Shown: piece after piece, positions 1 to 64,000 of the stretch | Layout: each line of letters begins with the position of its first letter | Position numbering within the stretch: position 1 is the stretch's first letter | Assembly (NCBI RefSeq): GCF_001442535.1 | Contig: NZ_CP013141.1 | Location: forward strand, 625,196 to 689,195 | Length of the DNA: 64,000 bases | Source of the DNA: Lysobacter antibioticus | GTDB lineage: Bacteria; Pseudomonadota; Gammaproteobacteria; Xanthomonadales; Xanthomonadaceae | Direction: 5' to 3' | Program-made: the position numbers and the translations under genes | The notes under the pieces: model-generated | Seen by the model: the letters and a program-made list of their open reading frames with translations, nothing else | The model's database searches: none | Told to the model about the DNA's origin: nothing

Positions 1-368
1 CCGGCGTGATCGCGGTCGGCCAGTTCGACGATCGAGTTGATGAAGATGCAGCCGCGGAAACCGCTGCTGTTCAAGCGTTCGCTCAGCGCATCGAAGACCG
101 CCAACGGGCGCGTGCCGGGGTCGCCGGACAACCGATCGACCGCATCGGCCAACCATTGCCGCCAGGCCGAACCGAGTTGAGTCAGAACTTCGGCGACCAG
201 ATCGTTCTTGGAAGGGAAATGCTTGTAGAAGCTGGCCTTGGCGACGCCGGACTGGTCGATGATCGTGTCGATACCCACCGCACGGATGCCGTGCGCGTAG
301 AACAACTGCGAGGCGACCGCGAGGATGCGCTCGCGCGGAGGGGGCGGTACCGGCTCGGCGGATTTCAT
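1..368 (-). CDS. TetR-family transcriptional regulator (3' end cut by window edge)
   Basis: Reading the minus strand from the ATG at 368 gives 122 codons that are still open at the window edge. The N-terminal third is a TetR helix-turn-helix: 'RERILAVASQLFYAHGIRAV' followed by 'SGVAKASFYKHFPSKNDLV', which carries the FYKHFPSK recognition-helix signature. The rest (GCIFINSIVEL...) resembles the ligand domain of the YxaF/AcrR-like subgroup. It presumably represses a neighbouring gene outside the window. A good inverted repeat lies just upstream at 383-396, which suggests autoregulation. The inducer and target are unknown, and the start is chosen because it puts the HTH at the usual position near residue 15. 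Confidence 0.9.
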   Translation of the reverse strand, partial: MKSAEPVPPPPRERILAVASQLFYAHGIRAVGIDTIIDQSGVAKASFYKHFPSKNDLVAEVLTQLGSAWRQWLADAVDRLSGDPGTRPLAVFDALSERLNSSGFRGCIFINSIVELADRDHA

Positions 369-382
369 GGTCGGAAATATAC

Positions 383-396
383 AGACAGGTCTGTCT
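383..396. promoter_or_regulatory. Candidate TetR operator (inverted repeat)
   Basis: The sequence AGACAG-GT-CTGTCT is a perfect 6-bp inverted repeat with a 2-bp spacer. It lies 15 bp upstream of the TetR-family start codon at 368. A short palindrome close to the start of a TetR gene is the usual arrangement for an autorepressor operator. The site is seen directly; its use as an operator is inferred. Confidence 0.55.
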
Positions 397-607
397 ATGT
401 CAACCGAGAGGACTATGCCCTCGGCGGGCAGCTTGCGGGTCGCCAAGGTACCGCTCCGGGCCCGGCGTTCGCCCGCAACGGCATCGAACCATCGACGACC
501 CGCTTCAGCCTGCGACGTCTCCCTTCAGCGCCGCAAGGCAGGCCAACCGCGCGGCTGCGATGCCTCGCAGCCGCCGCAGCATCGCGCCTTACCGGCTGCA
601 CCGCATC

Positions 608-1993
608 TCAAGAAGCCGCCGATATCGCATCTTCGCCAAGCTCATGCACCATGATGGCGAATGCTTCACTGAGTTCCGGCGACTTGCTCGTGGCCCGCAC
701 ATCGTACTGAGCTGGGAGTCGCGAAGGGCAAGCCTCGAATCTATCGATGTACTCGAAACACCCTTTTGCAGCCAGAACCTCCAGATCGCCCGGCGACAAA
801 TTGCGCGCGACGAGTTCCGATCCATCCGCCGCATAGGCGACCACCACCACCGAATCCAGATCGACGGACCCGGGAAGCGGCCGGGTGTTGCCGATGCGTA
901 CCCGGAACGCTCTTTTACAGATCAACCCGTCTTCCCACTCGTTGACAGGTAGATCGTAGTAGGACTCGTCGGGCTCGGTGGGCTCCGCCGCCTCGCTCCT
1001 GAGCCCCCGGTGCCTGAAACTCAGCCCCGCGTATCGCTCGAACTGCTGGACCGAGCGATGTCGTCCCAGACCGTACCGGCCGAAATCGACGGCCTCGTGA
1101 CCTTCGGAAATACCCAGGAGCGACAGAGATCGCTCCAGTGCCAGAACTGCCCGGTCGGTGGCGCTTCCTTCTATTTCGCCGCTCGATTTCCGTTCGTCGG
1201 TGTGATCGTCCCAGACCTTCCTGGCCCCCGAGTTGTACTGATGCCACAGCAAGGGACGATGCGGGTGAAAGAAATCGTAGCCGTGGGTAAACGCCCTGAC
1301 GGCCATGACGATCTCCTCGGTCGAGAAGAAATGCTCGGCATCGTTCATGACCTCCTCGACGAACCGGCCGTCCGAGAAAACGAAGCCACCGCTCATGAAA
1401 CGGGCTCTCATCGGCTCGGTGCGCTCCTCCCAGCCGGGCATCCTGGCCGCTCGATAACTCACGATGCCCAAGGTGGAAAACTTCCGGACCAGCATTTGCC
1501 CGACATGATTCTGCCGGCCTTCCGGGAAGACGGCCGGATCGAACGAAGGGGGATAACCGGTCAGCAAGGGTTTCTCGTATCGACCGCGCAAAGACTCGAG
1601 CATGTCGATCATGGCCGTATCCCAGTGCGCGATGAAGCGGTGATGCGCATCTATCTGCAGGTTGTAGCGCTCGCCGTCGTAATGCCCCTGGCTCGCGTTG
1701 CGCGCCCAGCCGCAACCTTTGGTGTCGAGGAAGTGGACATCGATCACTTCGACGATCGCTCCGTCCTTGTCCATCAGATGGACGAGGTGCCCGTTCCTGC
1801 GGGTGCTGCCCGAGTGGCGGAAGCCGGAAGCGACGAAATCGTCCAGGCTCTCGTCGGTGTCGTGCTGCCAACAGACCACGATCCGAAGCCCACCCGGGTC
1901 CGACGCATTCCCCACGAGATCCGTCAATGTCGGGATGAGCTGCCTGTCGCGGTAGCTCGGCACTTGCACGAAGATCTTTCTCTGGATATCCAT
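608..1993 (-). CDS. GlcNAc-type glycosyltransferase (PF11397-like)
   Basis: A 461-aa protein from the ATG at 1993 (MDIQRKIFVQVPSYRDRQL). The opening 'IFVQVPSYRD' and the later 'NLQIDAHHRF' fit the PF11397 family, related to the eukaryotic Skp1 hydroxyproline GlcNAc-transferase; the D-x-H in DAHH is the likely nucleotide-sugar/metal site. 'MSGGFVFSDGRFVEEV' further on is the second conserved block. It has no signal peptide, so it should act on a UDP-sugar in the cytoplasm. It follows galE by about 100 bp on the same strand, which suggests a shared role in glycan or surface-polymer synthesis. A longer in-frame ORF reaches 2281 but has no family similarity there. The acceptor is unknown. Confidence 0.8.
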   Translation of the reverse strand: MDIQRKIFVQVPSYRDRQLIPTLTDLVGNASDPGGLRIVVCWQHDTDESLDDFVASGFRHSGSTRRNGHLVHLMDKDGAIVEVIDVHFLDTKGCGWARNASQGHYDGERYNLQIDAHHRFIAHWDTAMIDMLESLRGRYEKPLLTGYPPSFDPAVFPEGRQNHVGQMLVRKFSTLGIVSYRAARMPGWEERTEPMRARFMSGGFVFSDGRFVEEVMNDAEHFFSTEEIVMAVRAFTHGYDFFHPHRPLLWHQYNSGARKVWDDHTDERKSSGEIEGSATDRAVLALERSLSLLGISEGHEAVDFGRYGLGRHRSVQQFERYAGLSFRHRGLRSEAAEPTEPDESYYDLPVNEWEDGLICKRAFRVRIGNTRPLPGSVDLDSVVVVAYAADGSELVARNLSPGDLEVLAAKGCFEYIDRFEACPSRLPAQYDVRATSKSPELSEAFAIMVHELGEDAISAAS

Positions 1994-2096
1994 ATTCTTA
2001 CTTCTGCAGGTTCGAATCCGGAAGCCGCCGTCGGCCGGGCGATCGACATGCGACCACGCTCGCTGACGGCAGTCGTTTGTGATGGCGCGGTATGGC

Positions 2097-3158
2097 CTAC
2101 ACGACCATCGCGTGAGGGGAGTCCGGCCGCGGCAGCGCCGCCCCCTCGAGCACGCGACTCGATGTCGGGCGAGGCGTTCTCGCGTCGATGCGATGTTCCC
2201 ACGCGAGTGCGCTGCCGATGATCGCATCGATATCGTCGTAACGCGGAACCCAGCCAAGCACCCGACGGATCTTTGTCGCATCCGCGATCAGCAGCGGCAC
2301 ATCCCCGGCCCGCCGCGGCGCGTCGACGACCGGGATCGGGCCGCCATTGGCCCGCTCGACGGCGCGCAACACGTCGCGAACCGAATAGCCGCGCCCGTAA
2401 CCGCAATTCAGCACGACCGATTCGCCGCCGCCCCTGAGATAAGTCAGTGCATCGAAATGCGCGCGGGCGAGATCGTCGACGTGGACATAGTCCCTCACGC
2501 CGGTGCCGTCGGGCGTAGCGAAATCGGTGCCGTAAATCGCAAGGTGCTTGCGCTTTCCGGTGGCGACTTCACAGGCGACTTTGGTCAGCAAAGTGGCATT
2601 GCGGGTAACAGGGCCGATACGCCCGCGCACATCGCTTCCGGCGACATTGAAGTAGCGCAGCACCGCAAACCGTAGACCGCTGGCCGCCGCATGATCGCGC
2701 AGCATCCATTCGCCCATCAACTTCGATGCCCCGTAGGGATTGATCGGTACGGTCGGCGCCAGTTCGTCGGCGACGCCGGAGGCCGGCATTCCGTATACCG
2801 CCGCGGACGAAGAGAAGACGAAATTCGCCACCCCGGCTTGCGCGCAACTCCACAACAGGTTGCGTGTGGCGCAGGCATTGCCGGCGTAGTAGCGCAAAGG
2901 GTCGCTGACCGATTCCGACACGACGGTCCGGGCAGCCAGGTGGAGGACAGTATCGACCCGGCGCTCGCGCAACAAGCGCAGGACGCTGCCGGTATCGCCG
3001 ATATCGCCCACGACGAGTTCGGCGCCGATGACCGCGTCGGCGAAGCCCGTGCTCAGGTCGTCCAGAACGACGACTCGCTCGCCTCTTTCCACGAGCTGGA
3101 GAACTACGTGGCTTCCGATGTACCCGGCGCCGCCGGTCACGAGTATGCAGCTCTTCAT
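2097..3158 (-). CDS. galE: UDP-glucose 4-epimerase
   Basis: A 353-aa extended short-chain dehydrogenase/reductase. The NAD-binding glycine motif is at the N-terminus (ILVTGGAGYIGSHV). 'VFSSSAAVYG' carries the catalytic Ser, and the YxxxK pair follows in 'NPYGASKLMGE'. 'YFNVAGSD' and 'RDYVHVDDLA' are typical GalE blocks. It interconverts UDP-Glc and UDP-Gal, or the GlcNAc/GalNAc forms. The ATG at 3158 is chosen because it starts 4 residues before the nucleotide-binding strand; the frame is open up to 3245. A WbpP-like UDP-GlcNAc 4-epimerase is an alternative, and its place beside a GlcNAc-type glycosyltransferase and near a GalNAc locus makes that possible. Confidence 0.9.
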   Translation of the reverse strand: MKSCILVTGGAGYIGSHVVLQLVERGERVVVLDDLSTGFADAVIGAELVVGDIGDTGSVLRLLRERRVDTVLHLAARTVVSESVSDPLRYYAGNACATRNLLWSCAQAGVANFVFSSSAAVYGMPASGVADELAPTVPINPYGASKLMGEWMLRDHAAASGLRFAVLRYFNVAGSDVRGRIGPVTRNATLLTKVACEVATGKRKHLAIYGTDFATPDGTGVRDYVHVDDLARAHFDALTYLRGGGESVVLNCGYGRGYSVRDVLRAVERANGGPIPVVDAPRRAGDVPLLIADATKIRRVLGWVPRYDDIDAIIGSALAWEHRIDARTPRPTSSRVLEGAALPRPDSPHAMVV

Positions 3159-3256
3159 GAGCAAGAAGGGATTCCCTGTTGACGCCCGCACCGACGGGCA
3201 CGTAGCGCCCGCGCCTATCATGTGAGGGAAGCAAACGCAGTTCAACCAAATTTTTC

Positions 3257-3296
3257 TTTCGTTTTAGAGCAAAACTCGCGAGATAAATTTCGTTTT
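3257..3296. promoter_or_regulatory. Two TTTCGTTTT boxes between galE and the small Cys-rich gene
   Basis: TTTCGTTTT occurs at 3257-3265 and again at 3288-3296, 31 bp apart (about three helical turns). GTTTT-AGAGC-AAAAC at 3261-3275 also forms an inverted repeat over the first box. The same CTTTCGTTTT word occurs in the divergent aga promoter region near 11280. The E. coli AgaR consensus is likewise a run of TTTC/GTTT steps. The repeats are seen directly; binding by AgaR or another DeoR regulator is inferred. An AT-rich promoter without a dedicated regulator is the simpler alternative. Confidence 0.35.
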
Positions 3297-3407
3297 CAAC
3301 CGCCTAAGCAGAAACACATATTTGAATTGACGCTCCAAATAGCCCCTTGCTAGTGTTCCGCGGCTGGCAAGAAGCCAGCCCATCAAACCAGTATCAAGGA
3401 GCGCACA

Positions 3408-3626
3408 GTGAAGTCGAAGATGATCGTCGGTCCGATGTTAGTTGGCGGATTTATTGCCGCGGCCGCAACGGCCGCAATCGCGGGGGATTCGGTAATCCTC
3501 AATGGACGCAAGTACACCTGCACGAACACCTGCAGCGTGACCACGACCTCCACTGGCTACCGTGTCACCGATTGTTGCGGTGGCCGGGTTTCGATGACGA
3601 TCGAACCGACCTTGCCGCCGGAGTGA
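3408..3626 (+). CDS. Small exported Cys-containing protein, unknown function
   Basis: A 72-aa protein with a GTG start preceded by AAGGAG at the right distance. Residues 1-25 form a signal peptide (MKSKMIVGPMLVGGFIAAAA then TAAIA, cleavage near AIA|GD). The mature part is about 47 residues with four cysteines: Cys-x3-Cys in 'YTCTNTCSV' and the adjacent pair in 'VTDCCGGRV'. Two disulfides in the periplasm or outside the cell are likely. Small disulfide-stabilised exported peptides can be toxins, protease inhibitors or pilin-like factors; nothing here decides. It is followed by a lipoprotein gene 89 bp downstream. I do not recognise the family. Confidence 0.65.
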   Translation: MKSKMIVGPMLVGGFIAAAATAAIAGDSVILNGRKYTCTNTCSVTTTSTGYRVTDCCGGRVSMTIEPTLPPE

Positions 3627-3715
3627 GCCGTAACTTCACTGGGGTGTTCGACACCCTGACGTGAAGCATCCCGCCGGGCTCTCTTGGGAGTCCGGCACTC
3701 ATCCAGAGGTCGAGC

Positions 3716-4369
3716 GTGAAACTTCATCCGGCATTCGTCGTCTTGACGGCTACTTTTCTCGTCGGCTGTTCCGACAAGCAAAGCCAGTCCCCAGCCCCCT
3801 CCTCCCAAGTCCCGGCAGCGCAGGTCGCGCCCGACTCGAACAATCCGACCCAGGCGACCAGCGCGCCGGTCTCGACCGATAGCGCCGGCGGCACGAACAG
3901 CGCGGTCGTAAATGCATCGCCATCGGCTCCTCCTCCCTCGGCCTACCTTCCTGCTGAAAGCAAGCTGTTGGCCGATGGCGGCCTGGCCACCGAAAGGGCC
4001 GTCGCGCTCCTTCAGTCCGACAAACAGTTTCAACAAGCGGCCCGCGCGTTCGATCAGGGCGCGGCGAACAGCCCCGAGGCTCACGACCTGGCGGCGCACT
4101 ACAAGGCCGCTATCGCGCGAGGCCTCAGCAACAAGGAGGCGCTGCGGGATTTCTCCTGCGGCTTGAGCTTGTGCATCGGCTCGATGCGCACGAAGTCCGC
4201 CGACGACTACACCGCCTGGTCCGAACGCTTCGCCAAGGACACCGGCGCACCGACCTATAGCTTCATGGAGATGACCAAGAAGCTGAGCGAGGGCGAGTAC
4301 GAGAGCCGCTTCGTGTTTTCGACCGACCCTGGCGCCAACTCCATGACGGCCCCCGGCAAGGCCCGCTAG
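3716..4369 (+). CDS. Putative lipoprotein, unknown function
   Basis: A 217-aa protein from a GTG start. The N-terminus 'MKLHPAFVVLTATFLVGC' is a type II signal peptide with lipobox LVGC, so the mature protein should be lipidated on Cys18. A Ser/Pro/Ala/Gln-rich linker of about 50 residues follows. A soluble domain with two close cysteines ('DFSCGLSLCIGSM') ends near 'FMEMTKKLSEGEYESRF', where a short fold appears complete. The linker-plus-domain layout is common in Xanthomonadaceae periplasmic lipoproteins of unknown role. It may share a transcript with the preceding Cys-containing peptide gene. Confidence 0.7.
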   Translation: MKLHPAFVVLTATFLVGCSDKQSQSPAPSSQVPAAQVAPDSNNPTQATSAPVSTDSAGGTNSAVVNASPSAPPPSAYLPAESKLLADGGLATERAVALLQSDKQFQQAARAFDQGAANSPEAHDLAAHYKAAIARGLSNKEALRDFSCGLSLCIGSMRTKSADDYTAWSERFAKDTGAPTYSFMEMTKKLSEGEYESRFVFSTDPGANSMTAPGKAR

Positions 4370-4453
4370 GCCGCGAAGGTCACGCCGCCGCGAAGCAGCC
4401 CTCCGGCAGGAACTGCTTCGGGGCGACCAGGCTATCGGGATCGGGCCGACCAA

Positions 4454-4483
4454 GAAAAAACGCGCCGGCAGTACCGGCGCGTT
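4454..4483 (-). terminator. Rho-independent terminator of the TonB receptor gene
   Basis: AACGCGCCGG (4459-4468) pairs perfectly with CCGGCGCGTT (4474-4483) around a 5-nt loop. On the minus strand the stem is followed by a run of T (the A-run at 4454-4460). It lies 22 bp past the receptor stop codon. Confidence 0.85.
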
Positions 4484-4504
4484 CTTTCGTCCTAACTTTT
4501 TCCG

Positions 4505-7500
4505 TCAGAACTTGTAACCGACCGTGACGCTGTAGCTGCGGCCGAGGATGCTGGCGTAGTCGCTGGAGTCGCCGAGGAAGCTGTTCGGGTCGTAGAACGG
4601 CTGACGATCGAACAGGTTCTTGACGGTGAGACCGACGTTGAGCTTGTCGGTCGGACGCCAGGCCAGGCTCAGGTTGGCCGTCCACCACGACGGCACGCCG
4701 TCGCACTGCGCTTCAGGCACCGGCAGGAAGCCGGCGGTGCAGGTCTCCGGGTTGTTGTCCTCGGCATCGACGCGGTCCCACGCCCACTTGGTGTGGCCGA
4801 CGTAGTTGACGAAGAAGCTGGTGGTGAACTGGCGGTAGTTCCAATCGGCGTTGATGGTGGCGCGCAAACGCGGATTGCTGTGATAGCCCACGGTGTTGCC
4901 GTAGTACCAGCCGTTTTCGTCGTCGAGGTAGGCCTCCTTGCGGCGCGCGATGGTGGCAGCCACACCGACGTTCAGGCTGCCCCACTCGCCCAGCGAGAAG
5001 CGGCTGCGAGCATCGATGTCGAAGCCGTCGACCAGGGTGCGGCCGCGGTTCTTGTACTGGCCGACGACGCTGGCCACGTTGCCGGCGCTGTAGCCCGGCA
5101 AGGTGCCCGGGCAGCTCACGCCGCTGGCCGGGTCGGCGCACATCGCCGCCAACGCCGCCTGCGCGGCGCGGTCGGAATCGGTGATCGGCGAACGGGCCAT
5201 CGAGACGATGTCCTGTTCCTTGCTGAAGTCCGGTGCGGCGATCTCGTTGCGGCGATAGATGAACCAGTAATCGGCCGACACCGACAGCCAGTCGAGCGGT
5301 TCGAACACGAAGCCCAGGGTAGCGATCTTGGCCTTCTCCGGCTCCAGGTCCTGGTTGGGCTGGGTCATGCGCGCCACGGTGCGGCTGCAGTCGGCATTGA
5401 GCAGCGAGTTGCCGAGGTCGACGTCGCCGCCGCGGCGCGACTGGCGCAGCAGGTTGGCGATGGCGTTGGTCTCGGCGCAGCGCAACTCGTCGCGGAAACC
5501 GCCGAGCTGGGCGAACACGCCGCCGGTGCCGGCCTCGGCCAGGCTGGGAGCGCGGAAGCCTTCCGAGTAAGTACCGCGCAACAGCAACTGCGGCAGCACC
5601 TGATACTTCAAGCCGATCTTCGGCGCCAGGTTGGCGCTGAAGTTCGGGTACTTGTCCACGCGCAACGCAGCGTCGAGCTCCAACTTCTCGGTCAACGGCG
5701 CCACGGTCTCGGCGAACAGGGCGTAGGTGTTGCGCTTGCCGTCGAACCACGAACCGCCCTGCTGGGTGATCAGGCCGTTGGCCGCGTCTTCGTTGCCCGG
5801 GGTGTAGAAGGTCTCGCGGCTGATGTTGAAGCCGAACGCCGCGCGCATTTCGCCGGCCGGCAGGTTGAACAGCGGACCTTCGATCTTGCCGTCCAGGGTG
5901 TGCAGGCGGGTCCAGGACTGGATGTCGAAGGTTGGATAAGCCTCGCGCAACAAGGCCGCGTTGGCCTCGCTGATCTCGCCGAACTTGTACGCGGGATGAT
6001 CGGAGATGATCACGCGGCCGGTGCCCGGGTCGACGGTAAACGGGCCGAAGGCTTTGCGGAAGCCGTCGAGGTTGACGTTGATGGTCTGGTAAGTGACCGA
6101 GTGCGTACCGGCGGTGGCGAAAGCGGTTTCCCAGTTCCAGTCGCCGATGGCGCCGCGCAGGCCGAACAGTCCGCGGTAACTCTTGTCGGTGTTGCGCTGA
6201 CCGAAGTAGTTGTCGCCGACGTCCTGCAACAGATACTGCAGACCCACCACCCCTCCATTGATCGCCCGGAGCTCGGGGCTGGCGTGGTTGTACTCGTTGT
6301 TCGGCCCGAGGAACGGATAGCGGAACTGGTTGACCGTATTGCCGGTGTTGCGCGAGAACCAGCTGGTCGGGTTGCCGGTGGTGGTGCCGAACGAACGCGG
6401 CGTGCCGCCGTTGGCGCGCAGGTCGATGTCGGTATAGGTCAGCTCGGCGAACGCCTCGGTGTTCTCGCCGACCAGGAAGTGAGCGTTGACGTAGCCGGTC
6501 ATGCGCTCGGTCTCGGCGCCGGCGTCGATCTCGTTGTTCATCCAGGTCTGCCAGATGCAACGCGGGCCGGCGGCTTCGCCGGTCAGCACGTTGTTGCAGC
6601 CCGGTGCGGCTTCCTGCACGCGCGCGCCGGTCCTGGGGTTGATGGCGAAGTAACTGCCGGGATTGAACACGCCCGGCTTGCTGCCGGTGCCCAGACGCAG
6701 GTTCTTCAGATAGTTCGGGTTGTTGACGTAGTACTGATCGGGCCGCTTGTCGTAGAAATCGCTCAGCGGAATCGCATCGCGGCGATACAGGTTGACCGAG
6801 GCGTAGACGTTGTAACGGTCTTTATCGAGGTCGCCGAAACCGGCGGTGATGCTGGCCTGGTGCTCGCCGTAGGAATCGATGCGCGAGGACTTGTCGGTGG
6901 TCACGCTGACCTCCGCGCCCTGGTAGTTGCGCTTGGTGATCACGTTGATCACGCCGGCCACCGCGTCGGTGCCGTACACGGCCGAGGCGCCGTCGGTCAG
7001 CACCTCCATGCGTTCGATCGCCGCGGCGGGAATGGCGTCGATGTTGACGAACTGGGTCTGGAAGCCGGCCGGCGCGCCGTAGTACGACAGGCGGCGGCCG
7101 TTCAACAACACCAGGGTGCCCTGTGCGCCGAGGCCGCGCAGGTTGGCCTGCGAAGCGCCGTCGGAGCCGGTGAACAACGAACGCGAATCCTGCTGCGCCG
7201 GACGCGCCGCCGGCAGATTGTCGAGCACCTGCAACAGGGTGCGCGCACCCATGTTCTCGATGTCCTGCTTGCTGATGACCTGCACCGGCGAGGCGGTCTC
7301 CACGTCCAGGCGGCGGATGTTGGAGCCGGTCACTTCGATGCGCGACAGTTCGGTGGTCTTGTCGGCGCTGTCGGTGCCGTTCGTGCTGCTCTGGCCATCC
7401 TGTGCGGCAGCGAAAGAAGCGTGACCCAGCAGCGCGGCGGCCAGGGCCAACGACAGCGGGGTGGCGGTGATGCGGGATGGGCGATTGGCGCGTTGACGGC

Positions 7501-7525
7501 GCGGGCGGCGGCTTGCGGGCAACAT
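4505..7525 (-). CDS. TonB-dependent outer-membrane receptor, probable GalNAc-glycan uptake
   Basis: A 1006-aa receptor from the ATG at 7525, which has GGAG seven bases upstream; the frame is open to 7573 but without that ribosome site. A signal peptide ends near 'HASFAAAQ'. The plug domain begins at 'RIEVTGSNIRRLDVETASPV' and contains 'LRGLGAQGTLVLLNGRR' and 'GASAVYGTDAVAGVINVITK'. The beta-barrel ends in the typical aromatic C-terminus 'SVTVGYKF'. This long oligosaccharide-type receptor subgroup is common in Xanthomonadales carbohydrate loci. It is the downstream partner of the GH31 glycosidase on the same strand and diverges from agaS-agaK-agaZ-agaR-agaA, so GalNAc or a GalNAc-bearing oligosaccharide is the expected ligand. 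That substrate is inferred from context only. Confidence 0.9.
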   Translation of the reverse strand: MLPASRRPRRQRANRPSRITATPLSLALAAALLGHASFAAAQDGQSSTNGTDSADKTTELSRIEVTGSNIRRLDVETASPVQVISKQDIENMGARTLLQVLDNLPAARPAQQDSRSLFTGSDGASQANLRGLGAQGTLVLLNGRRLSYYGAPAGFQTQFVNIDAIPAAAIERMEVLTDGASAVYGTDAVAGVINVITKRNYQGAEVSVTTDKSSRIDSYGEHQASITAGFGDLDKDRYNVYASVNLYRRDAIPLSDFYDKRPDQYYVNNPNYLKNLRLGTGSKPGVFNPGSYFAINPRTGARVQEAAPGCNNVLTGEAAGPRCIWQTWMNNEIDAGAETERMTGYVNAHFLVGENTEAFAELTYTDIDLRANGGTPRSFGTTTGNPTSWFSRNTGNTVNQFRYPFLGPNNEYNHASPELRAINGGVVGLQYLLQDVGDNYFGQRNTDKSYRGLFGLRGAIGDWNWETAFATAGTHSVTYQTINVNLDGFRKAFGPFTVDPGTGRVIISDHPAYKFGEISEANAALLREAYPTFDIQSWTRLHTLDGKIEGPLFNLPAGEMRAAFGFNISRETFYTPGNEDAANGLITQQGGSWFDGKRNTYALFAETVAPLTEKLELDAALRVDKYPNFSANLAPKIGLKYQVLPQLLLRGTYSEGFRAPSLAEAGTGGVFAQLGGFRDELRCAETNAIANLLRQSRRGGDVDLGNSLLNADCSRTVARMTQPNQDLEPEKAKIATLGFVFEPLDWLSVSADYWFIYRRNEIAAPDFSKEQDIVSMARSPITDSDRAAQAALAAMCADPASGVSCPGTLPGYSAGNVASVVGQYKNRGRTLVDGFDIDARSRFSLGEWGSLNVGVAATIARRKEAYLDDENGWYYGNTVGYHSNPRLRATINADWNYRQFTTSFFVNYVGHTKWAWDRVDAEDNNPETCTAGFLPVPEAQCDGVPSWWTANLSLAWRPTDKLNVGLTVKNLFDRQPFYDPNSFLGDSSDYASILGRSYSVTVGYKF

Positions 7526-7724
7526 CGGAACTCTCCTGGCGGATCTGCGGCGCGGATGGCGGACGAAAGGCAACAGCGATCCCGGGCCGCGGCCTGACGG
7601 CCGCAGTCGGTTGGAGCGGGGGGAGGAGCGGTGCTACGTGTTCGGCACTCGGTGTTCGGCGTTACGTATGCGGGTTATGCGGCGGGTGTTCGGGTGCGTG
7701 TCGGGTGTCGGGTGTTCGCTCGGG

Positions 7725-10700
7725 TCATGGCGGAAGGATGCTGGCGCTATCGCCCTCCTGGCCGATCAGCACGGCATTGGCCCAGTTCGCGCAGACCTGG
7801 GTGGGTTGGCTACCTTGCGCGCCCAGCGTGCGCAGGCTCAGGGAAGACAGACCGCGGATGTCCAGCTCCGGCTTGACCACACCGGGCGCCTTGACCATGC
7901 CGCTGTCGTAGAGCAGGCGGTCGTCGCCCCAGACTTGGAATTGCAGGCCGCCGGCGGCGCGGCAGGCATCGTCGATGCCGAGGTCGGCGCGCAGCAACCG
8001 CCACTGACCCTGCAGGCGCAGGTCGATGCGGCTGGCCGCAGCGACGCCAAGGCCACGGCGGAACAACAGGCCGTTCATGCGCAGCGCGTCGTCGCCGCGG
8101 AAGGCATGGTCGGCGCGCACCTGTCCGGCCAGCGCGGCCGGCAACGGCAGCTCGGAGAGATAGCGCTGCTGTGCCGGCCGCTCCGGTTCCTGGTGTTCGA
8201 GAATGTGGAAAGTCGACAGTGCGATCGGCCCGACGTCGCGCGGTTGCAGCGCATCGACCGCGCGCGCCGCGCCGCCCTGGGCGGCGATGACCATCGGGTC
8301 GGTGGCCGACGCTCCGTCGCCCTCGGGGTTCTGCACGCTGAGCACGCGGAAACGCAGCAGTCGGCCTGCACGGGCGGGGAAGTCGATGCGCTGCAACTCC
8401 TGCTTCAGTTGCAGACGGCCGCGCGCAATCGGCTCGCCCCACTCGCCGTTGCTGTCGCCCAGGTACACCTCGTAGTCGCGCACCTGGCCGTGCTTCCAGT
8501 TCTTGTCGTTGCGCGGCGCCAGCTCGATGCCGTCGATCAACTTGCGCTCGCCGAAACCGATGGTCCATTCGTGCGCGCCGGTGCGCACGGCCTGGTTGCG
8601 CACGCTGCGGAACCACGTGCTCGCGTCGTCGTCGAATGCTTTTTCCAGCGCATGTCCGGGTTCTTCGGCCGGACGGTTAACCACCAGCAAGCTGTCGGCC
8701 GGAAGCGCACGGCCCAGCGCCGGCGCGGCCGGATAAGCGTCGTCGGCGTCGGCCTTGGCGGCCGCGATGTCGAGCGTCAGCTGCAACGGCTTGCGAATGT
8801 CCACGGCGGCGCTGCGCACGTGCACGCTGCCCTTGCGTTCTGCCGGATCGAAATACCAACCCTCCGTCGCCGCTTGCAACGCGGCGGCATCGGCCAGTCG
8901 CGGCAGCGCGCGGCCGTCCAGCGAGACCGCACGCGGCGCCTGCCGGCTGAGCACGCGCAAGGCGTAGCGACGCTGCGGCAACTGGCCTTGATACTGCCCC
9001 TGCACTGCATCGATGCGCACCGTCACCGGCCCGCCGCCTTGCTCCGGCGCACTCATCTTTATCTGTTGCGTGCTCGACTCGCCCTGCTCATGACGACGGG
9101 TGTTGCCGTCGTCCTCGTACAGCACGTATTGCGAGTCGCCCTGCGGGTACAGGTCGAAGGTGACCTCGTCGAGCGGCTTTTCGCCATCGAACAGCATCGC
9201 CGGGTACATCGGCAGGATCGCGCCGGCGCGCACGAACAACGGCAAGGTGGCGAGGTCGACCTGGCGATCGAGATCGCGGCCGGCCGCGTCGGCCTGCACG
9301 CTGCGCCCGTCCCAGTAGTCGAACCAGCGCCCGGCCGGCAGATGGATGCCGCGCCGCCAGCCGCGACTCGCGGCCTGGCTGCGGTAGACCGGCGCCACCA
9401 ACAGGTCGCGGCCGAGCAGGAACTGATACTTGTAGGCCTCGTCCTGCGCGTGCGGGTCCTGCGGGTAATCCCACATCAGCCCGCGCACCGGCGGCGCGCC
9501 GGTCTGCGCAGCCTGCTGCGCCAAGCCGTACATGTACGGGGTCAGGCGCATCTTCAACTTCAGGTAATCGCGGTTGATGCTGCGGTAAGGCTCGTCGAAC
9601 CACCACGGATGCTTGCGCGCATTCGACGACCAGCCCGACATGCCCATCAACACCGGCGTGAAGGCCTTCCACTGCAGATCGCGGGTGTAGGTCTCGGCGC
9701 TGCCGCCGAAGATCGCGTCGACGTCGCCGGTGGCGTACGCCATGCCCGACAGGCCCGAGCCGATCAGGGTCGGCACGTGCCAGCGAATGTAGTCCCAGCT
9801 CGCGCTCTGGTCGCCGGTCCAGGCCACGGCATAACGCTGGATGCCGGCCCAGCCCATCACCGTCCACAGGAACGGACGCGAATCGGAGTTGTGCAGGATG
9901 CCGTTGAACGCCGATTGATTGGCGTCCATGGCGAACTGATACCCCTTGCCGGTCCAGGCCACGTCGAGCTTCTGCACCCGGCTGCCGGCGGTACCGACTT
10001 CCCAGGCGATCTTGTCGACGCCGTTCTCGGTCCACAGGCCTGTGCGGAAACCGTACTTGGCCAGGCCCTTCACCGTCTCGGGCAGTTGCTTGTAGCCGCA
10101 GCCGTAGCCGTCGTTCGGCAGGATCCAGCCACCGGGCATGTCGTGCTCGCGGTACTGCCGCGCCACGCTTTCGACCACGTCCGGCGTAGTGCCGGTGGCG
10201 CCGTCGTGCCAGCCTTCGGGCACGGTGCCAGGCTTCTTGCCGTTGTCGCCATCGTTGTAGCAATCGGCGTCGCCGTACGACAGAGCCCAGCGCGCCAACA
10301 GGCCGGGGCGGCCGGTCAGGCGGGTGTAGCGCTCAAGCAAGCGCGGCAACTCGCCGACGAAGTAGTACGCATCGAAGCGGTCTTCGCGATGCAACAGGGT
10401 GGTTTGATCGGGCTGGCGCAGGTCGTAGCTACCGTCGCTCCAGGTATTGCGCAACATGCCCCAGCCGCGCGAGCTCAGCAGCATCGGCGCCGGGCTGGGG
10501 CGGTCGCCCTCTTCCCAACCGCCGGAGTACGACACTTCCAGCTCGCGGCCCTTGAACTGATAGCGGCCGTTCTGCTGACCGCCGCCGTAGAAGGCTTCGT
10601 CGGCCTGCGAAGACAGCACTTGCGCGCTTTGCGCTGCGTCCAGATCGAGCGGCTGCAATTCCTGCCACAGCGGCGTGCGGCGTTCGCCGTCGATCCGCTC

Positions 10701-11078
10701 CAATCGCAGCTTCAGCGGTTGCCGCTGCACATGCAGCACCAGTGCACCGGTGCGCACGCGCACTTCAGCCTCGTCCTCTTCCAGGGTGGCGTCGATCTTG
10801 GTTGCCGGCTGCGGCAACACGATCGGCGCGGCCTTGTCGCCGGCCGGCGCCAACTTGCCCCGACGCCCCGCCTGCACTCGCACGATGTCGTCGGCCAGCA
10901 CCTCGATGCGCAGCAGGCTGCCGGTGTCGGTGCTCAGCTCCCAGCTCGGCGTCGCGCCGGTGCCGGCACGAACCGCGCGCAGGTTGCCGATCGGCTCGGC
11001 CACGGCCGGCAATGCCGACGCTATCAGCGCAGCCAGGATCGCTATCGACAGTCGCGGACGACACACGCGGAATTCCAC
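7725..11078 (-). CDS. Secreted GH31 glycosidase with discoidin-like and NPCBM domains, probable alpha-N-acetylgalactosaminidase
   Basis: A 1117-aa protein from a GTG start with a signal peptide ending near 'ALPAVA'. Domains: N-terminal beta-sandwich (about 30-230), GH31 (alpha/beta)8 barrel (about 240-600), C-terminal beta domains (to about 770), an F5/8-type region ('HALEKAFDDDASTWFRS', about 790-920) and an NPCBM domain (about 960-1117). The barrel has 'KLDVAWTGKGY' (Asp372, likely nucleophile) and 'WTGDQSASWDYIRWH' (Asp423, likely acid/base). The usual DMNE nucleophile motif of alpha-glucosidases is absent. The DVAW variant belongs to the GH31 branch that acts on alpha-galactosides and alpha-GalNAc. 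Position beside five GalNAc genes supports GalNAc. An alpha-galactosidase is the main alternative. The start is uncertain, since a second GTG lies four codons inside. Confidence 0.85.
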   Translation of the reverse strand: MEFRVCRPRLSIAILAALIASALPAVAEPIGNLRAVRAGTGATPSWELSTDTGSLLRIEVLADDIVRVQAGRRGKLAPAGDKAAPIVLPQPATKIDATLEEDEAEVRVRTGALVLHVQRQPLKLRLERIDGERRTPLWQELQPLDLDAAQSAQVLSSQADEAFYGGGQQNGRYQFKGRELEVSYSGGWEEGDRPSPAPMLLSSRGWGMLRNTWSDGSYDLRQPDQTTLLHREDRFDAYYFVGELPRLLERYTRLTGRPGLLARWALSYGDADCYNDGDNGKKPGTVPEGWHDGATGTTPDVVESVARQYREHDMPGGWILPNDGYGCGYKQLPETVKGLAKYGFRTGLWTENGVDKIAWEVGTAGSRVQKLDVAWTGKGYQFAMDANQSAFNGILHNSDSRPFLWTVMGWAGIQRYAVAWTGDQSASWDYIRWHVPTLIGSGLSGMAYATGDVDAIFGGSAETYTRDLQWKAFTPVLMGMSGWSSNARKHPWWFDEPYRSINRDYLKLKMRLTPYMYGLAQQAAQTGAPPVRGLMWDYPQDPHAQDEAYKYQFLLGRDLLVAPVYRSQAASRGWRRGIHLPAGRWFDYWDGRSVQADAAGRDLDRQVDLATLPLFVRAGAILPMYPAMLFDGEKPLDEVTFDLYPQGDSQYVLYEDDGNTRRHEQGESSTQQIKMSAPEQGGGPVTVRIDAVQGQYQGQLPQRRYALRVLSRQAPRAVSLDGRALPRLADAAALQAATEGWYFDPAERKGSVHVRSAAVDIRKPLQLTLDIAAAKADADDAYPAAPALGRALPADSLLVVNRPAEEPGHALEKAFDDDASTWFRSVRNQAVRTGAHEWTIGFGERKLIDGIELAPRNDKNWKHGQVRDYEVYLGDSNGEWGEPIARGRLQLKQELQRIDFPARAGRLLRFRVLSVQNPEGDGASATDPMVIAAQGGAARAVDALQPRDVGPIALSTFHILEHQEPERPAQQRYLSELPLPAALAGQVRADHAFRGDDALRMNGLLFRRGLGVAAASRIDLRLQGQWRLLRADLGIDDACRAAGGLQFQVWGDDRLLYDSGMVKAPGVVKPELDIRGLSSLSLRTLGAQGSQPTQVCANWANAVLIGQEGDSASILPP

Positions 11079-11136
11079 CTTGCCCCCAGGCCCGCTCGGC
11101 GGGCTTCGAAATGTGCTGCGGCCGACTCTAGGGCAG

Positions 11137-11359
11137 GCTTTCGAAAGCTGTCAATGAATTGAAAGAAAAAAGGAAGAATTTATTTGATAAAACGAAAGTT
11201 TGTGCAATGCAATACTTTCCAAACATGCCGAAAACCCCTGTTAATACCGCAACGAAAGCTAATACAGCCGAATCTTTCGTTTTGATTCAGTGGCGCCGGT
11301 CACTACGCGAACTTGGTCTATTTCTTTTGTTTTACTTTCGATAATTGACTTTCCGAAAG
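11137..11359. promoter_or_regulatory. Divergent GH31/agaS promoter region with repeated CTTTCG/CGAAAG boxes (candidate AgaR sites)
   Basis: Between the divergent GH31 and agaS starts there are at least six related boxes. They are GCTTTCGAAAGC (11137-11148, perfect palindrome), AAAACGAAAG (11189-11198), AACGAAAG (11251-11258), CTTTCGTTTT (11274-11283), CTTTCG (11335-11340) and CTTTCCGAAAG (11349-11359, perfect palindrome). The stretch is AT-rich in an otherwise very GC-rich locus. DeoR-family AgaR proteins bind direct repeats of TTTC/GTTT-like words, and agaR is in the downstream operon. The boxes are seen directly; AgaR binding and control of both directions are inferred. Confidence 0.6.
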
Positions 11360-11397
11360 AAAACACAGATCGTGCCCTCGCTCAACAGGAATCATCC

Positions 11398-12552
11398 ATG
11401 GACGTCACCCCGCTCTCCGACTCCTCCGCCTGGCAGCGCCTGGGCGGAGCCGACACCGCCGCCGAGATCGCCCAGCAACCGGCCCTGTGGAATCGCCTGG
11501 CCGAGGATCTGGCGCAGGCCTGCGAACGCGTGCAAGCCTTTCTCGGCGACTGCTTGAACGATCCGCGCCAGCGCGTGCTGTTCACCGGCGCCGGCAGCTC
11601 GGGCTTCATCGCCGACCTGGTCGCCGACCGCATCAACGCGCAGTGGGCCGCCGAAGTGCGCGCCCTGCACACCACCAGCCTGCTCACCCATCCGGCGCTG
11701 TACCTGCAGCGCAACCGCCCGACCCTGTTGGTGTCGTTCGGCCGCAGCGGCTCCAGCCCGGAGAGCGTGGCCGCGGTCGAACTGGTGCGCGCCGAAGTCG
11801 AGCACTCGCGCTTTCTCGACATCACCTGCAACCCCGAGGGCGAACTGGCCCGTCGCGGTGCCGGCCGCGAGGACACCTGCACCCTGCTGATGCCGGCCGA
11901 CAGTTGCGACCGCGCCTTCGCCATGACCAGCAGCCTGAGCTGCATGCTGCTGACGGCGCTGAGCGTGTTCGACACCGCGCCCTGGCCGCAACGCATCGAG
12001 CGCCTGCCGCAATTGGCCGTGTTGGCGCACGAGGGCCTGGCGCAATGGGACGCGCCCGCCGCCGCGCTGGCGCAACGCTCGTTCAACCGCGTCATCTATC
12101 TGGCCAGTGGCCCGCTCGAAGCGCTGGCGCGCGAAGCCGCGCTCAAGCTGCTCGAACTCACCGCCGGCCGTGTCCTGGCCTTGGCCAACACGCCGCTGGG
12201 CTTCCGCCACGGCCCCAAATCCACGCTCGACGGCGACACCCTGGTGGTGGTGGTGCGTAGCGCTCACGCCTTGGCGCGCCGTTACGAGCAGGACCTGCTG
12301 GACGAACTGCGCCGCGACGGCATCGCCGGACAAGTGCTGGCGATCGGCCCGCATGCCGACATCGGCGCCGACGACGACCACAGCTTGCGCGTGCCGCCGC
12401 TCGACGACACCTGGCTGGCGCCGGTGTGGCTGACGTTCGCGCAGATGTACGCGCTGCAGCGCTCGGCCTCGCTCGGTCTGACCCCGGACAACCCCTTCCC
12501 GGACGGCACCGTCAACCGGGTGGTCAAGGGCGTCACCATCCACCATGGCTGA
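11398..12552 (+). CDS. agaS: Galactosamine-6-phosphate deaminase/isomerase (SIS domain)
   Basis: A 384-aa protein, the length usual for AgaS. It has two SIS sugar-phosphate isomerase domains: residues about 45-200 ('VLFTGAGSSGFIADLVADRI', 'LLVSFGRSGSSPESVAAVEL') and about 215-370 ('VIYLASGPLEALAREAALKL', 'GFRHGPKSTL'). The reaction is GalN-6-P to tagatose-6-P plus ammonia, the third step of GalNAc use. The ATG at 11398 follows AGGA at the right distance; the frame is open upstream to 11290 with no ribosome site. It is the first gene of the aga operon, and its last 8 bases overlap agaK. A glucosamine-6-phosphate deaminase role is less likely given the neighbours. Confidence 0.92.
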   Translation: MDVTPLSDSSAWQRLGGADTAAEIAQQPALWNRLAEDLAQACERVQAFLGDCLNDPRQRVLFTGAGSSGFIADLVADRINAQWAAEVRALHTTSLLTHPALYLQRNRPTLLVSFGRSGSSPESVAAVELVRAEVEHSRFLDITCNPEGELARRGAGREDTCTLLMPADSCDRAFAMTSSLSCMLLTALSVFDTAPWPQRIERLPQLAVLAHEGLAQWDAPAAALAQRSFNRVIYLASGPLEALAREAALKLLELTAGRVLALANTPLGFRHGPKSTLDGDTLVVVVRSAHALARRYEQDLLDELRRDGIAGQVLAIGPHADIGADDDHSLRVPPLDDTWLAPVWLTFAQMYALQRSASLGLTPDNPFPDGTVNRVVKGVTIHHG

Positions 12553-13501
12553 AGCGCCCATGGCTGAAACTTCGATCCCCGCGATTTGCTACGGCATCGA
12601 CATCGGCGGCACCAAGATCGAACTGGTCGCCTGCGATGCCGCGCTGGAGGTGCGCCATCGCCGGCGCATCGCCACGCCGCAAGGCGACTACGCCGGCTTC
12701 CTGGCCGCGCTGGAAGCGCTGGTGGCTGCAGCCGACGCCGACCTGGGACTGGTCGATACCGCGATCGGTATCGCCCTGCCCGGCGTGCGCGACCGCCGCA
12801 GCGGCCGCCAGCTCAGCGCCAACGTACCGGCACTGACCGGCCACAGCGTCGCCGCCGACCTGCAGGCGCGGCTGCGCCGACCGCTGCACTTCGGCAACGA
12901 CCTGCAGTGCTTCGCCTTGTCCGAAGCCCACGGCGGCGCCGCCGAGGGCTACCCGAGCATGTTCGGCGCGATCCTCGGCACCGGCGCCGGCGGCGGCTAC
13001 TGCCTGCACGGCCGGCTGGTGGTCGGCTTCAACGGCCTGGCCGGCGAATGGGGCCACTGGAGCGTGCCGGCGCATCTGCTGCAGCGCCACGGCCTGCCCG
13101 TGCTGGACTGCGCCTGCGGCCTGCGCGGCTGCGTGGAGCGCTATGTCTCCGGCAGCGGCCTGGTCGCACTGCACCACCACTTCGGTGGCGAGGCCGTCGA
13201 TGCCGGCGCGGTGATCGCTCAGGCCGAGGCCGGCGATGCACGTGCGCGTGAAGTGCTGGCCATCCATCTGGACCTGCTCGGCCACAGCCTGGCGGCATTG
13301 GTATTGGCGCTGGACCCGCATGTGATCGTGCTCGGCGGCGGCCTGTCGCAACACGCGCCGCTGTACGACGTGCTGCCGGCTGCGGTCGCCGCGCATTTGT
13401 TCGCCGGAGTGCAGGTGCCACCGATCGTGCCGCCGCGCTTCGGCGATGCCGGCGGCGCCCGCGGCGCCGCCCTGCTCGCCTGGCCGTCGGCATTGTCTTG
13501 A
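12545..13501 (+). CDS. agaK: ROK-family N-acetylgalactosamine kinase
   Basis: A 318-aa ROK kinase. The N-terminal phosphate-binding block is 'YGIDIGGTKIELVACD'. 'ILGTGAGGGYCL' is the second ATP block. The zinc-binding ROK motif is 'CACGLRGCVERYVSG' (CxCGxxGCxE), with the upstream His in 'GEWGHWSV'. It is expected to phosphorylate GalNAc at C6 in the cytoplasm, replacing the PTS used by E. coli. It overlaps agaS by 8 bp, so translation is probably coupled. Two Met codons (12545 and 12560) could start it. ROK kinases often also take GlcNAc, so specificity rests on context. Confidence 0.88.
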   Translation: MAEAPMAETSIPAICYGIDIGGTKIELVACDAALEVRHRRRIATPQGDYAGFLAALEALVAAADADLGLVDTAIGIALPGVRDRRSGRQLSANVPALTGHSVAADLQARLRRPLHFGNDLQCFALSEAHGGAAEGYPSMFGAILGTGAGGGYCLHGRLVVGFNGLAGEWGHWSVPAHLLQRHGLPVLDCACGLRGCVERYVSGSGLVALHHHFGGEAVDAGAVIAQAEAGDARAREVLAIHLDLLGHSLAALVLALDPHVIVLGGGLSQHAPLYDVLPAAVAAHLFAGVQVPPIVPPRFGDAGGARGAALLAWPSALS

Positions 13502-13536
13502 GCTCGCTTGCCTGAGTGCACGCTGGTTTGAGTGCT

Positions 13537-13602
13537 GGTTCGCCTGAGTTCTTGTTTGGCTGAGTTTCTTGTTTGTCTAAGTTCCGGTTTGTCTAAGTTC
13601 CG
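13537..13602 (+). repeat. Four-unit 16-17 bp tandem repeat between agaK and agaZ
   Basis: Two identical 16-bp units (13571-13586 and 13587-13602, GTTTGTCTAAGTTCCG) follow two degenerate 17-bp units (13537-13553 and 13554-13570, of the form G-TT-G-CTGAGTT-CTT). The repeat fills the only sizeable gap in the aga operon. It encodes nothing obvious and has no strong hairpin. Slippage could change the spacing between agaK and agaZ. Confidence 0.75.
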
Positions 13603-13632
13603 CCTCGTCCTGAGTCGCGTTGGAGTTACGCC

Positions 13633-14958
13633 ATGTCGCCCGTGCAATCGCTGATCGCCTCCCACCGCCAAGGCCGCAACGTCGGCCTGTACAGCGTGTG
13701 CTGCAGCAACGAACTGGTGCTGCGCGCCGCGATGGACGTGGCCCATCGTCACGGCACGTTGTTGCTGATCGAAGCGACCTCGAACCAGGTCGACCAGTTC
13801 GGCGGCTACACCGGCATGACCCCGCCGCAATACCGCGACTACGTGCTGGCACTGGCGCGCGAAGAAGGCTTCCCGGCCCACCGCCTGGTGCTCGGCGGCG
13901 ACCACCTCGGCCCCAACGCCTGGCAGAAGCGCCCGGCCGAAGAGGCGATGGCGCATGCGCGCGTGCTGATCGAAGCCTACGTGGCCGCCGGCTTCCACAA
14001 GATCCATCTGGACTGCAGCATGTCCTGCGCCGACGACCCGACGCCGCTGGCGGACGCGACCGTCGCCGCGCGCTCGGCCGAACTGGCGCGCATTGCCGAA
14101 CGCACCGCCGCCGAACACGGCCTGCCGCCGCCGGTGTACGTGATCGGCACCGAAGTGCCGGTGCCCGGCGGCGAGGCCTCGCTCGCAGGCGGCCTCGCGG
14201 TGACCACGCCGCAAGCGGCCGAACAGACGCTGGCCATTCATCGTCAGGCCTTCGCCGCACCGGATTTGGCCGCCGCCTGGGAGCGCGTAATCGCGATGGT
14301 GGTGCAGCCCGGCGTCGATTTCGACCACAGCAGCGTGCACGACTACGACCCGGTCGCGGCCGAAGCCCTGGCCGACTTCCTCGAACGCCAGCCGCGCATC
14401 GTGTTCGAGGCGCACTCCACCGATTACCAGCGCGAAGACGGCCTGCACGCGCTGGTGCGCGACCACTTCGCCATCCTCAAGGTCGGCCCGGCCGCCACCT
14501 TCGCCTACCGCGAGGCGCTGTTCGCGCTGGCCGCGATCGAGGCCGAACTGCTGCCGCCCGAGCAACGCTCGGAACTGCCGCAGGTGTTGGAGCGCTGCAT
14601 GCTCGACAACCCGAAGCACTGGCAGCAGCACTATCACGGCGACGAGCGCGACTTGCACCTGCTGCGCCTGTACGCACTCAGCGACCGCTGCCGCTACTAC
14701 TGGGGCGAACCGGCCCTGGTCGCCGCCGTGCAGCGCCTGTTCGACAACCTGCGCGCACATGCGCCGCCGGCGTTCCTGCTCAGCCAATACCTGCCGGAGC
14801 AATACCGCGCAGTGCGCGCCGGCAGCTTGGCCAACACTCCCGAGGCCTTGGTCCGTCACCGCATCGGCCTGTGCCTGGACGAGTACGCCCGCGCCTGCTC
14901 GGCGAACACTGCCGGCGAGCGCGCGCCCGCCAGCGCCGTCGCTGCGGCGAACGGCTAA
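13633..14958 (+). CDS. agaZ: GatZ/KbaZ/AgaZ-family protein (tagatose-bisphosphate aldolase accessory subunit)
   Basis: A 441-aa protein of the COG4573 family and of usual length. Recognisable blocks are 'VCCSNELVLRAAMDVA', 'LIEATSNQVDQFGGYTGM', 'LGGDHLGPNAW', 'KIHLDCSMSCADD', 'IGTEVPVPGGE' and 'FEAHSTDYQ'. In enteric bacteria this protein supports the catalytic class II aldolase AgaY/KbaY, which splits tagatose-1,6-bisphosphate. No AgaY-like gene and no tagatose-6-phosphate kinase lie in this window. A direct kinase-like role for AgaZ has been suggested for aga loci of this type, but I cannot confirm that here. ATG at 13633 is preceded by GGAGTTACGCC. Confidence 0.88.
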   Translation: MSPVQSLIASHRQGRNVGLYSVCCSNELVLRAAMDVAHRHGTLLLIEATSNQVDQFGGYTGMTPPQYRDYVLALAREEGFPAHRLVLGGDHLGPNAWQKRPAEEAMAHARVLIEAYVAAGFHKIHLDCSMSCADDPTPLADATVAARSAELARIAERTAAEHGLPPPVYVIGTEVPVPGGEASLAGGLAVTTPQAAEQTLAIHRQAFAAPDLAAAWERVIAMVVQPGVDFDHSSVHDYDPVAAEALADFLERQPRIVFEAHSTDYQREDGLHALVRDHFAILKVGPAATFAYREALFALAAIEAELLPPEQRSELPQVLERCMLDNPKHWQQHYHGDERDLHLLRLYALSDRCRYYWGEPALVAAVQRLFDNLRAHAPPAFLLSQYLPEQYRAVRAGSLANTPEALVRHRIGLCLDEYARACSANTAGERAPASAVAAANG

Positions 14959-14985
14959 TCTTCGGCTTTTCCTGCGGATCGAGAA

Positions 14986-15768
14986 ATGGCCATACGCAAT
15001 ACCCGCTCGCGCCGGCAACAGATCCTGCAGTGCCTGATCGAACGCGGCTCGGTGCAGGTGGCCGAGTTGGTCGAGCGCTTCGACGTGTCGGCCGTGACCA
15101 TCCGCGCCGACCTCAGCCATATCGAATCGCAGGGCCTGGCCACCCGCACCCACGGCGGCGCCAACCTGGTGCGCACGCCGCCGCAGGAACAGGACATCCA
15201 CGAGAAGGACGCGCTGAACCTGCCGCTGAAGGAATCGATCGGCGCGCGCGCCGCGCAGTTGGTGCAGGCCGGCGACAACATCATCATCGACTCCGGCTCC
15301 ACCACCATGACCCTGGCCCGCCATCTGCGCGGCCATCGCGACGTCACGGTGATGACCAACGGCCTGAACATCGCCTGGGAACTGGCCAACGCCCCCGGCG
15401 TGGACGTGCTGCTCACCGGCGGGCTGCTGCGCAAGCAATCGCTGTCGCTGCAGGGCAGCCAGGCCGAGGCCAGCCTCACTGCCTACAGCTTCGACACCTT
15501 GTTCCTCGGCGTGGACGGCCTGGACCTGCAGTTCGGCCTGACCACCCACGATGAGGCCGAAGCCCGCCTCAACCACCGCATGGTCGAACGCGCGCGCCGC
15601 ATCGTGGTGCTGACCGACGCCTCCAAGTTCGGCCGGGTCAGCCTGCACCGCATCGCTCACCTCAACCAGGTCCACGCCATCATCACCGACGCCGGCATCG
15701 ACGAGCGCTACCGCGAAGGTCTGCAGCAATTGGGCATCGAATTGATCATCGCCGAGCCACAACCGTGA
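14986..15768 (+). CDS. agaR: DeoR-family repressor of the GalNAc regulon
   Basis: A 260-aa protein with a DeoR helix-turn-helix at residues about 8-60 ('RRQQILQCLIERGSVQVAEL', 'FDVSAVTIRADLSHIESQGL'). A DeoRC effector domain follows ('IIIDSGSTTMTLARHL', 'TNGLNIAWELA', 'LFLGVDGLD'), typical of regulators that sense phosphorylated sugars. A GalN-6-P or tagatose-phosphate inducer is expected. It is encoded within the operon it should control, and many CTTTCG boxes lie in the divergent region at 11137-11359. Its last four bases overlap the agaA start (GTGA). Confidence 0.88.
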   Translation: MAIRNTRSRRQQILQCLIERGSVQVAELVERFDVSAVTIRADLSHIESQGLATRTHGGANLVRTPPQEQDIHEKDALNLPLKESIGARAAQLVQAGDNIIIDSGSTTMTLARHLRGHRDVTVMTNGLNIAWELANAPGVDVLLTGGLLRKQSLSLQGSQAEASLTAYSFDTLFLGVDGLDLQFGLTTHDEAEARLNHRMVERARRIVVLTDASKFGRVSLHRIAHLNQVHAIITDAGIDERYREGLQQLGIELIIAEPQP

Positions 15769-16907
15769 CCGAATTGCACAGCTTGCAAGGCCGCATCCTG
15801 ACCCCCGAGGGTTGGCGCCGCGGACGCATCAGTTTCGATCACAAGATTCGCGTTATCGAGGAGGGTTCTGCAAAAGCGGGTCCGGTCCAGGCAGGTTCGA
15901 TCGACGGCATCGACGGCGACGAAGCCATCGTCCTGCCCGGCTTCATCGACCTGCACGTGCACGGCGCCGCAGGCGTCGACCTGATGCAAGGCAGCGACGC
16001 CGCGCGCACCATCGCGCGCACCCACGTGCGCCACGGCACCACCGCTCTGCTCGGCACCACGATGACCGCCGCCGAGGCCGACATCGTCCACGCCCTGCGC
16101 GGCCTGGCCACGGCCATCGCCGAACCCGACCCGAATGCGGCGCAGATCCTCGGCGTGCACCTCGAAGGCCCCTTCATCAGCCCGCAGCGCCTCGGCGCGC
16201 AGCCACCGCTGACCGTCGAAGCCACCTTCGAATCCGTGCAACGCCTGCACGCACTCGCGCCGATCCGCGTACTGACCCTGGCGCCGGAAATCGGCCGCCA
16301 CACCGAACTGATCCCGCTGTTGAACACACTGGGCATCCGCGTCCAAATCGGCCACAGCGCCGGCACTTACGAAGAAGGCCTGGCCGCACTGCGCGCCGGT
16401 GCCGCCGGCTTCACCCATCTGTTCAACGGCATGACCGGCGTCGACCACTACAAGCCCGGCATCGCCGCGGCTGCCCTCGCCCACGCCGAATACGCCGAAC
16501 TGATCCCCGACCTGCAGCACGTGCACCCCGGCGCCATCCGCCTCGCCGTGCGCGCCATCCCGCGCCTGTACGCCGTCACCGACGCCACCGCCGCCACCGG
16601 CATGCCCGACGGCGAATACGCACTCGGCTCGCAGCGCGTGCACAAATGCCTCGGCTGCGTGCGCCTGGCCAGCGGCTCGCTCGCCGGCAGCGCACTGACC
16701 ATGGATCAAGCACTACGCAACTTGGTCGAAGTTGGGCTCGACCTGGCCGACGCCGCGCGCCGTGTATCGACCTTCCCCGCCGACTACCTGGGCCTGACCG
16801 ACCGCGGCCGGCTGGAGCCGGGTGCCTGCGCCGATCTGGTGGTGTTGGATGCCCAGTTGCGGGTGATGCGGGTGGTGGTTGCGGGGCAGGCTGTCGAGTT
16901 GGCTTGA
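15765..16907 (+). CDS. agaA: N-acetylgalactosamine-6-phosphate deacetylase
   Basis: A 380-aa amidohydrolase with a GTG start overlapping the agaR stop. Metal and catalytic residues of the NagA/AgaA fold are visible: 'GFIDLHVHGAAGVD' (HxH), 'GVHLEGPFISP' (Glu), 'IGHSAGTYEEG' (His), 'HLFNGMTGVDHYKPG' (His) and 'YAVTDATAATG' (catalytic Asp). It removes acetate from GalNAc-6-P to give GalN-6-P for AgaS. It is the last gene of the operon. NagA, acting on GlcNAc-6-P, is the close alternative; the agaS/agaR context favours GalNAc. No clear terminator follows, only a hairpin without a T-run at 16932-16948. Confidence 0.9.
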   Translation: MTELHSLQGRILTPEGWRRGRISFDHKIRVIEEGSAKAGPVQAGSIDGIDGDEAIVLPGFIDLHVHGAAGVDLMQGSDAARTIARTHVRHGTTALLGTTMTAAEADIVHALRGLATAIAEPDPNAAQILGVHLEGPFISPQRLGAQPPLTVEATFESVQRLHALAPIRVLTLAPEIGRHTELIPLLNTLGIRVQIGHSAGTYEEGLAALRAGAAGFTHLFNGMTGVDHYKPGIAAAALAHAEYAELIPDLQHVHPGAIRLAVRAIPRLYAVTDATAATGMPDGEYALGSQRVHKCLGCVRLASGSLAGSALTMDQALRNLVEVGLDLADAARRVSTFPADYLGLTDRGRLEPGACADLVVLDAQLRVMRVVVAGQAVELA

Positions 16908-16915
16908 CTCGCCCC

Positions 16916-17011
16916 CTACCTCCCCAACCGTTTCGCCTGCCAGGCGAACATATCCATCGGCAGCGCGATGTTGATGGCTTGCTGACCAGCGCTGTTCGCT
17001 AGCTGGCACGC
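16916..17011 (-). pseudogene. Possible 3' remnant of a gene at the island edge
   Basis: One minus-strand frame gives a 31-residue tail, 'QLANSAGQQAINIALPMDMF' then 'AWQAKRLGR' and a stop. Its composition looks like real coding sequence, but it has no start codon and a stop lies directly upstream (17012-17014). It may be the end of a gene cut when the island next to it arrived. I cannot name the parent gene, and chance is possible. Confidence 0.25.
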
Positions 17012-17095
17012 CTAATTAGGGGCCGGTCGCACAAACAATCCGATATGGGAATCATGTCGCAAAAGAAGACATAGGATCAGGCGACCCGCAACCGG

Positions 17096-17203
17096 ATGAA
17101 GCGCAGAGAGATTGAAACGCGTCGCTCAATGCCGTTTGAGTCCATATGGATCAGCGCACGAGAGCGCAGCTACGAAGCTGCGCGGGATGAACAGCGCCGC
17201 TAG
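17096..17203 (+). CDS. Small charged ORF at the island edge, uncertain
   Basis: A 35-codon ORF, MKRREIETRRSMPFESIWIS and a charged tail ending 'ARDEQRR'. It lies in the 570-bp gap between agaA and the CoiA-like gene. No clear ribosome site precedes it. It could be a small protein or a leftover of a larger gene. The rest of this gap holds the G-tract array and no other candidate. Confidence 0.2.
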   Translation: MKRREIETRRSMPFESIWISARERSYEAARDEQRR

Positions 17204-17248
17204 AGAAAGTTTGACTGTGTCGGTGGCTGGGCCAACCAAACCCGGGCT

Positions 17249-17336
17249 CAAACCCTCTTGATGGGCGAATGGGGGCCATTGAGGGCCATTGCGGGGGCTG
17301 AATGGGGTTCCGAGGGCTGGTCAGGGCTAGTCATGG
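17249..17336 (+). repeat. G-tract array A: 18-bp core followed by G-runs every 10 bp
   Basis: The array starts with CAAACCCTCTTGATGGGC (17249-17266). G-runs of 2-5 then begin at 17263, 17271, 17283, 17293, 17304, 17314, 17324 and 17335, a period of 10 bp. The spacers are mostly variants of C-CATT or CTGAAT. The same 18 bp and the same 10-bp rhythm recur at 22115-22249. The period is not a multiple of 3, which argues against coding sequence. It could fold as a G-quadruplex or serve as phased protein sites; both are inference. Confidence 0.8.
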
Positions 17337-17480
17337 CTCCCTAGGACCGACCCACTGATGTCCGCCGTCAGCCAATAGCGGACGAGCCCCTCCCCGTGGC
17401 AACAGTCTCGCGGCGTGCGACGAGCTTGTGCCAATCTAACTCCATGCGCCCCTCACCCGCCCCTCCAACACACGCCCCCT

Positions 17481-18308
17481 ATGCAGTACGTCCTCGTTGA
17501 CGGCAGCCGCAAAGAAGCAATTCCTGGTGGACATGGGTTATGCGAAACCTGTGGCTCGGTGATGGTGGCCAAATGTGGGCCGCGTGTAATGCATCACTGG
17601 GCGCATTTCAGCCGTCGAAATTGCGATCCATGGTGGGAAAACGAAACCCCCTGGCACCGGGCATGGAAGAACTTGTTCCCGGAAACATGTCGCGAGATTA
17701 GCCATGTGGCTCCCGACGGGGAGATTCACCGCGCGGACATTAAGACCCCAACGGGAATCGTGATCGAGGTGCAGCACTCGGCAATGACAGACCAAGAGCG
17801 CCTCTCCCGCGAGGCCTTCTACGGTAACCTTGTCTGGATCCTAGACGGCAGCGCGTTTCACAACAACTTCCAGATTCACCACATGCTTCCCGATCCCAAG
17901 TCGGCCGTAGCACAAGATCTAATCTGGACTCCTGCCGGACCACGCCTGCAGGGGGCCAACCGCGGCATCTTCGTGCGTTTGTCGGAGTGCCTGAAGGAAG
18001 ACCCGACAGTCACAAAGGCGACGGCGCGAGGCGGCTGGATGCATTTCTTACCCGACATCGAAGCAGAAGTCCGCGAGGCGTACCGGGGGCACCACCAGTA
18101 TGTCTGGATCCGCCCACGCCGCACCTGGCTAGACGCAACTTGCCCTGTATACATCGACTTCGGGGAAGACTGGCTGGCGCGCCTCGATACCTACGATGAG
18201 ACGGGTTTACCCTGTCTACTCCGAGTCAGCAAGCGCAAGTTCTTGCATGACGTGATGGTGGAGACCAACGTACGCGCGATCGCTACCCGCTATTACCCGA
18301 TTCCGTGA
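17481..18308 (+). CDS. CoiA-like protein with zinc-finger and PD-(D/E)xK-type nuclease residues
   Basis: A 275-aa protein from the ATG at 17481; the frame is open to 17415 without similarity. The N-terminus carries a CxxC pair (Cys21, Cys24) and 'HHWAH' (38-42), the zinc-ribbon seen in competence protein CoiA. The nuclease core is 'HRADIKTPTGIVIEVQHS' with Asp86, Glu96 and Gln98 in the D-ExQ arrangement, followed by 'ERLSREAFYGNLVWILDG'. CoiA relatives are linked to processing of incoming DNA and also occur in defence islands. It is the first gene inside the bracketed island. It is unlikely to be the housekeeping competence gene, since nothing else for DNA uptake is near. Confidence 0.75.
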   Translation: MQYVLVDGSRKEAIPGGHGLCETCGSVMVAKCGPRVMHHWAHFSRRNCDPWWENETPWHRAWKNLFPETCREISHVAPDGEIHRADIKTPTGIVIEVQHSAMTDQERLSREAFYGNLVWILDGSAFHNNFQIHHMLPDPKSAVAQDLIWTPAGPRLQGANRGIFVRLSECLKEDPTVTKATARGGWMHFLPDIEAEVREAYRGHHQYVWIRPRRTWLDATCPVYIDFGEDWLARLDTYDETGLPCLLRVSKRKFLHDVMVETNVRAIATRYYPIP

Positions 18309-18509
18309 AAGCGCCCCACCCCAAGCCGCTTTCAAGAAACGTCTCGTAAACAGTGAAGCCTCGCTCGTACGCCGCGGTCCGAGGCTGCATTCTCGTCGAG
18401 CCGGAGGGAGTAATTGACCGGTGTCAGCTGCCTGTCGGGGTCCTGTCGTGTCGCCGATCCCGATGAGTTTCTAGTCTGGGATTCTCGATACCAAAGGAGT
18501 GACCGCTTC

Positions 18510-19199
18510 ATGGACCCCCAGAATATCGCCACCCCGCCCCGCCAGCTGACAGCCGCCGAAGTCGGTGCTTGCGTACGACTATTTCGCGAGTTGCGCCACT
18601 GGTCGCAAGAACAGTTAGCCGAGATCTCCGGTCTGAATGTCCGCACCATCCAGCGCGTAGAACAGGGCAGTTCCGCAAGCTTCGATACGCGCCGCGCCCT
18701 GGCCCGTGCCTTTGAGTTTGAAGACATCGACGCTCTCAACAAGCCCTTTTCGGTACCCAGCACTGAGGAGTTGCAGGCCGCACAGGCAGATTTCGAGCGT
18801 GAGCACATCACGCTGGCCATGTCTCCCCTGACGTCGGGTCGTCAGCTCGCCAGTCTGGTCACGTCCTGCGAAATGGACTTATCGGAACCCGCCTTCGAGT
18901 TGCCACGCGAAGCGGCCGAGGAATTCGCTGTTCTTGTGGACTACTACCGCGACTATCGGGACTGCCACGATCTCTACTCGGAGACACAAAAGCTTGAGGT
19001 CTACGAAGACTTGCAGCGGCACGTCGACGCGTTGCGCGCTCTGGGCGTTTCTTTGTGCCACGGATCCCGCAAAGTTCGCGTTGGCCTCGCCCAGCCAGGA
19101 ATAGACCCGCTGATCGCTACAGTCCTATACGTGGTGGCATTTCGGGTAGGCCATGAACCGGCCCAGATCGCCACACCTAAGGCCGCTCGCATCGGCTAG
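18510..19199 (+). CDS. XRE-family helix-turn-helix regulator
   Basis: A 229-aa protein from the ATG at 18510, with AAAGGAG upstream. Residues about 18-70 are an XRE/Cro HTH ('RLFRELRHWSQEQLAEISGL' then 'NVRTIQRVEQGSSASFDTRR'). The rest, about 150 residues, is a helical region without a family I can name. It may regulate the neighbouring island genes. It lies 200 bp after the CoiA-like gene and converges on the next gene. Confidence 0.8.
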   Translation: MDPQNIATPPRQLTAAEVGACVRLFRELRHWSQEQLAEISGLNVRTIQRVEQGSSASFDTRRALARAFEFEDIDALNKPFSVPSTEELQAAQADFEREHITLAMSPLTSGRQLASLVTSCEMDLSEPAFELPREAAEEFAVLVDYYRDYRDCHDLYSETQKLEVYEDLQRHVDALRALGVSLCHGSRKVRVGLAQPGIDPLIATVLYVVAFRVGHEPAQIATPKAARIG

Positions 19200-19230
19200 C
19201 GGCATCGGCTTAAATAATTCTTAGACCGCA

Positions 19231-19923
19231 TTACTTGACGGCCTGCGGCTTAACAGCTCGGTCAATGACTGAGTTGGTTCTTTCATGCACGAACTCCATT
19301 AACTTGCCAACGGATTCCGTTGCTTGGTCTAAGTACGCCGCTTCAACTCCAATCTCAGAGTGAGTAACGTCAACGCCTGCAATTTTACCAAGGGCAGAAA
19401 TTTGCTCTTTTGTAAGCGACAGTCTCTCGCCATTGTGATGCACAAGTGCGTTGCGCAGAGCAAGAAGATTCTTAATAGGGCTCCACAGATCATCTGGAGT
19501 TTCAAAGGAGCCATGCCTTTCGAGATAGGTCTTACGAGCGCTCCAAGGGTCACCCTTAAGCTCAGATGGCTTGAACAGGATCTTGTCACCAAGCGCAGTT
19601 GAGAGTCGGTCACATTCGCGCTTAATTGCGCTCTCAAGAAGAGAGGCAACAAAGATTACATGTGAGTAGCGCGCCCTCTTGCGATAGTAGCCAACTGCAA
19701 CGACACCACTGTCGTTGATCTCTTCAGCGCCTGCGGAAACCTGCTCCTGAATGTATTCCTGCTCCTCCGCCTCCATCTTCGTCCAAGTCTCTTCGGTTTC
19801 GTTTCTGAACCAGCGAAAGAGGTCCAGTTCGTAGATTTCCAGTGAGCGATGCCCCCTCAATCCAGCAAGGAAGTGCTTCCGCATTGAGTCCTTCAAGTAG
19901 CCGGGAATTGGTCCGAGTTCCAT
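19231..19923 (-). CDS. Unknown protein with an RX4H (HEPN-like) motif
   Basis: A 230-aa protein from the ATG at 19923, which has GGAG five bases upstream. 'LLALRNALVHHNG' contains Arg157-x4-His162, the RX4-6H signature of HEPN ribonucleases, in a helical C-terminal half. The N-terminal part ('EEQEYIQEQVSAGAEE') is helical and acidic. GC content is clearly lower than in the core genes around the island. HEPN domains act as RNases in abortive infection and toxin-antitoxin modules, but many RX4H proteins of this type are uncharacterised. No adjacent MNT-like antitoxin is seen. Function is therefore a weak inference. Confidence 0.65.
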   Translation of the reverse strand: MELGPIPGYLKDSMRKHFLAGLRGHRSLEIYELDLFRWFRNETEETWTKMEAEEQEYIQEQVSAGAEEINDSGVVAVGYYRKRARYSHVIFVASLLESAIKRECDRLSTALGDKILFKPSELKGDPWSARKTYLERHGSFETPDDLWSPIKNLLALRNALVHHNGERLSLTKEQISALGKIAGVDVTHSEIGVEAAYLDQATESVGKLMEFVHERTNSVIDRAVKPQAVK

Positions 19924-20003
19924 CACTACTCCAAGTATGGTCTAACGCTTGAATTGAGTCTCGATGCGAGGCGGTGTCAGCTTGAATGAGTTATTAGCTA
20001 GCA

Positions 20004-20750
20004 TTACGTGTACCTAGGGATTCCCAACATACTTGACACTCGAATGCGATCACCAAGGCCAGCCTGCTCTGCTGCTTGCCTTATGGCTTGGATCTCAGGC
20101 TGATCGAGAGACGGGCCAAGGAATATGCGATCCACCAGTACATCGAGATTAAAAGGAGCCTTGATTCCTTGCTCAGGGACGGCAACACCGAACTCCTCAG
20201 CTAAGCTAAGTGAGATACCGAGTCGGAACTCGCGCTCCCAGGAAAATGCCATGTGCTTGTGCCAGAATCTTGCCAGTGAATTCACTCGAAGCCTTTCTTG
20301 GAGCAAGTCAACGTACTTCACGTTGCCACACCAAAGATCTTCGCCTTGATGTTGCGGCTCTAGTCGAAAGGTGGTCGCCGCCTCCGACAAGCGGCCCGGG
20401 GTTGTGCGAATCGCAACGCCTTTCCAAGCGCCGGCATACAGCTGCCACATCGCATCGCTTTCGTAGATCGAGCGATGCCAGCAATTGATCTTTGTCAGTC
20501 TCCGGAGCTCTTCAAATGCACGCTCACCGAGTTCGCCGTCGAGCGGGTAGCGGGGATCTATGTAGGCTCCGGGAGGTAGTACGGCAGTGGCACCCTCGAA
20601 TGGATCTTGAAACTGGCGGGCCGCAGCAAAGTATAGCTGCCCAGATTCTAGAAGATCGATGAATCGCTCCGTCTTGAAATACCGCCAGAGATGCTCTTCT
20701 TCATCGATCACTTCGTCGGTTGCGTTACGCAAGGGCGCCTCTGCTAGCAA
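20004..20750 (-). CDS. DUF2971-like protein
   Basis: A 248-aa protein. The N-terminus 'LWRYFKTERFIDLLESGQLY' and 'FAAARQFQDPFEG' match the DUF2971 pattern (LxKY...LWFSxPxxFNDPFE). 'INCWHRSIYESDAMWQLYAG' and 'GVAIRTTPGRL' are the later conserved blocks. The role of the family is not established; members are frequent in accessory and defence regions. Start choice is poor: the frame opens at a TTG (20750), and a GTG 13 codons inside is a rival. It shares its strand with the HEPN-like gene 80 bp downstream and may share a transcript. Confidence 0.7.
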   Translation of the reverse strand: MLAEAPLRNATDEVIDEEEHLWRYFKTERFIDLLESGQLYFAAARQFQDPFEGATAVLPPGAYIDPRYPLDGELGERAFEELRRLTKINCWHRSIYESDAMWQLYAGAWKGVAIRTTPGRLSEAATTFRLEPQHQGEDLWCGNVKYVDLLQERLRVNSLARFWHKHMAFSWEREFRLGISLSLAEEFGVAVPEQGIKAPFNLDVLVDRIFLGPSLDQPEIQAIRQAAEQAGLGDRIRVSSMLGIPRYT

Positions 20751-20925
20751 TAGCCGGATCTCGGGACCCGGTTACAAATTATCAACAGCGCACCGCATGA
20801 TGAGCTATCCCCTCGATACGGCTTGATCTTAGGGCTACTGGGTCCGGCAAACAAGCAAGCGCTTAACCAGACACAGCGACTAGACCTAAAGCGCTCGTGG
20901 CGAGCATCAGGTGAGGCTTGGCAAT

Positions 20926-20949
20926 GTCCGCTTTGGGTCGGAAGTGGAC
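20926..20949. other. Hairpin with 8-bp stem in the gap 20751-21027
   Basis: GTCCGCTT (20926-20933) pairs with AAGTGGAC (20942-20949) with one G-T wobble. It is followed by GTTAGC. Hairpins of this sequence are common in intergenic DNA of environmental Proteobacteria. It could be a recombination-site remnant or part of a terminator without T-run. No gene was found in the 277-bp gap around it. Confidence 0.4.
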
Positions 20950-21027
20950 GTTAGCACCGCGCTGGTCGCGGATAGCTGTAGCAATGAGGAATATGACGCT
21001 TGCACCGCCCTCTATTAGGAACCCTGC

Positions 21028-21915
21028 TTAACCTGACTGGCCGCCCGGATCTGCCGCGCCTGATACCAAGAGAAGCTCGCGAATAATCGCGCGAGCACGA
21101 GCGACTTCTTCGGGGGGAGCGATGCTTAAAGCCTGCTCAAAATTGCGCTTAGAAGACGCGACGATATCGATCTCAGCATCTTGCTCTTTGGCTGATACAG
21201 GAATAGAAAAATGTTTCAGCGCCGCAGACAACTTCTGATATAGCAAAACTTTCCGCTTCTTGCTAACTCGCTCACTGAATTCCTGTTTGAGCTGATCATT
21301 TATGAGCGCATCGTCATCTATAGACCGGCCATAATCATTGTCACGACTGACAATGACTAGCTCCGCGTTTTGCACCCGCGCGCATTCAACCATCCACTCC
21401 CAGTTGAAGCAATCGCCAAATGACGTATCGCCATTCTTTCGGGGCGGACATCCATGCAAGAAACGCCGGATTGCCCTACGTCGCATTACCAACTTGCCAG
21501 GACTTGACCTCGCTAAAACTAGAGAGTCATCCTTGTGAAAAATTCGCTGGCACGTTTGATAGACAGGATCAAACCGGGATGGATCAATGAGCGCGCGCTT
21601 CAGCTTGGCCCTTAATTCAGCGACACGCCTTTTGGCCGTCTCCACATCTTTGCTAAGCATTTGCGTCGTACGCAAATCTGTTACAAATCCAGGATGAATA
21701 ATTTTTGCAGGAGGCTTCAGTTCGGTTATCCCCTCAATAATAGCCGCCTGTCTATTCTTCTTGTATTCAATCTCGAGCTGAAACGTAACGATAATCTGAC
21801 TTGAAACGGACTCGACTCGCTTCAACAATTGCAACCCCGCCTCGTTTCTAGCGCGGTAAAAATCGAGCCAGATATTAGTATCAACGAAAAGAATCTTTCG
21901 AATCTTGGATGGCAT
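21028..21915 (-). CDS. PIN-domain nuclease, DUF4935-like
   Basis: A 295-aa protein from the ATG at 21915; the frame is open to 22011 without similarity. PIN acidic residues are visible: Asp12 in 'ILFVDTNIWLDFY', Glu48/50 in 'FQLEIEY', Asp168 in 'SFGDCFNWEWM' and Asp192 in 'IVSRDNDYG'. The long insertion between the second and third acidic blocks and the total length fit the DUF4935 (PIN_12) group rather than VapC. Such proteins are found with other effectors in conflict islands. The likely activity is metal-dependent RNA cleavage. No cognate antitoxin is adjacent. The C-terminus is Ala/Glu-rich and helical. Confidence 0.75.
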   Translation of the reverse strand: MPSKIRKILFVDTNIWLDFYRARNEAGLQLLKRVESVSSQIIVTFQLEIEYKKNRQAAIIEGITELKPPAKIIHPGFVTDLRTTQMLSKDVETAKRRVAELRAKLKRALIDPSRFDPVYQTCQRIFHKDDSLVLARSSPGKLVMRRRAIRRFLHGCPPRKNGDTSFGDCFNWEWMVECARVQNAELVIVSRDNDYGRSIDDDALINDQLKQEFSERVSKKRKVLLYQKLSAALKHFSIPVSAKEQDAEIDIVASSKRNFEQALSIAPPEEVARARAIIRELLLVSGAADPGGQSG

Positions 21916-22114
21916 CGATACCGTCCCCAGCCAGCAGATAACTGCTATAACGCGTTTGCAGGCTGAATCAGGACACCGGCATGAAATCGGCCTAAGGAAC
22001 GCTAGTTGCACGCGTCATAAACACTCTCGTCTGAGTTACCAGGGTTTGGTGGACGCTTCCAGACGGGACTACTCCGCATGCCCTACCCTGTCTCACGCTG
22101 CCCATTACCAGTCT

Positions 22115-22249
22115 GGGGGCTAATGGGGGCTCTTGGGGGTCAATGAGGGCCATTGGGGGTTGGTGGGCCCACCAGGACCGGAGCAAACCCTCTTGATGGG
22201 CTGGTGAGGATTCCTGGGGGCGAATGGGGGCTATTGGGGGCTATTGGGG
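22115..22249 (+). repeat. G-tract arrays B and C with the shared 18-bp core between them
   Basis: Array B has G-runs starting at 22115, 22125, 22135, 22147, 22155 and 22165. The 18-bp core CAAACCCTCTTGATGGGC is at 22184-22201, identical to 17249-17266. Array C has runs starting at 22216, 22226, 22236 and 22246. Spacing is 10 bp with almost no drift, and typical steps read CTATTGGGGG. Together with array A this brackets 17249-22249. It lies upstream of the CHAT-protease gene, so it could also affect that promoter. Confidence 0.8.
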
Positions 22250-22416
22250 CCGGCAGCCTTGTCACGCTCTCCTGACCAGTAACATCTGCACATCACGGCC
22301 TTACAGGCGAGCCCGGGAACTGACACTCTACAAAAGCCCATTCCGCTATCAGCCTGGATACCGGCGGGTATCCATGTCCTGGTAATTCCAAAGCCGGCTA
22401 CGGAGAGCCAACAATC

Positions 22417-24612
22417 ATGGCAACCTCGATCGAGGGTCAAGTCGGCCCCAACTCGGACGAAGTCACAGACTCGCACGAGGACGGCGTCTCATCGGACCTG
22501 CAGCACGCTGGCTCCTTGAATTACTGGCTGATTACTCCAGAGATCGGCGAGCAGCATACGACCTTCCAGGGGTTCAGCGCTGACCTTCTGATGATTCGGG
22601 GGTTCGACGAACTGATTCATTTAATGTCGATCTTGCCAGCGAGCGCCTACGAGGTCTTCGCCTCTCCCGAACAATTGCTGCGGGCGCGGCGACCGGTGTC
22701 ACCGAAGCGGGCATCGATCGTAAACATTTCACTGTTCCTGGAGCATTGGCCCCAGCTGAGCGACGCCCCTGGGATCCACGTGATCCTGGGGCAGCCCCCG
22801 CAGGTTCGCGCTGCGATATCAACTATCCGTGACGAAAACGCGCTGTTTGTCTGCATCGACCGGGTGGAAGGTGCGATCAACTTCCACGATCATATAGGGT
22901 TGCCAGCACAACTACTCGATGACGCGCTGGCCCTGGCGCTACTAACGCGCCTCCCCGCGTCACTGCGCGAGCGTACCAACCGCGCGGTGCTGCGCGGCCC
23001 CTTTCCGCAGAGCGACGAGCCCTCGCGCATCAACGGCGTCACCGTCGCGAACGAAACCCTCGCCGAGTCGTTGGGCTACGTCTACCGTGGCCAAAACGGT
23101 ATTCTCGGGCCCGACCAGATATACGTCGACGCCATTCTCCATTCGGCGCACCGCACCCGAAGCCTTATGGGCGGCCATTCGAACGGCTTGATTCTATACG
23201 CGCCGGCGATGGCTCGGCACTTGTACACGTTCGGAACCACGATCTGGAACAACCTTTTTCGTGAGATCCCTGACCGCGAGACACGCGAATTGATAAAGAA
23301 CGGCCTGTTCCGCAATCCGCACTACTCCGGCTTCTCAATGCCCTTGCGCGACGGTCGGCCACCGAAGAATCCCTACGACGACCCAGCGGCTGCGGCGCTG
23401 CTGTCTGTGAGGCAGCACGAGTTGCGTTTGACCGGCGCCGGGGTCGGTGCACTCTCTGCCAATAGCATGCAGCCAACGTTGCGCCTACCGAACGGCGTGA
23501 ACTTCCACGGTGGGATCCTGCGCGAGATCGAACGCCACGCCGACCGCGCCGATCCGCGCGGCCGCGCGTTGCTGCAGAAGAACTATCTCGAACTCGCCCG
23601 GAGCATGCACAAGCAGATTCATCCAGACATCCTCGACGACATTCACCACCACCAAGGGCAAATCACTTTGGTGGCCGACGCGCCGCTAGAATGGCTGCGC
23701 ATCGACGGTCTCCCGTTGATGATCCGACATGAACTGTCGCGTATCGGCATGACTCCAGGCAATCAAATGCTCTCTCAATGCATCGAGATGGGCATGAAGG
23801 TTCTGCCTGAAGATGCATTGCAAGAGATTCTGGTGATCCGCTCATTTGCGGAGGACGATCCGATCCGCATGCACTTAAGTCGTGCCATCGATATTTGCGA
23901 ATGCAACACTGTGAAAGTCACGTTCGTCGATGTAGCAAGCCGCGCGGAGTTGATCGCGCGCCTAAACGAGTTCTCAGGCGCAATCGCTGTGTTCGACTGC
24001 CACGGAGGCCACGACGGCGACGACAGTCACGGCTGGCTGCACATTGGCAAGGAAAAGATCGATGTCTGGCAATTGGCGCACGTCGCGCGAGTTCCTCCGA
24101 TCGTCGTGCTCAGCGCCTGCTCGACGTTCGCATTGGCGGGGTCGCATGCGTCGGTGGCAAACGGACTGTTGCGCTCTGGCGCAATTACCGTGCTCGGGAC
24201 GTTCCTGCCGGTAAATTCGCAGCGGTCGGCCGCGTTCGTCGCGCGCCTGCTGCTGCGCCTCGACCAATTTCTACCGGCAATACGCGCGAGTGGCGTCAAG
24301 ATCATTACCTGGCGAGCCTTCGTCAGTGCATTCATGCGCATGGCCTATGCGACCGATCTTCTCTACCTTTTCATCACCGAAAAACAATGGTTGGAGCACG
24401 ACCGATTCGCCCGCATTAGCGTTAAAGCGAACATGGACATTAATACTTTGCATCCTAGGTGGTACCGCCGTCTGTTGCGCCGCATCGGCGCGGCCGCTGG
24501 CCGGCCCATTGAGGAGGTGACAGCGGTGATCGAAAACGAGTCCCCACTGCTGGAGACAATGTACTACTGTCAGATCGGTCGGCCGGAGACGATCGGCATC
24601 GAACTCGTTTGA
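22417..24612 (+). CDS. CHAT-domain (caspase-like) protease with unknown N-terminal domain
   Basis: A 731-aa protein with ATG at 22417 after CGGAGAG. The C-terminal half is a CHAT domain: 'LVADAPLEWLRIDGLPLMI' (about 415-435), 'AVFDCHGGHDGD' with catalytic His529, 'VVLSACSTFALAGSH' with catalytic Cys568, then 'ANGLLRSGAITVLGT'. The first about 400 residues match nothing I know and contain no TPR or other repeat. A tail of about 100 residues follows the protease. CHAT proteases act in conflict systems by cutting a partner protein after a trigger. Neither trigger nor substrate is evident. No gasdermin-like gene is seen; a three-TM membrane protein lies 1 kb downstream on the other strand. Confidence 0.85.
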   Translation: MATSIEGQVGPNSDEVTDSHEDGVSSDLQHAGSLNYWLITPEIGEQHTTFQGFSADLLMIRGFDELIHLMSILPASAYEVFASPEQLLRARRPVSPKRASIVNISLFLEHWPQLSDAPGIHVILGQPPQVRAAISTIRDENALFVCIDRVEGAINFHDHIGLPAQLLDDALALALLTRLPASLRERTNRAVLRGPFPQSDEPSRINGVTVANETLAESLGYVYRGQNGILGPDQIYVDAILHSAHRTRSLMGGHSNGLILYAPAMARHLYTFGTTIWNNLFREIPDRETRELIKNGLFRNPHYSGFSMPLRDGRPPKNPYDDPAAAALLSVRQHELRLTGAGVGALSANSMQPTLRLPNGVNFHGGILREIERHADRADPRGRALLQKNYLELARSMHKQIHPDILDDIHHHQGQITLVADAPLEWLRIDGLPLMIRHELSRIGMTPGNQMLSQCIEMGMKVLPEDALQEILVIRSFAEDDPIRMHLSRAIDICECNTVKVTFVDVASRAELIARLNEFSGAIAVFDCHGGHDGDDSHGWLHIGKEKIDVWQLAHVARVPPIVVLSACSTFALAGSHASVANGLLRSGAITVLGTFLPVNSQRSAAFVARLLLRLDQFLPAIRASGVKIITWRAFVSAFMRMAYATDLLYLFITEKQWLEHDRFARISVKANMDINTLHPRWYRRLLRRIGAAAGRPIEEVTAVIENESPLLETMYYCQIGRPETIGIELV

Positions 24613-24704
24613 GTCGCCAAGCAGAAGCGCGCCATCACCGACGTGAGGTCCGAGCCATACTTGTCGTCGGTCGACGACCGCGAAGCTTCTTCGACTAGAA
24701 GGAG

Positions 24705-25322
24705 TTAGGCATTAGCCGTAAGCGGCAAGATCTCACTTTGCTTCTCTAGAGTGGTCGCATGAAACCATTCAATAAGTAAGCCGCCATCGTCAATGATCTG
24801 CAAGAAGTACCCAGTTGCTGGGCTGCAGTTCACGGCTGAGTTGCGGTCAATAACCTCTTTTATTTTAGGCAGATAGTGTACAAACAGAGCTAGCTGTACC
24901 TCTAGATCTTCGGACGAGTTAGGAAGGAGCCGAAGCCCAGTGCCAAAGTAGCGATCTGGCTCTGGCAAAAACAGAATTATTTCAGCTTTTGTCTCGTATG
25001 TGCTAACCGAGCGCATGATCGCGCGCGCAATTGCACGCAGCGAGTTTGCACCAGAGAAGATGCCAGAGACAATTTTACCCCTAGCGCGCCACGATTCTTT
25101 CGCGGCCTCCTTGACGAGCTCCGCTATGTATAACGCCGCGTAGGCTGACAGGCCTTGTTGCCACCATGATAGTTCCGCAGCCAGTTTGATCCAGGATGGT
25201 GCATCCGTGGATTTATAACCAACGACTTCTGAATCAATCTCAACGTTCATGTATGGCCGAAGATCTCTATAAAGATCATCAATCTGGACCAGAGCGACGT
25301 CAGAAGTTCGTTGAATTTTCAT
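24705..25322 (-). CDS. Hypothetical protein
   Basis: A 205-aa protein from the ATG at 25322; a TTG 14 codons upstream is a weaker alternative. It is soluble, with mixed alpha/beta composition ('LFLPEPDRYFGTGLRLLPNS', 'ATGYFLQIIDDGGLLIEWF'). I recognise no motif, signal peptide or membrane segment. It converges with the CHAT-protease gene. Codon use and lower GC match the rest of the island. Confidence 0.6.
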   Translation of the reverse strand: MKIQRTSDVALVQIDDLYRDLRPYMNVEIDSEVVGYKSTDAPSWIKLAAELSWWQQGLSAYAALYIAELVKEAAKESWRARGKIVSGIFSGANSLRAIARAIMRSVSTYETKAEIILFLPEPDRYFGTGLRLLPNSSEDLEVQLALFVHYLPKIKEVIDRNSAVNCSPATGYFLQIIDDGGLLIEWFHATTLEKQSEILPLTANA

Positions 25323-25477
25323 GTCAAGTTCTATCCAGTAAGCAGCCGCGGCCCGTTTAAACAATTAATTACAAAACGCCACAGGGCGCTCTGCCCTGCT
25401 TTCCATTTCATCTTATGCCGTGGCCCAGACGGCGAACAAGCCGACTAATTTAACGCCCGTCTAATCGCAGATCCTAG

Positions 25478-25636
25478 TCATGCTACCCGAATGACGGCGA
25501 CTTCATTTCCGCGTTCGCCAAGCTCGCGGATCCAATCATGGACTTCGCCTCGGCCGCCGGCCACTACGCATGCGAGCACGCTGATCAGCGCATTGACTAG
25601 TTGCTCATCGACGCCGGCAAGATGGATTCCGCCCAT
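25478..25636 (-). CDS. 52-aa ORF directly after the membrane-protein gene
   Basis: The ATG at 25636 begins 23 bp after the stop of the membrane-protein gene on the same strand and runs to a TGA at 25478. The peptide opens 'MGGIHLAGVDEQLVNALISV' and ends 'RELGERGNEVAVIRVA'. It is amphipathic with balanced composition and looks like genuine coding sequence. The overlapping plus-strand ORF (25491-25784) has the Pro/Ser-rich composition of a shadow frame. It may be a small partner of the membrane protein. Confidence 0.45.
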   Translation of the reverse strand: MGGIHLAGVDEQLVNALISVLACVVAGGRGEVHDWIRELGERGNEVAVIRVA

Positions 25637-25659
25637 CGTCAGACCTGAATTTCCAAAGC

Positions 25660-26754
25660 CTAGGGCAATGGTTGGCTCTTCTGGGCAGGCACAGGCGGGG
25701 CAGACGCCGCTTTCGCCGTGGCTTGAGGTGCCGATTGTGCTGGCGGGCTGGTCGGGGGCATGGGGCGATGGGTTACTGAGCTAATTGCGATCCAAGTTAT
25801 TACGCCCACCACCAGAAGGGTTTGAATGAAGGCGTACACGGCCTGCCATTGAGCTGCCCGCAATGTCGACTGAGCGTCGCTCATGACATCCCCCGACTGG
25901 GCACGTTCAATTTGCTTGCGAACTCGGTGTCGCATTGGCCAAATTGAGCCCTGCAGCGCCGCCTTGGCCAAAACGGAGAGGCTGTACTGCGAGGGTCCAG
26001 TCTCGGCGATGCTGCGCCCGATCGTTTCACCTGACGCGCGAGCCGCAACGGTCACCGCGTTCCACTTCTGCTTCAAACCGAGCAACACCATGACCGCCAA
26101 GACGACTAGAACCCCAGTGATAATTGAGGGTGTGACGAACAAGGGGACCTTGTCCTTGTTGGTCACAATGAGTGCCGCAAATGCTGCGTAGCTTGCGGTG
26201 AGCCAAGTGGAATAAGTATCGAAGAGCGACGCCCCCTTTTCGGCGCTTTGAATAAGGATTGCCCTGGCGTTGAACGTTTCCTGCGACAATTCGGCATTCA
26301 TTAGGGCCTGCACATAGTCGGTGAGGGCGACGAGCTTGGCCTCGGCTCTCGTCCAGTCTGCGGATACTGACGCCGGAAAGCCTTTACCCCGGAGACGCTG
26401 GTCGACGTCGACCATTCTCACGAGGACTCGCCTGCTTTCGCTGATCAAGACTCCCTGGACGAATTCGAGAACAATCATTACGTCGTGCTGCTGCTCCCTA
26501 GCCGTTTTTGCAGCAGTCTGGATCCAGATTTCAGCAGCGTTCCGAAGGAATGGGTCGATGAAGCTGGTGTCCCAGTACACATCCCGGGGGGAACCTTCAA
26601 ATTCGATTCCTTCATAACCGATTTCCGTGCCATCGGCCCGGATAATCTGAATGCCCTGACGGAAATTGAGCCAAGGATCGATCTTTTTCCGAGTGAGGCT
26701 GCGAAACCCTTCTTGAATCAATCCTTCTAGAACGAAATGGCCGGTTGTCGTCAT
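25660..26754 (-). CDS. Three-TM membrane protein, unknown function
   Basis: A 364-aa protein from the ATG at 26754, preceded by AAGGA. Residues 1-180 are soluble. Transmembrane helices are predicted by eye at about 181-199 ('WLTASYAAFAALIV'), 206-227 ('IITGVLVVLAVMVLLGL') and 305-327 ('YAFIQTLLVVGVITWIAI'). The last about 35 residues are Pro/Ala/Gln-rich. The soluble N-terminal part contains 'IRADGTEIGYEGIEFEG' and a helical segment. No family is recognised. A membrane effector with cytosolic sensor would have this shape, but so would many unrelated proteins. A 52-aa ORF follows 23 bp after the stop. Confidence 0.65.
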   Translation of the reverse strand: MTTTGHFVLEGLIQEGFRSLTRKKIDPWLNFRQGIQIIRADGTEIGYEGIEFEGSPRDVYWDTSFIDPFLRNAAEIWIQTAAKTAREQQHDVMIVLEFVQGVLISESRRVLVRMVDVDQRLRGKGFPASVSADWTRAEAKLVALTDYVQALMNAELSQETFNARAILIQSAEKGASLFDTYSTWLTASYAAFAALIVTNKDKVPLFVTPSIITGVLVVLAVMVLLGLKQKWNAVTVAARASGETIGRSIAETGPSQYSLSVLAKAALQGSIWPMRHRVRKQIERAQSGDVMSDAQSTLRAAQWQAVYAFIQTLLVVGVITWIAISSVTHRPMPPTSPPAQSAPQATAKAASAPPVPAQKSQPLP

Positions 26755-26767
26755 AGTCCTTCTCGAT

Positions 26768-26887
26768 TCACTCCGATTCGATCGCGGCGAGGTTGGCGGT
26801 TGACCAGCGGCCGACGTAATACTGCCCTTGTCGCAGGCTGGCCGCAGGCGCGCTGAGACGCTGGTGGTCGTCCCGGCGCGGGACCAC
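26768..26887 (-). CDS. 39-codon ORF upstream of the membrane-protein gene, doubtful
   Basis: From a GTG at 26887 the minus strand reads 'MVPRRDDHQRLSAPAASLRQ' then 'GQYYVGRWSTANLAAIESE' and stops 13 bp before the membrane-protein start. The C-terminal half has convincing protein-like composition. A stop a few codons upstream limits it. It may be the tail of a decayed gene. The region 26888-27463 upstream contains no credible gene, only short discordant frames and the inverted repeat at 27280-27375. Confidence 0.2.
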   Translation of the reverse strand: MVPRRDDHQRLSAPAASLRQGQYYVGRWSTANLAAIESE

Positions 26888-27279
26888 TATGGCTTCTCAC
26901 GGCTCGCCCCAGTTCCGTCGAACTTGGCCGACAAAGACTCGCTTCGGCACCCGTTCAAGCAGAAAGTATTCCCTGGCGAAATGGCGCTAGACCAAAGACT
27001 CGGCAGGGTGAAGGGCATACGCCAATGGTAGCGCTCCCGGTCATCACCCAGTCGATCTCGCTGCTGCTCACGGCGCAAGATTGCGCGGACTTCGGCCATC
27101 GCTGGGATCAATTCAGACCGTGCGTGGCGTAGCCACGTAGGCGCCGGCGAGCGAACTCAATCAAGGTGGCCTGGACAGCGGTTTCATCGGGGTGGGCTCC
27201 CGAAATCCATCATTCCGGGTGACGGTACGCAGGCTCCCGGGCGCGGGCGTCGAAAAGCTTGGGGGACGGAGGCGATCTC

Positions 27280-27375
27280 GGACATAACGTGTATCTATGC
27301 GCAGCCCCAATGACGGCCTCGCAAGCAATCGCATCTAGCGGCTTTGACTACTTCGCGGAGTCCCACGTTATGTCC
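27280..27375. repeat. 96-bp element bounded by a perfect 12-bp inverted repeat
   Basis: GGACATAACGTG (27280-27291) is exactly complementary to CACGTTATGTCC (27364-27375), enclosing 72 bp. The inside does not extend the stem well. It lies in a geneless stretch at the end of the accessory island, just before ssb. Size and outer boxes recall an integron attC site or a miniature element, but the inner boxes needed for attC are not clear. Confidence 0.5.
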
Positions 27376-27463
27376 AAGACCGTCCATCCAACATATGCAA
27401 CTAAGCAGGCCCTTAGGGTGTCAGCACCTCCAGCGCCGAGCTATAGCCCCTAACGCCACAGAC

Positions 27464-27495
27464 AAAAAAACGGGAGACCGAAGCCTCCCGTTTTT
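27464..27495 (-). terminator. Rho-independent terminator of ssb
   Basis: AAAACGGGAG (27467-27476) pairs with CTCCCGTTTT (27485-27494) around an 8-nt loop, with A-run and T-run on either side. It should terminate ssb on the minus strand and may work in both directions. Confidence 0.85.
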
Positions 27496-27521
27496 ATGAT
27501 CAAAGCATCAAGCGCGCCGAC

Positions 27522-28028
27522 TCAGAACGGAATGTCGTCGTCCGCGAAGTCGTCGCCGAAGTCGTTCGACTTGGCCGGGGGCGCTTCGCGACGCGGGGCG
27601 GAGTCCTGGCGACCGCCGCCGGACGGGCGCGCGGAGCGCTCGCCACCGCCGCCTGAGGAGCGCGCGGGGCGTTCGCCGCCACCGCCGCCTGCATCGCCGC
27701 CGCCGAGCATCTGCATCTCGTCGGCGATGATGTCGGTGAAGTACTTCTCGACGCCGTCCTGACCGGTGAACTTGTCGTAGCGGATCGAGCCTTCGATGTA
27801 GACCTGGCGGCCCTTGCGCAGGTACTCGCCGGCGATCTCGCCGAGCTTGCCGAACAGCTTGACCCGGTGCCACTCGGTGCGTTCCTGGGTCTGGCCGTCC
27901 TTGTCCTTGCGCACGCTGGTGGTGGCCAGGCTGAGGGTGGTCACGGCCATGCCGCCCTGGGTGTATTTGGTCTCAGGATCGTTGCCGAGGTTGCCGACCA
28001 GGATGACCTTGTTGATGCCGCGTGCCAT
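27522..28028 (-). CDS. ssb: Single-stranded DNA-binding protein
   Basis: A 168-aa protein. The OB fold (about 1-110) starts '[20 protein letters not shown]' and contains '[20 protein letters not shown]' and '[16 protein letters not shown]'. A Gly/Ser/Arg-rich linker with the near-repeat '[17 protein letters not shown]' precedes the acidic tip 'DFADDDIPF', which binds partner proteins in replication and repair. The ATG at 28028 has AAGGAA upstream; the frame opens further upstream but without similarity. It is core genome and marks the end of the accessory island. Confidence 0.97.
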
Positions 28029-28399
28029 GGGATTCCTTACATATTGCCGGGGGTACGGCCGGGATGATGGATTATAGCGGCCTCCCCGGCCATCGGCGCC
28101 GGGCGCGGCCGGGCGTGGGATTTGTCCGATCGGGGTGTCCGGATGGAGGACGTGCGGCCGGGTCTGATGCCGTCGAATCGGGGCGAGAGCCTTGGCTCGC
28201 TTGGGTCTGGGGCCACACCGGGTGCGCGGTCCGACCAGGAGTTCGGCGGCCGGCGGCTCGCTGCAGGGATCCGGGGCCTGACGCCGGCCCGATCGGCGGG
28301 AAGCATCCGCAGGTGCCGGGACAGCTCTGTCGGGTCTTGGCCTTGAAGGCCGATCCTCCTTACGCGGCACGCGAAGCATGGCGGTCGCGGCTTGCGCCG

Positions 28400-28882
28400 C
28401 TCCTACAAGGGCTACGGGTAGTCGCGCCGCGAGGTTGAAGCGGCGCGGTCGCGGCTTGTGACCGAAGGAAATCCAGCAGGACGCCGCTCCTACAGGGGCT
28501 ACGGACCGTCGCGCCGCGAGGTTGAAGCGGCGCGGTCGCGGCTCGCGCCGCTCCTACAGGGGCTACGGACCGTCGCGCCGCGAGGTTGAAGCGGCGTGGT
28601 CGCGGCTCGCGCCGCTCCTACAGGGGCTACGGACCGTCGCGCCGCGAGGTTTAAGCGGCGTGGTCGCGGCTTGTGACCGAAGGAAATCCAGCAGGACGCC
28701 GCTCCTACAGGGGCTACGGACCGTCGCGCCGCGAGGTTTAAGCGGCGCGGTCGCGGCTTGTGACCGAAGGAAATCCAGCAGGGCGCCGCTCCTACAGGGG
28801 CTACGGACCGTCGCGCCGCGAGGTTTAAGCGGCGCGGTCGCGGCTTGTGACTGAAGGAAATCCAGCAGGACGCCGCTCCTAC
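28400..28882 (+). repeat. Tandem array of 64- and 87-bp units, seven copies
   Basis: The word CTCCTACA starts at 28400, 28487, 28551, 28615, 28702, 28789 and 28876, giving spacings of 87, 64, 64, 87, 87 and 87 bp. The long unit equals the short one plus a 23-bp block carrying GACCGAAGGAAATCCAGCAG. Each unit holds a palindromic GCCGCGA...TCGCGGC part, the motif found singly at many intergenic sites in this window. The array fills the gap between ssb and the next gene. Predicted reading frames inside it are products of the repeat. Confidence 0.9.
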
Positions 28883-28914
28883 AGGGGCCACGGACAGTCG
28901 CGCCGGCAGGCGGC

Positions 28915-29469
28915 TCAGTGTGCAGGCTGAGTCTGCGCCGAAACCAACGCGGCCTTGTCGACGCTGAGCTTGCCGGCGGCGTCGAGGGTGGCGGTGACGC
29001 GATAGGTGGTGCTGCGCTCGTAGTCGTTGCTGTAGAAGGTCAGCACCTTGGCGTTGCCGTCGGGCCGCAGCGTGGGCGCGTACGAGCTGGCGCCGGACTT
29101 GCGGATGCGGCGGATCGCCGACGGCGCGTTTTCGTCGACCATGACCCCGCCGACCGGAGCGAACCGGGATACGACCTGGGCCCACCATTCGGCCGGAGCG
29201 TTCTGGCCGCAGCTGCGCAGCACGGCTTCGGCGCCGCTGGCGCCGCCCGCCTGGGTGCCGCTGACCAGCGAGCCGTCGGGCAGGACGGCGTAATCGGCCG
29301 GCTGCTGGCCGGCGCGGGCCCGGTTGGAGACGCGGTAGAAACGGCAGCCGGCCAGGTCGAGGGCCTGGGTCGAGCCGACTTCGATCTGGTCCTTGCTCCA
29401 GCCGTGGTCGCGCACCGCGGCGGCGCTGACTTCGGCGACCACATCGGCGGCGCTAGTATTGGCGTCCAT
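28915..29469 (-). CDS. Hypothetical protein downstream of the HExxH gene, possible partner or immunity protein
   Basis: A 184-aa protein from the ATG at 29469, with a strong AAGGAG upstream. Two cysteines ('LDLAGCRFYRV' and 'AVLRSCGQN') could pair. I recognise no family. The frame continues upstream through 'GGILQALFLGWVATATSACS', which looks like a lipoprotein signal with lipobox TSAC. Its only start would be a CTG overlapping the upstream stop as CTGA. Either the protein is cytosolic from 29469 or it is a lipoprotein from a non-standard start. The tight link to the metallopeptidase-like gene suggests a functional pair. Confidence 0.6.
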   Translation of the reverse strand: MDANTSAADVVAEVSAAAVRDHGWSKDQIEVGSTQALDLAGCRFYRVSNRARAGQQPADYAVLPDGSLVSGTQAGGASGAEAVLRSCGQNAPAEWWAQVVSRFAPVGGVMVDENAPSAIRRIRKSGASSYAPTLRPDGNAKVLTFYSNDYERSTTYRVTATLDAAGKLSVDKAALVSAQTQPAH

Positions 29470-29549
29470 CGCAATCTCCTTGCTGCAAGCGGAAGTAGCG
29501 GTCGCAACCCATCCCAGGAACAACGCCTGGAGGATGCCACCGGACAGAC

Positions 29550-31157
29550 TCAGTTGTCCCGGTCTCCGGGCGGAACCGAGGCGGCTGGATCGGACGGATT
29601 GGTCTTCCATTTGCTGGTATCGCTCAGGACGGACTGATAGTTGCTCGCATCGACCTTGAGGCCGGTGAGCTGGCTCAGGGTATCGAAGATCTTGGCGGCT
29701 TCCTCCGGCTTGTCGAGCGCGCCGTCGGTGTCCCACCACCAGTCTCTCTGGATGCCGTGAGCATAGTCGGCATAGCCGCCGCTCGGGTTAAGGAAATATT
29801 CCCAACGGTCCGCCGCCTCTTCGTTGCTCGGCGGCTTGCCGTTCTCGGCCATGTAGCCGACGTACCAGGCGCGGTATTCCTCGTTGAGGTAGTCGAAGGT
29901 CTGGTTGGTCTCGTCGCCGTTCACCAGGTGGCTGACCTCGTGCGCGGTGGTGTTCTCGATCACCGCTTCGGCGTCGCCGCCGCTGACCCGGTTGTTGTCG
30001 GCCGGCACCTTGTTGGCGTTCAAGGTCAGGGTCTCGTCGTCGGCATAGCCGTAAGTGGTGTTGCCGCCTTCGTCGGGGATGGCTTCCCACTCCAACTCGT
30101 AGTCCGAGTCGGGCGACAGGAAACGGTTCAAGGTGTTGTCGATGATCGCGCGATCGCCGCTGTCGTGCTGCGACAGGTGCGCGACCAGCTTCAAGGAACG
30201 TTGCTTGTCGCCGGCGTCCTGGTCCTGGAACCACTCTTTCTGCAGGGTCCGCTCCATGTTCGAGACCGAGCGCGAGTCCGGATAGTTCTTGGCCTGGCTC
30301 AATACCGCGGTCTTGTCGCCGGCCGAGAGTTCGGAGAATTTCTTGTCTTCGATCAGGTCGTGCAAGGCCTTCGGCAAGGCGGTGTCGGTGGACTTGCGGC
30401 CGGCCAGGGCGTCGGTGATGTTCTTCTGGTCGGCGGCCGGCAAGGCCTTGAATTCGGCCGAATGGGTCAAGGCGAATTCTTCGAGCTTGGCGCTCTTCTG
30501 CGGCGCGGTCAGCGCCTGGAACGAAGGGTCCTTGATCTGCTTGAGCAGGTCGTTGGTGGTCCCGGCATCGCCCTTGGCATCGCGGAAGACCTCGGCCGCC
30601 AGCTTCTTGTCTTCGGGCGACAAGGCCTTGAACTCGGCGGAGTTGTACAGCTCGCTGCCGGCCTTGTAGCCGTCTTCCTTCAGGCCCTTGATCAGATCGT
30701 TGAGCTCGCCGGGGTCGCCGGTACGCGCCAATTGCAGCGTGTCCTTGACCTGCTGCGGCACGCCCGGGTCGTTGAGCGCGGCGATGACGTCGTCCTTGCT
30801 CGCGAACCCGTCCGAGCGCCCGCGGCCGGCCGCGGTATCGAGCAATTCGCTGGTGTAGTTGCCGTTCTTGATCGACTCCATCGCGCCGGTCACGTCGCCG
30901 CGGCCGATGGTGCCGTCGACTTCGCCCTTGCCGGCGCCGACGTCGAGGAAACTGCGCACGGCCAGGCTGCCGAGCACGTCCTTCGCCGCCTGCTGCTGCT
31001 CGGGCGTGAACTTGTTGTCGACGTTGTCGGCGACCGCCTGCAGGTCTTCCTGGCTGATCTTGCCGTCGGCCTTGCTCGGGTCGCCCTGCCTGGCGGTATC
31101 GAACACACCGAAGTCGCGGTCGAGGACTTGCGTGGTCTTGACGCCATCGATGGCCAT
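29550..31157 (-). CDS. HExxH metallopeptidase-like protein with EF-hand-like motifs, candidate secreted effector
   Basis: A 535-aa protein from the ATG at 31157, with GGAG upstream. The N-terminal about 130 residues hold three EF-hand-like half loops: 'ADGKISQEDL', 'VDGTIGRGDV' and 'SDGFASKDDV'. A helical middle follows, with two 'SAEFKAL' repeats. The C-terminal part has the zinc motif 'HEVSH' (His406, Glu407, His410) and then 'YLNEEYRAWYVG', where a Glu is a likely third ligand. There is no Sec signal peptide. This layout suits an effector that becomes active in a calcium-rich compartment. The secretion route is unknown; no XVIPCD or PAAR-like part was seen. It may also be an ordinary intracellular peptidase. 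Confidence 0.7.
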   Translation of the reverse strand: MAIDGVKTTQVLDRDFGVFDTARQGDPSKADGKISQEDLQAVADNVDNKFTPEQQQAAKDVLGSLAVRSFLDVGAGKGEVDGTIGRGDVTGAMESIKNGNYTSELLDTAAGRGRSDGFASKDDVIAALNDPGVPQQVKDTLQLARTGDPGELNDLIKGLKEDGYKAGSELYNSAEFKALSPEDKKLAAEVFRDAKGDAGTTNDLLKQIKDPSFQALTAPQKSAKLEEFALTHSAEFKALPAADQKNITDALAGRKSTDTALPKALHDLIEDKKFSELSAGDKTAVLSQAKNYPDSRSVSNMERTLQKEWFQDQDAGDKQRSLKLVAHLSQHDSGDRAIIDNTLNRFLSPDSDYELEWEAIPDEGGNTTYGYADDETLTLNANKVPADNNRVSGGDAEAVIENTTAHEVSHLVNGDETNQTFDYLNEEYRAWYVGYMAENGKPPSNEEAADRWEYFLNPSGGYADYAHGIQRDWWWDTDGALDKPEEAAKIFDTLSQLTGLKVDASNYQSVLSDTSKWKTNPSDPAASVPPGDRDN

Positions 31158-31891
31158 GATCGTTCTCCGACGCGGGGGAGGCGAGCCCCCGAGGGCTCGC
31201 CACGAATGCACGCAGCCTAGTCCTCGCTCCCGGCCCGGTTCCATTAGGGCTGACCCTAGAAATGGCCTGCGCGACGGGCCCGAACCAGGGAGCCAATATC
31301 GACAGTGTGGCCGCCGTCACGTTCGCGATCGGCGCATTCGGCGGGCTCAAGGCCCGATCCGGTCGCTCCGGTACTGAGTCCGGTTGTCGCAGGCGCGCCG
31401 GCACCATCGGCCCGCGAGGCGGCGGCCAGGCCGGCGGGCCCGATGAACGAAGTTCGACCTGAGGGGCTCATCGCTGAGCCGGCCGCGCCGAGGATCGCGC
31501 TGCGCAGGAATGCAGGCGCCCGGGCATCGCCATGCCGCCTACCGGTAACCCGGGGCCAAGCGGCGGCAAGGCCTGCTGCGCTCGCCCCGCGATCCCCGCC
31601 CCATCAGGCACTTAAGCGGTCCCGCCAGGCCCGGTCCGCCGCGGCATCCAATGCCACGGCGATCGAAATGGCGAGCCTCGCAGCGCACCCAGGCGCCTCG
31701 CCCCGGCGCCGCGGCCGCGGCGAATCCAGGTCCTGCCGGCCACGCCCGGCATTCGGCAAGGCCCGCCGGGCCACGGCCCCAGATCGCCGGGACTTCGCGG
31801 CCTGCGACGCAGGCTTAAGCTCGACGGCGCTCACACTCTATAATCGCGTTTCCAACCACTCGGCCGTCCCATGCCTCCCAGCGCCACGACC
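31158..31891. other. 734-bp intergenic region without a supported gene
   Basis: This gap lies between the divergent HExxH gene and ispB. The open frames in it are Arg/Pro/Ala-rich in all phases, as expected for random high-GC DNA. I saw no tRNA, repeat or terminator. It should contain both promoters. Confidence 0.6.
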
Positions 31892-32869
31892 ATGTCCGTC
31901 GCCGATCTGGCGACCATCCAATCCCTGGCCCGTGACGACATGGCAGCCGTCGATGCGCTGATCCGCCGACGCCTGTCTTCCGACGTGGTATTGATCAACC
32001 AGGTCGCCGAATACATCGTCGGCGCAGGCGGCAAGCGGCTGCGGCCGATGCTGTTGCTGCTCGCCGCCGGCGCCCTGAATCATCGCGGCCCGGACGCGCA
32101 CCAGCTCGCCGCGGTGGTCGAATTCATCCACACCGCCACCCTGCTGCACGACGACGTGGTCGACGAGTCCGACCTGCGCCGCGGGCGCAAGACCGCCAAT
32201 GCGGTGTGGGGCAACGCCGCCAGCGTGCTGGTCGGCGATTTCCTGTATTCGCGCAGCTTCCAGTTGATGGTCGAGCTCGACCGCCTGGAGGTGATGAAGA
32301 TCCTCGCCGACACCACCAACCAGATCGCCGAAGGCGAAGTGCTGCAGCTGCTGCACGTGCGCAACCCCGACACCGACGAGACCGCCTACCTGCGCGTGAT
32401 CGAGCGCAAGACCGCGGTGTTGTTCGCCGCCGCCACCCGCCTGGGCGCGGTGCTGGCCGGCTCGGACGCCGAAGTGCAGCAACGCATGCACGACTACGGC
32501 ATGGCCCTGGGCTATGCCTTCCAGATCGCCGACGACGTGCTCGACTACGCCTCCGATGCGCAGACCCTGGGCAAGAACCTCGGCGACGACCTCGCCGAAG
32601 GCAAGGCCACCCTGCCGCTGATCCACGCCATCGCCCACAGCGACGACACCACCCGCGCGCGCCTGCGCGCCGCGGTCGAGCACGGCGACACCGAAGCGAT
32701 GCCGGAAGTGCTGGCGGCGATCCACGCCACCGGCGGCCTCGACTACAGCCGTAAGCGCGCCTGCGACTATGCCGCCGCGGCCGAAGCGGCATTGGATGCG
32801 CTGGAAGAGAACGACTACACCGCCGCCCTGCGCGGTTTGGCGCGGTACGCGGTCAGCCGCGATCACTGA
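31892..32869 (+). CDS. ispB: Octaprenyl (polyprenyl) diphosphate synthase
   Basis: A 325-aa trans-isoprenyl diphosphate synthase of usual length. The first aspartate-rich motif is 'LLHDDVVDESDLRRG', the second 'FQIADDVLDY'. 'GAGGKRLRPML' binds isopentenyl diphosphate and 'GEVLQLL' is also conserved. It builds the ubiquinone side chain by adding IPP units in the cytoplasm. The start is taken at the ATG 31892 (MSVADLATIQSL); the ATG at 31871 is a possible longer start. It stands alone; its neighbours are unrelated. Confidence 0.92.
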   Translation: MSVADLATIQSLARDDMAAVDALIRRRLSSDVVLINQVAEYIVGAGGKRLRPMLLLLAAGALNHRGPDAHQLAAVVEFIHTATLLHDDVVDESDLRRGRKTANAVWGNAASVLVGDFLYSRSFQLMVELDRLEVMKILADTTNQIAEGEVLQLLHVRNPDTDETAYLRVIERKTAVLFAAATRLGAVLAGSDAEVQQRMHDYGMALGYAFQIADDVLDYASDAQTLGKNLGDDLAEGKATLPLIHAIAHSDDTTRARLRAAVEHGDTEAMPEVLAAIHATGGLDYSRKRACDYAAAAEAALDALEENDYTAALRGLARYAVSRDH

Positions 32870-32879
32870 GTCGCGGTAA

Positions 32880-33516
32880 TTTTGGTTGGGGAGGCGCCCC
32901 TCCCCTGTAGGCGCGGCGTCCTGTTGGATTTCCTTCGGTCACGAGCCGCAACCGCGTCCTCTCAATCGCGTCGATGTCGGCCGTAGCCCAGGGTAGGAGC
33001 GACGCAAGTCGCGACATCGTTGCTACCTGCTTACGGCGTATCCATCAAACAGGATCAAAACCTAGATCAAACGCTAAGAGCTTCCGCCACTAAAGCGGCG
33101 GGTTACTTTCTTTTGTCTAAAGCAACAAAAGTCCATCTGGATTCCCTTCGGTCAAAGCTAACCAAAGAAGTTGCTTTTCTTTGAATCCGGCCCGCACGTT
33201 CGGTGCCGACGCAGGGCTCTACATACGGGAAATCCTTGTCCCGATGAAAAACGGCGCGCATCCCTGCGCGCCGCCCTTCGGGTCTTCTGTTGCCTTCGCG
33301 AGTGCGAGGCGGCGCACAGCCATAGCCAGAGGCAGGGCTAAGGCCTTAAACCGAACTGGCTTCGAAAGATTTTCGTCGACCGGGATTCGCGGTCGCGGCT
33401 TGCGCCGCTCCTACCCTAAGAGCAAGCGCGTGCCCTTGCTGTTGCCGTGAAGAGCTTGGCGCAGCCGCGAGCTTACAAGAACAGTTGGAGACCCGGAGGG
33501 CCTGCGGCCGGTTACA
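32880..33516. repeat. Intergenic dispersed repeats (650-bp gap)
   Basis: This gap holds several single copies of the GTAGGAGCGGCGC-type repeat (about 32897-32955, 32993-33025 and 33378-33420). It also holds one copy of a longer element from about 33050 to 33325. The longer element contains TAAAGCGGCGGGTTACTTTC, a CCCGATGAAAAACGGC block and GCCTTCGCGAGTGCGAGGCG. Closely similar copies lie at 56907-57160 and 57583-57715. No gene is supported here. Confidence 0.8.
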
Positions 33517-33519
33517 ACC

Positions 33520-34317
33520 TCAGTGCGCGCCGAATCGCTCAGCGAAAAACGCCCGCATCGCCGCGAACGAGCGCTTGGCGGCGCGTTCGTCGTAGCGGCA
33601 ATTGTCGCCCACCGGATTGTCGGCGTCCTCGATCTGCGAGAAGCAATGGACTGCGCCGCTGTAATTGACGAACTGCCAGTCGGCGCCGGCTTCGTTCATT
33701 TCCTTCTCGAAGGCGACGATGTCTTCCTGCGGCACCGATTTGTCGGCGGCGCCGTTGAGCACCAGCAGCGGGGTGTTGACCTTGACGCCGTTGCTCGGCA
33801 AATGCGATTTGAGGCCGCCGTGGAAGCTCACCACGCCGGCGAGGTTGGCGCCGGTTCGCGCCAGTTCCAGGGCGGCCGAGCCACCGAAACAGAAACCCAG
33901 GGCGCCGATCTTCGAGGCGTCCAGCGGCGCGCTCTTGTCCTGCGCCTTGAGCGCGGCGACCGCTTCGCCGACGCGCTTGCGCAGGCTGGTGCCGCCGTCG
34001 GCATAGGCCTTGCCGACCGCGGCCTTGGCTTCGGTCTTGTCCTTGGGACGCACGCTCTTGCCGTAGACGTCGGCGACCAGCACGACGTAATCGTCGCCGG
34101 CGATGTTCTTGGCCTGCTTGATGGCGTCGTCGGTGACGCCCATCCAGTTCGGCACCATCACCAGGCCCGGGCGCTTGATCTTGTTGACGTCGTCGTAGAC
34201 CAGCACGCCGCTGTAGCTGTCGTCGCCGACTTTCCACTCCACGGGCTTGGTCTGCATCGCCGCGAATGCGGGCGAAGCGCACAGTACGAGAGACATCGCG
34301 GCGGCAAGACGGCGCAT
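33520..34317 (-). CDS. Exported dienelactone hydrolase family protein
   Basis: A 265-aa protein with a signal peptide ending 'ASPAFA|AM'. The alpha/beta-hydrolase core has the DLH-type Cys nucleophile in 'GALGFCFGGSAAL', the acid in the region 'LVLNGAADKSVP' and the His in 'YSGAVHCFSQ'. Members hydrolyse small lactones or esters; the exported subgroup has unknown substrates. The ATG at 34317 is preceded by CGGAG. It is the last gene of a minus-strand series after murD2, separated from it by about 100 bp. Confidence 0.88.
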   Translation of the reverse strand: MRRLAAAMSLVLCASPAFAAMQTKPVEWKVGDDSYSGVLVYDDVNKIKRPGLVMVPNWMGVTDDAIKQAKNIAGDDYVVLVADVYGKSVRPKDKTEAKAAVGKAYADGGTSLRKRVGEAVAALKAQDKSAPLDASKIGALGFCFGGSAALELARTGANLAGVVSFHGGLKSHLPSNGVKVNTPLLVLNGAADKSVPQEDIVAFEKEMNEAGADWQFVNYSGAVHCFSQIEDADNPVGDNCRYDERAAKRSFAAMRAFFAERFGAH

Positions 34318-34422
34318 GGTCGGACTCCGGGTGGCTTGGGAATGCGCGCACCTTAGCGCGTCCGCCCGCGGTGTGCGCGTGAATCCGGTCGCGCCCGCCG
34401 CGGCGGGCGCGAAGCCGCAGGT

Positions 34423-35803
34423 TCAGGCTATGCCGAGCCCGGCGATGGTACTGATCGAGTCTGGGTCGAAGCCGGCCAGCTCGGCGAAATGCCGGCCGCG
34501 TGCGACGTAATCGCGATAGGGACCGTAGCTCGGCGCGCCCGGCGACAACAGCACCACCCCGCCCTCGCCGCCGCCCTCGCGCAGCGCGGCCTGGGCCTGG
34601 GCCATGGCCTCGGCGAGGTCCTTGGCCGCGGACAGGCGGAAGTCGGATTGCGCCGCGATCGAGGCCAGCAATTCGTGGATGCGCGGGCCGTTCTCGCCCA
34701 TGGTCACGATCGCGACCGGCGCCTGCCGGCGCATCGCATCGGCGAACACCTGCCAGTCGATACCGCGGTCGTGGCCGCCGAGCAGGATCGCGATGCGGCG
34801 CCCGGCGAAGCAGTCGAGCGCGGCCAGGCTGGCGTGCGGCGTGGTGCTGATCGAGTCGTTGACGTAGACCAGGCCGTCGCGCTCGCCGAGCTGCTGCAAG
34901 CGGTGCGGCAAGGGACGGAAGCTCGCCGCATGCGCGGCCAGCGGCGCCGCATCGACGCCGAGCGCTTCGATCGCGGTCAGCACCGCGCACAGGTTGCCGC
35001 GGTTGTGCCGTCCGGGCAGCGGCAGAGCCGAGGTGTCCAGCACCTCGCGCTCGCCGCGCCACAGCACGTCGCCGCGCAAATGCCAGCCGTCTTCGCGGCC
35101 GAACCAGCGGATTTCGCTGTCGGGCAGATCGAGGCAGGCGAGCACCGCGTCGTTGGCGTTCAACACCGCGATCTTCGGCTTGCCCGCGGTCAGCAGGCGC
35201 AGTTTGTCTTCGACGTAGCGCGCTTGCGAGCCGTGCCAGTCGAGATGTTCGGGGTAAATGTTGAGGGCGATCGCGACCTCGGGGCGGGCGCCGCCCGCGG
35301 CGACGTCGCCGGTCTGATAGCTCGACAGTTCGATCGCCCAGAATTCCGGCGGCTGTGGCGGGTCGAGCACTTCCAGTAAGGGCAAGCCGATATTGCCGGC
35401 CAGCGCGGTGCGATGACCGCCGGCGCGCAGCAGATGCGCGAGCAGCGAGGTGGTGGTGCTCTTGCCCTTGGTGCCGGTCACGCACACCGTGCGCGCATCG
35501 GCGTGCTCGCCGAACCACAGCGCGGTGCCGCCGATGAAGCGGGTGCCCTGCTCGGCCGCGGCCAAGGCCTCGGCGCGATACGGGCTGATGCCGGGCGACT
35601 TGATCACCCAGTCGAACGCACTCAGGCGTTCGGCGGTGGCGGCGGTTTCGACCGCCAGGCGCGCGTCGTTCAAGCCACGCGCATCGGCGGCTTCATCGGC
35701 CGAACAGAACAGGGTCAGCGCCAGTTCGGGCAGGCGCGAGCGGATCGCCTGATAGGCCGCGCGGCCTTCGCGGCCCCAGCCCCACAGCGCGACGCGCTGC
35801 CCG

Positions 35804-35823
<20 letters not shown>
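34423..35823 (-). CDS. murD2: UDP-MurNAc-L-alanyl-L-glutamate synthetase (MurD2)
   Basis: A 466-aa Mur ligase from the GTG at 35823, overlapping the murL stop by 20 bp. '[20 protein letters not shown]' is the ATP-binding P-loop, '[14 protein letters not shown]' the central block and '[18 protein letters not shown]' with '[12 protein letters not shown]' the C-terminal substrate blocks. In Xanthomonas the MurD2 enzyme adds L-Glu, not D-Glu, to UDP-MurNAc-L-Ala, and MurL then epimerises it. The pairing with murL here is the strongest evidence that this is MurD2 rather than standard MurD. A glutamate racemase would then not be needed for peptidoglycan. Confidence 0.9.
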
Positions 35824-37165
<1,342 letters not shown>

Positions 37166-37292
37166 GCGGCGGCTCCGGCGGGCGCGGTTGCAGCGATAAA
37201 CCGGAAAACACGCCGGGCCTGCGACAGCGCCGGGAGATATCCGAACAGGGGTTTGGGTGCGGACGCGCGTAGGCGCAGCGACGAGGAGACGA

Positions 37293-39893
37293 TCACTCGA
37301 TCACCTCCTCGAGCGGCAGCGCGCGCAGGTTATAGGTGTTGGCCATGGCCATGCCGTAGGCGCCGGCATCGGCGACCAGGAGGGTGTCGCCCTCGGCGGT
37401 CGCGGCCGGCAACAGGCGCGCACGGCCGAGCACGTCGCTGCTTTCGCAGACCGGGCCGACCACATCGAAGGTGGCGGTCTGGGTGTCGTCGAAGCGGCTG
37501 AGGTTGTGGATGCCGTGGTAGGCCTCGTACATGGCCGGACGCATCAGCGCGTTCATGCCGGCATCGCAGCCGATGCGCAACACGCCGTCCTTCTCGATCA
37601 CCTGGGTCACGCCGAGCAGCAGCACGCCGCATTCGGCGACCAGATAACGGCCCGGCTCGATGATCAGGCCGTAGCGCGGATACGCGGCTTTGATTTCTTC
37701 CAGGCCGGCGCGCCATTGCGCCAGGTCGAACTGCGGCGCTTCCGGCGTGTAGGCGATCGGCAGACCGCCGCCGATGTCGATGGTCTCGATCGTGCCGACG
37801 CTGTCGGCCAGACCGGCGAGGCTGGCGTAGACGCCGCGCCAGTGCTGCGGGTCGTCGATGCCGCTGCCCAGGTGCGCATGCAGGCCGCTGATGCGCACGC
37901 CGAGCTTGCGCGCTTCTTCGACGAAGGCGTCGAAACGCGACAGCGGCAGGCCGAACTTGGCGGCGACGCCGCCGGTGCGGACCTTCTCGTGGTGGCCTTC
38001 GCCGTGGCCGAGGTCCAGGCGCAGCCACAGGGTGCGGCCGCGGAACACCTCGGGCCAACGCTTCAGCGCTTCGATGTTGTCGAGAGTGACGATGACCCCG
38101 CGCTGCAGGGCCGCTTCGTACTCGTGGCGCGGGGCGAAGCTCGGGGTGAACAGCACCCGCTCGGGCGCCATGTGCGGCACCGCGGCGAACACCCGTTCAA
38201 TCTCGGCCAGCGACACGCATTCCAGGCCGAAGCCTTCGCCGACTATGGTCTTGAGGATCGCCGGGTGCGAGTTGGCCTTCATCGCATAGAAGCAGCGGTC
38301 GACCGCTTCGGTGCCGATCAGCGAACGGGCGCGCTCGCGCACCGTCGCCAGGTCGTAGACATAACGCGGCGTGCCGGCCTCGGCCATGGCGAGCAGGCGC
38401 GGACGCTTGCCCTGCCACCAGGCCGGCGCGCGCTGCGGCTTGCCGTGCGCAATCTCGCGCCAGCTCGGCCCGAACACGCTGTCGTCGCGCACCGGCATGG
38501 CGCCGCTGCGGATCAGCTCGTGGTGCAGATGCGGCAGTAGCCCGTCGGCGTCGGCCTCGTCGATGACGAAGGTCAGGTTGAGGTCGTTCGACGACTGCGA
38601 GATCAAATGTACGCGTTCGCGCCCGAACGCCGCCCAGATGTCGGACAAGCGGTGCAGCAGCGAACGCATGCCGCGCCCGACCAGGGTGATCGCCGCGCAC
38701 GGCGCGATCACCTTGACCCGGCACACCTCGGCCAGATCCGCCGACAGCGCTTCCAGGACGTTGCTGTTGACCAGGTTCTCGCTCGGGTCGAGCGAGACGG
38801 TGACGTTGGTTTCCGACGAGCCGATCAAGTCGATCGACAGGCCGTGGCGCTTGAAGCGCTCGAACACGTCGGCGAGGAAGCCGACCTGCTGCCACATGCC
38901 GATGCTTTCCATCGACACCAGCACGATGCCGTTGCGGCGGCTGATCGCCTTGACCCCCGGCACGGTGACCGCGCTGGCGTCGATGCGCGTGCCCGGCAGG
39001 TCGAAACGCTCGGTGTCGAGGATCGCCATCGGCACGCCGGCGTCGCGGCACGGCGCGATCGAACGCGGGTGCAGCACCTTGGCGCCGGTGGTGGCGATTT
39101 CCTGCGCTTCGGCGTAGTCCAGGCGCGCCAGCAGGCGCGCATCCGGCACTTCGCGCGGATTGGCGCTGAACATGCCCGGCACGTCGGTCCAGATCTCGAC
39201 TCGCTGCGCTTTCAGCAACGCGCCGAAGTACGCCGCCGAAGTATCCGAGCCGCCGCGGCCGAGGATCGCGGTGCCGCCGTCGCCGTGGCGGGCGATGAAG
39301 CCCTGGGTGATCAGCATCGCGGTGGGCTGCGCGTCGAAGCGCTCGCCGAAACCGCTATCGCCCAGATGGCGGCAGTTCACCGACAGCCGCTGCGCCCAGT
39401 CGCTGGCGTTCGGCAGCGACACCGCATCGAGCCAGTCGCGCGCATCGCACCAGCCGAAGTCGTGGCCCTGCGAACGCAGATAGGCATCGCCGATGGTCGA
39501 GGACAGCAACTCGCCCTGGCCCAGCACCTCGGCCTGCCAATCCAGCGCACGGCTCGCCGCGCGCGGATCGGTTTCCAATGCAATCAATTTCGCCAGGCGC
39601 TCGCCGAGCACCGCGTCGGGGTCGAGATCGAGCTCGCCGCAGAACGCACGATGACGCTCGACCAGGGTCGCGAACCGCGCCGCGAAGCCCTCGTCCTGGC
39701 CCACCGGCGCGTAGGCGATCGCCTGCAATTCGTTGGTCACGCCCGACAGCGCCGAGACCACGACGAGGACGCGGCGGCCCTCTTCGTGCATACGTTTCGA
39801 GGCCAAGCGCCCGATCGTGTCCCAACGGTTGCGGCGGGATACCGAAGTACCACCGAACTTGAGCACCACCCAGCCTGTCGCTTGCGCCACCAC
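37293..39893 (-). CDS. lysAC: Bifunctional aspartate kinase/diaminopimelate decarboxylase
   Basis: An 866-aa fusion. Residues about 1-290 are aspartokinase ('VVLKFGGTSVSRRNRW', 'GRGGSDTSAAYFGALL', 'WTDVPGMFSANP'). About 310-470 hold ACT domains ('GIVLVSMESIGMWQQVGFLA'), the likely feedback site. About 485-866 are a PLP-dependent decarboxylase with the lysine in 'CFYAMKANSHPAI', 'HAHLGSGI', 'IDIGGGLPIAY' and 'EPGRYLVAE'. It joins the first and last steps of the lysine pathway, as known in Xanthomonadaceae. It lies upstream of murL-murD2, so cell-wall precursor genes are grouped. I saw no lysine riboswitch in the upstream gap. Confidence 0.95.
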   Translation of the reverse strand: MVAQATGWVVLKFGGTSVSRRNRWDTIGRLASKRMHEEGRRVLVVVSALSGVTNELQAIAYAPVGQDEGFAARFATLVERHRAFCGELDLDPDAVLGERLAKLIALETDPRAASRALDWQAEVLGQGELLSSTIGDAYLRSQGHDFGWCDARDWLDAVSLPNASDWAQRLSVNCRHLGDSGFGERFDAQPTAMLITQGFIARHGDGGTAILGRGGSDTSAAYFGALLKAQRVEIWTDVPGMFSANPREVPDARLLARLDYAEAQEIATTGAKVLHPRSIAPCRDAGVPMAILDTERFDLPGTRIDASAVTVPGVKAISRRNGIVLVSMESIGMWQQVGFLADVFERFKRHGLSIDLIGSSETNVTVSLDPSENLVNSNVLEALSADLAEVCRVKVIAPCAAITLVGRGMRSLLHRLSDIWAAFGRERVHLISQSSNDLNLTFVIDEADADGLLPHLHHELIRSGAMPVRDDSVFGPSWREIAHGKPQRAPAWWQGKRPRLLAMAEAGTPRYVYDLATVRERARSLIGTEAVDRCFYAMKANSHPAILKTIVGEGFGLECVSLAEIERVFAAVPHMAPERVLFTPSFAPRHEYEAALQRGVIVTLDNIEALKRWPEVFRGRTLWLRLDLGHGEGHHEKVRTGGVAAKFGLPLSRFDAFVEEARKLGVRISGLHAHLGSGIDDPQHWRGVYASLAGLADSVGTIETIDIGGGLPIAYTPEAPQFDLAQWRAGLEEIKAAYPRYGLIIEPGRYLVAECGVLLLGVTQVIEKDGVLRIGCDAGMNALMRPAMYEAYHGIHNLSRFDDTQTATFDVVGPVCESSDVLGRARLLPAATAEGDTLLVADAGAYGMAMANTYNLRALPLEEVIE

Positions 39894-40170
39894 GTATTCC
39901 TCGGTTGTCGTTCCATTGTCGTAAGGCCCGGCACATTGCCGGGGCAGCTATAACCACCCCGGGACCCGCCTATGGCCGGCCCGGGATTCCACACTTGCAG
40001 GCTCGTCGCGCCTAGAATCACGCGCTCGCCCGGGAGCCCGGGCACGAAGCGACGATTCTAGTCGAAACCTGCCGGCTCACGAGCGTGCTCCCGACGCTGT
40101 ATTCCGGGCCCCGGCCCCCTCACCGCCTGTGTACCGCCACCTGCACGGACTCTTCGGAACCCCACCCGAA

Positions 40171-41052
40171 ATGACGCAACGCCGCTATCTGCAACTGGAC
40201 GTGTTCGCCGACCGCCCCGGCGCCGGCAATCCGCTGGCCGTGGTCCTCGACGCCGAGGGCCTGGACGACGACGCCATGCAGGCCATCGCCCGCTGGACGC
40301 GCCTGCCCGAAACCACCTTCGTGTTCCCGCCGACCCAGCCCGGCGCCAGCTACCGCATCCGCATGTTCAGCCCGCGCCGCGAGGTGCCGTTCGCCGGCCA
40401 CCCGAGCGTCGGCACCGCCTGCGTGGTGCTCGAGGCCGGCCTGGCCGAGCCGGTCGACGGCCACCTGGTCCAGGAAGGCGTAGTCGGCCTGTTGCCGCTG
40501 TCGGTCGACGGCGACGGCGACGCCCGCACCATCGCCGTGCGCACGCCGCGCGCGCGGGTGCTGGAAACCGCCTCGGCCGGCGATCCGCGCCTGGCCGAAA
40601 CCCTGCGCGAGTTGCCGCTCGGCGCGCTGCCGCCGGCCTTGGTGGACGGCGGACGGCGCTGGTGGCTGGCCGAACTGCGCGACGAGACTGCCCTGCGCAC
40701 GGCGACCCCGGACTGGGCCGCAATCGCGCGCCTGGCCGAAAGCACCGAAAGCATGGGCCTGTGCGCATTCGCGCGCGCCGACGCCGGCCAGGACTACGAC
40801 CTGGTCGTGCGCGCCTTCGTCGGTGCGCCGGCGCAGTTCGAGGACGCCGCCTCGGGCGCGGCCAACGCCACCCTCGCCGCCTGGCTCAATCACAACGGCG
40901 CCCTGCCCGGTCGCGATGGCCGCTACACCGTCAGCCAGGGCCGCGAAGTCGGCTTCGACGCTCGCCTGCAATTGCGTGTCGACGGCGACGGCGAAGTCTG
41001 GTCGGGCGGCCGCGTCAGCAACGTGGTGCGCGGCCAGATCGACTGGCGCTGA
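40171..41052 (+). CDS. PhzF-family isomerase
   Basis: A 293-aa protein from the ATG at 40171 (MTQRRYLQLDVFADRPGAGN); the frame is open to 40129. It has the two-lobed diaminopimelate-epimerase-like PhzF fold. The catalytic Glu is in 'RLPETTFVF', and 'FSPRREVPFAGHPSVGTACV' and 'FEDAASGAANATLAAWL' are the family signatures. PhzF acts in phenazine synthesis, but most such genes stand alone with unknown substrates. No other phenazine gene is here, so phenazine production cannot be claimed. Confidence 0.9.
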   Translation: MTQRRYLQLDVFADRPGAGNPLAVVLDAEGLDDDAMQAIARWTRLPETTFVFPPTQPGASYRIRMFSPRREVPFAGHPSVGTACVVLEAGLAEPVDGHLVQEGVVGLLPLSVDGDGDARTIAVRTPRARVLETASAGDPRLAETLRELPLGALPPALVDGGRRWWLAELRDETALRTATPDWAAIARLAESTESMGLCAFARADAGQDYDLVVRAFVGAPAQFEDAASGAANATLAAWLNHNGALPGRDGRYTVSQGREVGFDARLQLRVDGDGEVWSGGRVSNVVRGQIDWR

Positions 41053-41139
41053 GCGCAGGCCACGCGTGTCGGGTGCGCGCCGGGCAAGTGCCGGGCGCGT
41101 GCCGGCGATGGGCCGTTCGCGCTGGCCCGGCAGCCACGC

Positions 41140-42033
41140 TCAAGCCGCGCCGGCGGCCTCGGCTTTTTCGCGGCGCGCCACCGCACGGCGGCCCAGCGCG
41201 ACCGCGATGAACGCCGGCAGGTACATCAGCAAGCCGTAGATCGCCGCCGGTACGGCGATCTGCGGCGACTGCAGCAGGGTCAGCGCGATTACGATCGCCA
41301 GGGTGCTGTTCTGCACGCCCACTTCCATGCCGACCGTGATCGCATCGCGCAGCGCCAGCCCGGTCAGCCGCGCCAACAGGAAACCGCCGCCGATCGCCGC
41401 CGAACACATCGCCAGCGCGGCCGGGCCGAGTTCCGGCAAGGTGCGCAGCAACAGTTCGCGTTGGGTCACGCTGATGGCGACGATCAACAGCAGCAACAAC
41501 AACAGGGCGAAGCGGCTGACCCAGGGCTCCACGCGCAGGGCGAAACCGCTCGCGTAGCGGCGCAAGGCCATGCCGAGCAACACCGGCACCAACACCAAGG
41601 CCGCCAGGTGCATGACGGTCTGGCCGACCGGCAGGCGGATCTCGCGGGTCTCGCCGCCGAACCACTGCAGAGCCAGATTCACCAACAGCGGCACGCTGAG
41701 GAAGGTCACCAGCGCGCTGATCACGGTCAGCGTCACCGCCAGCGCGACATTGCCGCGGGCCAGATACGTCAGCGCATTGGAGCTGCTGCCACTCGGGCAG
41801 GCGGCGACCAGCACGAAGCCGACCGCGAATTCGAGCGAATGCGGGAACAGCCAGGCGACGGCGAAGCCCAATAAAGGCAGCAACAGATAATGGCCGACCA
41901 GGCCGACCATAACCGGGCGCGGGTTGCGCCCGATGCGCTGGAAATCTTCGCCGCGCAGGGTCAGGCCGATGCCGCACATGATGATGGCGATCGCGATCGG
42001 CAGACCGATCTTGAGCAACACGCTGTCCTGCAT
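41140..42033 (-). CDS. Bile acid:sodium symporter (BASS) family transporter
   Basis: A 297-aa inner-membrane protein with about nine hydrophobic helices. Family blocks are 'MCGIGLTLRGEDFQRI', 'VLVAACPSGSSSNALTYLAR' (the crossed-helix sodium-site region) and 'GMEVGVQNSTLAIVIAL'. It presumably imports an organic anion with Na+. The substrate cannot be read from sequence; pyruvate, pantoate and bile-acid-like compounds are all known for the family. It is transcribed alone and convergent with the PhzF gene. Confidence 0.9.
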   Translation of the reverse strand: MQDSVLLKIGLPIAIAIIMCGIGLTLRGEDFQRIGRNPRPVMVGLVGHYLLLPLLGFAVAWLFPHSLEFAVGFVLVAACPSGSSSNALTYLARGNVALAVTLTVISALVTFLSVPLLVNLALQWFGGETREIRLPVGQTVMHLAALVLVPVLLGMALRRYASGFALRVEPWVSRFALLLLLLLIVAISVTQRELLLRTLPELGPAALAMCSAAIGGGFLLARLTGLALRDAITVGMEVGVQNSTLAIVIALTLLQSPQIAVPAAIYGLLMYLPAFIAVALGRRAVARREKAEAAGAA

Positions 42034-42244
42034 GGCGATCTCCTTGAGTTTTCGCGTCCGTCCGCGCGCCTGTCATTGCGGCCGTGGTCGATGCGGCAAC
42101 GACCGACCGCGGCTCATCCGACGATGATCGATGGCGGTTGCTGCCGACTTTCGCACATTCGATGCGTTGCGGTCGCGATACCGCGTCGCGAGTTCCGTTG
42201 CCAGCTTGCGGATCGGAGCGCACGAAATCGGCGCCGCACAAACG

Positions 42245-42275
42245 AAAACGCCGGAACCTTTCGGTCCCGGCGTTT
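42245..42275 (-). terminator. Rho-independent terminator after the glycine-zipper gene
   Basis: AAACGCCGGAAC (42246-42257) pairs with GTCCCGGCGTTT (42264-42275), with one mismatch or wobble and a short loop. A-rich sequence on the left gives a T-tract on the minus strand. It lies about 50 bp past the stop codon at 42323. Confidence 0.75.
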
Positions 42276-42322
42276 CATTCGCGGTCGCGGCACACCGTTC
42301 CTTCCGCCGCGCCGATGCCGAC

Positions 42323-43012
42323 TCAGTCGGGGCGCACGTCCACGCGCACGCGGATGCGGTCGCCGGGGTTGTGGTTGGTGCGGGTGCGATAGGTCTTGCC
42401 GGCGTATTCGTAGGTCACGTCGTAGGCGCTGACCGAACGCTCGCCGCCCGAGTAGTAGTTGCCGCCGCTGGCCGGCACCGGGTCGCAGACCCGTACCGTG
42501 CCCGTGCGCGGCTCCTGGCTGCGCTTGCTCTGTTCGTAGATGCTGCGGCCGGCCATGCCGCCGACCATCGAGCCCAACGCCGAGGTCGCATAGCGCGCGC
42601 TGCCGCCGCCGACCTTGCTGCCGAGCACCGCGCCGACGATGCCGCCGACTACGGTCGCGGCGGTGCGGCCGCCTTCGGTGCCGACCGCGCGGCGCTGGTT
42701 GCCGTATTGGTCGTAGTAGCCGTCGTCGCGACGCGGCTCGTATTCGTTGCCGTAATAAGAGTCGCCCTGGACGTAGGTCGGGCGCTCGTAGCAGCGCTGG
42801 CCCTGGTTGACCGGCTGCGAGGTGTAGTTGTCGAACACCGGATCGACGCGGATCACCCGCGCGTAGTCGACCTGGCTGCTGTTGTAGTCGCCGACCTGCT
42901 GCGATGAGCCATAGGACGAGCCGTACGGCTGGCCATACGACTGGGCCGACGCGACGCCGGTGGTGGCGGCCAGACCCAGGCCCAGGGCGGTGACTAGCAA
43001 GCGGTTCATCAT
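42323..43012 (-). CDS. Exported glycine-zipper 2TM-domain protein
   Basis: A 229-aa protein with a signal peptide (MMNRLLVTALGLGLAATTGV, cleavage after ASA). Residues about 25-50 are Ser/Tyr/Gly/Gln-rich. The glycine-zipper segment is 'AATVVGGIVGAVLGSKVGGG' followed by 'ALGSMVGGMAGRS' (about 118-155). A short beta domain follows ('YEYAGKTYRTRTNHNPGDRI'). Such proteins sit in the outer or inner membrane and are linked to envelope integrity (SlyB/Rick17kDa-like). It is monocistronic and followed by a terminator. Confidence 0.88.
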   Translation of the reverse strand: MMNRLLVTALGLGLAATTGVASAQSYGQPYGSSYGSSQQVGDYNSSQVDYARVIRVDPVFDNYTSQPVNQGQRCYERPTYVQGDSYYGNEYEPRRDDGYYDQYGNQRRAVGTEGGRTAATVVGGIVGAVLGSKVGGGSARYATSALGSMVGGMAGRSIYEQSKRSQEPRTGTVRVCDPVPASGGNYYSGGERSVSAYDVTYEYAGKTYRTRTNHNPGDRIRVRVDVRPD

Positions 43013-43111
43013 GAGCTCCAGGCGCCGACATGGCGCGGGATGGATCGTCGGGCCGCAGCGGTCAACCCGGGCTGAATGCAGCCGGGGGCGTGGCGATGGG
43101 GCCGGTGTCGT

Positions 43112-43831
43112 TTACCTCGCCGACAGCCAGTCGGCCGCCTGCGCGGCCAGCCGGGCGGCGTCGCGCCCCAGCAAGGGGCCGACATGGCTCGGCGACGGCC
43201 ACGTTAACAAAGTCGCGCCGATCGCCGCTGCGAACTGCGCCGACAATTCCGGCGCGACGTCGTCGTCGCGCTGCGAGGCGATGCACAGCACCGGCGCCTC
43301 GACGGCGAGCACGTCAGCTGCAGCCGCCTCGACACCGGCATACGCCTCGCGCAGCACCGCGCCGGACTCGTCGCGCCAGCGCCGGAACGCATACAGTGCG
43401 GCCGCTTCGTCGGCATCGTCCATGGCGCGCCGGGTCGAGGCCAGGCGCGCATCGCGCCGCCACGGCACCACCTGCGGCCAGTCGCGCGCCGGCAATCGCG
43501 CCGCCCACGGCGCCGGCGGCACGGGGTTGATCAGCACCACCGCATCGGCCAGGTCCGCGCACAGCCAGGCCAACAGGCCGCCGAGGCTGGCGCCGATCAC
43601 CGCGCGCGGCCGCGGCAACGCATCCAGTTCGGCGCGAACCTGGCGGCGGTAGTGATCGAGCGTGGTCGCGGCCAGGCCTTCGGGCGCCGGCCGCAGATCC
43701 GGCGCGACCGTGCCCAGGCCGCGCGAACGCAGCACGTCCTGCCACAGGTTCCACTCCCAGCCGCCGGCCCCGGCGCCATGGATCAGCAAGGCATGGCGGA
43801 TACAGGCGCGCGGCGTCATGGGATCAGGCAT
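43112..43831 (-). CDS. Alpha/beta hydrolase
   Basis: A 239-aa alpha/beta hydrolase. The oxyanion-hole block is 'HALLIHGAGAGGWEWNLW', the nucleophile elbow is 'AVIGASLGGLLAW' (Ser in GxSxG), the acid is likely in 'LCIASQRDDDVAP' and the His in 'WPSPSHVGPL'. No signal peptide is present. The Trp/Pro-rich cap suggests a small hydrophobic ester or amide substrate, but none can be named. It lies 183 bp downstream of osmC on the same strand. Confidence 0.85.
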   Translation of the reverse strand: MPDPMTPRACIRHALLIHGAGAGGWEWNLWQDVLRSRGLGTVAPDLRPAPEGLAATTLDHYRRQVRAELDALPRPRAVIGASLGGLLAWLCADLADAVVLINPVPPAPWAARLPARDWPQVVPWRRDARLASTRRAMDDADEAAALYAFRRWRDESGAVLREAYAGVEAAAADVLAVEAPVLCIASQRDDDVAPELSAQFAAAIGATLLTWPSPSHVGPLLGRDAARLAAQAADWLSAR

Positions 43832-43995
43832 CGGGTTCGATCAAGACCGACCGCCCCTCGTCCGCGGCGCGGAAGAAGGATCGGTGCGAAGAGCGGTAAA
43901 GAACGGCCTCGCCGGTGCGGCGAGACGCCGGACTCGGCGCCCGCCCGGCGAGGCAGGTCCGGCGCCGCTCCCGCCGGATGCGGGAACGGCCGCCC

Positions 43996-44025
43996 GGCTC
44001 AGACCAGCTTGGCTCAGACCAGTTT
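43996..44025. repeat. 15-bp tandem duplication over the osmC stop codon
   Basis: GGCTCAGACCAGCTT (43996-44010) and GGCTCAGACCAGTTT (44011-44025) differ by one base. The right copy contains the osmC stop codon. The left copy repeats it, giving a second in-frame stop. It has no effect on the protein. Confidence 0.8.
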
Positions 44026-44445
44026 GGCTTCCAGGCTCATCGGCACCGCGCTCAGGGCCTTCGACACCGGGCAATTGGCCTTCGCGTCCTCGGCGATGGC
44101 CTGGAACTTGGCGGCGTCGATACCGGGCACTTCGGCGGTGAGCTTGAGGCGGATCTGCGACAGGGTCGGCCCGCCTTCCATCGACAGATCGACTTCGGCG
44201 CGGGTGTCGAGCTTGGCCGGCGGATGCCCGGCCTCGGTCAACTTGGCCGACAACGCCATGGTGAAGCAGCCGGCGTGGGCGGCGGCGATCAACTCTTCGG
44301 GGTTGGTGCCCTTCTCGTCGCCGAAGCGGCTGTTGAAACCGTAACGGGTGTCGGCGAGCAATCCGCTCTGCGGCGTGCTCAGGCGGCCCTGGCCGCTTTT
44401 CAGATCGCCTTCCCAGTGAGCGGTGGCGTGGCGCGAGATACCCAT
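44014..44445 (-). CDS. osmC: OsmC-family organic hydroperoxide reductase
   Basis: A 143-aa protein from the ATG at 44445, the usual OsmC length. The peroxidatic Cys is in 'AAHAGCFTMALSAKL' and the resolving Cys in 'AKANCPVSKAL'. 'NPEELIAAAHAG' is the family signature. It reduces organic hydroperoxides with thiols in the cytoplasm. The frame continues to 44751 but without similarity. It diverges from the EF-G2 gene; the 304-bp gap between them shows no other gene. Confidence 0.93.
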   Translation of the reverse strand: MGISRHATAHWEGDLKSGQGRLSTPQSGLLADTRYGFNSRFGDEKGTNPEELIAAAHAGCFTMALSAKLTEAGHPPAKLDTRAEVDLSMEGGPTLSQIRLKLTAEVPGIDAAKFQAIAEDAKANCPVSKALSAVPMSLEAKLV

Positions 44446-44749
44446 GATGCGACTCCGACGAGTAAGGGAGGCACAGCCTAACCGCGGCGATGTTAGTTCC
44501 GTATTGCGGCAGGCCACGAAAACGCAGGCGCTGCGGACTCCTTCCGCAGCGCAGCACGCGCAATCGCGACGCGGTGGGCGCTTCGCGGCCGTCGTCGGGC
44601 TTGACCCACCCTCGCGCCTGCGGGAGTCTGTGGTTCCGGCCCCCGCCGGCAGTAACCCGCCATGACCGCCCGCCGAGCGCCACGCTCGGGCGCGCAGCGC
44701 GGACAGCCATGACGGCCTTCCCACCCTAGCCTCAGGGAGAAGTCCGCTC

Positions 44750-46807
44750 ATGTCCTACAGCACACAATCCATTCGCAACGTGGCCTTGGCAGGCCACCCC
44801 GGCGCCGGCAAAACCACGCTCTTCGAAGCCCTGCTGCAGGCCGGCGGCGCAGTCCAGACGGCAGGCAGCATCGAACGCGGCACCACGGTTTCTGATTTCG
44901 ACCCGATCGAGAAACAACGCGGCCACTCGCTCGACGCCGCCATCGCCAGCACCGATCACGCAGGCATCCACGTCAACCTGATCGACACCCCCGGCTATCC
45001 CGACTTCCGCGGCCCGACCCTGTCGGCGCTGGCCGCGGTCGAGACCGTCGTGGTGGTGGTCGACGCCGACAGCGGCGTCGAATACGGCACCCGCCGGATG
45101 ATGGAGCACGCCAAGGCGCGCCGGCTCTGCCGCGTGCTGGTGGTCAACAAGATCGACCACGAGGGCGCGGACCCGGCCGGCGTGCTGGAAGCGATCCGCG
45201 AAAGTTTCGGCCCCGAATGCCTGCCGCTGAACCTACCCGCCGACGGCGGCAAGGCCGTCGTCGATTGTTTCGCCACGCCCGGCAACGACGCGGGCGGCAG
45301 CGACCTCGGCGCGGTCGCCGACTGGCACCAGAAGATCATCGACCAGGTGGTCGAGGTCAACGAAACGGTGATGGAGCACTATCTCGACCTCGGCGAAGGC
45401 GGCCTGTCCGGCGACGAGCTGCACGACGCCTTCGAGCAATGCCTGCGCGAAGGCCACTTGGTGCCGGTGCTGTTCTGCTCGGCGCGCAGCGGCGTCGGCA
45501 TCAAGGAGCTGCTCGACGTCGCCGAACGCCTGTTCCCGCACCCCGGCGAAGCCAATCCGCCGCCGTTCGTCAAAGGCGTCGGCGAAGACGCCCAGCCCAT
45601 CGTCGCCGCGCCCGATCCGGACGCGCACGTGATCGCCGACGTGTTCAAGATCGTCAACGACCCCTTCGTCGGCAAGCTCGGCGTGTTCCGCGTCTACCAG
45701 GGCACGGTGCGCAAAGACACCCAGTTGTTCGTCGACGACGGCAAGAAACCGTTCAAGGTCGGCCACCTGTTCAAGCTCAAGGGCAAGGAACACGTCGAAG
45801 TCGAGCAGGCGATCCCCGGCGACATCGCCGGCGTCGCCAAGGTCGAGGACCTGCATTTCGATGCGGTCCTGCACGACAGCCACGACGAAGACCAGATCCA
45901 CCTCGCGCCGCTGAACTTTCCGCGGCCGATGTTCGGCCTCGCGGTCGAGGCGGCGAGCAAGGGCCAGGAACAGAAACTCGCTACCGCCCTGCATAAGCTG
46001 TCCGAGGAAGACCCCTGCTTCCAGGTCGAACACGAGGCCGAGACCAACGAGACCGTGATCCGCGGCCTGTCCGACCTGCACCTGCGCATCAACATCGACC
46101 GGCTCAAGGACAAGTACGGGGTCGAGGTCACGGCCCGGCCGCCGCGCATCGCCTATCGGGAAACCGTCAGCGGCAAGGCCGAGGGCCATCATCGCCACAA
46201 GAAGCAGACCGGCGGCGCCGGCCAGTTCGGCGAGGTGTTCCTGCGCGTGGAGCCGTTGCCGCGCGGCGGCGGTTTCGAGTTCGTCGACGAGGTCAAGGGC
46301 GGCACCATCCCCGGCCAGTTCCTGCCGGCGGTGGAGAAAGGCGTGCGCCAGGTGCTGCACGACGGTGCGCTGGCCGGGTACCCGATCCAGGACGTACGGG
46401 TGATCGTCTACGACGGCAAGTACCACACCGTCGACAGCAAGGAAGTGGCCTTCGTCGCCGCCGGCAAGAAGGCCTTCCTCGATGCGATCACCAAGGCCCG
46501 CCCGCAGGTGCTGGAACCGATCGTCGACCTGGAAGTCAACGCGCCCGAGCAGCACATGGGCGACATCAGCGGCGGCCTGGCCAGCAAGCGCGCGCGCATC
46601 AACGGCACCGACAGCCTGCGCGGCGGCGAGATCGTCGTGCGCGCGCAGGTGCCCTTGTCGGAACTGGAAGGCTATGCCGCCGAGCTCAAGTCGGTGACCG
46701 CCGGACGCGGCCGCTACTCGCTCGACTTCAGCCATTACGAGCCGGTGCCCGGCAGCGTCCAGCAAAAACTCATGGAGGCCTACAAGCCCAAGCACGAGGA
46801 GGACTGA
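44750..46807 (+). CDS. fusA2: Elongation factor G-like GTPase (EF-G2)
   Basis: A 685-aa translation-factor GTPase. G1 is 'GHPGAGKTTL', G3 'DTPGYPDF' and G4 'VVNKIDHEG'. The five-domain EF-G layout is complete, with domain IV around 'HHRHKKQTGGAGQFGEVFLR' and a C-terminal domain V ending 'YSLDFSHYEPVPGSV'. The sequence matches the paralogous EF-G2 group rather than the str-operon EF-G. The biological role of EF-G2 is not settled. It is not next to ribosomal protein genes here. Confidence 0.92.
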   Translation: MSYSTQSIRNVALAGHPGAGKTTLFEALLQAGGAVQTAGSIERGTTVSDFDPIEKQRGHSLDAAIASTDHAGIHVNLIDTPGYPDFRGPTLSALAAVETVVVVVDADSGVEYGTRRMMEHAKARRLCRVLVVNKIDHEGADPAGVLEAIRESFGPECLPLNLPADGGKAVVDCFATPGNDAGGSDLGAVADWHQKIIDQVVEVNETVMEHYLDLGEGGLSGDELHDAFEQCLREGHLVPVLFCSARSGVGIKELLDVAERLFPHPGEANPPPFVKGVGEDAQPIVAAPDPDAHVIADVFKIVNDPFVGKLGVFRVYQGTVRKDTQLFVDDGKKPFKVGHLFKLKGKEHVEVEQAIPGDIAGVAKVEDLHFDAVLHDSHDEDQIHLAPLNFPRPMFGLAVEAASKGQEQKLATALHKLSEEDPCFQVEHEAETNETVIRGLSDLHLRINIDRLKDKYGVEVTARPPRIAYRETVSGKAEGHHRHKKQTGGAGQFGEVFLRVEPLPRGGGFEFVDEVKGGTIPGQFLPAVEKGVRQVLHDGALAGYPIQDVRVIVYDGKYHTVDSKEVAFVAAGKKAFLDAITKARPQVLEPIVDLEVNAPEQHMGDISGGLASKRARINGTDSLRGGEIVVRAQVPLSELEGYAAELKSVTAGRGRYSLDFSHYEPVPGSVQQKLMEAYKPKHEED

Positions 46808-46857
46808 GCGGGGCCCGGGCTGCTAACGTTCGCGGTCCGACGTCCCGAACCGCGAAC

Positions 46858-47763
46858 ATGCCCAAACGCCACAGCGACCAACGCAGCGACCGCGAGCGCT
46901 CCGAGATCCTCAACCGCTACGCGCAACGACTCGTCCATCGCGGCGGCGAGCGCGAACTGCACTGGTACCGACGCGCGGCCCAGGCCGATCCGACCTGGGC
47001 CGCACCGTGGTTCAACCTCGGCCTGGCGCACAAGTATCGCGGCGAGTGGGCCGAGTCCCTGCAGGCCAATCGCGCCGCGCTGGAACGCCAGGGCGACCAT
47101 GCCGGCGCCTGTTGGAACCTCGGCATCGCCGCCACCGCGCTGAGCGACTGGAGCAGCGCCCGCGAGGCCTGGCGCAAGTACGGCGTCGGCCTGCCGGAGG
47201 GCGAGGGCCCGATCGAAGCCGAACTGGGCGCGGTGGCGTTGCGGATCGATCTCGACGGCAGCGGCGAAGTGGTCTGGGGCGCACGCATCGACCCGGCGCG
47301 CGCGCGCATCCTCAACGTGCCGCTGCCGGACAGCGGCCATCGCTATCACGACATCGTCCTGCACGACGGCGCGGTGCAAGGCACGCGCAAGGTGCAAGGC
47401 CACGAATATCCGGTGTTCAATGCCCTCGGGCTATGGCAGGCCTCGGCTTACGTCACCTACGAGGCGCTGATCGAAACCGCGGCGCCGGACACCTTGGCGG
47501 CCCTGGTCGAGCGCGTGCGCGAGAGCGGGGGCCAGGTAGAGGACTGGACCCACACGGTGCGTTATCTGTGCCAGGCCTGCTCCGAAGGCGACCAAGCGCA
47601 TGAACACCCGCAAGAACCCGCCGCACACACGCGGTTCCACCTAGGCATCGCCGCGACCGACGCAGCCCGGCTGCGCGGCGTACTCGACGACTGGCTGGGC
47701 GCGCATCCGCAGGCGCGCCTGCTGGAATTCAGCCGCGCCTTTCCCGCCGACGTCACGCCCTGA
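46858..47763 (+). CDS. Tetratricopeptide-repeat protein
   Basis: A 301-aa soluble protein. TPR units occupy about residues 35-110 ('WAAPWFNLGLAHKYRGEWAE', 'QGDHAGACWNLGIAATALSD'). The remainder ('VWGARIDPARARILNVPLPD', 'YHDIVLHDGAVQGTRKVQGH') is a beta-rich region found in similar stand-alone TPR proteins. The role is unknown, and protein binding is assumed. It begins 50 bp after fusA2 on the same strand and may be cotranscribed. Confidence 0.8.
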   Translation: MPKRHSDQRSDRERSEILNRYAQRLVHRGGERELHWYRRAAQADPTWAAPWFNLGLAHKYRGEWAESLQANRAALERQGDHAGACWNLGIAATALSDWSSAREAWRKYGVGLPEGEGPIEAELGAVALRIDLDGSGEVVWGARIDPARARILNVPLPDSGHRYHDIVLHDGAVQGTRKVQGHEYPVFNALGLWQASAYVTYEALIETAAPDTLAALVERVRESGGQVEDWTHTVRYLCQACSEGDQAHEHPQEPAAHTRFHLGIAATDAARLRGVLDDWLGAHPQARLLEFSRAFPADVTP

Positions 47764-47863
47764 GGCCGGACAATCGCAGCGGGTGCGGTCCCGACCGCTC
47801 CGCTGCGGCGGCGCTCACAAGCGCCGTGCCGCCTCGTTACCATCGGAACCAAGGAGCGCCACG

Positions 47864-48295
47864 ATGCCCACGACCTCGCCGTCCGATCGCCGCAGCACGC
47901 CGGGCCATGCCGCGGCGCTGGCCTGCCTGCTCGTCGCCCTCGCCTTGCTGCCCGCGCTCGCCGCGGCCGCCGGGACCAACGCATCGTCGCGCTCGGCCCT
48001 GCAGAACCGCTGCGGCTGGTTCATCAACCCGACCCCGGCCAATGCCTGGCTCGAGGATCGCGACGGCAGTTGGACGGTGGCGCTGCAAGGCGGCCACCAG
48101 GCCGACGGCGACTGGCCCGAGTTCGCCGAGAAAGACTGGGTCGTCACCAACGGCAGCAGCTACGGCTATGGCTGCGCCTGCATGAAGGTCAAGGTGGAGC
48201 GCAAGACCAAGACGGTGCTGCGGATCGCCTCGGCGCAGAGCAAGCCGCTCGCCCAGTGCCGGCGCGACCCGAAACTCAAGGAACCCAAGGACTGA
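47864..48295 (+). CDS. DUF4087 exported protein
   Basis: A 143-aa protein from the ATG at 47864 behind AAGGAG. A signal peptide runs to about residue 36 ('LLVALALLPALAAAAG'). The DUF4087 signature is 'RCGWFINPTPANAWLEDRDG', followed by 'WVVTNGSSYGYGCACMKVKV'. Four cysteines probably form periplasmic disulfides. No function is established for the family. Its stop lies 13 bp before the MscS gene. Confidence 0.85.
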   Translation: MPTTSPSDRRSTPGHAAALACLLVALALLPALAAAAGTNASSRSALQNRCGWFINPTPANAWLEDRDGSWTVALQGGHQADGDWPEFAEKDWVVTNGSSYGYGCACMKVKVERKTKTVLRIASAQSKPLAQCRRDPKLKEPKD

Positions 48296-48308
48296 GCGTC
48301 CCGCGCCC

Positions 48309-49571
48309 ATGACCGCAGCCCCGACCGCCCCCGCTCCGCCGTCGCTGGAAACCGATCCGGAGCTGACCAAGATCGTCTCCGATGCCTTGACGGTCGTCTC
48401 CAATCCCACCGACCTGCTCGCGACCCTGTTCGTGGTCGTGGGCAGCGTGCTCGCGTCGGCGCTGATCGTCCGCCGGATCCGGCCGCGCCTCAAGCATCGC
48501 TTCGCCTGGCTGACCCTGCTCGACTACCTCGCCACGCCGGTGCTGTCGCTGACCTTACTGTCGCTGTTCGGCCTGTTCGGCGACCTGTTCGATAACCCGC
48601 TGATCGATCTCGGCGGCACCTTGATCGCGCTGCTGTGCCTCATCCGCCTGCTCGGCGCGATCGTCGAACTGCTGTTCCGCCCGACCGCGACCCTGCGCTT
48701 CATGCTGCGCGTGGTCACGCTGCTGTTGTGGATCTACGTGGTGCTGCAGATCTTCGGCACGCGCAACCCGCTGATCGGCCAATTCTTCTCGACCCAATGG
48801 AGCGTCCTCGGCTTCAGCCTGACCACCCGCCACATCCTCGACGGCCTCACCGCCGGCGTGGTGATCGTGATCGTCGCGCTATGGGGCGACAAGGCCATCG
48901 GCAACCTGCTGCGGCGCAACCGCACCCTGCAGCCGAACTTCGTCCTCGCCCTGTCGCGCATCTTCAGCGTGCTGATGTGGATCGCCGCGCTGGCGCTGAT
49001 CTTCTCGATCAGCGGCATCAACCTCACCGCCCTGGCCGCATTCAGCGGCGCGCTCGGCATCGGCCTCGGGCTCGGCCTGCAACGGCTCGCGGCCAGCTAC
49101 ATCAGCGGCCTGATCGTGCTGTTCGAACAGTCGGTGCGGGTCGGCGACAACATCGCCACCAACAACATCATCGGCCGGGTCACCCGCATGACCGTGCGCT
49201 ACACCATGATCCGCACCCGCGACGGGGTCGAGGCGATCGTGCCGAACGACAGCCTGACCAGCAACGTGATCGTCAATCAGTCCTGGTCCGACCGCAATCT
49301 GCGCCTGGTCTGCGGCGTGCTGGTCAAGGGCGACACCGACACCCAGGCCGCACGCACGCTGTTCCTGGAGGCGATGAAGGCGCAGGACCGCGTCCTGCAG
49401 CAACCGCCGCCGCATATGTACGTCACCGGCGTCAACGACAAGGGCATCCAGCTCGACGGCCACTTCTGGATCAACGACCCGGAGAACGGCCAGCACAACG
49501 TCGTCTCCGACATCTACGACTCGGTGTTGCAGTCGTTCCGCAAGAACGGCATCGCGCTGGTGGCGCAGTAA
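48309..49571 (+). CDS. Mechanosensitive ion channel (MscS family)
   Basis: A 420-aa inner-membrane protein with about five hydrophobic helices before the pore. The pore helix and start of the MscS beta domain are 'GALGIGLGLGLQRLAASYIS' then 'GLIVLFEQSVRVGDNI'. 'VRYTMIRTRDGVEAIVPND' follows. It releases solutes on hypo-osmotic shock. The N-terminal helices are longer than in E. coli MscS, as in mid-sized paralogues. It begins 13 bp after the DUF4087 gene. Confidence 0.92.
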   Translation: MTAAPTAPAPPSLETDPELTKIVSDALTVVSNPTDLLATLFVVVGSVLASALIVRRIRPRLKHRFAWLTLLDYLATPVLSLTLLSLFGLFGDLFDNPLIDLGGTLIALLCLIRLLGAIVELLFRPTATLRFMLRVVTLLLWIYVVLQIFGTRNPLIGQFFSTQWSVLGFSLTTRHILDGLTAGVVIVIVALWGDKAIGNLLRRNRTLQPNFVLALSRIFSVLMWIAALALIFSISGINLTALAAFSGALGIGLGLGLQRLAASYISGLIVLFEQSVRVGDNIATNNIIGRVTRMTVRYTMIRTRDGVEAIVPNDSLTSNVIVNQSWSDRNLRLVCGVLVKGDTDTQAARTLFLEAMKAQDRVLQQPPPHMYVTGVNDKGIQLDGHFWINDPENGQHNVVSDIYDSVLQSFRKNGIALVAQ

Positions 49572-49720
49572 GCACCCGCCGCGTCGAGCGAGCGGCGGGT
49601 CACGGCGCAGACGATGCCTGCAGAGGCCAGGCGCCACTGCACTTCACGGCACGCCGACTCCGTCCATCGCCTTGGCGACAGGCCGCCTTGCGGGCGCTCC
49701 GGCAGGAGTAGGATTCGGGC

Positions 49721-50122
49721 ATGAACGACGGTTCCCACCCGCGCTTCTTCTGGCAGTTCCCGATGCGGCCGATCCGCGAGAAGGGATTGGCCGAGGCCCT
49801 GCCCGACGACGGCCGCCTGCGCATCCTATTCCTGTGGGGCAAGGACTGCCCGAACTGCGATATCGCCAAGGGCCAGATCCTGCTGACGCCGGAGCGCTTC
49901 GTCTGGCCCGACGTCGACTGGATGCACGACAACGTCTACGAAGACCCGGGCATGGGCACCCATTTCGGCCTGCACGGCATTCCGGCGTTCTTCGTGTTCC
50001 GCGGCGCCAAGAAGCTCGGCCGGATCAGCCAGTGGCCCGGCACCGACGCCTTCGTCGCCGCGATCGAGAAACTGCGCGCGGCGCCGGCTCCGCTGGACCC
50101 GCTTCCAGAGCTCCAGGGGTAG
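49721..50122 (+). CDS. Thioredoxin-like protein
   Basis: A 133-aa protein without signal peptide. The redox motif is CPNC in 'FLWGKDCPNCDIAKGQILL', and the cis-proline segment is 'GLHGIPAFFVFRGAKKLG'. The fold appears complete. The CPNC pair differs from the CGPC of standard thioredoxin. The partner is unknown. A dispersed repeat begins at its stop codon. Confidence 0.85.
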   Translation: MNDGSHPRFFWQFPMRPIREKGLAEALPDDGRLRILFLWGKDCPNCDIAKGQILLTPERFVWPDVDWMHDNVYEDPGMGTHFGLHGIPAFFVFRGAKKLGRISQWPGTDAFVAAIEKLRAAPAPLDPLPELQG

Positions 50123-50275
50123 GAGCGGCGCAAGCCGCGACCAACCGAAGTGTCGTACGCGAGCGCGGTGGCCGAAGACGGGGGCCCAAGGGCGATCCCG
50201 GAGGGCTGCCGCTTCGGGGGCTACGTGGTATTCGGCTTCTTCGGTTGATCGCGGCTTGCGCCGCTCCTACCCAAG
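50121..50275. repeat. Inverted pair of GTAGGAGCGGCGC repeats
   Basis: GTAGGAGCGGCGCAAGCCGC (from 50121) and its complement GCGGCTTGCGCCGCTCCTAC (ending near 50272) face each other across about 110 bp. They include a pairing of ACCGAAG with CTTCGGT-like sequence. The pair could form a long hairpin after the thioredoxin-like gene. It is one of many such intergenic copies in the window. Confidence 0.8.
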
Positions 50276-50394
50276 CGGGCCGCCGCAGCCTCACCCGCGC
50301 AACACAGCTTCCCGCCGCGCAGCGACGGCCATGCTTGGCCTGCGCCCCAGCACGGAGCAGACTGCCGTTCTACCCGCCGCGACCGCACGCCGCC

Positions 50395-51039
50395 ATGTTC
50401 GACTTCGCCACCCTCGCCGCCTACCTCGCCGCCGCTGCGGTGCTGGTCCTGATTCCCGGGCCGGGCACCGCCTGGATCATCGCCCAGAGCGCAGCCGGCG
50501 GAACCTCGCGCGGCGTGCAGGCGGCGTTCGGGCTCGAAACCGCCACCCTGATCCATGCACTTGCCGCCGGCCTCGGCCTGTCGGCGCTGCTCGCGACTTC
50601 GGCGCTGGCCTTCGAGGCAATCAAATATGCCGGCGCCGCCTATCTGATCTGGCTCGGCATCAAGGCCTGGCGTAGCCCCTCGCCCGCCCCTGCCGCGGCC
50701 GACGACGTGCCGCAGGTGGCGCCGACCTCGGCGCGTGACGTCTATCTGCGCTCGGTGATGACCGGCGTGCTCAATCCGAAGGTCGCACTGTTTTTCCTCG
50801 CCTTCCTGCCGCAGTTCGTCCACCCCGAGCGCGGCATGGTCTGGCTGCAGTTCCTGGTGCTCGGCGCCTTGTTGTCGCTGATCGGCCTGTCGCACAGCGT
50901 GTTGCTGAGCGTCGCCTTCGGCCATTTCGGCCGCCGCATCGGCCGGCGCTTCTCCGGCGGCGGGCGCTGGAAAGAACGCCTGACCGGCAGCGTGTTCATC
51001 GCCCTGGGCCTGCGCCTGGCCGTGCAGCAGCGCAGCTGA
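50395..51039 (+). CDS. LysE/RhtB-family exporter
   Basis: A 214-aa inner-membrane protein from the ATG at 50395. It has five or six hydrophobic helices and the family N-terminus 'LAAAAVLVLIPGPGTAWIIA' with 'GVQAAFGLETATLIHALAAG'. 'SVMTGVLNPKVALFFLAFLP' is the central conserved block. It exports an amino acid or similar metabolite; the substrate is not readable. The longer frame upstream is not supported. Confidence 0.9.
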   Translation: MFDFATLAAYLAAAAVLVLIPGPGTAWIIAQSAAGGTSRGVQAAFGLETATLIHALAAGLGLSALLATSALAFEAIKYAGAAYLIWLGIKAWRSPSPAPAAADDVPQVAPTSARDVYLRSVMTGVLNPKVALFFLAFLPQFVHPERGMVWLQFLVLGALLSLIGLSHSVLLSVAFGHFGRRIGRRFSGGGRWKERLTGSVFIALGLRLAVQQRS

Positions 51040-51186
51040 GGCGCAGCGCCCGCACCCCCGGGCGCTTCGGCAAGGACCCAACCGCGGATGTACGGCGCCG
51101 CCGGCGCAGGCCGCGCTTCGTCTTGAAGCGGCGGTCCGGCGCCCACAGGTCGGAGATTCACGACCTCGATTCCAGGAGCGCCGCGC

Positions 51187-51933
51187 ATGAAGACACAGGG
51201 TTTTCTCGACCAATTGCTGAAGACCGCACAAAGCAGCCTCGGCGGGGCCGGCGGGCTCGAGGGCTTGCTCGGCGGCGGCAAACCGCCGGTGCCCTATCAA
51301 GACAAATACGCACAAGACAAGTACGCACGAGCCAAGCAAACGGAAGAGAAACGCGGCCTGCTCAACGCCGACTTCGGCAAGGGCGCGCTCGCCGGCGGCG
51401 CACTCGGCCTGCTGCTCGGCCACCGCAAGCTGCGCAAGAGCGCCGGCAAGATCGCCCTGTACGGCGGCGTCGCCGCGGTCGGCGTGCTGGCCTACAAAGC
51501 CTATGGCGAATACAAGCGGCAGCAGGATGCCGGCGCCGCCGAGCCGCAGACCGTCGACCGCCTGCCTCCGCCGCAGGCCGAGCAACACAGCCAGGCCATC
51601 CTGCAGGCGCTGGTCGCCGCATCGAAGGCCGACGGCCATATCGATGCGCGCGAACGCGAAGCCATCGAGGGCGAATTCACTCGCATCGACGGCGACCCGG
51701 AGCTGCGCCGCTGGCTGCACGACGAACTGGAAAAACCGCTCGATCCCGCCGAAGTGGCGCGCGCCGCGACCACCCCGGAGATCGCCGCGGAGATGTACCT
51801 GGCTAGCCTGCTCGCCGCCGACGAGCAGAGCTACATGGAACGCGCTTATCTGGACGAACTGGCGCGCCAGCTCAAGATCGACGACGCGCTCAAGAGCCGG
51901 CTCGAACAGCAGTTGCGCGACGCCCAAGCCTAA
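51187..51933 (+). CDS. DUF533 (YebE-like/TerB-fold) protein
   Basis: A 248-aa protein. The N-terminus is Gly-rich with the short repeat 'YQDKYAQDKYARAK'. One hydrophobic, Gly/Ala-rich segment 'ALAGGALGLLLGHRK' to 'IALYGGVAAVGVLAY' (about 65-105) may enter the membrane. The C-terminal part (about 135-245) is the DUF533 helical domain ('ILQALVAASKADGHIDARER'), related to TerB. The function of YebE is unknown. It is preceded by AGGAGCGCC at the right distance. Confidence 0.85.
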   Translation: MKTQGFLDQLLKTAQSSLGGAGGLEGLLGGGKPPVPYQDKYAQDKYARAKQTEEKRGLLNADFGKGALAGGALGLLLGHRKLRKSAGKIALYGGVAAVGVLAYKAYGEYKRQQDAGAAEPQTVDRLPPPQAEQHSQAILQALVAASKADGHIDAREREAIEGEFTRIDGDPELRRWLHDELEKPLDPAEVARAATTPEIAAEMYLASLLAADEQSYMERAYLDELARQLKIDDALKSRLEQQLRDAQA

Positions 51934-52117
51934 GCCACCTATCCGCTCCCGGGCCCCGCGCAGAACGGAACTCGGTCACAAGCGGACGCAGCGACGGCGC
52001 GTCCGCGCCGCCGGCGCTGCCGCCGGTCGGCGCGGCGCACTCATCGCCGATGGCAACCGTTAGGATCACTGCGCCGCCTCAGCCGCGCGGCGCTCCTTAT
52101 CGACCGGACCCTCGCCG

Positions 52118-52648
52118 ATGCGTTTGCTGATTCCCGCCTTGTTAGCGCTGACCTTCGTCGGCTGCTCCTGCCAACGCCAGGCCGAGGCCGACGCTCCCGC
52201 CGCCGACACAGCGACGATGCCTGCGACCGACGACGCCGCCGCGCGCGCCCGCGTCGATGCCGCCAAACGCGCCGACGCGCAAAACCAGCAGCGCCTGGAT
52301 GCGATGAACGAAGCGGTCAACAAGTTGCATCTGTATCTGCAGCAACTCAGCAGCGGCAAACGCGAAGAAGCCGACAAGCATTGGGCCTACGAACGCACGC
52401 CGCGCGGCAACGAAGAAGCCGACCTGCGCTCGATCAAGCAGTTCACCGCGATGCGGATCGAGAACGACACGCCGAAACAGCTCGACAAGGAAGCCATGCC
52501 GGAATCGTTGGAAATCCCGGTCGAGCTGCGGGTCAGCGTCGCCGACGGCGAGTCGCGGCGTTACACCGGCTGGTACCGGATGCGGCGCAACCCGATCGAC
52601 CGCAGTTGGGAGCTCACTGCGACCTCGCTGTCGGTGAAGTTGCAGTAA
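52118..52648 (+). CDS. Putative lipoprotein
   Basis: A 176-aa protein with lipobox FVGC at Cys16 (MRLLIPALLALTFVGC). An Ala/Asp-rich linker follows, then a helical stretch ('ARVDAAKRADAQNQQRLDAM') and a beta domain ending 'RSWELTATSLSVKLQ'. The family is not recognised. It is the first of three lipoprotein genes in a row on this strand, so an envelope role in common is possible. Confidence 0.75.
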   Translation: MRLLIPALLALTFVGCSCQRQAEADAPAADTATMPATDDAAARARVDAAKRADAQNQQRLDAMNEAVNKLHLYLQQLSSGKREEADKHWAYERTPRGNEEADLRSIKQFTAMRIENDTPKQLDKEAMPESLEIPVELRVSVADGESRRYTGWYRMRRNPIDRSWELTATSLSVKLQ

Positions 52649-52828
52649 GCCGCACGCGCCACGCCGGCGCACTCGACACCCACCCCGGTCAGCGCGCGTC
52701 CAGCGAGCTGAGCCCGCGCTGTGCCGGACTTCCGGCATCTCGCCGCAATCAAGGGGTGGCTTATACACTGGGCCATCGACGCGCCCTCGAACGAGCGGCG
52801 CGCGGTCTATGCCTCTACGGACCCCGTC

Positions 52829-53554
52829 ATGCGCCCGAATCGCTATCTCGTCGTCCCGGCCTTCGCACTCGCGATGTCCGTCCTGCTCGCCGCCTGCGGC
52901 GGTAAGGACCGCCCCGCGGACGGCACCGCCGCCGGCGACGATCCCCAGGCCCTGCCGACGCCCGCCGGCGCAGGTAGCGGCGGTGTCACCGGCATGCCCT
53001 CCGCGCCCGGGCCCGGCCAGGTCGGCGCGCCGGTCGAAGGCAGCACCGCCAGCCCGCTGTTCGACGAAAACGGCAACCCGATCCCCGGCAGCGACGCCGG
53101 CACGCCCGCGACCGGCATCGACGGCACCTTGCCGCCGCCCGAGGCCGGCACCGAGACCGGCGCCCCACCGCTCGCCGTCGAACCGACTGCGGAAGACGCC
53201 GTCGCCGTCGTGCGCGATTACTACGCCGCGATCAATGGCGGCAATTACGCCCGTGCTCATGCGCTGTGGTCGGACGGCGGCAACGCCAGCGGCCAGAACG
53301 CGCAGCAATTCGCCAACGGTTTCACCGAAACCGCCGGTGTGTCGGTGGAAGTGCTGGCGCCGGGCCGGATCGATGCCGGCGCCGGCCAGCGCTATGTCGA
53401 AGTGCCGATCGCGATCACCGCCACTCAACGCGACGGCAGCCAGCGCAAATACGTCGGCGCCTATACCCTGCGCCGCAGCGTCGTCGACGGCGCCAGCGAC
53501 GAACAACGCGCATGGCGGATCGGCAGCGCCGACATCCGCGAGGTCAAGCAATGA
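52829..53554 (+). CDS. Putative lipoprotein with NTF2-like domain
   Basis: A 241-aa protein from the ATG at 52829, with lipobox LAAC ('ALAMSVLLAACGGKD'). A Gly/Pro/Thr-rich linker of about 90 residues precedes a compact domain ('AVAVVRDYYAAINGGNYARA' to 'WRIGSADIREVKQ') shaped like an NTF2/SnoaL or DUF4878 fold. It overlaps the next gene by four bases (ATGA), so the two are translationally coupled. The substrate or partner is unknown. Confidence 0.75.
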   Translation: MRPNRYLVVPAFALAMSVLLAACGGKDRPADGTAAGDDPQALPTPAGAGSGGVTGMPSAPGPGQVGAPVEGSTASPLFDENGNPIPGSDAGTPATGIDGTLPPPEAGTETGAPPLAVEPTAEDAVAVVRDYYAAINGGNYARAHALWSDGGNASGQNAQQFANGFTETAGVSVEVLAPGRIDAGAGQRYVEVPIAITATQRDGSQRKYVGAYTLRRSVVDGASDEQRAWRIGSADIREVKQ

Positions 53555-54306
53555 ACCCGTGCGCGGTAGCGAGGCAGACCTTCGTCGCGGTCGCTGCCGT
53601 CGCCTTGCTAGGCGCATGCGAACGCACGCCGTCCGCGCCTGCCGCCGCCAAGCCGGCCGCGCACGCGCCGCAGCCGGCAACGACGCCGCAAACGAACACG
53701 CCCGCGGTCGAAAAAGGCCTGGACACAGCGCCGCCGGCCAAGCTCGACCACGTCCTGCCCGGCGCGCTCGCCCCCGACACCGGCCCGGCCCAGTTGCGCG
53801 CCCTGTTCGGCGCGGATCAGGTCGAGATCTCCGATCATCTACCCGGCGCGGAAGGCGAGGAGTTCCGCGGAGTGATCCTGTATCCCAAGGATTCGACCCT
53901 GCGCGCCTATCTGTATTTCCAGGACTCGCAACAACTGCGCGGCCTGTCCAACGTGGTCGTGCGCGAGCCCGACTCGCGTTGGCGCCTCGACAACGGCGTG
54001 AGCATGGGCATGCGCCTGGCCGAGCTGGTCCGCCTCAACGGCAAGCCGATCCGGTTCAGCGGCCTGGACTGGGATTACGGCGGCGCGATCACCGACTGGA
54101 ACGGCGGCCGTCTCGCCGCGAAGGACGGCGACCCGGTGATCCGGCATGCGCGTCTGGACCGCAATGCGCAGGCATCGACCGCGCAGGATCCCTATCCCTC
54201 CGGCGACAGCGAATTCTCCAGCGACGATAACCGCTATCCGCAACAGGGCGAGCTGCTGTCGGTCGGCGAGCTGCGGGTGTCGTTTCCGGGCGAGGACGAT
54301 CTTTGA
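53551..54306 (+). CDS. Putative lipoprotein
   Basis: A 251-aa protein from the ATG at 53551, which overlaps the preceding stop. Lipobox LGAC at Cys23 ('FVAVAAVALLGACERTP'). An Ala/Pro/Thr linker of about 40 residues leads to a domain with 'LRALFGADQVEISDHLPGAE' and 'FRGVILYPKDSTLRAYLYFQ', resembling periplasmic proteins of unknown role in Xanthomonadales. Expression with the upstream lipoprotein is nearly certain from the overlap. Confidence 0.78.
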   Translation: MNPCAVARQTFVAVAAVALLGACERTPSAPAAAKPAAHAPQPATTPQTNTPAVEKGLDTAPPAKLDHVLPGALAPDTGPAQLRALFGADQVEISDHLPGAEGEEFRGVILYPKDSTLRAYLYFQDSQQLRGLSNVVVREPDSRWRLDNGVSMGMRLAELVRLNGKPIRFSGLDWDYGGAITDWNGGRLAAKDGDPVIRHARLDRNAQASTAQDPYPSGDSEFSSDDNRYPQQGELLSVGELRVSFPGEDDL

Positions 54307-54328
54307 AGCTCGCCGCGAACACCGCAGC

Positions 54329-54796
54329 ATGACCGGCACCGTCCCGCGCATCGTCCTCGACAGCAACGTCTGCCTGGACATGTTCGCCTTCAAGGACCCG
54401 CTGACCGCCTCGTTGCTCGCTGCGCTGCGCGAGCGCCGCATCGAAGCCGTCACCGACACGGCATGTCGCGAAGAGTGGCAGCGCGTGCTGACCTATCCCA
54501 AGCTCGCGCTCACCGACGAAGTCCGCGCCGGGTGTCTGCGCGACTACGACGAGTTGCTGCGTCTGCACGAACACGATGGCGGCGTTCCGGCGCGCGCCCT
54601 GCCCCGCTGCGCCGATCCCGACGACCAGAAGTTCCTCGAACTCGCCCTGGCAGCGAACGCGCGCTGGCTGCTCAGCCGCGATCATGCCCTGCTGGTGCTC
54701 GGCCGCCGCACTGCGCGCGACGGCTTGTTCGAGGTGCTGACTCCGCGCGCCTGGGCCGCATTGCAGGCCCTGCACGCAGCTGCGCCGGAGGGCTGA
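54329..54796 (+). CDS. PIN-domain protein (putative toxin component)
   Basis: A 155-aa PIN protein from the ATG at 54329. The acidic residues are in 'RIVLDSNVCLDMFAF', 'REEWQRVLTYPKL', 'ADPDDQKFLELALA' and 'LLSRDHALLVL'. The arrangement fits the PIN_3 group of COG1569. No antitoxin gene is adjacent: upstream is a lipoprotein and downstream an AraC regulator. It may be an orphan toxin or have lost its partner. RNase activity is inferred from the family. Confidence 0.82.
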   Translation: MTGTVPRIVLDSNVCLDMFAFKDPLTASLLAALRERRIEAVTDTACREEWQRVLTYPKLALTDEVRAGCLRDYDELLRLHEHDGGVPARALPRCADPDDQKFLELALAANARWLLSRDHALLVLGRRTARDGLFEVLTPRAWAALQALHAAAPEG

Positions 54797-54840
54797 ACGG
54801 CGCCACCGATCGTCTGCGCAGGCCATGCGATACTCGGGCC

Positions 54841-55665
54841 ATGCAAGGCGTCCCCGCCCAGTTCGTCCACGCCCACGATGCCGCCGAATTCCGGCAGCCT
54901 TCGCATCGCGCCGGCGTCGAGCTGTACCGCGCGCACATCGTCCGCCACGCCTTCGAGCCGCACACCCACGAGGCTTTCGGCCTGGGCGCGATCGAATCGG
55001 GCGTCGAGCGTTTCCGTTATCGCGGCAGCGATCACCTCGCGCCGCCGGATTCGCTGGTGCTGATGAATCCCGACGTGCTGCATACCGGCCGCGCCGAGAC
55101 CGAAGGCGGCTGGCGCTATCGCATGGTCTATGTCGATCCCGACGTGGCCGAGAAGATCACCGGCGAGGCCGGCTGGTGGTTCGAGGACGCGGTGCGCCAC
55201 GACCCCGAACGCGCCCGCCGCATCACCGCGCGCTTGGATGCCCTGTGGAACACGCGCGAGCCGCTGGCCTTCGACAGCCAGCTGTTCGCCCTGCTGATGG
55301 AATTCCGCGATCACGCGCGCATGCCGCGGCGCCTGCGCGATGAGGCTGCGTCGCGGTTCGCGCCGGTCGTCGACTACCTGCGCGCGCACCTGGCCGAGCG
55401 CGTCACCCTGGAGGAATTGGCCGCGGTCGCCGGCCTCAGCCCGTTCCACTTCCTGCGCCGCTTCCGCGCCCAGTACCACGTCACCCCGCAGCAAATGCTG
55501 ATGGCACTGCGCCTGTACGAGGCCAAGCGCTTGCTGGCCGACGGCGCTGCGCTCGCGCGCATCGCCGCCGACACCGGGTTGACCGACCAGGCCCATCTGA
55601 CCCGGGCCTTCTCGCGCCGCTACGGCATCACCCCGGCGCGCTACCAGAAGCAAGTCCGCCGCTGA
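54841..55665 (+). CDS. AraC-family transcriptional regulator
   Basis: A 274-aa protein. The N-terminal cupin (about 20-90, 'RHAFEPHTHEAFGLGAIESG') binds the effector, and the C-terminal AraC domain (about 175-272) has both helix-turn-helices ('VTLEELAAVAGLSPFHFLRR' and 'LARIAADTGLTDQAHLTRAF'). AraC genes of this type often control a neighbouring amino-acid or drug exporter. The EamA transporter starts 64 bp downstream on the same strand and is the obvious target. Confidence 0.9.
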   Translation: MQGVPAQFVHAHDAAEFRQPSHRAGVELYRAHIVRHAFEPHTHEAFGLGAIESGVERFRYRGSDHLAPPDSLVLMNPDVLHTGRAETEGGWRYRMVYVDPDVAEKITGEAGWWFEDAVRHDPERARRITARLDALWNTREPLAFDSQLFALLMEFRDHARMPRRLRDEAASRFAPVVDYLRAHLAERVTLEELAAVAGLSPFHFLRRFRAQYHVTPQQMLMALRLYEAKRLLADGAALARIAADTGLTDQAHLTRAFSRRYGITPARYQKQVRR

Positions 55666-55729
55666 GCGCGGCCGCGCCGAAAGCAATCTGGTACAAGACC
55701 GCGCCGCCGGGTTCGCCCAAGCTGGACGC

Positions 55730-56704
55730 ATGTGGCTAGGAACCCTCTATGCGCTCGCGGCCGGCCTGATCTGGGGCCTGGTCTTCGTCGGCCCGCTGTT
55801 GCTGCCGGAATACCCGGCCGCCTTGCAGTCGGTCGGGCGCTACCTCGCCTTCGGCCTGATCGCCTTGCCCCTCGCCTGGTTCGACCGCACCGCCTTGCGC
55901 CAGCTGACCCGCGCCGACTGGATCGAAGCGCTGAAGCTGTCGGCGATCGGCAACCTGCTCTATTACCTGTGCCTGGCCAGCGCCATCCAGCGCGCCGGCG
56001 GCCCCTTGCCGACCATGATCATCGGCACCTTGCCGGTGGTGATCGCGGTCTGCGCGAACCTGCGCAACGCCCGCCGCGACGGCCGCCTGCCATGGCTGCG
56101 CCTGCTGCCGTCATTGGCGCTGATCGCGGCCGGGATCGCCTGCGTCAACCAAGTCGAATTGCAGGCCCTGCGCGCGGACGCCAACGCCGACGTGCGCCGC
56201 TACGCCATCGGTGCCGTGCTCGCGATCGGCGCAGTCGCGTGCTGGACCTGGTACCCCCTGCGCAATGCCGACTGGCTGCGCGATCACCCCGGCCGCAGCC
56301 CGCGCACCTGGGCGACTGCGCAAGGCTTGGCGGTCCTGCCGCTGGCTTTGCTCGGCTATATCGCGCTATGGACCTTCATGAGCGCGACCGGCCGCGAGTT
56401 CCCGATGCCGTTCGGCCCGCGCCCGGGCTTCTTCATCGGATTGATGGTGGCGATCGGTCTGTTCGCCTCCTGGGTCGGCACCTTGTGCTGGAACGAAGCC
56501 AGCCAGCGCCTGCCGACCGCCCTGGCCGGCCAGCTGATCGTATTCGAGACCATCGCCGCCCTCAGCTACGCCTTCATCCTGCGCGGCCGGATGCCGGAAC
56601 CTCTGACTTTGATCGGCATCGCCTTGCTGATCGCGGGAGTGATCTGGGCATTACGGGTGAAGCCGGTGCCGGTGGCAAATGTGGAGAGTTGTTCGGCGCA
56701 TTGA
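55730..56704 (+). CDS. EamA/DMT-family transporter
   Basis: A 324-aa inner-membrane protein with ten hydrophobic helices in two EamA halves. It starts 'MWLGTLYALAAGLIWGLVFV' and repeats the pattern near 'YAIGAVLAIGAVACWTWYPL'. 'FETIAALSYAFILRGRMPEP' is the usual end of the second half. Export of an amino acid or other small metabolite is likely. It follows an AraC regulator, a common pair. The 3' end is at a repeat-rich stretch. Confidence 0.9.
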   Translation: MWLGTLYALAAGLIWGLVFVGPLLLPEYPAALQSVGRYLAFGLIALPLAWFDRTALRQLTRADWIEALKLSAIGNLLYYLCLASAIQRAGGPLPTMIIGTLPVVIAVCANLRNARRDGRLPWLRLLPSLALIAAGIACVNQVELQALRADANADVRRYAIGAVLAIGAVACWTWYPLRNADWLRDHPGRSPRTWATAQGLAVLPLALLGYIALWTFMSATGREFPMPFGPRPGFFIGLMVAIGLFASWVGTLCWNEASQRLPTALAGQLIVFETIAALSYAFILRGRMPEPLTLIGIALLIAGVIWALRVKPVPVANVESCSAH

Positions 56705-57150
56705 GGGATGGTCGCGTCAGCGGACGGGCGCTCTGCTCCTGCTCGACCGAACTCAGCGCTGCGAATCCCTCCCCTGTAAGAGCGGCGTGAGCCGCGACCG
56801 CAACCCATCAATCTCGCGCCGATGGTGGCCGCAGGCCGTCAGGGGTAGGAGCGGCGCGAGCCGCGACCGCGTTGTTGCGTTGTTGCGGCGTTTCTCCCAA
56901 GTAAGACCAAGATCTAGATCAAACGCCAAAAGCTTCCGCCACTAAAGCGGCGGGTTACTTTCTTTTGTCATAAGCAACAAAAGAAAGGTAACCAAAGAAA
57001 AATGCTTTTCTTTTGAATCACCAGCCCGCACGAGCGATGCATACGCAGGGACTTTTCATACGGGACATCCATGTCCCGATGAAAAACGGCCTGCATCCAT
57101 GCAGGCCGCCCTCCGGGTCTTCCATTGCCTTCGCTAGTGCGAGGCGACGC

Positions 57151-57196
<46 letters not shown>

Positions 57197-57293
57197 CAGA
57201 ATCTATGTTGCCGTTGCCGTGAACAGCTTGGCGCAGTACCGAACTCGCGAGAACGCCTGGAGACCCGGAGGGCGCCGCACAGGACGTGCGGCG

Positions 57294-57327
57294 TTTTCCG
57301 ATAAGACAGGGACGTCTTATCGGAAAA
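57294..57327. other. Perfect 14-bp hairpin
   Basis: TTTTCCGATAAGAC (57294-57307) pairs without mismatch with GTCTTATCGGAAAA (57314-57327) around the loop AGGGAC. It has no gene on either side within 500 bp. The A- and T-ends would allow action as a bidirectional terminator. Confidence 0.85.
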
Positions 57328-57924
57328 TCCCGGCGCGGGCATCGCACTCGTGGCCTGTGCCCTTGCAAGGAGAGCCCTTTTCTTTGGTTACCTTTGACCG
57401 AAGGGAATCCAGACGGACTTTTGGGCTTAGCAAAAGAAAGTAACCCGGCCGCGTCAGCGGACGGAAGCTTTGCAATTGATGTTGCTTCACCGCCCTACGG
57501 AAATAACGCAGCAACCGCCAGGTAGGCGGTCGCGACTTACGTCGCTCCTACAAGGGAAGCTCCGCCCTCGCTGAATCACAGGCCTGCACGAGCGGTGCGC
57601 GCGCTGGGTCTACAGACGGGACATCCCTGTCCCGATGGAAAACGGCGCGCATGCCCCCGTGCGCCTCCCTCCGGGTCTTATGTCGCCTTCGCTAGTCTGA
57701 AGCGACGCACAGCAATAACAGCAACACAATCATCTATCGGTCGCCTCTGTCGCCGGCGCCGGCGCCGGTCACCGAACCGGCGCGGTCGCGGCTTGTGACC
57801 GAGGGAAATCCAGTAGGACGCCGCTCCTACCCTGAGAGCGGGCCGCCACCCACTGCGGCGTTATGCCGCATCCACCCCGACAACCGCCTGACTACGCTTG
57901 CCGGCTCTCACCCGAGCCCCCGCC

Positions 57925-60030
57925 ATGCGCGCCGTCACATTTCGCCCTTCCCTGCTCGCGCTGGCGACGATATTCACCCTCGCCTCCCACAGTTACTCGG
58001 CCCATGCGCAGTCGACTGAGGTGCAGGCCGTCAGCGATCCGGCCCCGGCCGATCATTGGTCGTCCGCCAAGACCCTCGACTCGGTCCGTGTATTCGGCCT
58101 GAGGGGGCAACCGCTCGCCGTCGACGGCATCGAGCGGGCGCGCGAGCGTCTCGACGAACGCGCGGGGGCGACCGGGCTGGTCGACGGCGAGTCCTACCGC
58201 GGCGGACGCGTCAGCACCCTGACCGATGCGCTCGGTTACGCCGCCGGTGTGTTCGTGCAGCCGCGCTTCGGCGCCGAGGAAGCGCGCTTGTCGATCCGCG
58301 GCTCCGGCCTGCAGCGCACCTTCCACGGGCGCGGCCTGGAGCTGCTGCAGGACGGCAGCCCGCTCAACCTCGCCGACGGCGGTTTCGATTTCCAGGCGGT
58401 CGAACCGCTGTCGTCGCGCTACATCGAGGTGTATCGCGGCGCCAATGCGCTGGAATTCGGCGCCGCCGCCCTCGGCGGTGCGATCAACTTCGTCTCGCCC
58501 ACCGGTTACGACGCTGCACCGATCAGTCTGCGTGTCGAAGCCGGCGACTTCGGCTATCGCCGCGGTCAGGTCGCCCTGGCCGGCGTATCCGGTCGCGGCG
58601 ACGGTTACCTGAGCCTGAGCGCCCTGCGCCAGGACGGCTTCCGCGATCATGCCGAGCAGGAAAACTACCGTCTGTTCGGCAACGCCGGCTTCCGTTTCAG
58701 CGACACCCTCGACGGCCGCGTCTATTTCACCCACGTCGACACGCGCTCTGCCCTGCCAGGCAATCTGACTCTCGCCGAGTCGCAGCGCGACCCGACCCTC
58801 GCCGCGCCGGGCAATCTGGTCTTGAACCAACGCCGCGACTATCGTCTCGACCGCATCGCCGCAAAGCTGGCCTGGGCCCCGTCCGACACCGGCACGCTCA
58901 CCTTGTCGGTCTATTACGCCGACAAATCCTTAGATCATCCGATCTTCCAGGTACTGCGCCAGGAAAGCCGCGACACCGGCGTCGATCTGCGCTGGCGCGG
59001 CGAAGCGCAATGGCTCGGTCGCCGCAACGTGCTGATCGCCGGCGCCGCCTTCGCCCAGGGCGACATCGAGGACGATCGTTTCTTCAACATCGCCGGCCAC
59101 GCTGGCGCGCGCAGCAATCGCTTCGATCAGCGCGCGCGCAACGGCAAGCTGTATGTCGAGAACCAGACTTGGCTCGCGCCGAGCTGGGTGCTGGCAATCG
59201 GCGCGCAGGCGCTGCGTTCGGAGCGCCGCTCGCGGGACCGCTTCATCACCGCTGGTCGCGACGAGAGTTTCTCCCGCGACTATTCCGGCCTCAGCCCCAA
59301 ACTCGGCCTGCGCTATTTGCTCGACGCGCATACCCAGCTCTATGCCAACGTCAGCCGCAGCCTGGAGCCGCCGAGTTTCGGCGAGCTCAGCGGCGGCCCC
59401 GGCGTGACCCAGGTCGATCGTCAACGCGCGACCAGCGGCGAAATCGGCCTGCGCCTGGATCGCGACAAGCTGTCGCTCGATGTCGCCCTGTACCGCGCCC
59501 GCATCGACGGCGAGCTGCTCTCGCTCAGCGACGGCAACGGCAATCCGCTCGGCACCGTCAATGCCGACCGCACCGTCCACCAAGGCATCGAACTCGGACT
59601 GGGCTGGCATCCGGCCGAGGACTGGACCTTGTCGGCCAACTATCTCTACAACGACTTCCGCTTCGACCGCGACCGCGTCTACGGCGATAACGACCTGGCC
59701 GGGGTGCCGCCGCAGCAACTGCGCGCCGAACTGCGCTGGTCGCCGGGCGAGTACTTCTATCTCGCCCCGAACCTCGAATGGACGCCGCAGGACTACTACA
59801 TCGACCACGCCAACAGCTTCAAGGCCCCGGGCTACACCATCGCCGGGCTGCGCATCGGCGGAAAGCTCGCCAAGGACTGGTCCTGGTTCGCCGACGCCCG
59901 CAACCTCGGCGACCGCAAGTGGATCGCCAGCAGCAACGTGATCGCCGACGCGCGCGGCCAGGACGGTCGCAACTTCCTGCCCGGCGACGGCCGCTCGGTG
60001 TACTTGGGCCTGGAGTGGCGGTCGCGGTGA
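57925..60030 (+). CDS. TonB-dependent receptor
   Basis: A 701-aa outer-membrane receptor from the ATG at 57925. A signal peptide ends near 'YSAHAQ'. The plug domain runs from 'DSVRVFGLRGQPLAV' through 'ARLSIRGSGLQRTFHGRGLE' to 'NALEFGAAALGGAINFV'. The barrel ends 'RSVYLGLEWRSR', so the terminal residue is not aromatic. Similarity is to the siderophore/FecA-like group, but no iron gene or Fur box was found nearby. It converges on the DUF5916 gene with 18 bp between the stops. The ligand is unknown. Confidence 0.9.
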   Translation: MRAVTFRPSLLALATIFTLASHSYSAHAQSTEVQAVSDPAPADHWSSAKTLDSVRVFGLRGQPLAVDGIERARERLDERAGATGLVDGESYRGGRVSTLTDALGYAAGVFVQPRFGAEEARLSIRGSGLQRTFHGRGLELLQDGSPLNLADGGFDFQAVEPLSSRYIEVYRGANALEFGAAALGGAINFVSPTGYDAAPISLRVEAGDFGYRRGQVALAGVSGRGDGYLSLSALRQDGFRDHAEQENYRLFGNAGFRFSDTLDGRVYFTHVDTRSALPGNLTLAESQRDPTLAAPGNLVLNQRRDYRLDRIAAKLAWAPSDTGTLTLSVYYADKSLDHPIFQVLRQESRDTGVDLRWRGEAQWLGRRNVLIAGAAFAQGDIEDDRFFNIAGHAGARSNRFDQRARNGKLYVENQTWLAPSWVLAIGAQALRSERRSRDRFITAGRDESFSRDYSGLSPKLGLRYLLDAHTQLYANVSRSLEPPSFGELSGGPGVTQVDRQRATSGEIGLRLDRDKLSLDVALYRARIDGELLSLSDGNGNPLGTVNADRTVHQGIELGLGWHPAEDWTLSANYLYNDFRFDRDRVYGDNDLAGVPPQQLRAELRWSPGEYFYLAPNLEWTPQDYYIDHANSFKAPGYTIAGLRIGGKLAKDWSWFADARNLGDRKWIASSNVIADARGQDGRNFLPGDGRSVYLGLEWRSR

Positions 60031-60048
60031 AGCGGCCGCCCTCCCCGA

Positions 60049-62304
60049 TCAGATCTCGAACCGATACGACAGCTTGACCAGCAGTTGCTCGCTGTCGCGC
60101 AGGTCGAAGGCATCGCGGAATTCGCGGCCGACTCCGCGGTCCATGCGCCCTTCCTCGAACATCTCGCCGCCGCGCACGTAGGCGATGTAGAGATAGGACA
60201 GCGGCGCCAGTTCGTAGCGGTAGCGGATCTGGAAGCCCAGGTTGCGCACGCGGAAATCCGGGATCGCTTCATCCACCGCGAGCGGACGACCGCCGGCGTC
60301 GACCCGATAGGCCTGCTTCAGGCGCGCGTCCAGGCCGATGGTCTCCAGGCGCACGCGCAGTTCCTGTTTGTCGTCGATGAACCACTGCAGGCCCGCATCC
60401 AGCACCAGACTGTCGGCGCGGAAGGCGCCGAGGCGGTTGCCGCCGCGCCACAGCAGCCAGTCCGGCGCGTGGGTGTATTCGACGCCGGCGAACAGGATCA
60501 GGCGGTCGCTGAATTGGTAGTTCGGCTCCAGGTACAACCGCGTCTCGCCCTCGTCGATGCCGCCCAGGCCGTCGGCGCTGTAGCCGGCCTCGATGGCCAG
60601 CGACCACGGGCTGCCGTTCTGGCGCGGAAGCAGGCGTTCGTAGTTGACGAACAAGCGCGACGGCACCCGCAGCACGCCGTTGCCGCGGGTGATGAGGTCG
60701 TCGTGGCCCGCGGTCCACAGCGCGACTTCGGCGAACTCGTTGCCGCCGTCGCGCAGTTCGCCGCGGCGGGTGATCGCGAACGCGTCGGCGATATGCACGC
60801 CGTCGTCGCTGTAGCGGCGCGAAGCGGCGTAGTGCCAATCGTGCGAGGCGTAGGCCGAATCGGCCGGCAGGTCGGTAACGCGGCGGCCCAGGTCGTAACG
60901 CAGGTAGTTGAAGTTGTTGCGCTCCAGATAACCGAAGTCGTTGAGCTGCAGATCCTTGCCCAGGTGCAGGCCGTACAGCTGTTGGCGCCAGCCGCCGCCC
61001 ATGTCGTAGTCGATCCGGATCTGGCCACCGCTGTCGCGCAGGGTACGACCGCTCTGCTCGACGTCCGAGGCCACCAGCGTGCCGCGGATCGCCCACTGCG
61101 GGTTCGGCGTCCAGCGCTGGTCGAACTCGTAGACGTCGGCCTGGCGATCCAGGAACGGACGATCCACGCGCGTGACCATCGCGCCGAGGCCGAAACCGGC
61201 GAAGTCGCGGGTCGCGCGCACGGCGTAGAAATCGCGGCCGACCTCGTCGCCTTCGTTGGCGGCGAACAGGCCGTAGTTGTAGCCGCCCGCGCTGCCGTTG
61301 AGCTTGAGCGCGGCGATGACGTCGCCCGACCCCAGGCCGTCGTCGGTCTTGCCGCCGACCCGGCGCGTATAGATCAACCGGCTGTTGGTGTTGTAGGACC
61401 CGAACGGCACGTCGAAGAAGCCCTGGTTCTCGGTGAAGAAGGGGCGCTTGTCGCTGAAGAAGGTTTCGGTGGCGCTGAAGTTCACGGTCAGCTCGTCGCT
61501 CTCGACCTGGCCGAAGTCCGGGTTGATGGTGGCGCTGAGCTGGAACTTGCCGCTGGGCTTCCAGAACAGGTCGGCGCCGGCGTCGAAGTCGCTGTCGTGG
61601 CCGACCGCGTCGCCCACGCCGACTACGTACGGCGTGATCGCCAACAGCGACTGGCTGTAGGCCGGCACTTCGACGCGGTTGAACGCGGACAGGAAGCGCG
61701 CCTCGGTGTAGTGCACCGCCGGCCACGAGGTGCGCTCGCCGGTCGAGGCGATCACCCGGTCGAGTTCGATGCCGAGGGTGCGGGTGCCGTCGGCGACATC
61801 GCGCATCGGCGCGATATGCCAGGGAATCAGCATCTCCGCCGACCAACCGCCGTCGTCCTCGCTGGTCGCGTGGCGCCAGTCGCCGTCCCAGTCGTCGTTG
61901 AACTGGTTCTCGCTGGTAATCGTGGTGTCGACGATGCTGTTGGCCAGGGTCACGGTGAAGTTGTAGCCGGCACGGCCGTCGCCGTCGAAATCGACGTAGA
62001 GGTTGACCCGGTCGACGGTGGCGTTGCCGTCGCGCTGGGTGTGCTGGCGCAGGCGCGGCACCCCGGCCGGTTGGTGATTGCGGAAGGCCACGGCGAGCCC
62101 GTCCGGGGTCGCCAGCAACCAGGCCTCGGTCGGCTGCGAGGCGGCCGCGCGCGATAGCGGCTGGGTCAGGCGGAAGTCGTCGATGCGCTGGGCGCCGCGC
62201 CATTCCTCCGGGTCGATGCGGCCGTCGATCTCCAGCCCGTAGGCGCAGGGGGAGGCGATCGCGGCCGAGGCCGCGAACAGAGAGGTGAACAGATTCGTGC
62301 GCAT
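60049..62304 (-). CDS. DUF5916 outer-membrane protein with N-terminal CBM9-like domain
   Basis: A 751-aa protein with a signal peptide ending near 'PCAYG'. Residues about 25-215 are a CBM9/DOMON-like sandwich ('LEIDGRIDPEEWRGAQRIDD', 'DRVNLYVDFDGDGRAGYNFT'). About 230-751 form the DUF5916 region, with 'NPDFGQVESDELTVNFSATE' and 'FFSDKRPFFTENQGFFDVPF', ending in 'QLLVKLSYRFEI', a typical beta-barrel end. A carbohydrate-binding outer-membrane protein is likely. The family role is not established. Confidence 0.88.
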   Translation of the reverse strand: MRTNLFTSLFAASAAIASPCAYGLEIDGRIDPEEWRGAQRIDDFRLTQPLSRAAASQPTEAWLLATPDGLAVAFRNHQPAGVPRLRQHTQRDGNATVDRVNLYVDFDGDGRAGYNFTVTLANSIVDTTITSENQFNDDWDGDWRHATSEDDGGWSAEMLIPWHIAPMRDVADGTRTLGIELDRVIASTGERTSWPAVHYTEARFLSAFNRVEVPAYSQSLLAITPYVVGVGDAVGHDSDFDAGADLFWKPSGKFQLSATINPDFGQVESDELTVNFSATETFFSDKRPFFTENQGFFDVPFGSYNTNSRLIYTRRVGGKTDDGLGSGDVIAALKLNGSAGGYNYGLFAANEGDEVGRDFYAVRATRDFAGFGLGAMVTRVDRPFLDRQADVYEFDQRWTPNPQWAIRGTLVASDVEQSGRTLRDSGGQIRIDYDMGGGWRQQLYGLHLGKDLQLNDFGYLERNNFNYLRYDLGRRVTDLPADSAYASHDWHYAASRRYSDDGVHIADAFAITRRGELRDGGNEFAEVALWTAGHDDLITRGNGVLRVPSRLFVNYERLLPRQNGSPWSLAIEAGYSADGLGGIDEGETRLYLEPNYQFSDRLILFAGVEYTHAPDWLLWRGGNRLGAFRADSLVLDAGLQWFIDDKQELRVRLETIGLDARLKQAYRVDAGGRPLAVDEAIPDFRVRNLGFQIRYRYELAPLSYLYIAYVRGGEMFEEGRMDRGVGREFRDAFDLRDSEQLLVKLSYRFEI

Positions 62305-62535
62305 ACAGCAGCCCCGGTGATGCGGATTGTCCGCATCGCGAGCGCCTGCCCCGGCCCTCGTCGATGACGGATCGCGACGAACGGCGTCGCGATGCCGCGC
62401 AGACTAGCGGCGCGGCGGCTTTTCACCGCATGGCGTAAGTCATGGCAACCCTTGGCCGCCGATGCGCATCCTTGAGTTCAGTGGCCGATCCGGCAGGGCT
62501 GAATGCGCCCCCAGTTGCGCCGCGATGCGCCCGAC

Positions 62536-64000
62536 TCAGGGCGCGGTGGCGTCGTGGGTGACGAAGGCCGATTCGCCGGCAGGCAGTTGCATCCACTCCG
62601 GATGGGCCAGGGCCCGGGCGATGTCGGACTGGCCGGACAGCCAGTGCTCGCGCATCGCCACGCGGCCGAACTGGTAGTCCTTGAAGTGGCCGATGCGGGC
62701 GCGATCGCGATAGATCAGGTGGATCACGCTGTAGCGGCGGTCGCAGGCCAGCTCGGCGGCGTGCTGGGCCCAGGGGTTGGTCGCGCGCACGTCCTCGGGG
62801 ATTTCCTCGAGCAGCTCACGCAGCAGACGCCGATAATGCTGGAACACGCGCTGAGTGTCGGTGATCAGGCGGGTGCGGCTGGAGTATTGGATTTCCTTCT
62901 GCCGCTCGGCGACGTCGAGCAGGGTCTGCGGCAGGTCGCCGCGCGCGTTCCACAGGTCGACCTGGAACACCAGGGTGTCGCTGCGCGGCGACGAGGTCAG
63001 CACGTGCGACAGCGGCGTGTTCGAGACCAGGCCGCCGTCCCAGTAGTACTCGCCGTCGATCTCGATGGCCGGAAACGCCGGCGGCAGCGCGCCCGAGGCG
63101 AGGATGTGGCGCGCGTCCAGGCGCATGCGGGTGTTGTCGAAATATTCCAGATTGCCGGTGCGCACGTTGACCGCACCGACCGAGACCCGGATGCCGCCGT
63201 CGTTCAAGCGGTCGAAATCGACCATGCGTTCGAGCGTGGCGATCATCGGCGAGGTGTCGTACCAGCTCGCCGCGGCCGGCCCGGGCGCAGCGAATGGGTC
63301 TTGCCCGAACCAGGCGCGCGGGCGGTAGAAACCGTGCTGGCCCTCGACGATGGCGCGCCAGGCCTCCCAGGTGTCGAGCCAGGCGCGGGTGTCGGCATCG
63401 AGGTCGGTGAACCGCGCTTCCTGGCCGAAGGTGGTCGAGGGCAACAGGGTCGGCTGCGAGATCGTCGCCCAGAACTCGCGCAGCGCATCCATGCGTTTGC
63501 CCGGCGGATTGCCGGCGATGATCGCGGTGTTGAAGGCGCCGATCGAAATGCCGGCGATCCAGTTCGGCGCGATGCCGGCTTCGTACAAGCCTTGGTAGAC
63601 GCCGGCCTGATAGGCGCCGAGCGCGCCGCCGCCCTGCAGGACCAGGGCGATGTTCTCGGGCAGCACCGAGGTTTCGGCACGGATGCGCTCGCCCGCGGCC
63701 TTGGCCGCACGCGAGGCGGCTTGCTTGCTGGCCGCGCGCCTGGGCGGCGGCTTGGGTGCCTGTTTGAGTTCCGGCGGGTTCGCCCGCGGCTTGGGTTTGG
63801 CCGGGGTGACCGGCTTCGGCACGCGCTTGGCCGTCGCGCGTGCGGCCGGTGCCCGCGCGACGGCGGCGCTGCCGCGCTTGAAGGCTTGCTTGTGCGGCTC
63901 CTTGCGGGCCGGGGCTTTCGTCGGCGGGTCTTTCTTTGCCGGTATCGCCGGCTTGGGGTCGCGCTTGGCCGGGGTCCGCGGCGCGGGTTCGCGCTGCGGC
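62536..64000 (-). CDS. Patatin-like phospholipase, N-terminus beyond window
   Basis: The frame is open on the minus strand to the window edge, so the protein starts outside. The visible N-terminal part (about 105 residues) is Lys/Pro/Ala/Arg-rich with repeated 'PAKK/PKP' words. The patatin domain has the oxyanion loop 'LVLQGGGALGAYQAGVYQG', the nucleophile Ser in 'GISIGAFNTA' and the Asp in 'YWDGGLVSNTPL'. The C-terminal 'IQYSSRTRLITDTQRVFQHY' region is DUF3734-like. It should hydrolyse acyl lipids. The basic tail may bind acidic polymers or membranes. A GTG start at 63822 is possible but ignores the open frame. Confidence 0.88.
   Translation of the reverse strand, partial: PQREPAPRTPAKRDPKPAIPAKKDPPTKAPARKEPHKQAFKRGSAAVARAPAARATAKRVPKPVTPAKPKPRANPPELKQAPKPPPRRAASKQAASRAAKAAGERIRAETSVLPENIALVLQGGGALGAYQAGVYQGLYEAGIAPNWIAGISIGAFNTAIIAGNPPGKRMDALREFWATISQPTLLPSTTFGQEARFTDLDADTRAWLDTWEAWRAIVEGQHGFYRPRAWFGQDPFAAPGPAAASWYDTSPMIATLERMVDFDRLNDGGIRVSVGAVNVRTGNLEYFDNTRMRLDARHILASGALPPAFPAIEIDGEYYWDGGLVSNTPLSHVLTSSPRSDTLVFQVDLWNARGDLPQTLLDVAERQKEIQYSSRTRLITDTQRVFQHYRRLLRELLEEIPEDVRATNPWAQHAAELACDRRYSVIHLIYRDRARIGHFKDYQFGRVAMREHWLSGQSDIARALAHPEWMQLPAGESAFVTHDATAP

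Follow-up and report, generated by a model that had tools for sequence, protein, structure and literature searches.

The locus raises the question of what the arrays of G-runs are that lie beside two exact copies of the 18-mer CAAACCCTCTTGATGGGC in the window (the whole stretch analysed, 64,000 nucleotides from the Lysobacter antibioticus genome, G000). We consider it probable, at roughly 0.72, that these arrays are attL/attR-type ends of small integrative Lysobacter islands at tRNA-Met(CAU), the array units being phased sites for an integrase or an excisionase. Coordinates are collected in Table 1.

Table 1. Features of the insert, its putative element ends and its cargo genes, in window coordinates.
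Feature	Coordinates	Strand	Basis or remark
Whole insert, from nagA-like amidohydrolase gene (ends 16907) to ssb region	16908..27351		Pfam Amidohydro_1 and SSB; relatives compared
Left flank and degenerate outer half of core A	17100..17248	+	Window 17100-17276 80% identical to flank of G017 site
18-mer, left-end half core of putative element 1 (site A)	17249..17266	+	Exact; copies aligned
Array A, left-end array of putative element 1	17263..17345	+	Run-end spacings 10, 10, 12, 10, 9, 10
Weakly CoiA-like protein	17415..18308	+	Pfam CoiA_N, E 5.8e-4, under its cut-off
XRE-type HTH protein	18414..19199	+	Pfam HTH_3, solid
HEPN-like protein	19231..19926	-	PADLOC RTasHEPN, E 1.2e-8; no Pfam match
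DUF2971 protein (PADLOC PDC-S31)	20004..20750	-	Pfam DUF2971, slightly over its cut-off
PIN-domain protein	21028..22011	-	PIN_12, E 6.1e-21
Conserved right-end stretch preceding array B	22039..22111	+	Right ends of six species aligned
Array B, right-end array of putative element 1	22112..22160	+	Run spacings 10, 10, 10, 10, 8
17 bp identical to tRNA-Met(CAU) 3' end	22161..22177	-	Adjoins array B
18-mer, left-end half core of putative element 2 (site B)	22184..22201	+	Exact match
Array C, left-end array of putative element 2	22198..22250	+	Spacings 20, 10, 10, 9; one broken unit
CHAT protein, PADLOC BovA, cargo of putative element 2	22417..24612	+	E 5e-210; Pfam CHAT
ORF without family match	24705..25364	-	Pfam, PADLOC
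ORF without convincing family match	25660..26754	-	Pfam, PADLOC

The preliminary description had seen a 5-kb island bracketed by arrays. Arrays do stand at its ends, but the insert runs past 22249: homology to the relative G017 ends near 17276 and returns only at 27352. Arrays A and B do not form a simple bracket pair either. We read array A as a left end and array B as a right end that a second element adjoins with its left end, and infer that the insert consists of two elements in tandem. The right end of the second element was sought by eye and not found. The place is unfilled in the near relatives G009 and G019, where nagA and ssb lie about 200 bp apart, and only there among the 19 ssb loci compared (the match in G005 is not an ssb locus and was excluded), 15 of the 17 other loci being without nagA in the DNA examined. 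The gene identities first proposed proved uneven: the XRE regulator (HTH_3) and the PIN protein are solid, DUF2971 is marginal, the HEPN-like protein is recognised by PADLOC only and the CoiA-like one is weak. We describe the island cargo as defence-like.

Both copies of the 18-mer reported earlier were found again; with up to 3 mismatches allowed, the window yields 2 matches where 0.08 would be expected. Elsewhere in the genome, at G000:C1:5135422-5135439 on the minus strand, a third perfect match lies beside an array of its own. Searching relatives with the 18-mer and the G-array pattern, as had been suggested, we found array-ended elements in 8 of 20 Lysobacter genomes (one genome per species), and the 18-mer was absent from all 179 genomes outside Lysobacter.

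Aligning empty with filled sites, another of the suggested checks, revealed both filled and unfilled ends at tRNA-Met. In G019, a 1.95-kb relative follows the tRNA-Met(CAU) CCA without a gap, each of its ends having an array on the inner side. The order is tRNA CCA, array, 1.95 kb, second array, GTGGCTCCACCA and then the flank found directly 3' of tRNA-Met in G000 and G017; an unfilled tRNA-Met site is present in the window's own genome. A G-type array directly follows the CCA at 3 of 12 tRNA-Met loci, namely those of G007, G019 and G009, of which the last two genomes are near-identical relatives. Insertion at the tRNA 3' end holds for these loci, whereas the window copy carries just 17 bp of tRNA-Met, and no tRNA or Rfam RNA was found at the window sites. 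Ends of att type are present on both sides in the window, in G019/G009 and in G004. The sole sequence common to both junctions is GTGG..CCACCAC, a shared core shorter than is usual for tRNA islands. Most copies now lie away from tRNA-Met and several are rearranged, the site being inverted in G006, the core lost in G004 and the ends about 220 kb apart in G007. Site-specific integration at least once is indicated by the exact CCA junction of G019, with its short shared core, and by the array that G007 has at this position.

The G-runs had been described as recurring every 10 bp beside the 18-mers. A recurrence of about 10 bp is seen in arrays A, B and C, but A is not strictly periodic, its eighth run is GG only, and C has a broken unit. 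We also rejected a codon repeat, in agreement with the preliminary description, as the arrays lie outside the accepted genes of the window. The pattern TGRGGGY-N3, three times in succession, has 4 matches in the window, all within 22114-22240, a number reached by 0 of 100 shuffles, and five GGG spaced by N7 occur at two places only in the 5.77-Mb genome, which are array B and the third copy. In 22 Lysobacter arrays, delimited by hand and with a unit table biased by the search pattern TGRGGG, spacing is exactly 10 in 72 of 102 cases and 9 to 11 in 83 of 102. A motif-free scan of 35 loci (512,817 bases) picked around arrays, tRNA-Met loci and integrases detected 17 period-10 arrays, every one at array ends, which represent fewer independent arrays because L264 repeats the array of L046 and because L048 hardly differs from L049. 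Periods other than 10, in the range from 7 to 15, gave 0-8 matches, and five Markov resamples gave 0. The strict scan missed arrays found otherwise (L008, L043, L044, L051, L052 and array A of the window). One array of the scan, covered twice because two loci overlap, has a motif other than the G type, and G005 carries TTAYCCA arrays with the same 10-bp spacing at three related cores, for which an owner element was looked for and not found.

Many other bacteria contain perfect 10-bp TGAGGG satellites, which would fit arrays that are neutral satellites placed at island borders by chance. A 4-unit G pattern gave 109 stretches in the genome contigs, and the loci read by eye (80 of the 109, and 12 viral loci) were mostly perfect tandem satellites, with tRNA-Met or right-end sequence only in L123 and L138, both from Lysobacter. 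We rejected this explanation as hardly credible because the three spacer bases vary between units while TGRGGGY stays constant and because the scan matches fall only at array ends, with none in the resamples; strict arrays are, moreover, found nowhere else in this genome. A role as G-quadruplexes, acting as barriers or recombination starters at island borders, gains from the arrays matching the canonical G3N1-7 pattern and from arrays A, B and C containing 20 of the 21 positions at which a canonical G4 can start on the window's + strand. It is nevertheless very improbable in our judgement, as many units read TGAGGG and have a shorter G-run, the T, G and Y that flank it are conserved (partly an effect of the search pattern) and equivalent arrays have no G-runs. 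Among the roles proposed earlier, a quadruplex boundary is physically possible but unneeded, because the TTAYCCA arrays of G005 and the integrase-bearing relatives keep the 10-bp spacing with other motifs, while an attachment site and phased binding sites fit together, given the filled and unfilled tRNA-Met sites.

Pfam detected no recombinase domain in the eight island proteins. PF00589 had 28 matches in the eight array-bearing genomes and PF13356 nine matches in nine genomes, with 0 between paired ends in both cases; an Arm-DNA-bind_3 integrase adjoining attL, by which a P4-type integrase element is recognised, was found between none of the paired ends. All eight array-bearing genomes seem to encode integrases that we take to be XerC- and XerD-like. 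No G-type array beside an integrase was found in Lysobacter genomes, viral contigs, plasmids or phages, and the viral contigs, plasmids and phages yielded neither a match to the element ends nor a parent element with G-type ends. Decayed pieces of a tRNA-Met integrase adjoin the third core of G000, and the larger piece is 94% identical to the integrase of G010. The G010 gene lies at tRNA-Met, encodes an intact integrase of P4 type (domains Arm-DNA-bind_3 and Phage_integrase) and is accompanied by three CTGGAC units spaced by 10 bp. About 47 kb from the tRNA, what we presume to be the other end of this element has a 15-bp tRNA-Met repeat and, in a 3-unit scan, no period-10 array. We used 46 of 80 viral relatives of this integrase, the match in the other 34 lying less than 130 bases from the locus start. 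Three-unit period-10 arrays were detected upstream of 8 of the 46 (two of them, L309 and L310, near-identical upstream), with at most 1 for any other period and 0 period-10 arrays within the gene, and were not seen upstream at the remaining 38. In three viral loci, units resembling GCCCTCA (CCTCTCA or CTTCTCA, for example) come after tRNA-Met.

Copies that are scattered, rearranged and devoid of recombinases could also mean that the islands need none, being lost, shifted or fused through homologous or RecA-independent recombination between repeated ends, with arrays that have no present function. There is a precedent in the H47 island of E. coli, which is integrase-less and for whose excision none of the 16 K12 site-specific recombinases appeared involved, according to PMC5426353. 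We hold this to be improbable, since the tRNA-Met CCA junction of G019 is exact with a short shared core, the G007 array lies at the same place, and motif and spacing are conserved in diverged copies.

Under the reading we prefer, with the arrays as att-type ends, the partner of the island core in recombination would be the 3' end (CCACCA) of tRNA-Met(CAU). At each end, some 3-8 direct 10-bp units NNNTGRGGGY would lie inside the element (RCCCYCANNN outward from the tRNA). Most probably the units are sites, arranged in tandem with one to each helical turn, at which the arm-binding domain of a tyrosine integrase of P4 type binds, the excisionase of such an integrase being our second choice as unit-binding protein. 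On these units the protein would be kept aligned for synapsis and for strand exchange at the core. Site A would be a left end; at site B, a right end that includes 17 bp of tRNA-Met would be continuous with a second element's left end. Having no recombinase of their own, the islands would move, if they still do, under the action of a tRNA-Met-specific integrase from another element.

Excisionase sites typically lie on one arm, and clean pairs of island ends bear arrays at both. This, together with the well-conserved unit motif, makes it rather unlikely that the arrays are excisionase (recombination directionality factor) sites, head to tail with one monomer per turn, and not integrase arm sites. 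Runs of up to eight units would suit an oligomer, and the spacing agrees with published examples: in PMC7498355, excisionases bind tandem repeats one DNA turn apart and the 186 att site has five direct repeats at 10-11 bp, and in PMC11963761 RdfS binds one per 10 bp without a strict consensus. The Apl (phage 186) and RdfS sites of these two sources resemble the islands in their att-site direct repeats, spaced by about one helical turn, but they belong to phages or ICEs with their own integrase, and for RdfS a strict consensus is missing.

If the arrays are indeed att-type ends, an odd periodic DNA pattern becomes a signature of mobile-element ends, and we suggest period-10 arrays beside a tRNA 3' end as a motif-free search for such ends, which could reveal small integrase-less islands missed by searches for integrase genes. 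A more speculative and rather doubtful extension is that the islands are recombinase-free cargo cassettes living on the tRNA-Met integrases of other elements, with long phased landing arrays at both ends to which a filament of integrase or excisionase would be drawn more strongly than to the helper's short array, defence-like genes shuffled as tandem cassettes, and double-stranded filament-type att sites; in role they would then compare with integron cassettes. Should the integrases of other elements truly move them, the islands would carry defence-like genes in the manner of satellites and could compete for the helper's enzyme through array length, which can be tested. Integron gene cassettes resemble the islands in being small, recombinase-free and arranged in tandem, with a site for each cargo unit; the islands differ in their tRNA-end target and in arrays that are double-stranded and phased.

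Among the top matches of a search of open-licence PubMed Central literature, such ends in Lysobacter were not described. The islands have att sites at both ends and, by Pfam, no integration genes between paired ends. CIMEs (cis-mobilizable elements), as presented in PMC5704250, similarly keep attL and attR without integration or transfer genes and stand in tandem with others at the same target, but the islands are much smaller (0.8-5 kb), have long 10-bp arrays at both ends, and no parent element with such ends was found for them. The ssrA islands of Dehalococcoides also lie in tandem at an RNA gene 3' end, and 15 of them without an integration module may be cis-mobilizable elements; they differ by a serine recombinase, a tmRNA target and a 20-bp direct repeat, and the excerpted part of PMC3146451 mentions no periodic array. 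The H47 island is small and excises without its own integrase, being "parasitic" in the words of its authors, but has long imperfect repeats, and no tRNA target is named in the corresponding part of PMC3191183. The attL of P4-type elements shares with the island ends a core at the tRNA 3' end followed by 10-bp direct repeats, and differs in having about three repeats, other motifs and an adjoining integrase gene.

The 18-mer that the preliminary description had placed at two positions of the window matched exactly at both, and a third exact copy, followed by G-runs at 10-bp spacing, lies elsewhere in the source genome (G000; coordinates are collected in the table). A strict pattern of five GGG with N7 gaps occurs at two places in the whole genome, array B and this third copy; array A does contain G-runs, with less regular spacing than had been described. 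The core common to the copies has the fullest form TGGTGGAGCCACGGGAACCGGGTTCAAACCCTCTTGAYGGGC, with G units after it and in some copies also before it, and its opposite strand terminates in CTCCACCA, resembling a tRNA end. Left ends run from core to array, and right ends from a conserved stretch of ~100 bp through the array to the core. Two left flanks (L050 9493 and L044 18856) resemble DNA downstream of tRNA-Met yet adjoin cores at which no tRNA gene is present, as though core and flank had travelled together.

Using ARAGORN, we found tRNA-Met(CAU) directly adjoining the right-end array in two other Lysobacter genomes, G019 and G009. At unfilled sites (G000 and G017), tRNA-Met terminates in GGGCCCACCA, followed by a flank starting CTCC or CCCC; at the filled G019 site, the tRNA CCA is followed by an array, a 1.95 kb element, a left-end array, GTGGCTCCACCA and the same flank as at unfilled tRNA-Met. 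GTGG..CCACCAC is common to both G019 junctions and the unfilled G000 site. A G-type array directly follows CCA at three of 12 tRNA-Met loci inspected (G019, the near relative G009, and G007), and the 17 bp after array B exactly match the tRNA-Met 3' end in reverse complement. The best explanation, to which we assign a probability of about 0.72, is that the arrays are att-type ends of small integrase-less islands whose core recombines with the tRNA-Met(CAU) 3' end and which a helper integrase would move. Many copies lie away from tRNA-Met, and some are rearranged: G006 has an inverted site, G004 has lost the core, and the two G007 ends are separated by ~220 kb. The G009 tRNA-Met locus is also split, ~40 bp into the tRNA gene, by a second insertion, independent of the array element and carrying an intact integrase.

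The amidohydrolase gene and ssb, which border the insert, are 10.6 kb apart in G000 versus ~200 bp in G009 and G019, the unfilled state coming from these two near relatives only. G017 (93.6% identity across a 6.3-kb backbone block) shares the left flank, core and array of the window and then carries other DNA, homology returning at window 27352. Because of this spacing difference and the other DNA in G017, we consider that the place holds variable DNA. With the ssb loci of G000 and G017 set aside, 17 remain, and 15 of these lack the amidohydrolase gene within the 1.5 kb examined. In the comparisons made, no relative conserved the island without the arrays, a pattern that had been named as contrary to a role of the arrays as island ends.

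Coordinates and contents of the elements and neighbouring features
Feature	Location	Content
18-mer, site A	window 17249-17266	
18-mer, site B	window 22184-22201	
18-mer, third copy	G000:C1:5135422-5135439, minus strand	
Array A	window 17263-17345	
Array B	window 22112-22160	
tRNA-Met 3' end match	window 22161-22177	
Array C	window 22198-22250	
Insert	window 16908-27351	
Element 1 cargo		weakly CoiA-like, XRE, HEPN-like, DUF2971/PDC-S31 and PIN proteins
Element 2 cargo	window 22417-24612 (CHAT)	CHAT protein (very strong match to PADLOC BovA, E 5e-210); two proteins of unknown kind
G004 clean pair cargo		one DUF3892 gene in ~0.8 kb
G019 clean pair cargo		two ORFs without Pfam match
Insert right edge	window 27279-27290 / 27366-27377	inverted repeat GGACATAACGTG / CACGTTATGTCC (by eye)
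Beyond ssb	window 28395-28905 and 32902-33015	related intergenic repeats flanking genes
G017, just outside core	L051 10253-10519	partial second backbone copies (matching window 15342-15495 and 16428-16540)
G009 second insertion	L048 10098-11261; G009:C66:17816-18293	
Beside third core	L008 928-9179	consecutive caspase-subtilase, caspase and HEAT-repeat genes followed by a phage lysozyme

A search of 199 genomes allowing at most one mismatch located the 18-mer in 8, every one of them among the 20 of the same genus, and a 151-nt query from a two-sided site returned the same 8 of 20. The right-end pattern (≤2 mismatches) matched 9 of 395 family genomes, comprising those 8 array-bearing genomes and one of another genus, whose match has 2 mismatches and is satellite-like.

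Pfam searches detected no recombinase among the eight island proteins. PF00589 gave 28 matches in the eight array-bearing genomes, of which only G009:C66:10191-10676 is close to an array, as part of a separate insertion on the opposite side of tRNA-Met. Across nine genomes, PF13356 gave nine matches in seven, none between paired ends; one is an N-terminal fragment between tRNA-Leu and a right end in G005. Two short decayed-integrase pieces adjoin the third G000 core, and the larger of them shares 94% identity with G010's intact tRNA-Met integrase. These searches detected no integrase accompanied by a G-type array. The best-known integrase-less island, H47, is termed parasitic by its authors (PMC3191183), who later reported that none of the 16 K12 site-specific recombinases appeared to be involved (PMC5426353). 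A missing recombinase is therefore no proof that another element supplies one, and the H47 result led us to lower our probability for the best explanation to its present value. The Lysobacter islands would work like CIMEs or parasitic integrase-less islands (PMC5704250, PMC3146451), and they show the structural features tested; what sets them apart is that both ends bear long phased arrays and that they are small.

In a motif-free scan (four 6-mers at fixed spacing, ≤2 mismatches) of 35 chosen loci totalling 512,817 bases, period 10 gave 17 matches, every one at these element ends, the other periods from 7 to 15 gave 0 to 8, and period 10 in five Markov resamples gave 0. TTAYCCA is the motif of one scanned array, with two more such arrays seen by eye at related G005 cores, and the G010 tRNA-Met integrase element has the same layout (CTGGAC x3 at 10 bp). 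Among 46 of the 80 viral relatives of this integrase used for an upstream scan, eight have a strict three-unit period-10 array upstream (other periods ≤1) and none was seen in the remaining 38; inside the viral integrase genes there was one such array at period 13 and none at period 10. At three viral loci the DNA after tRNA-Met contains units of the type CTTCTCA or CCTCTCA, which are similar to GCCCTCA. Spacing and place recur while the motif differs, as would be expected from differing DNA-binding domains. Excisionases are described as binding repeats one turn apart (PMC7498355), and both arm and excisionase sites have been placed in attL of a tRNA prophage (PMC2951348). We rank the arrays first as candidate integrase arm sites, because clean pairs carry arrays at both ends, and second as candidate excisionase sites; a quadruplex role is possible and not needed.

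Perfect 10-bp tandem arrays of TTGATGAGGG or TTTATGAGGG in MAGs of Saprospiraceae and other Bacteroidota (L074, L075, L112, L115, L120, L133), forming an inverted pair around a hairpin in L120, look like an unrelated satellite. Three loci of the Rhodospirillales MAG OFTM364 (L063, L090, L111) have similar flanks and repeat TGGGGG every 10 bp; they are possibly ends of another element.
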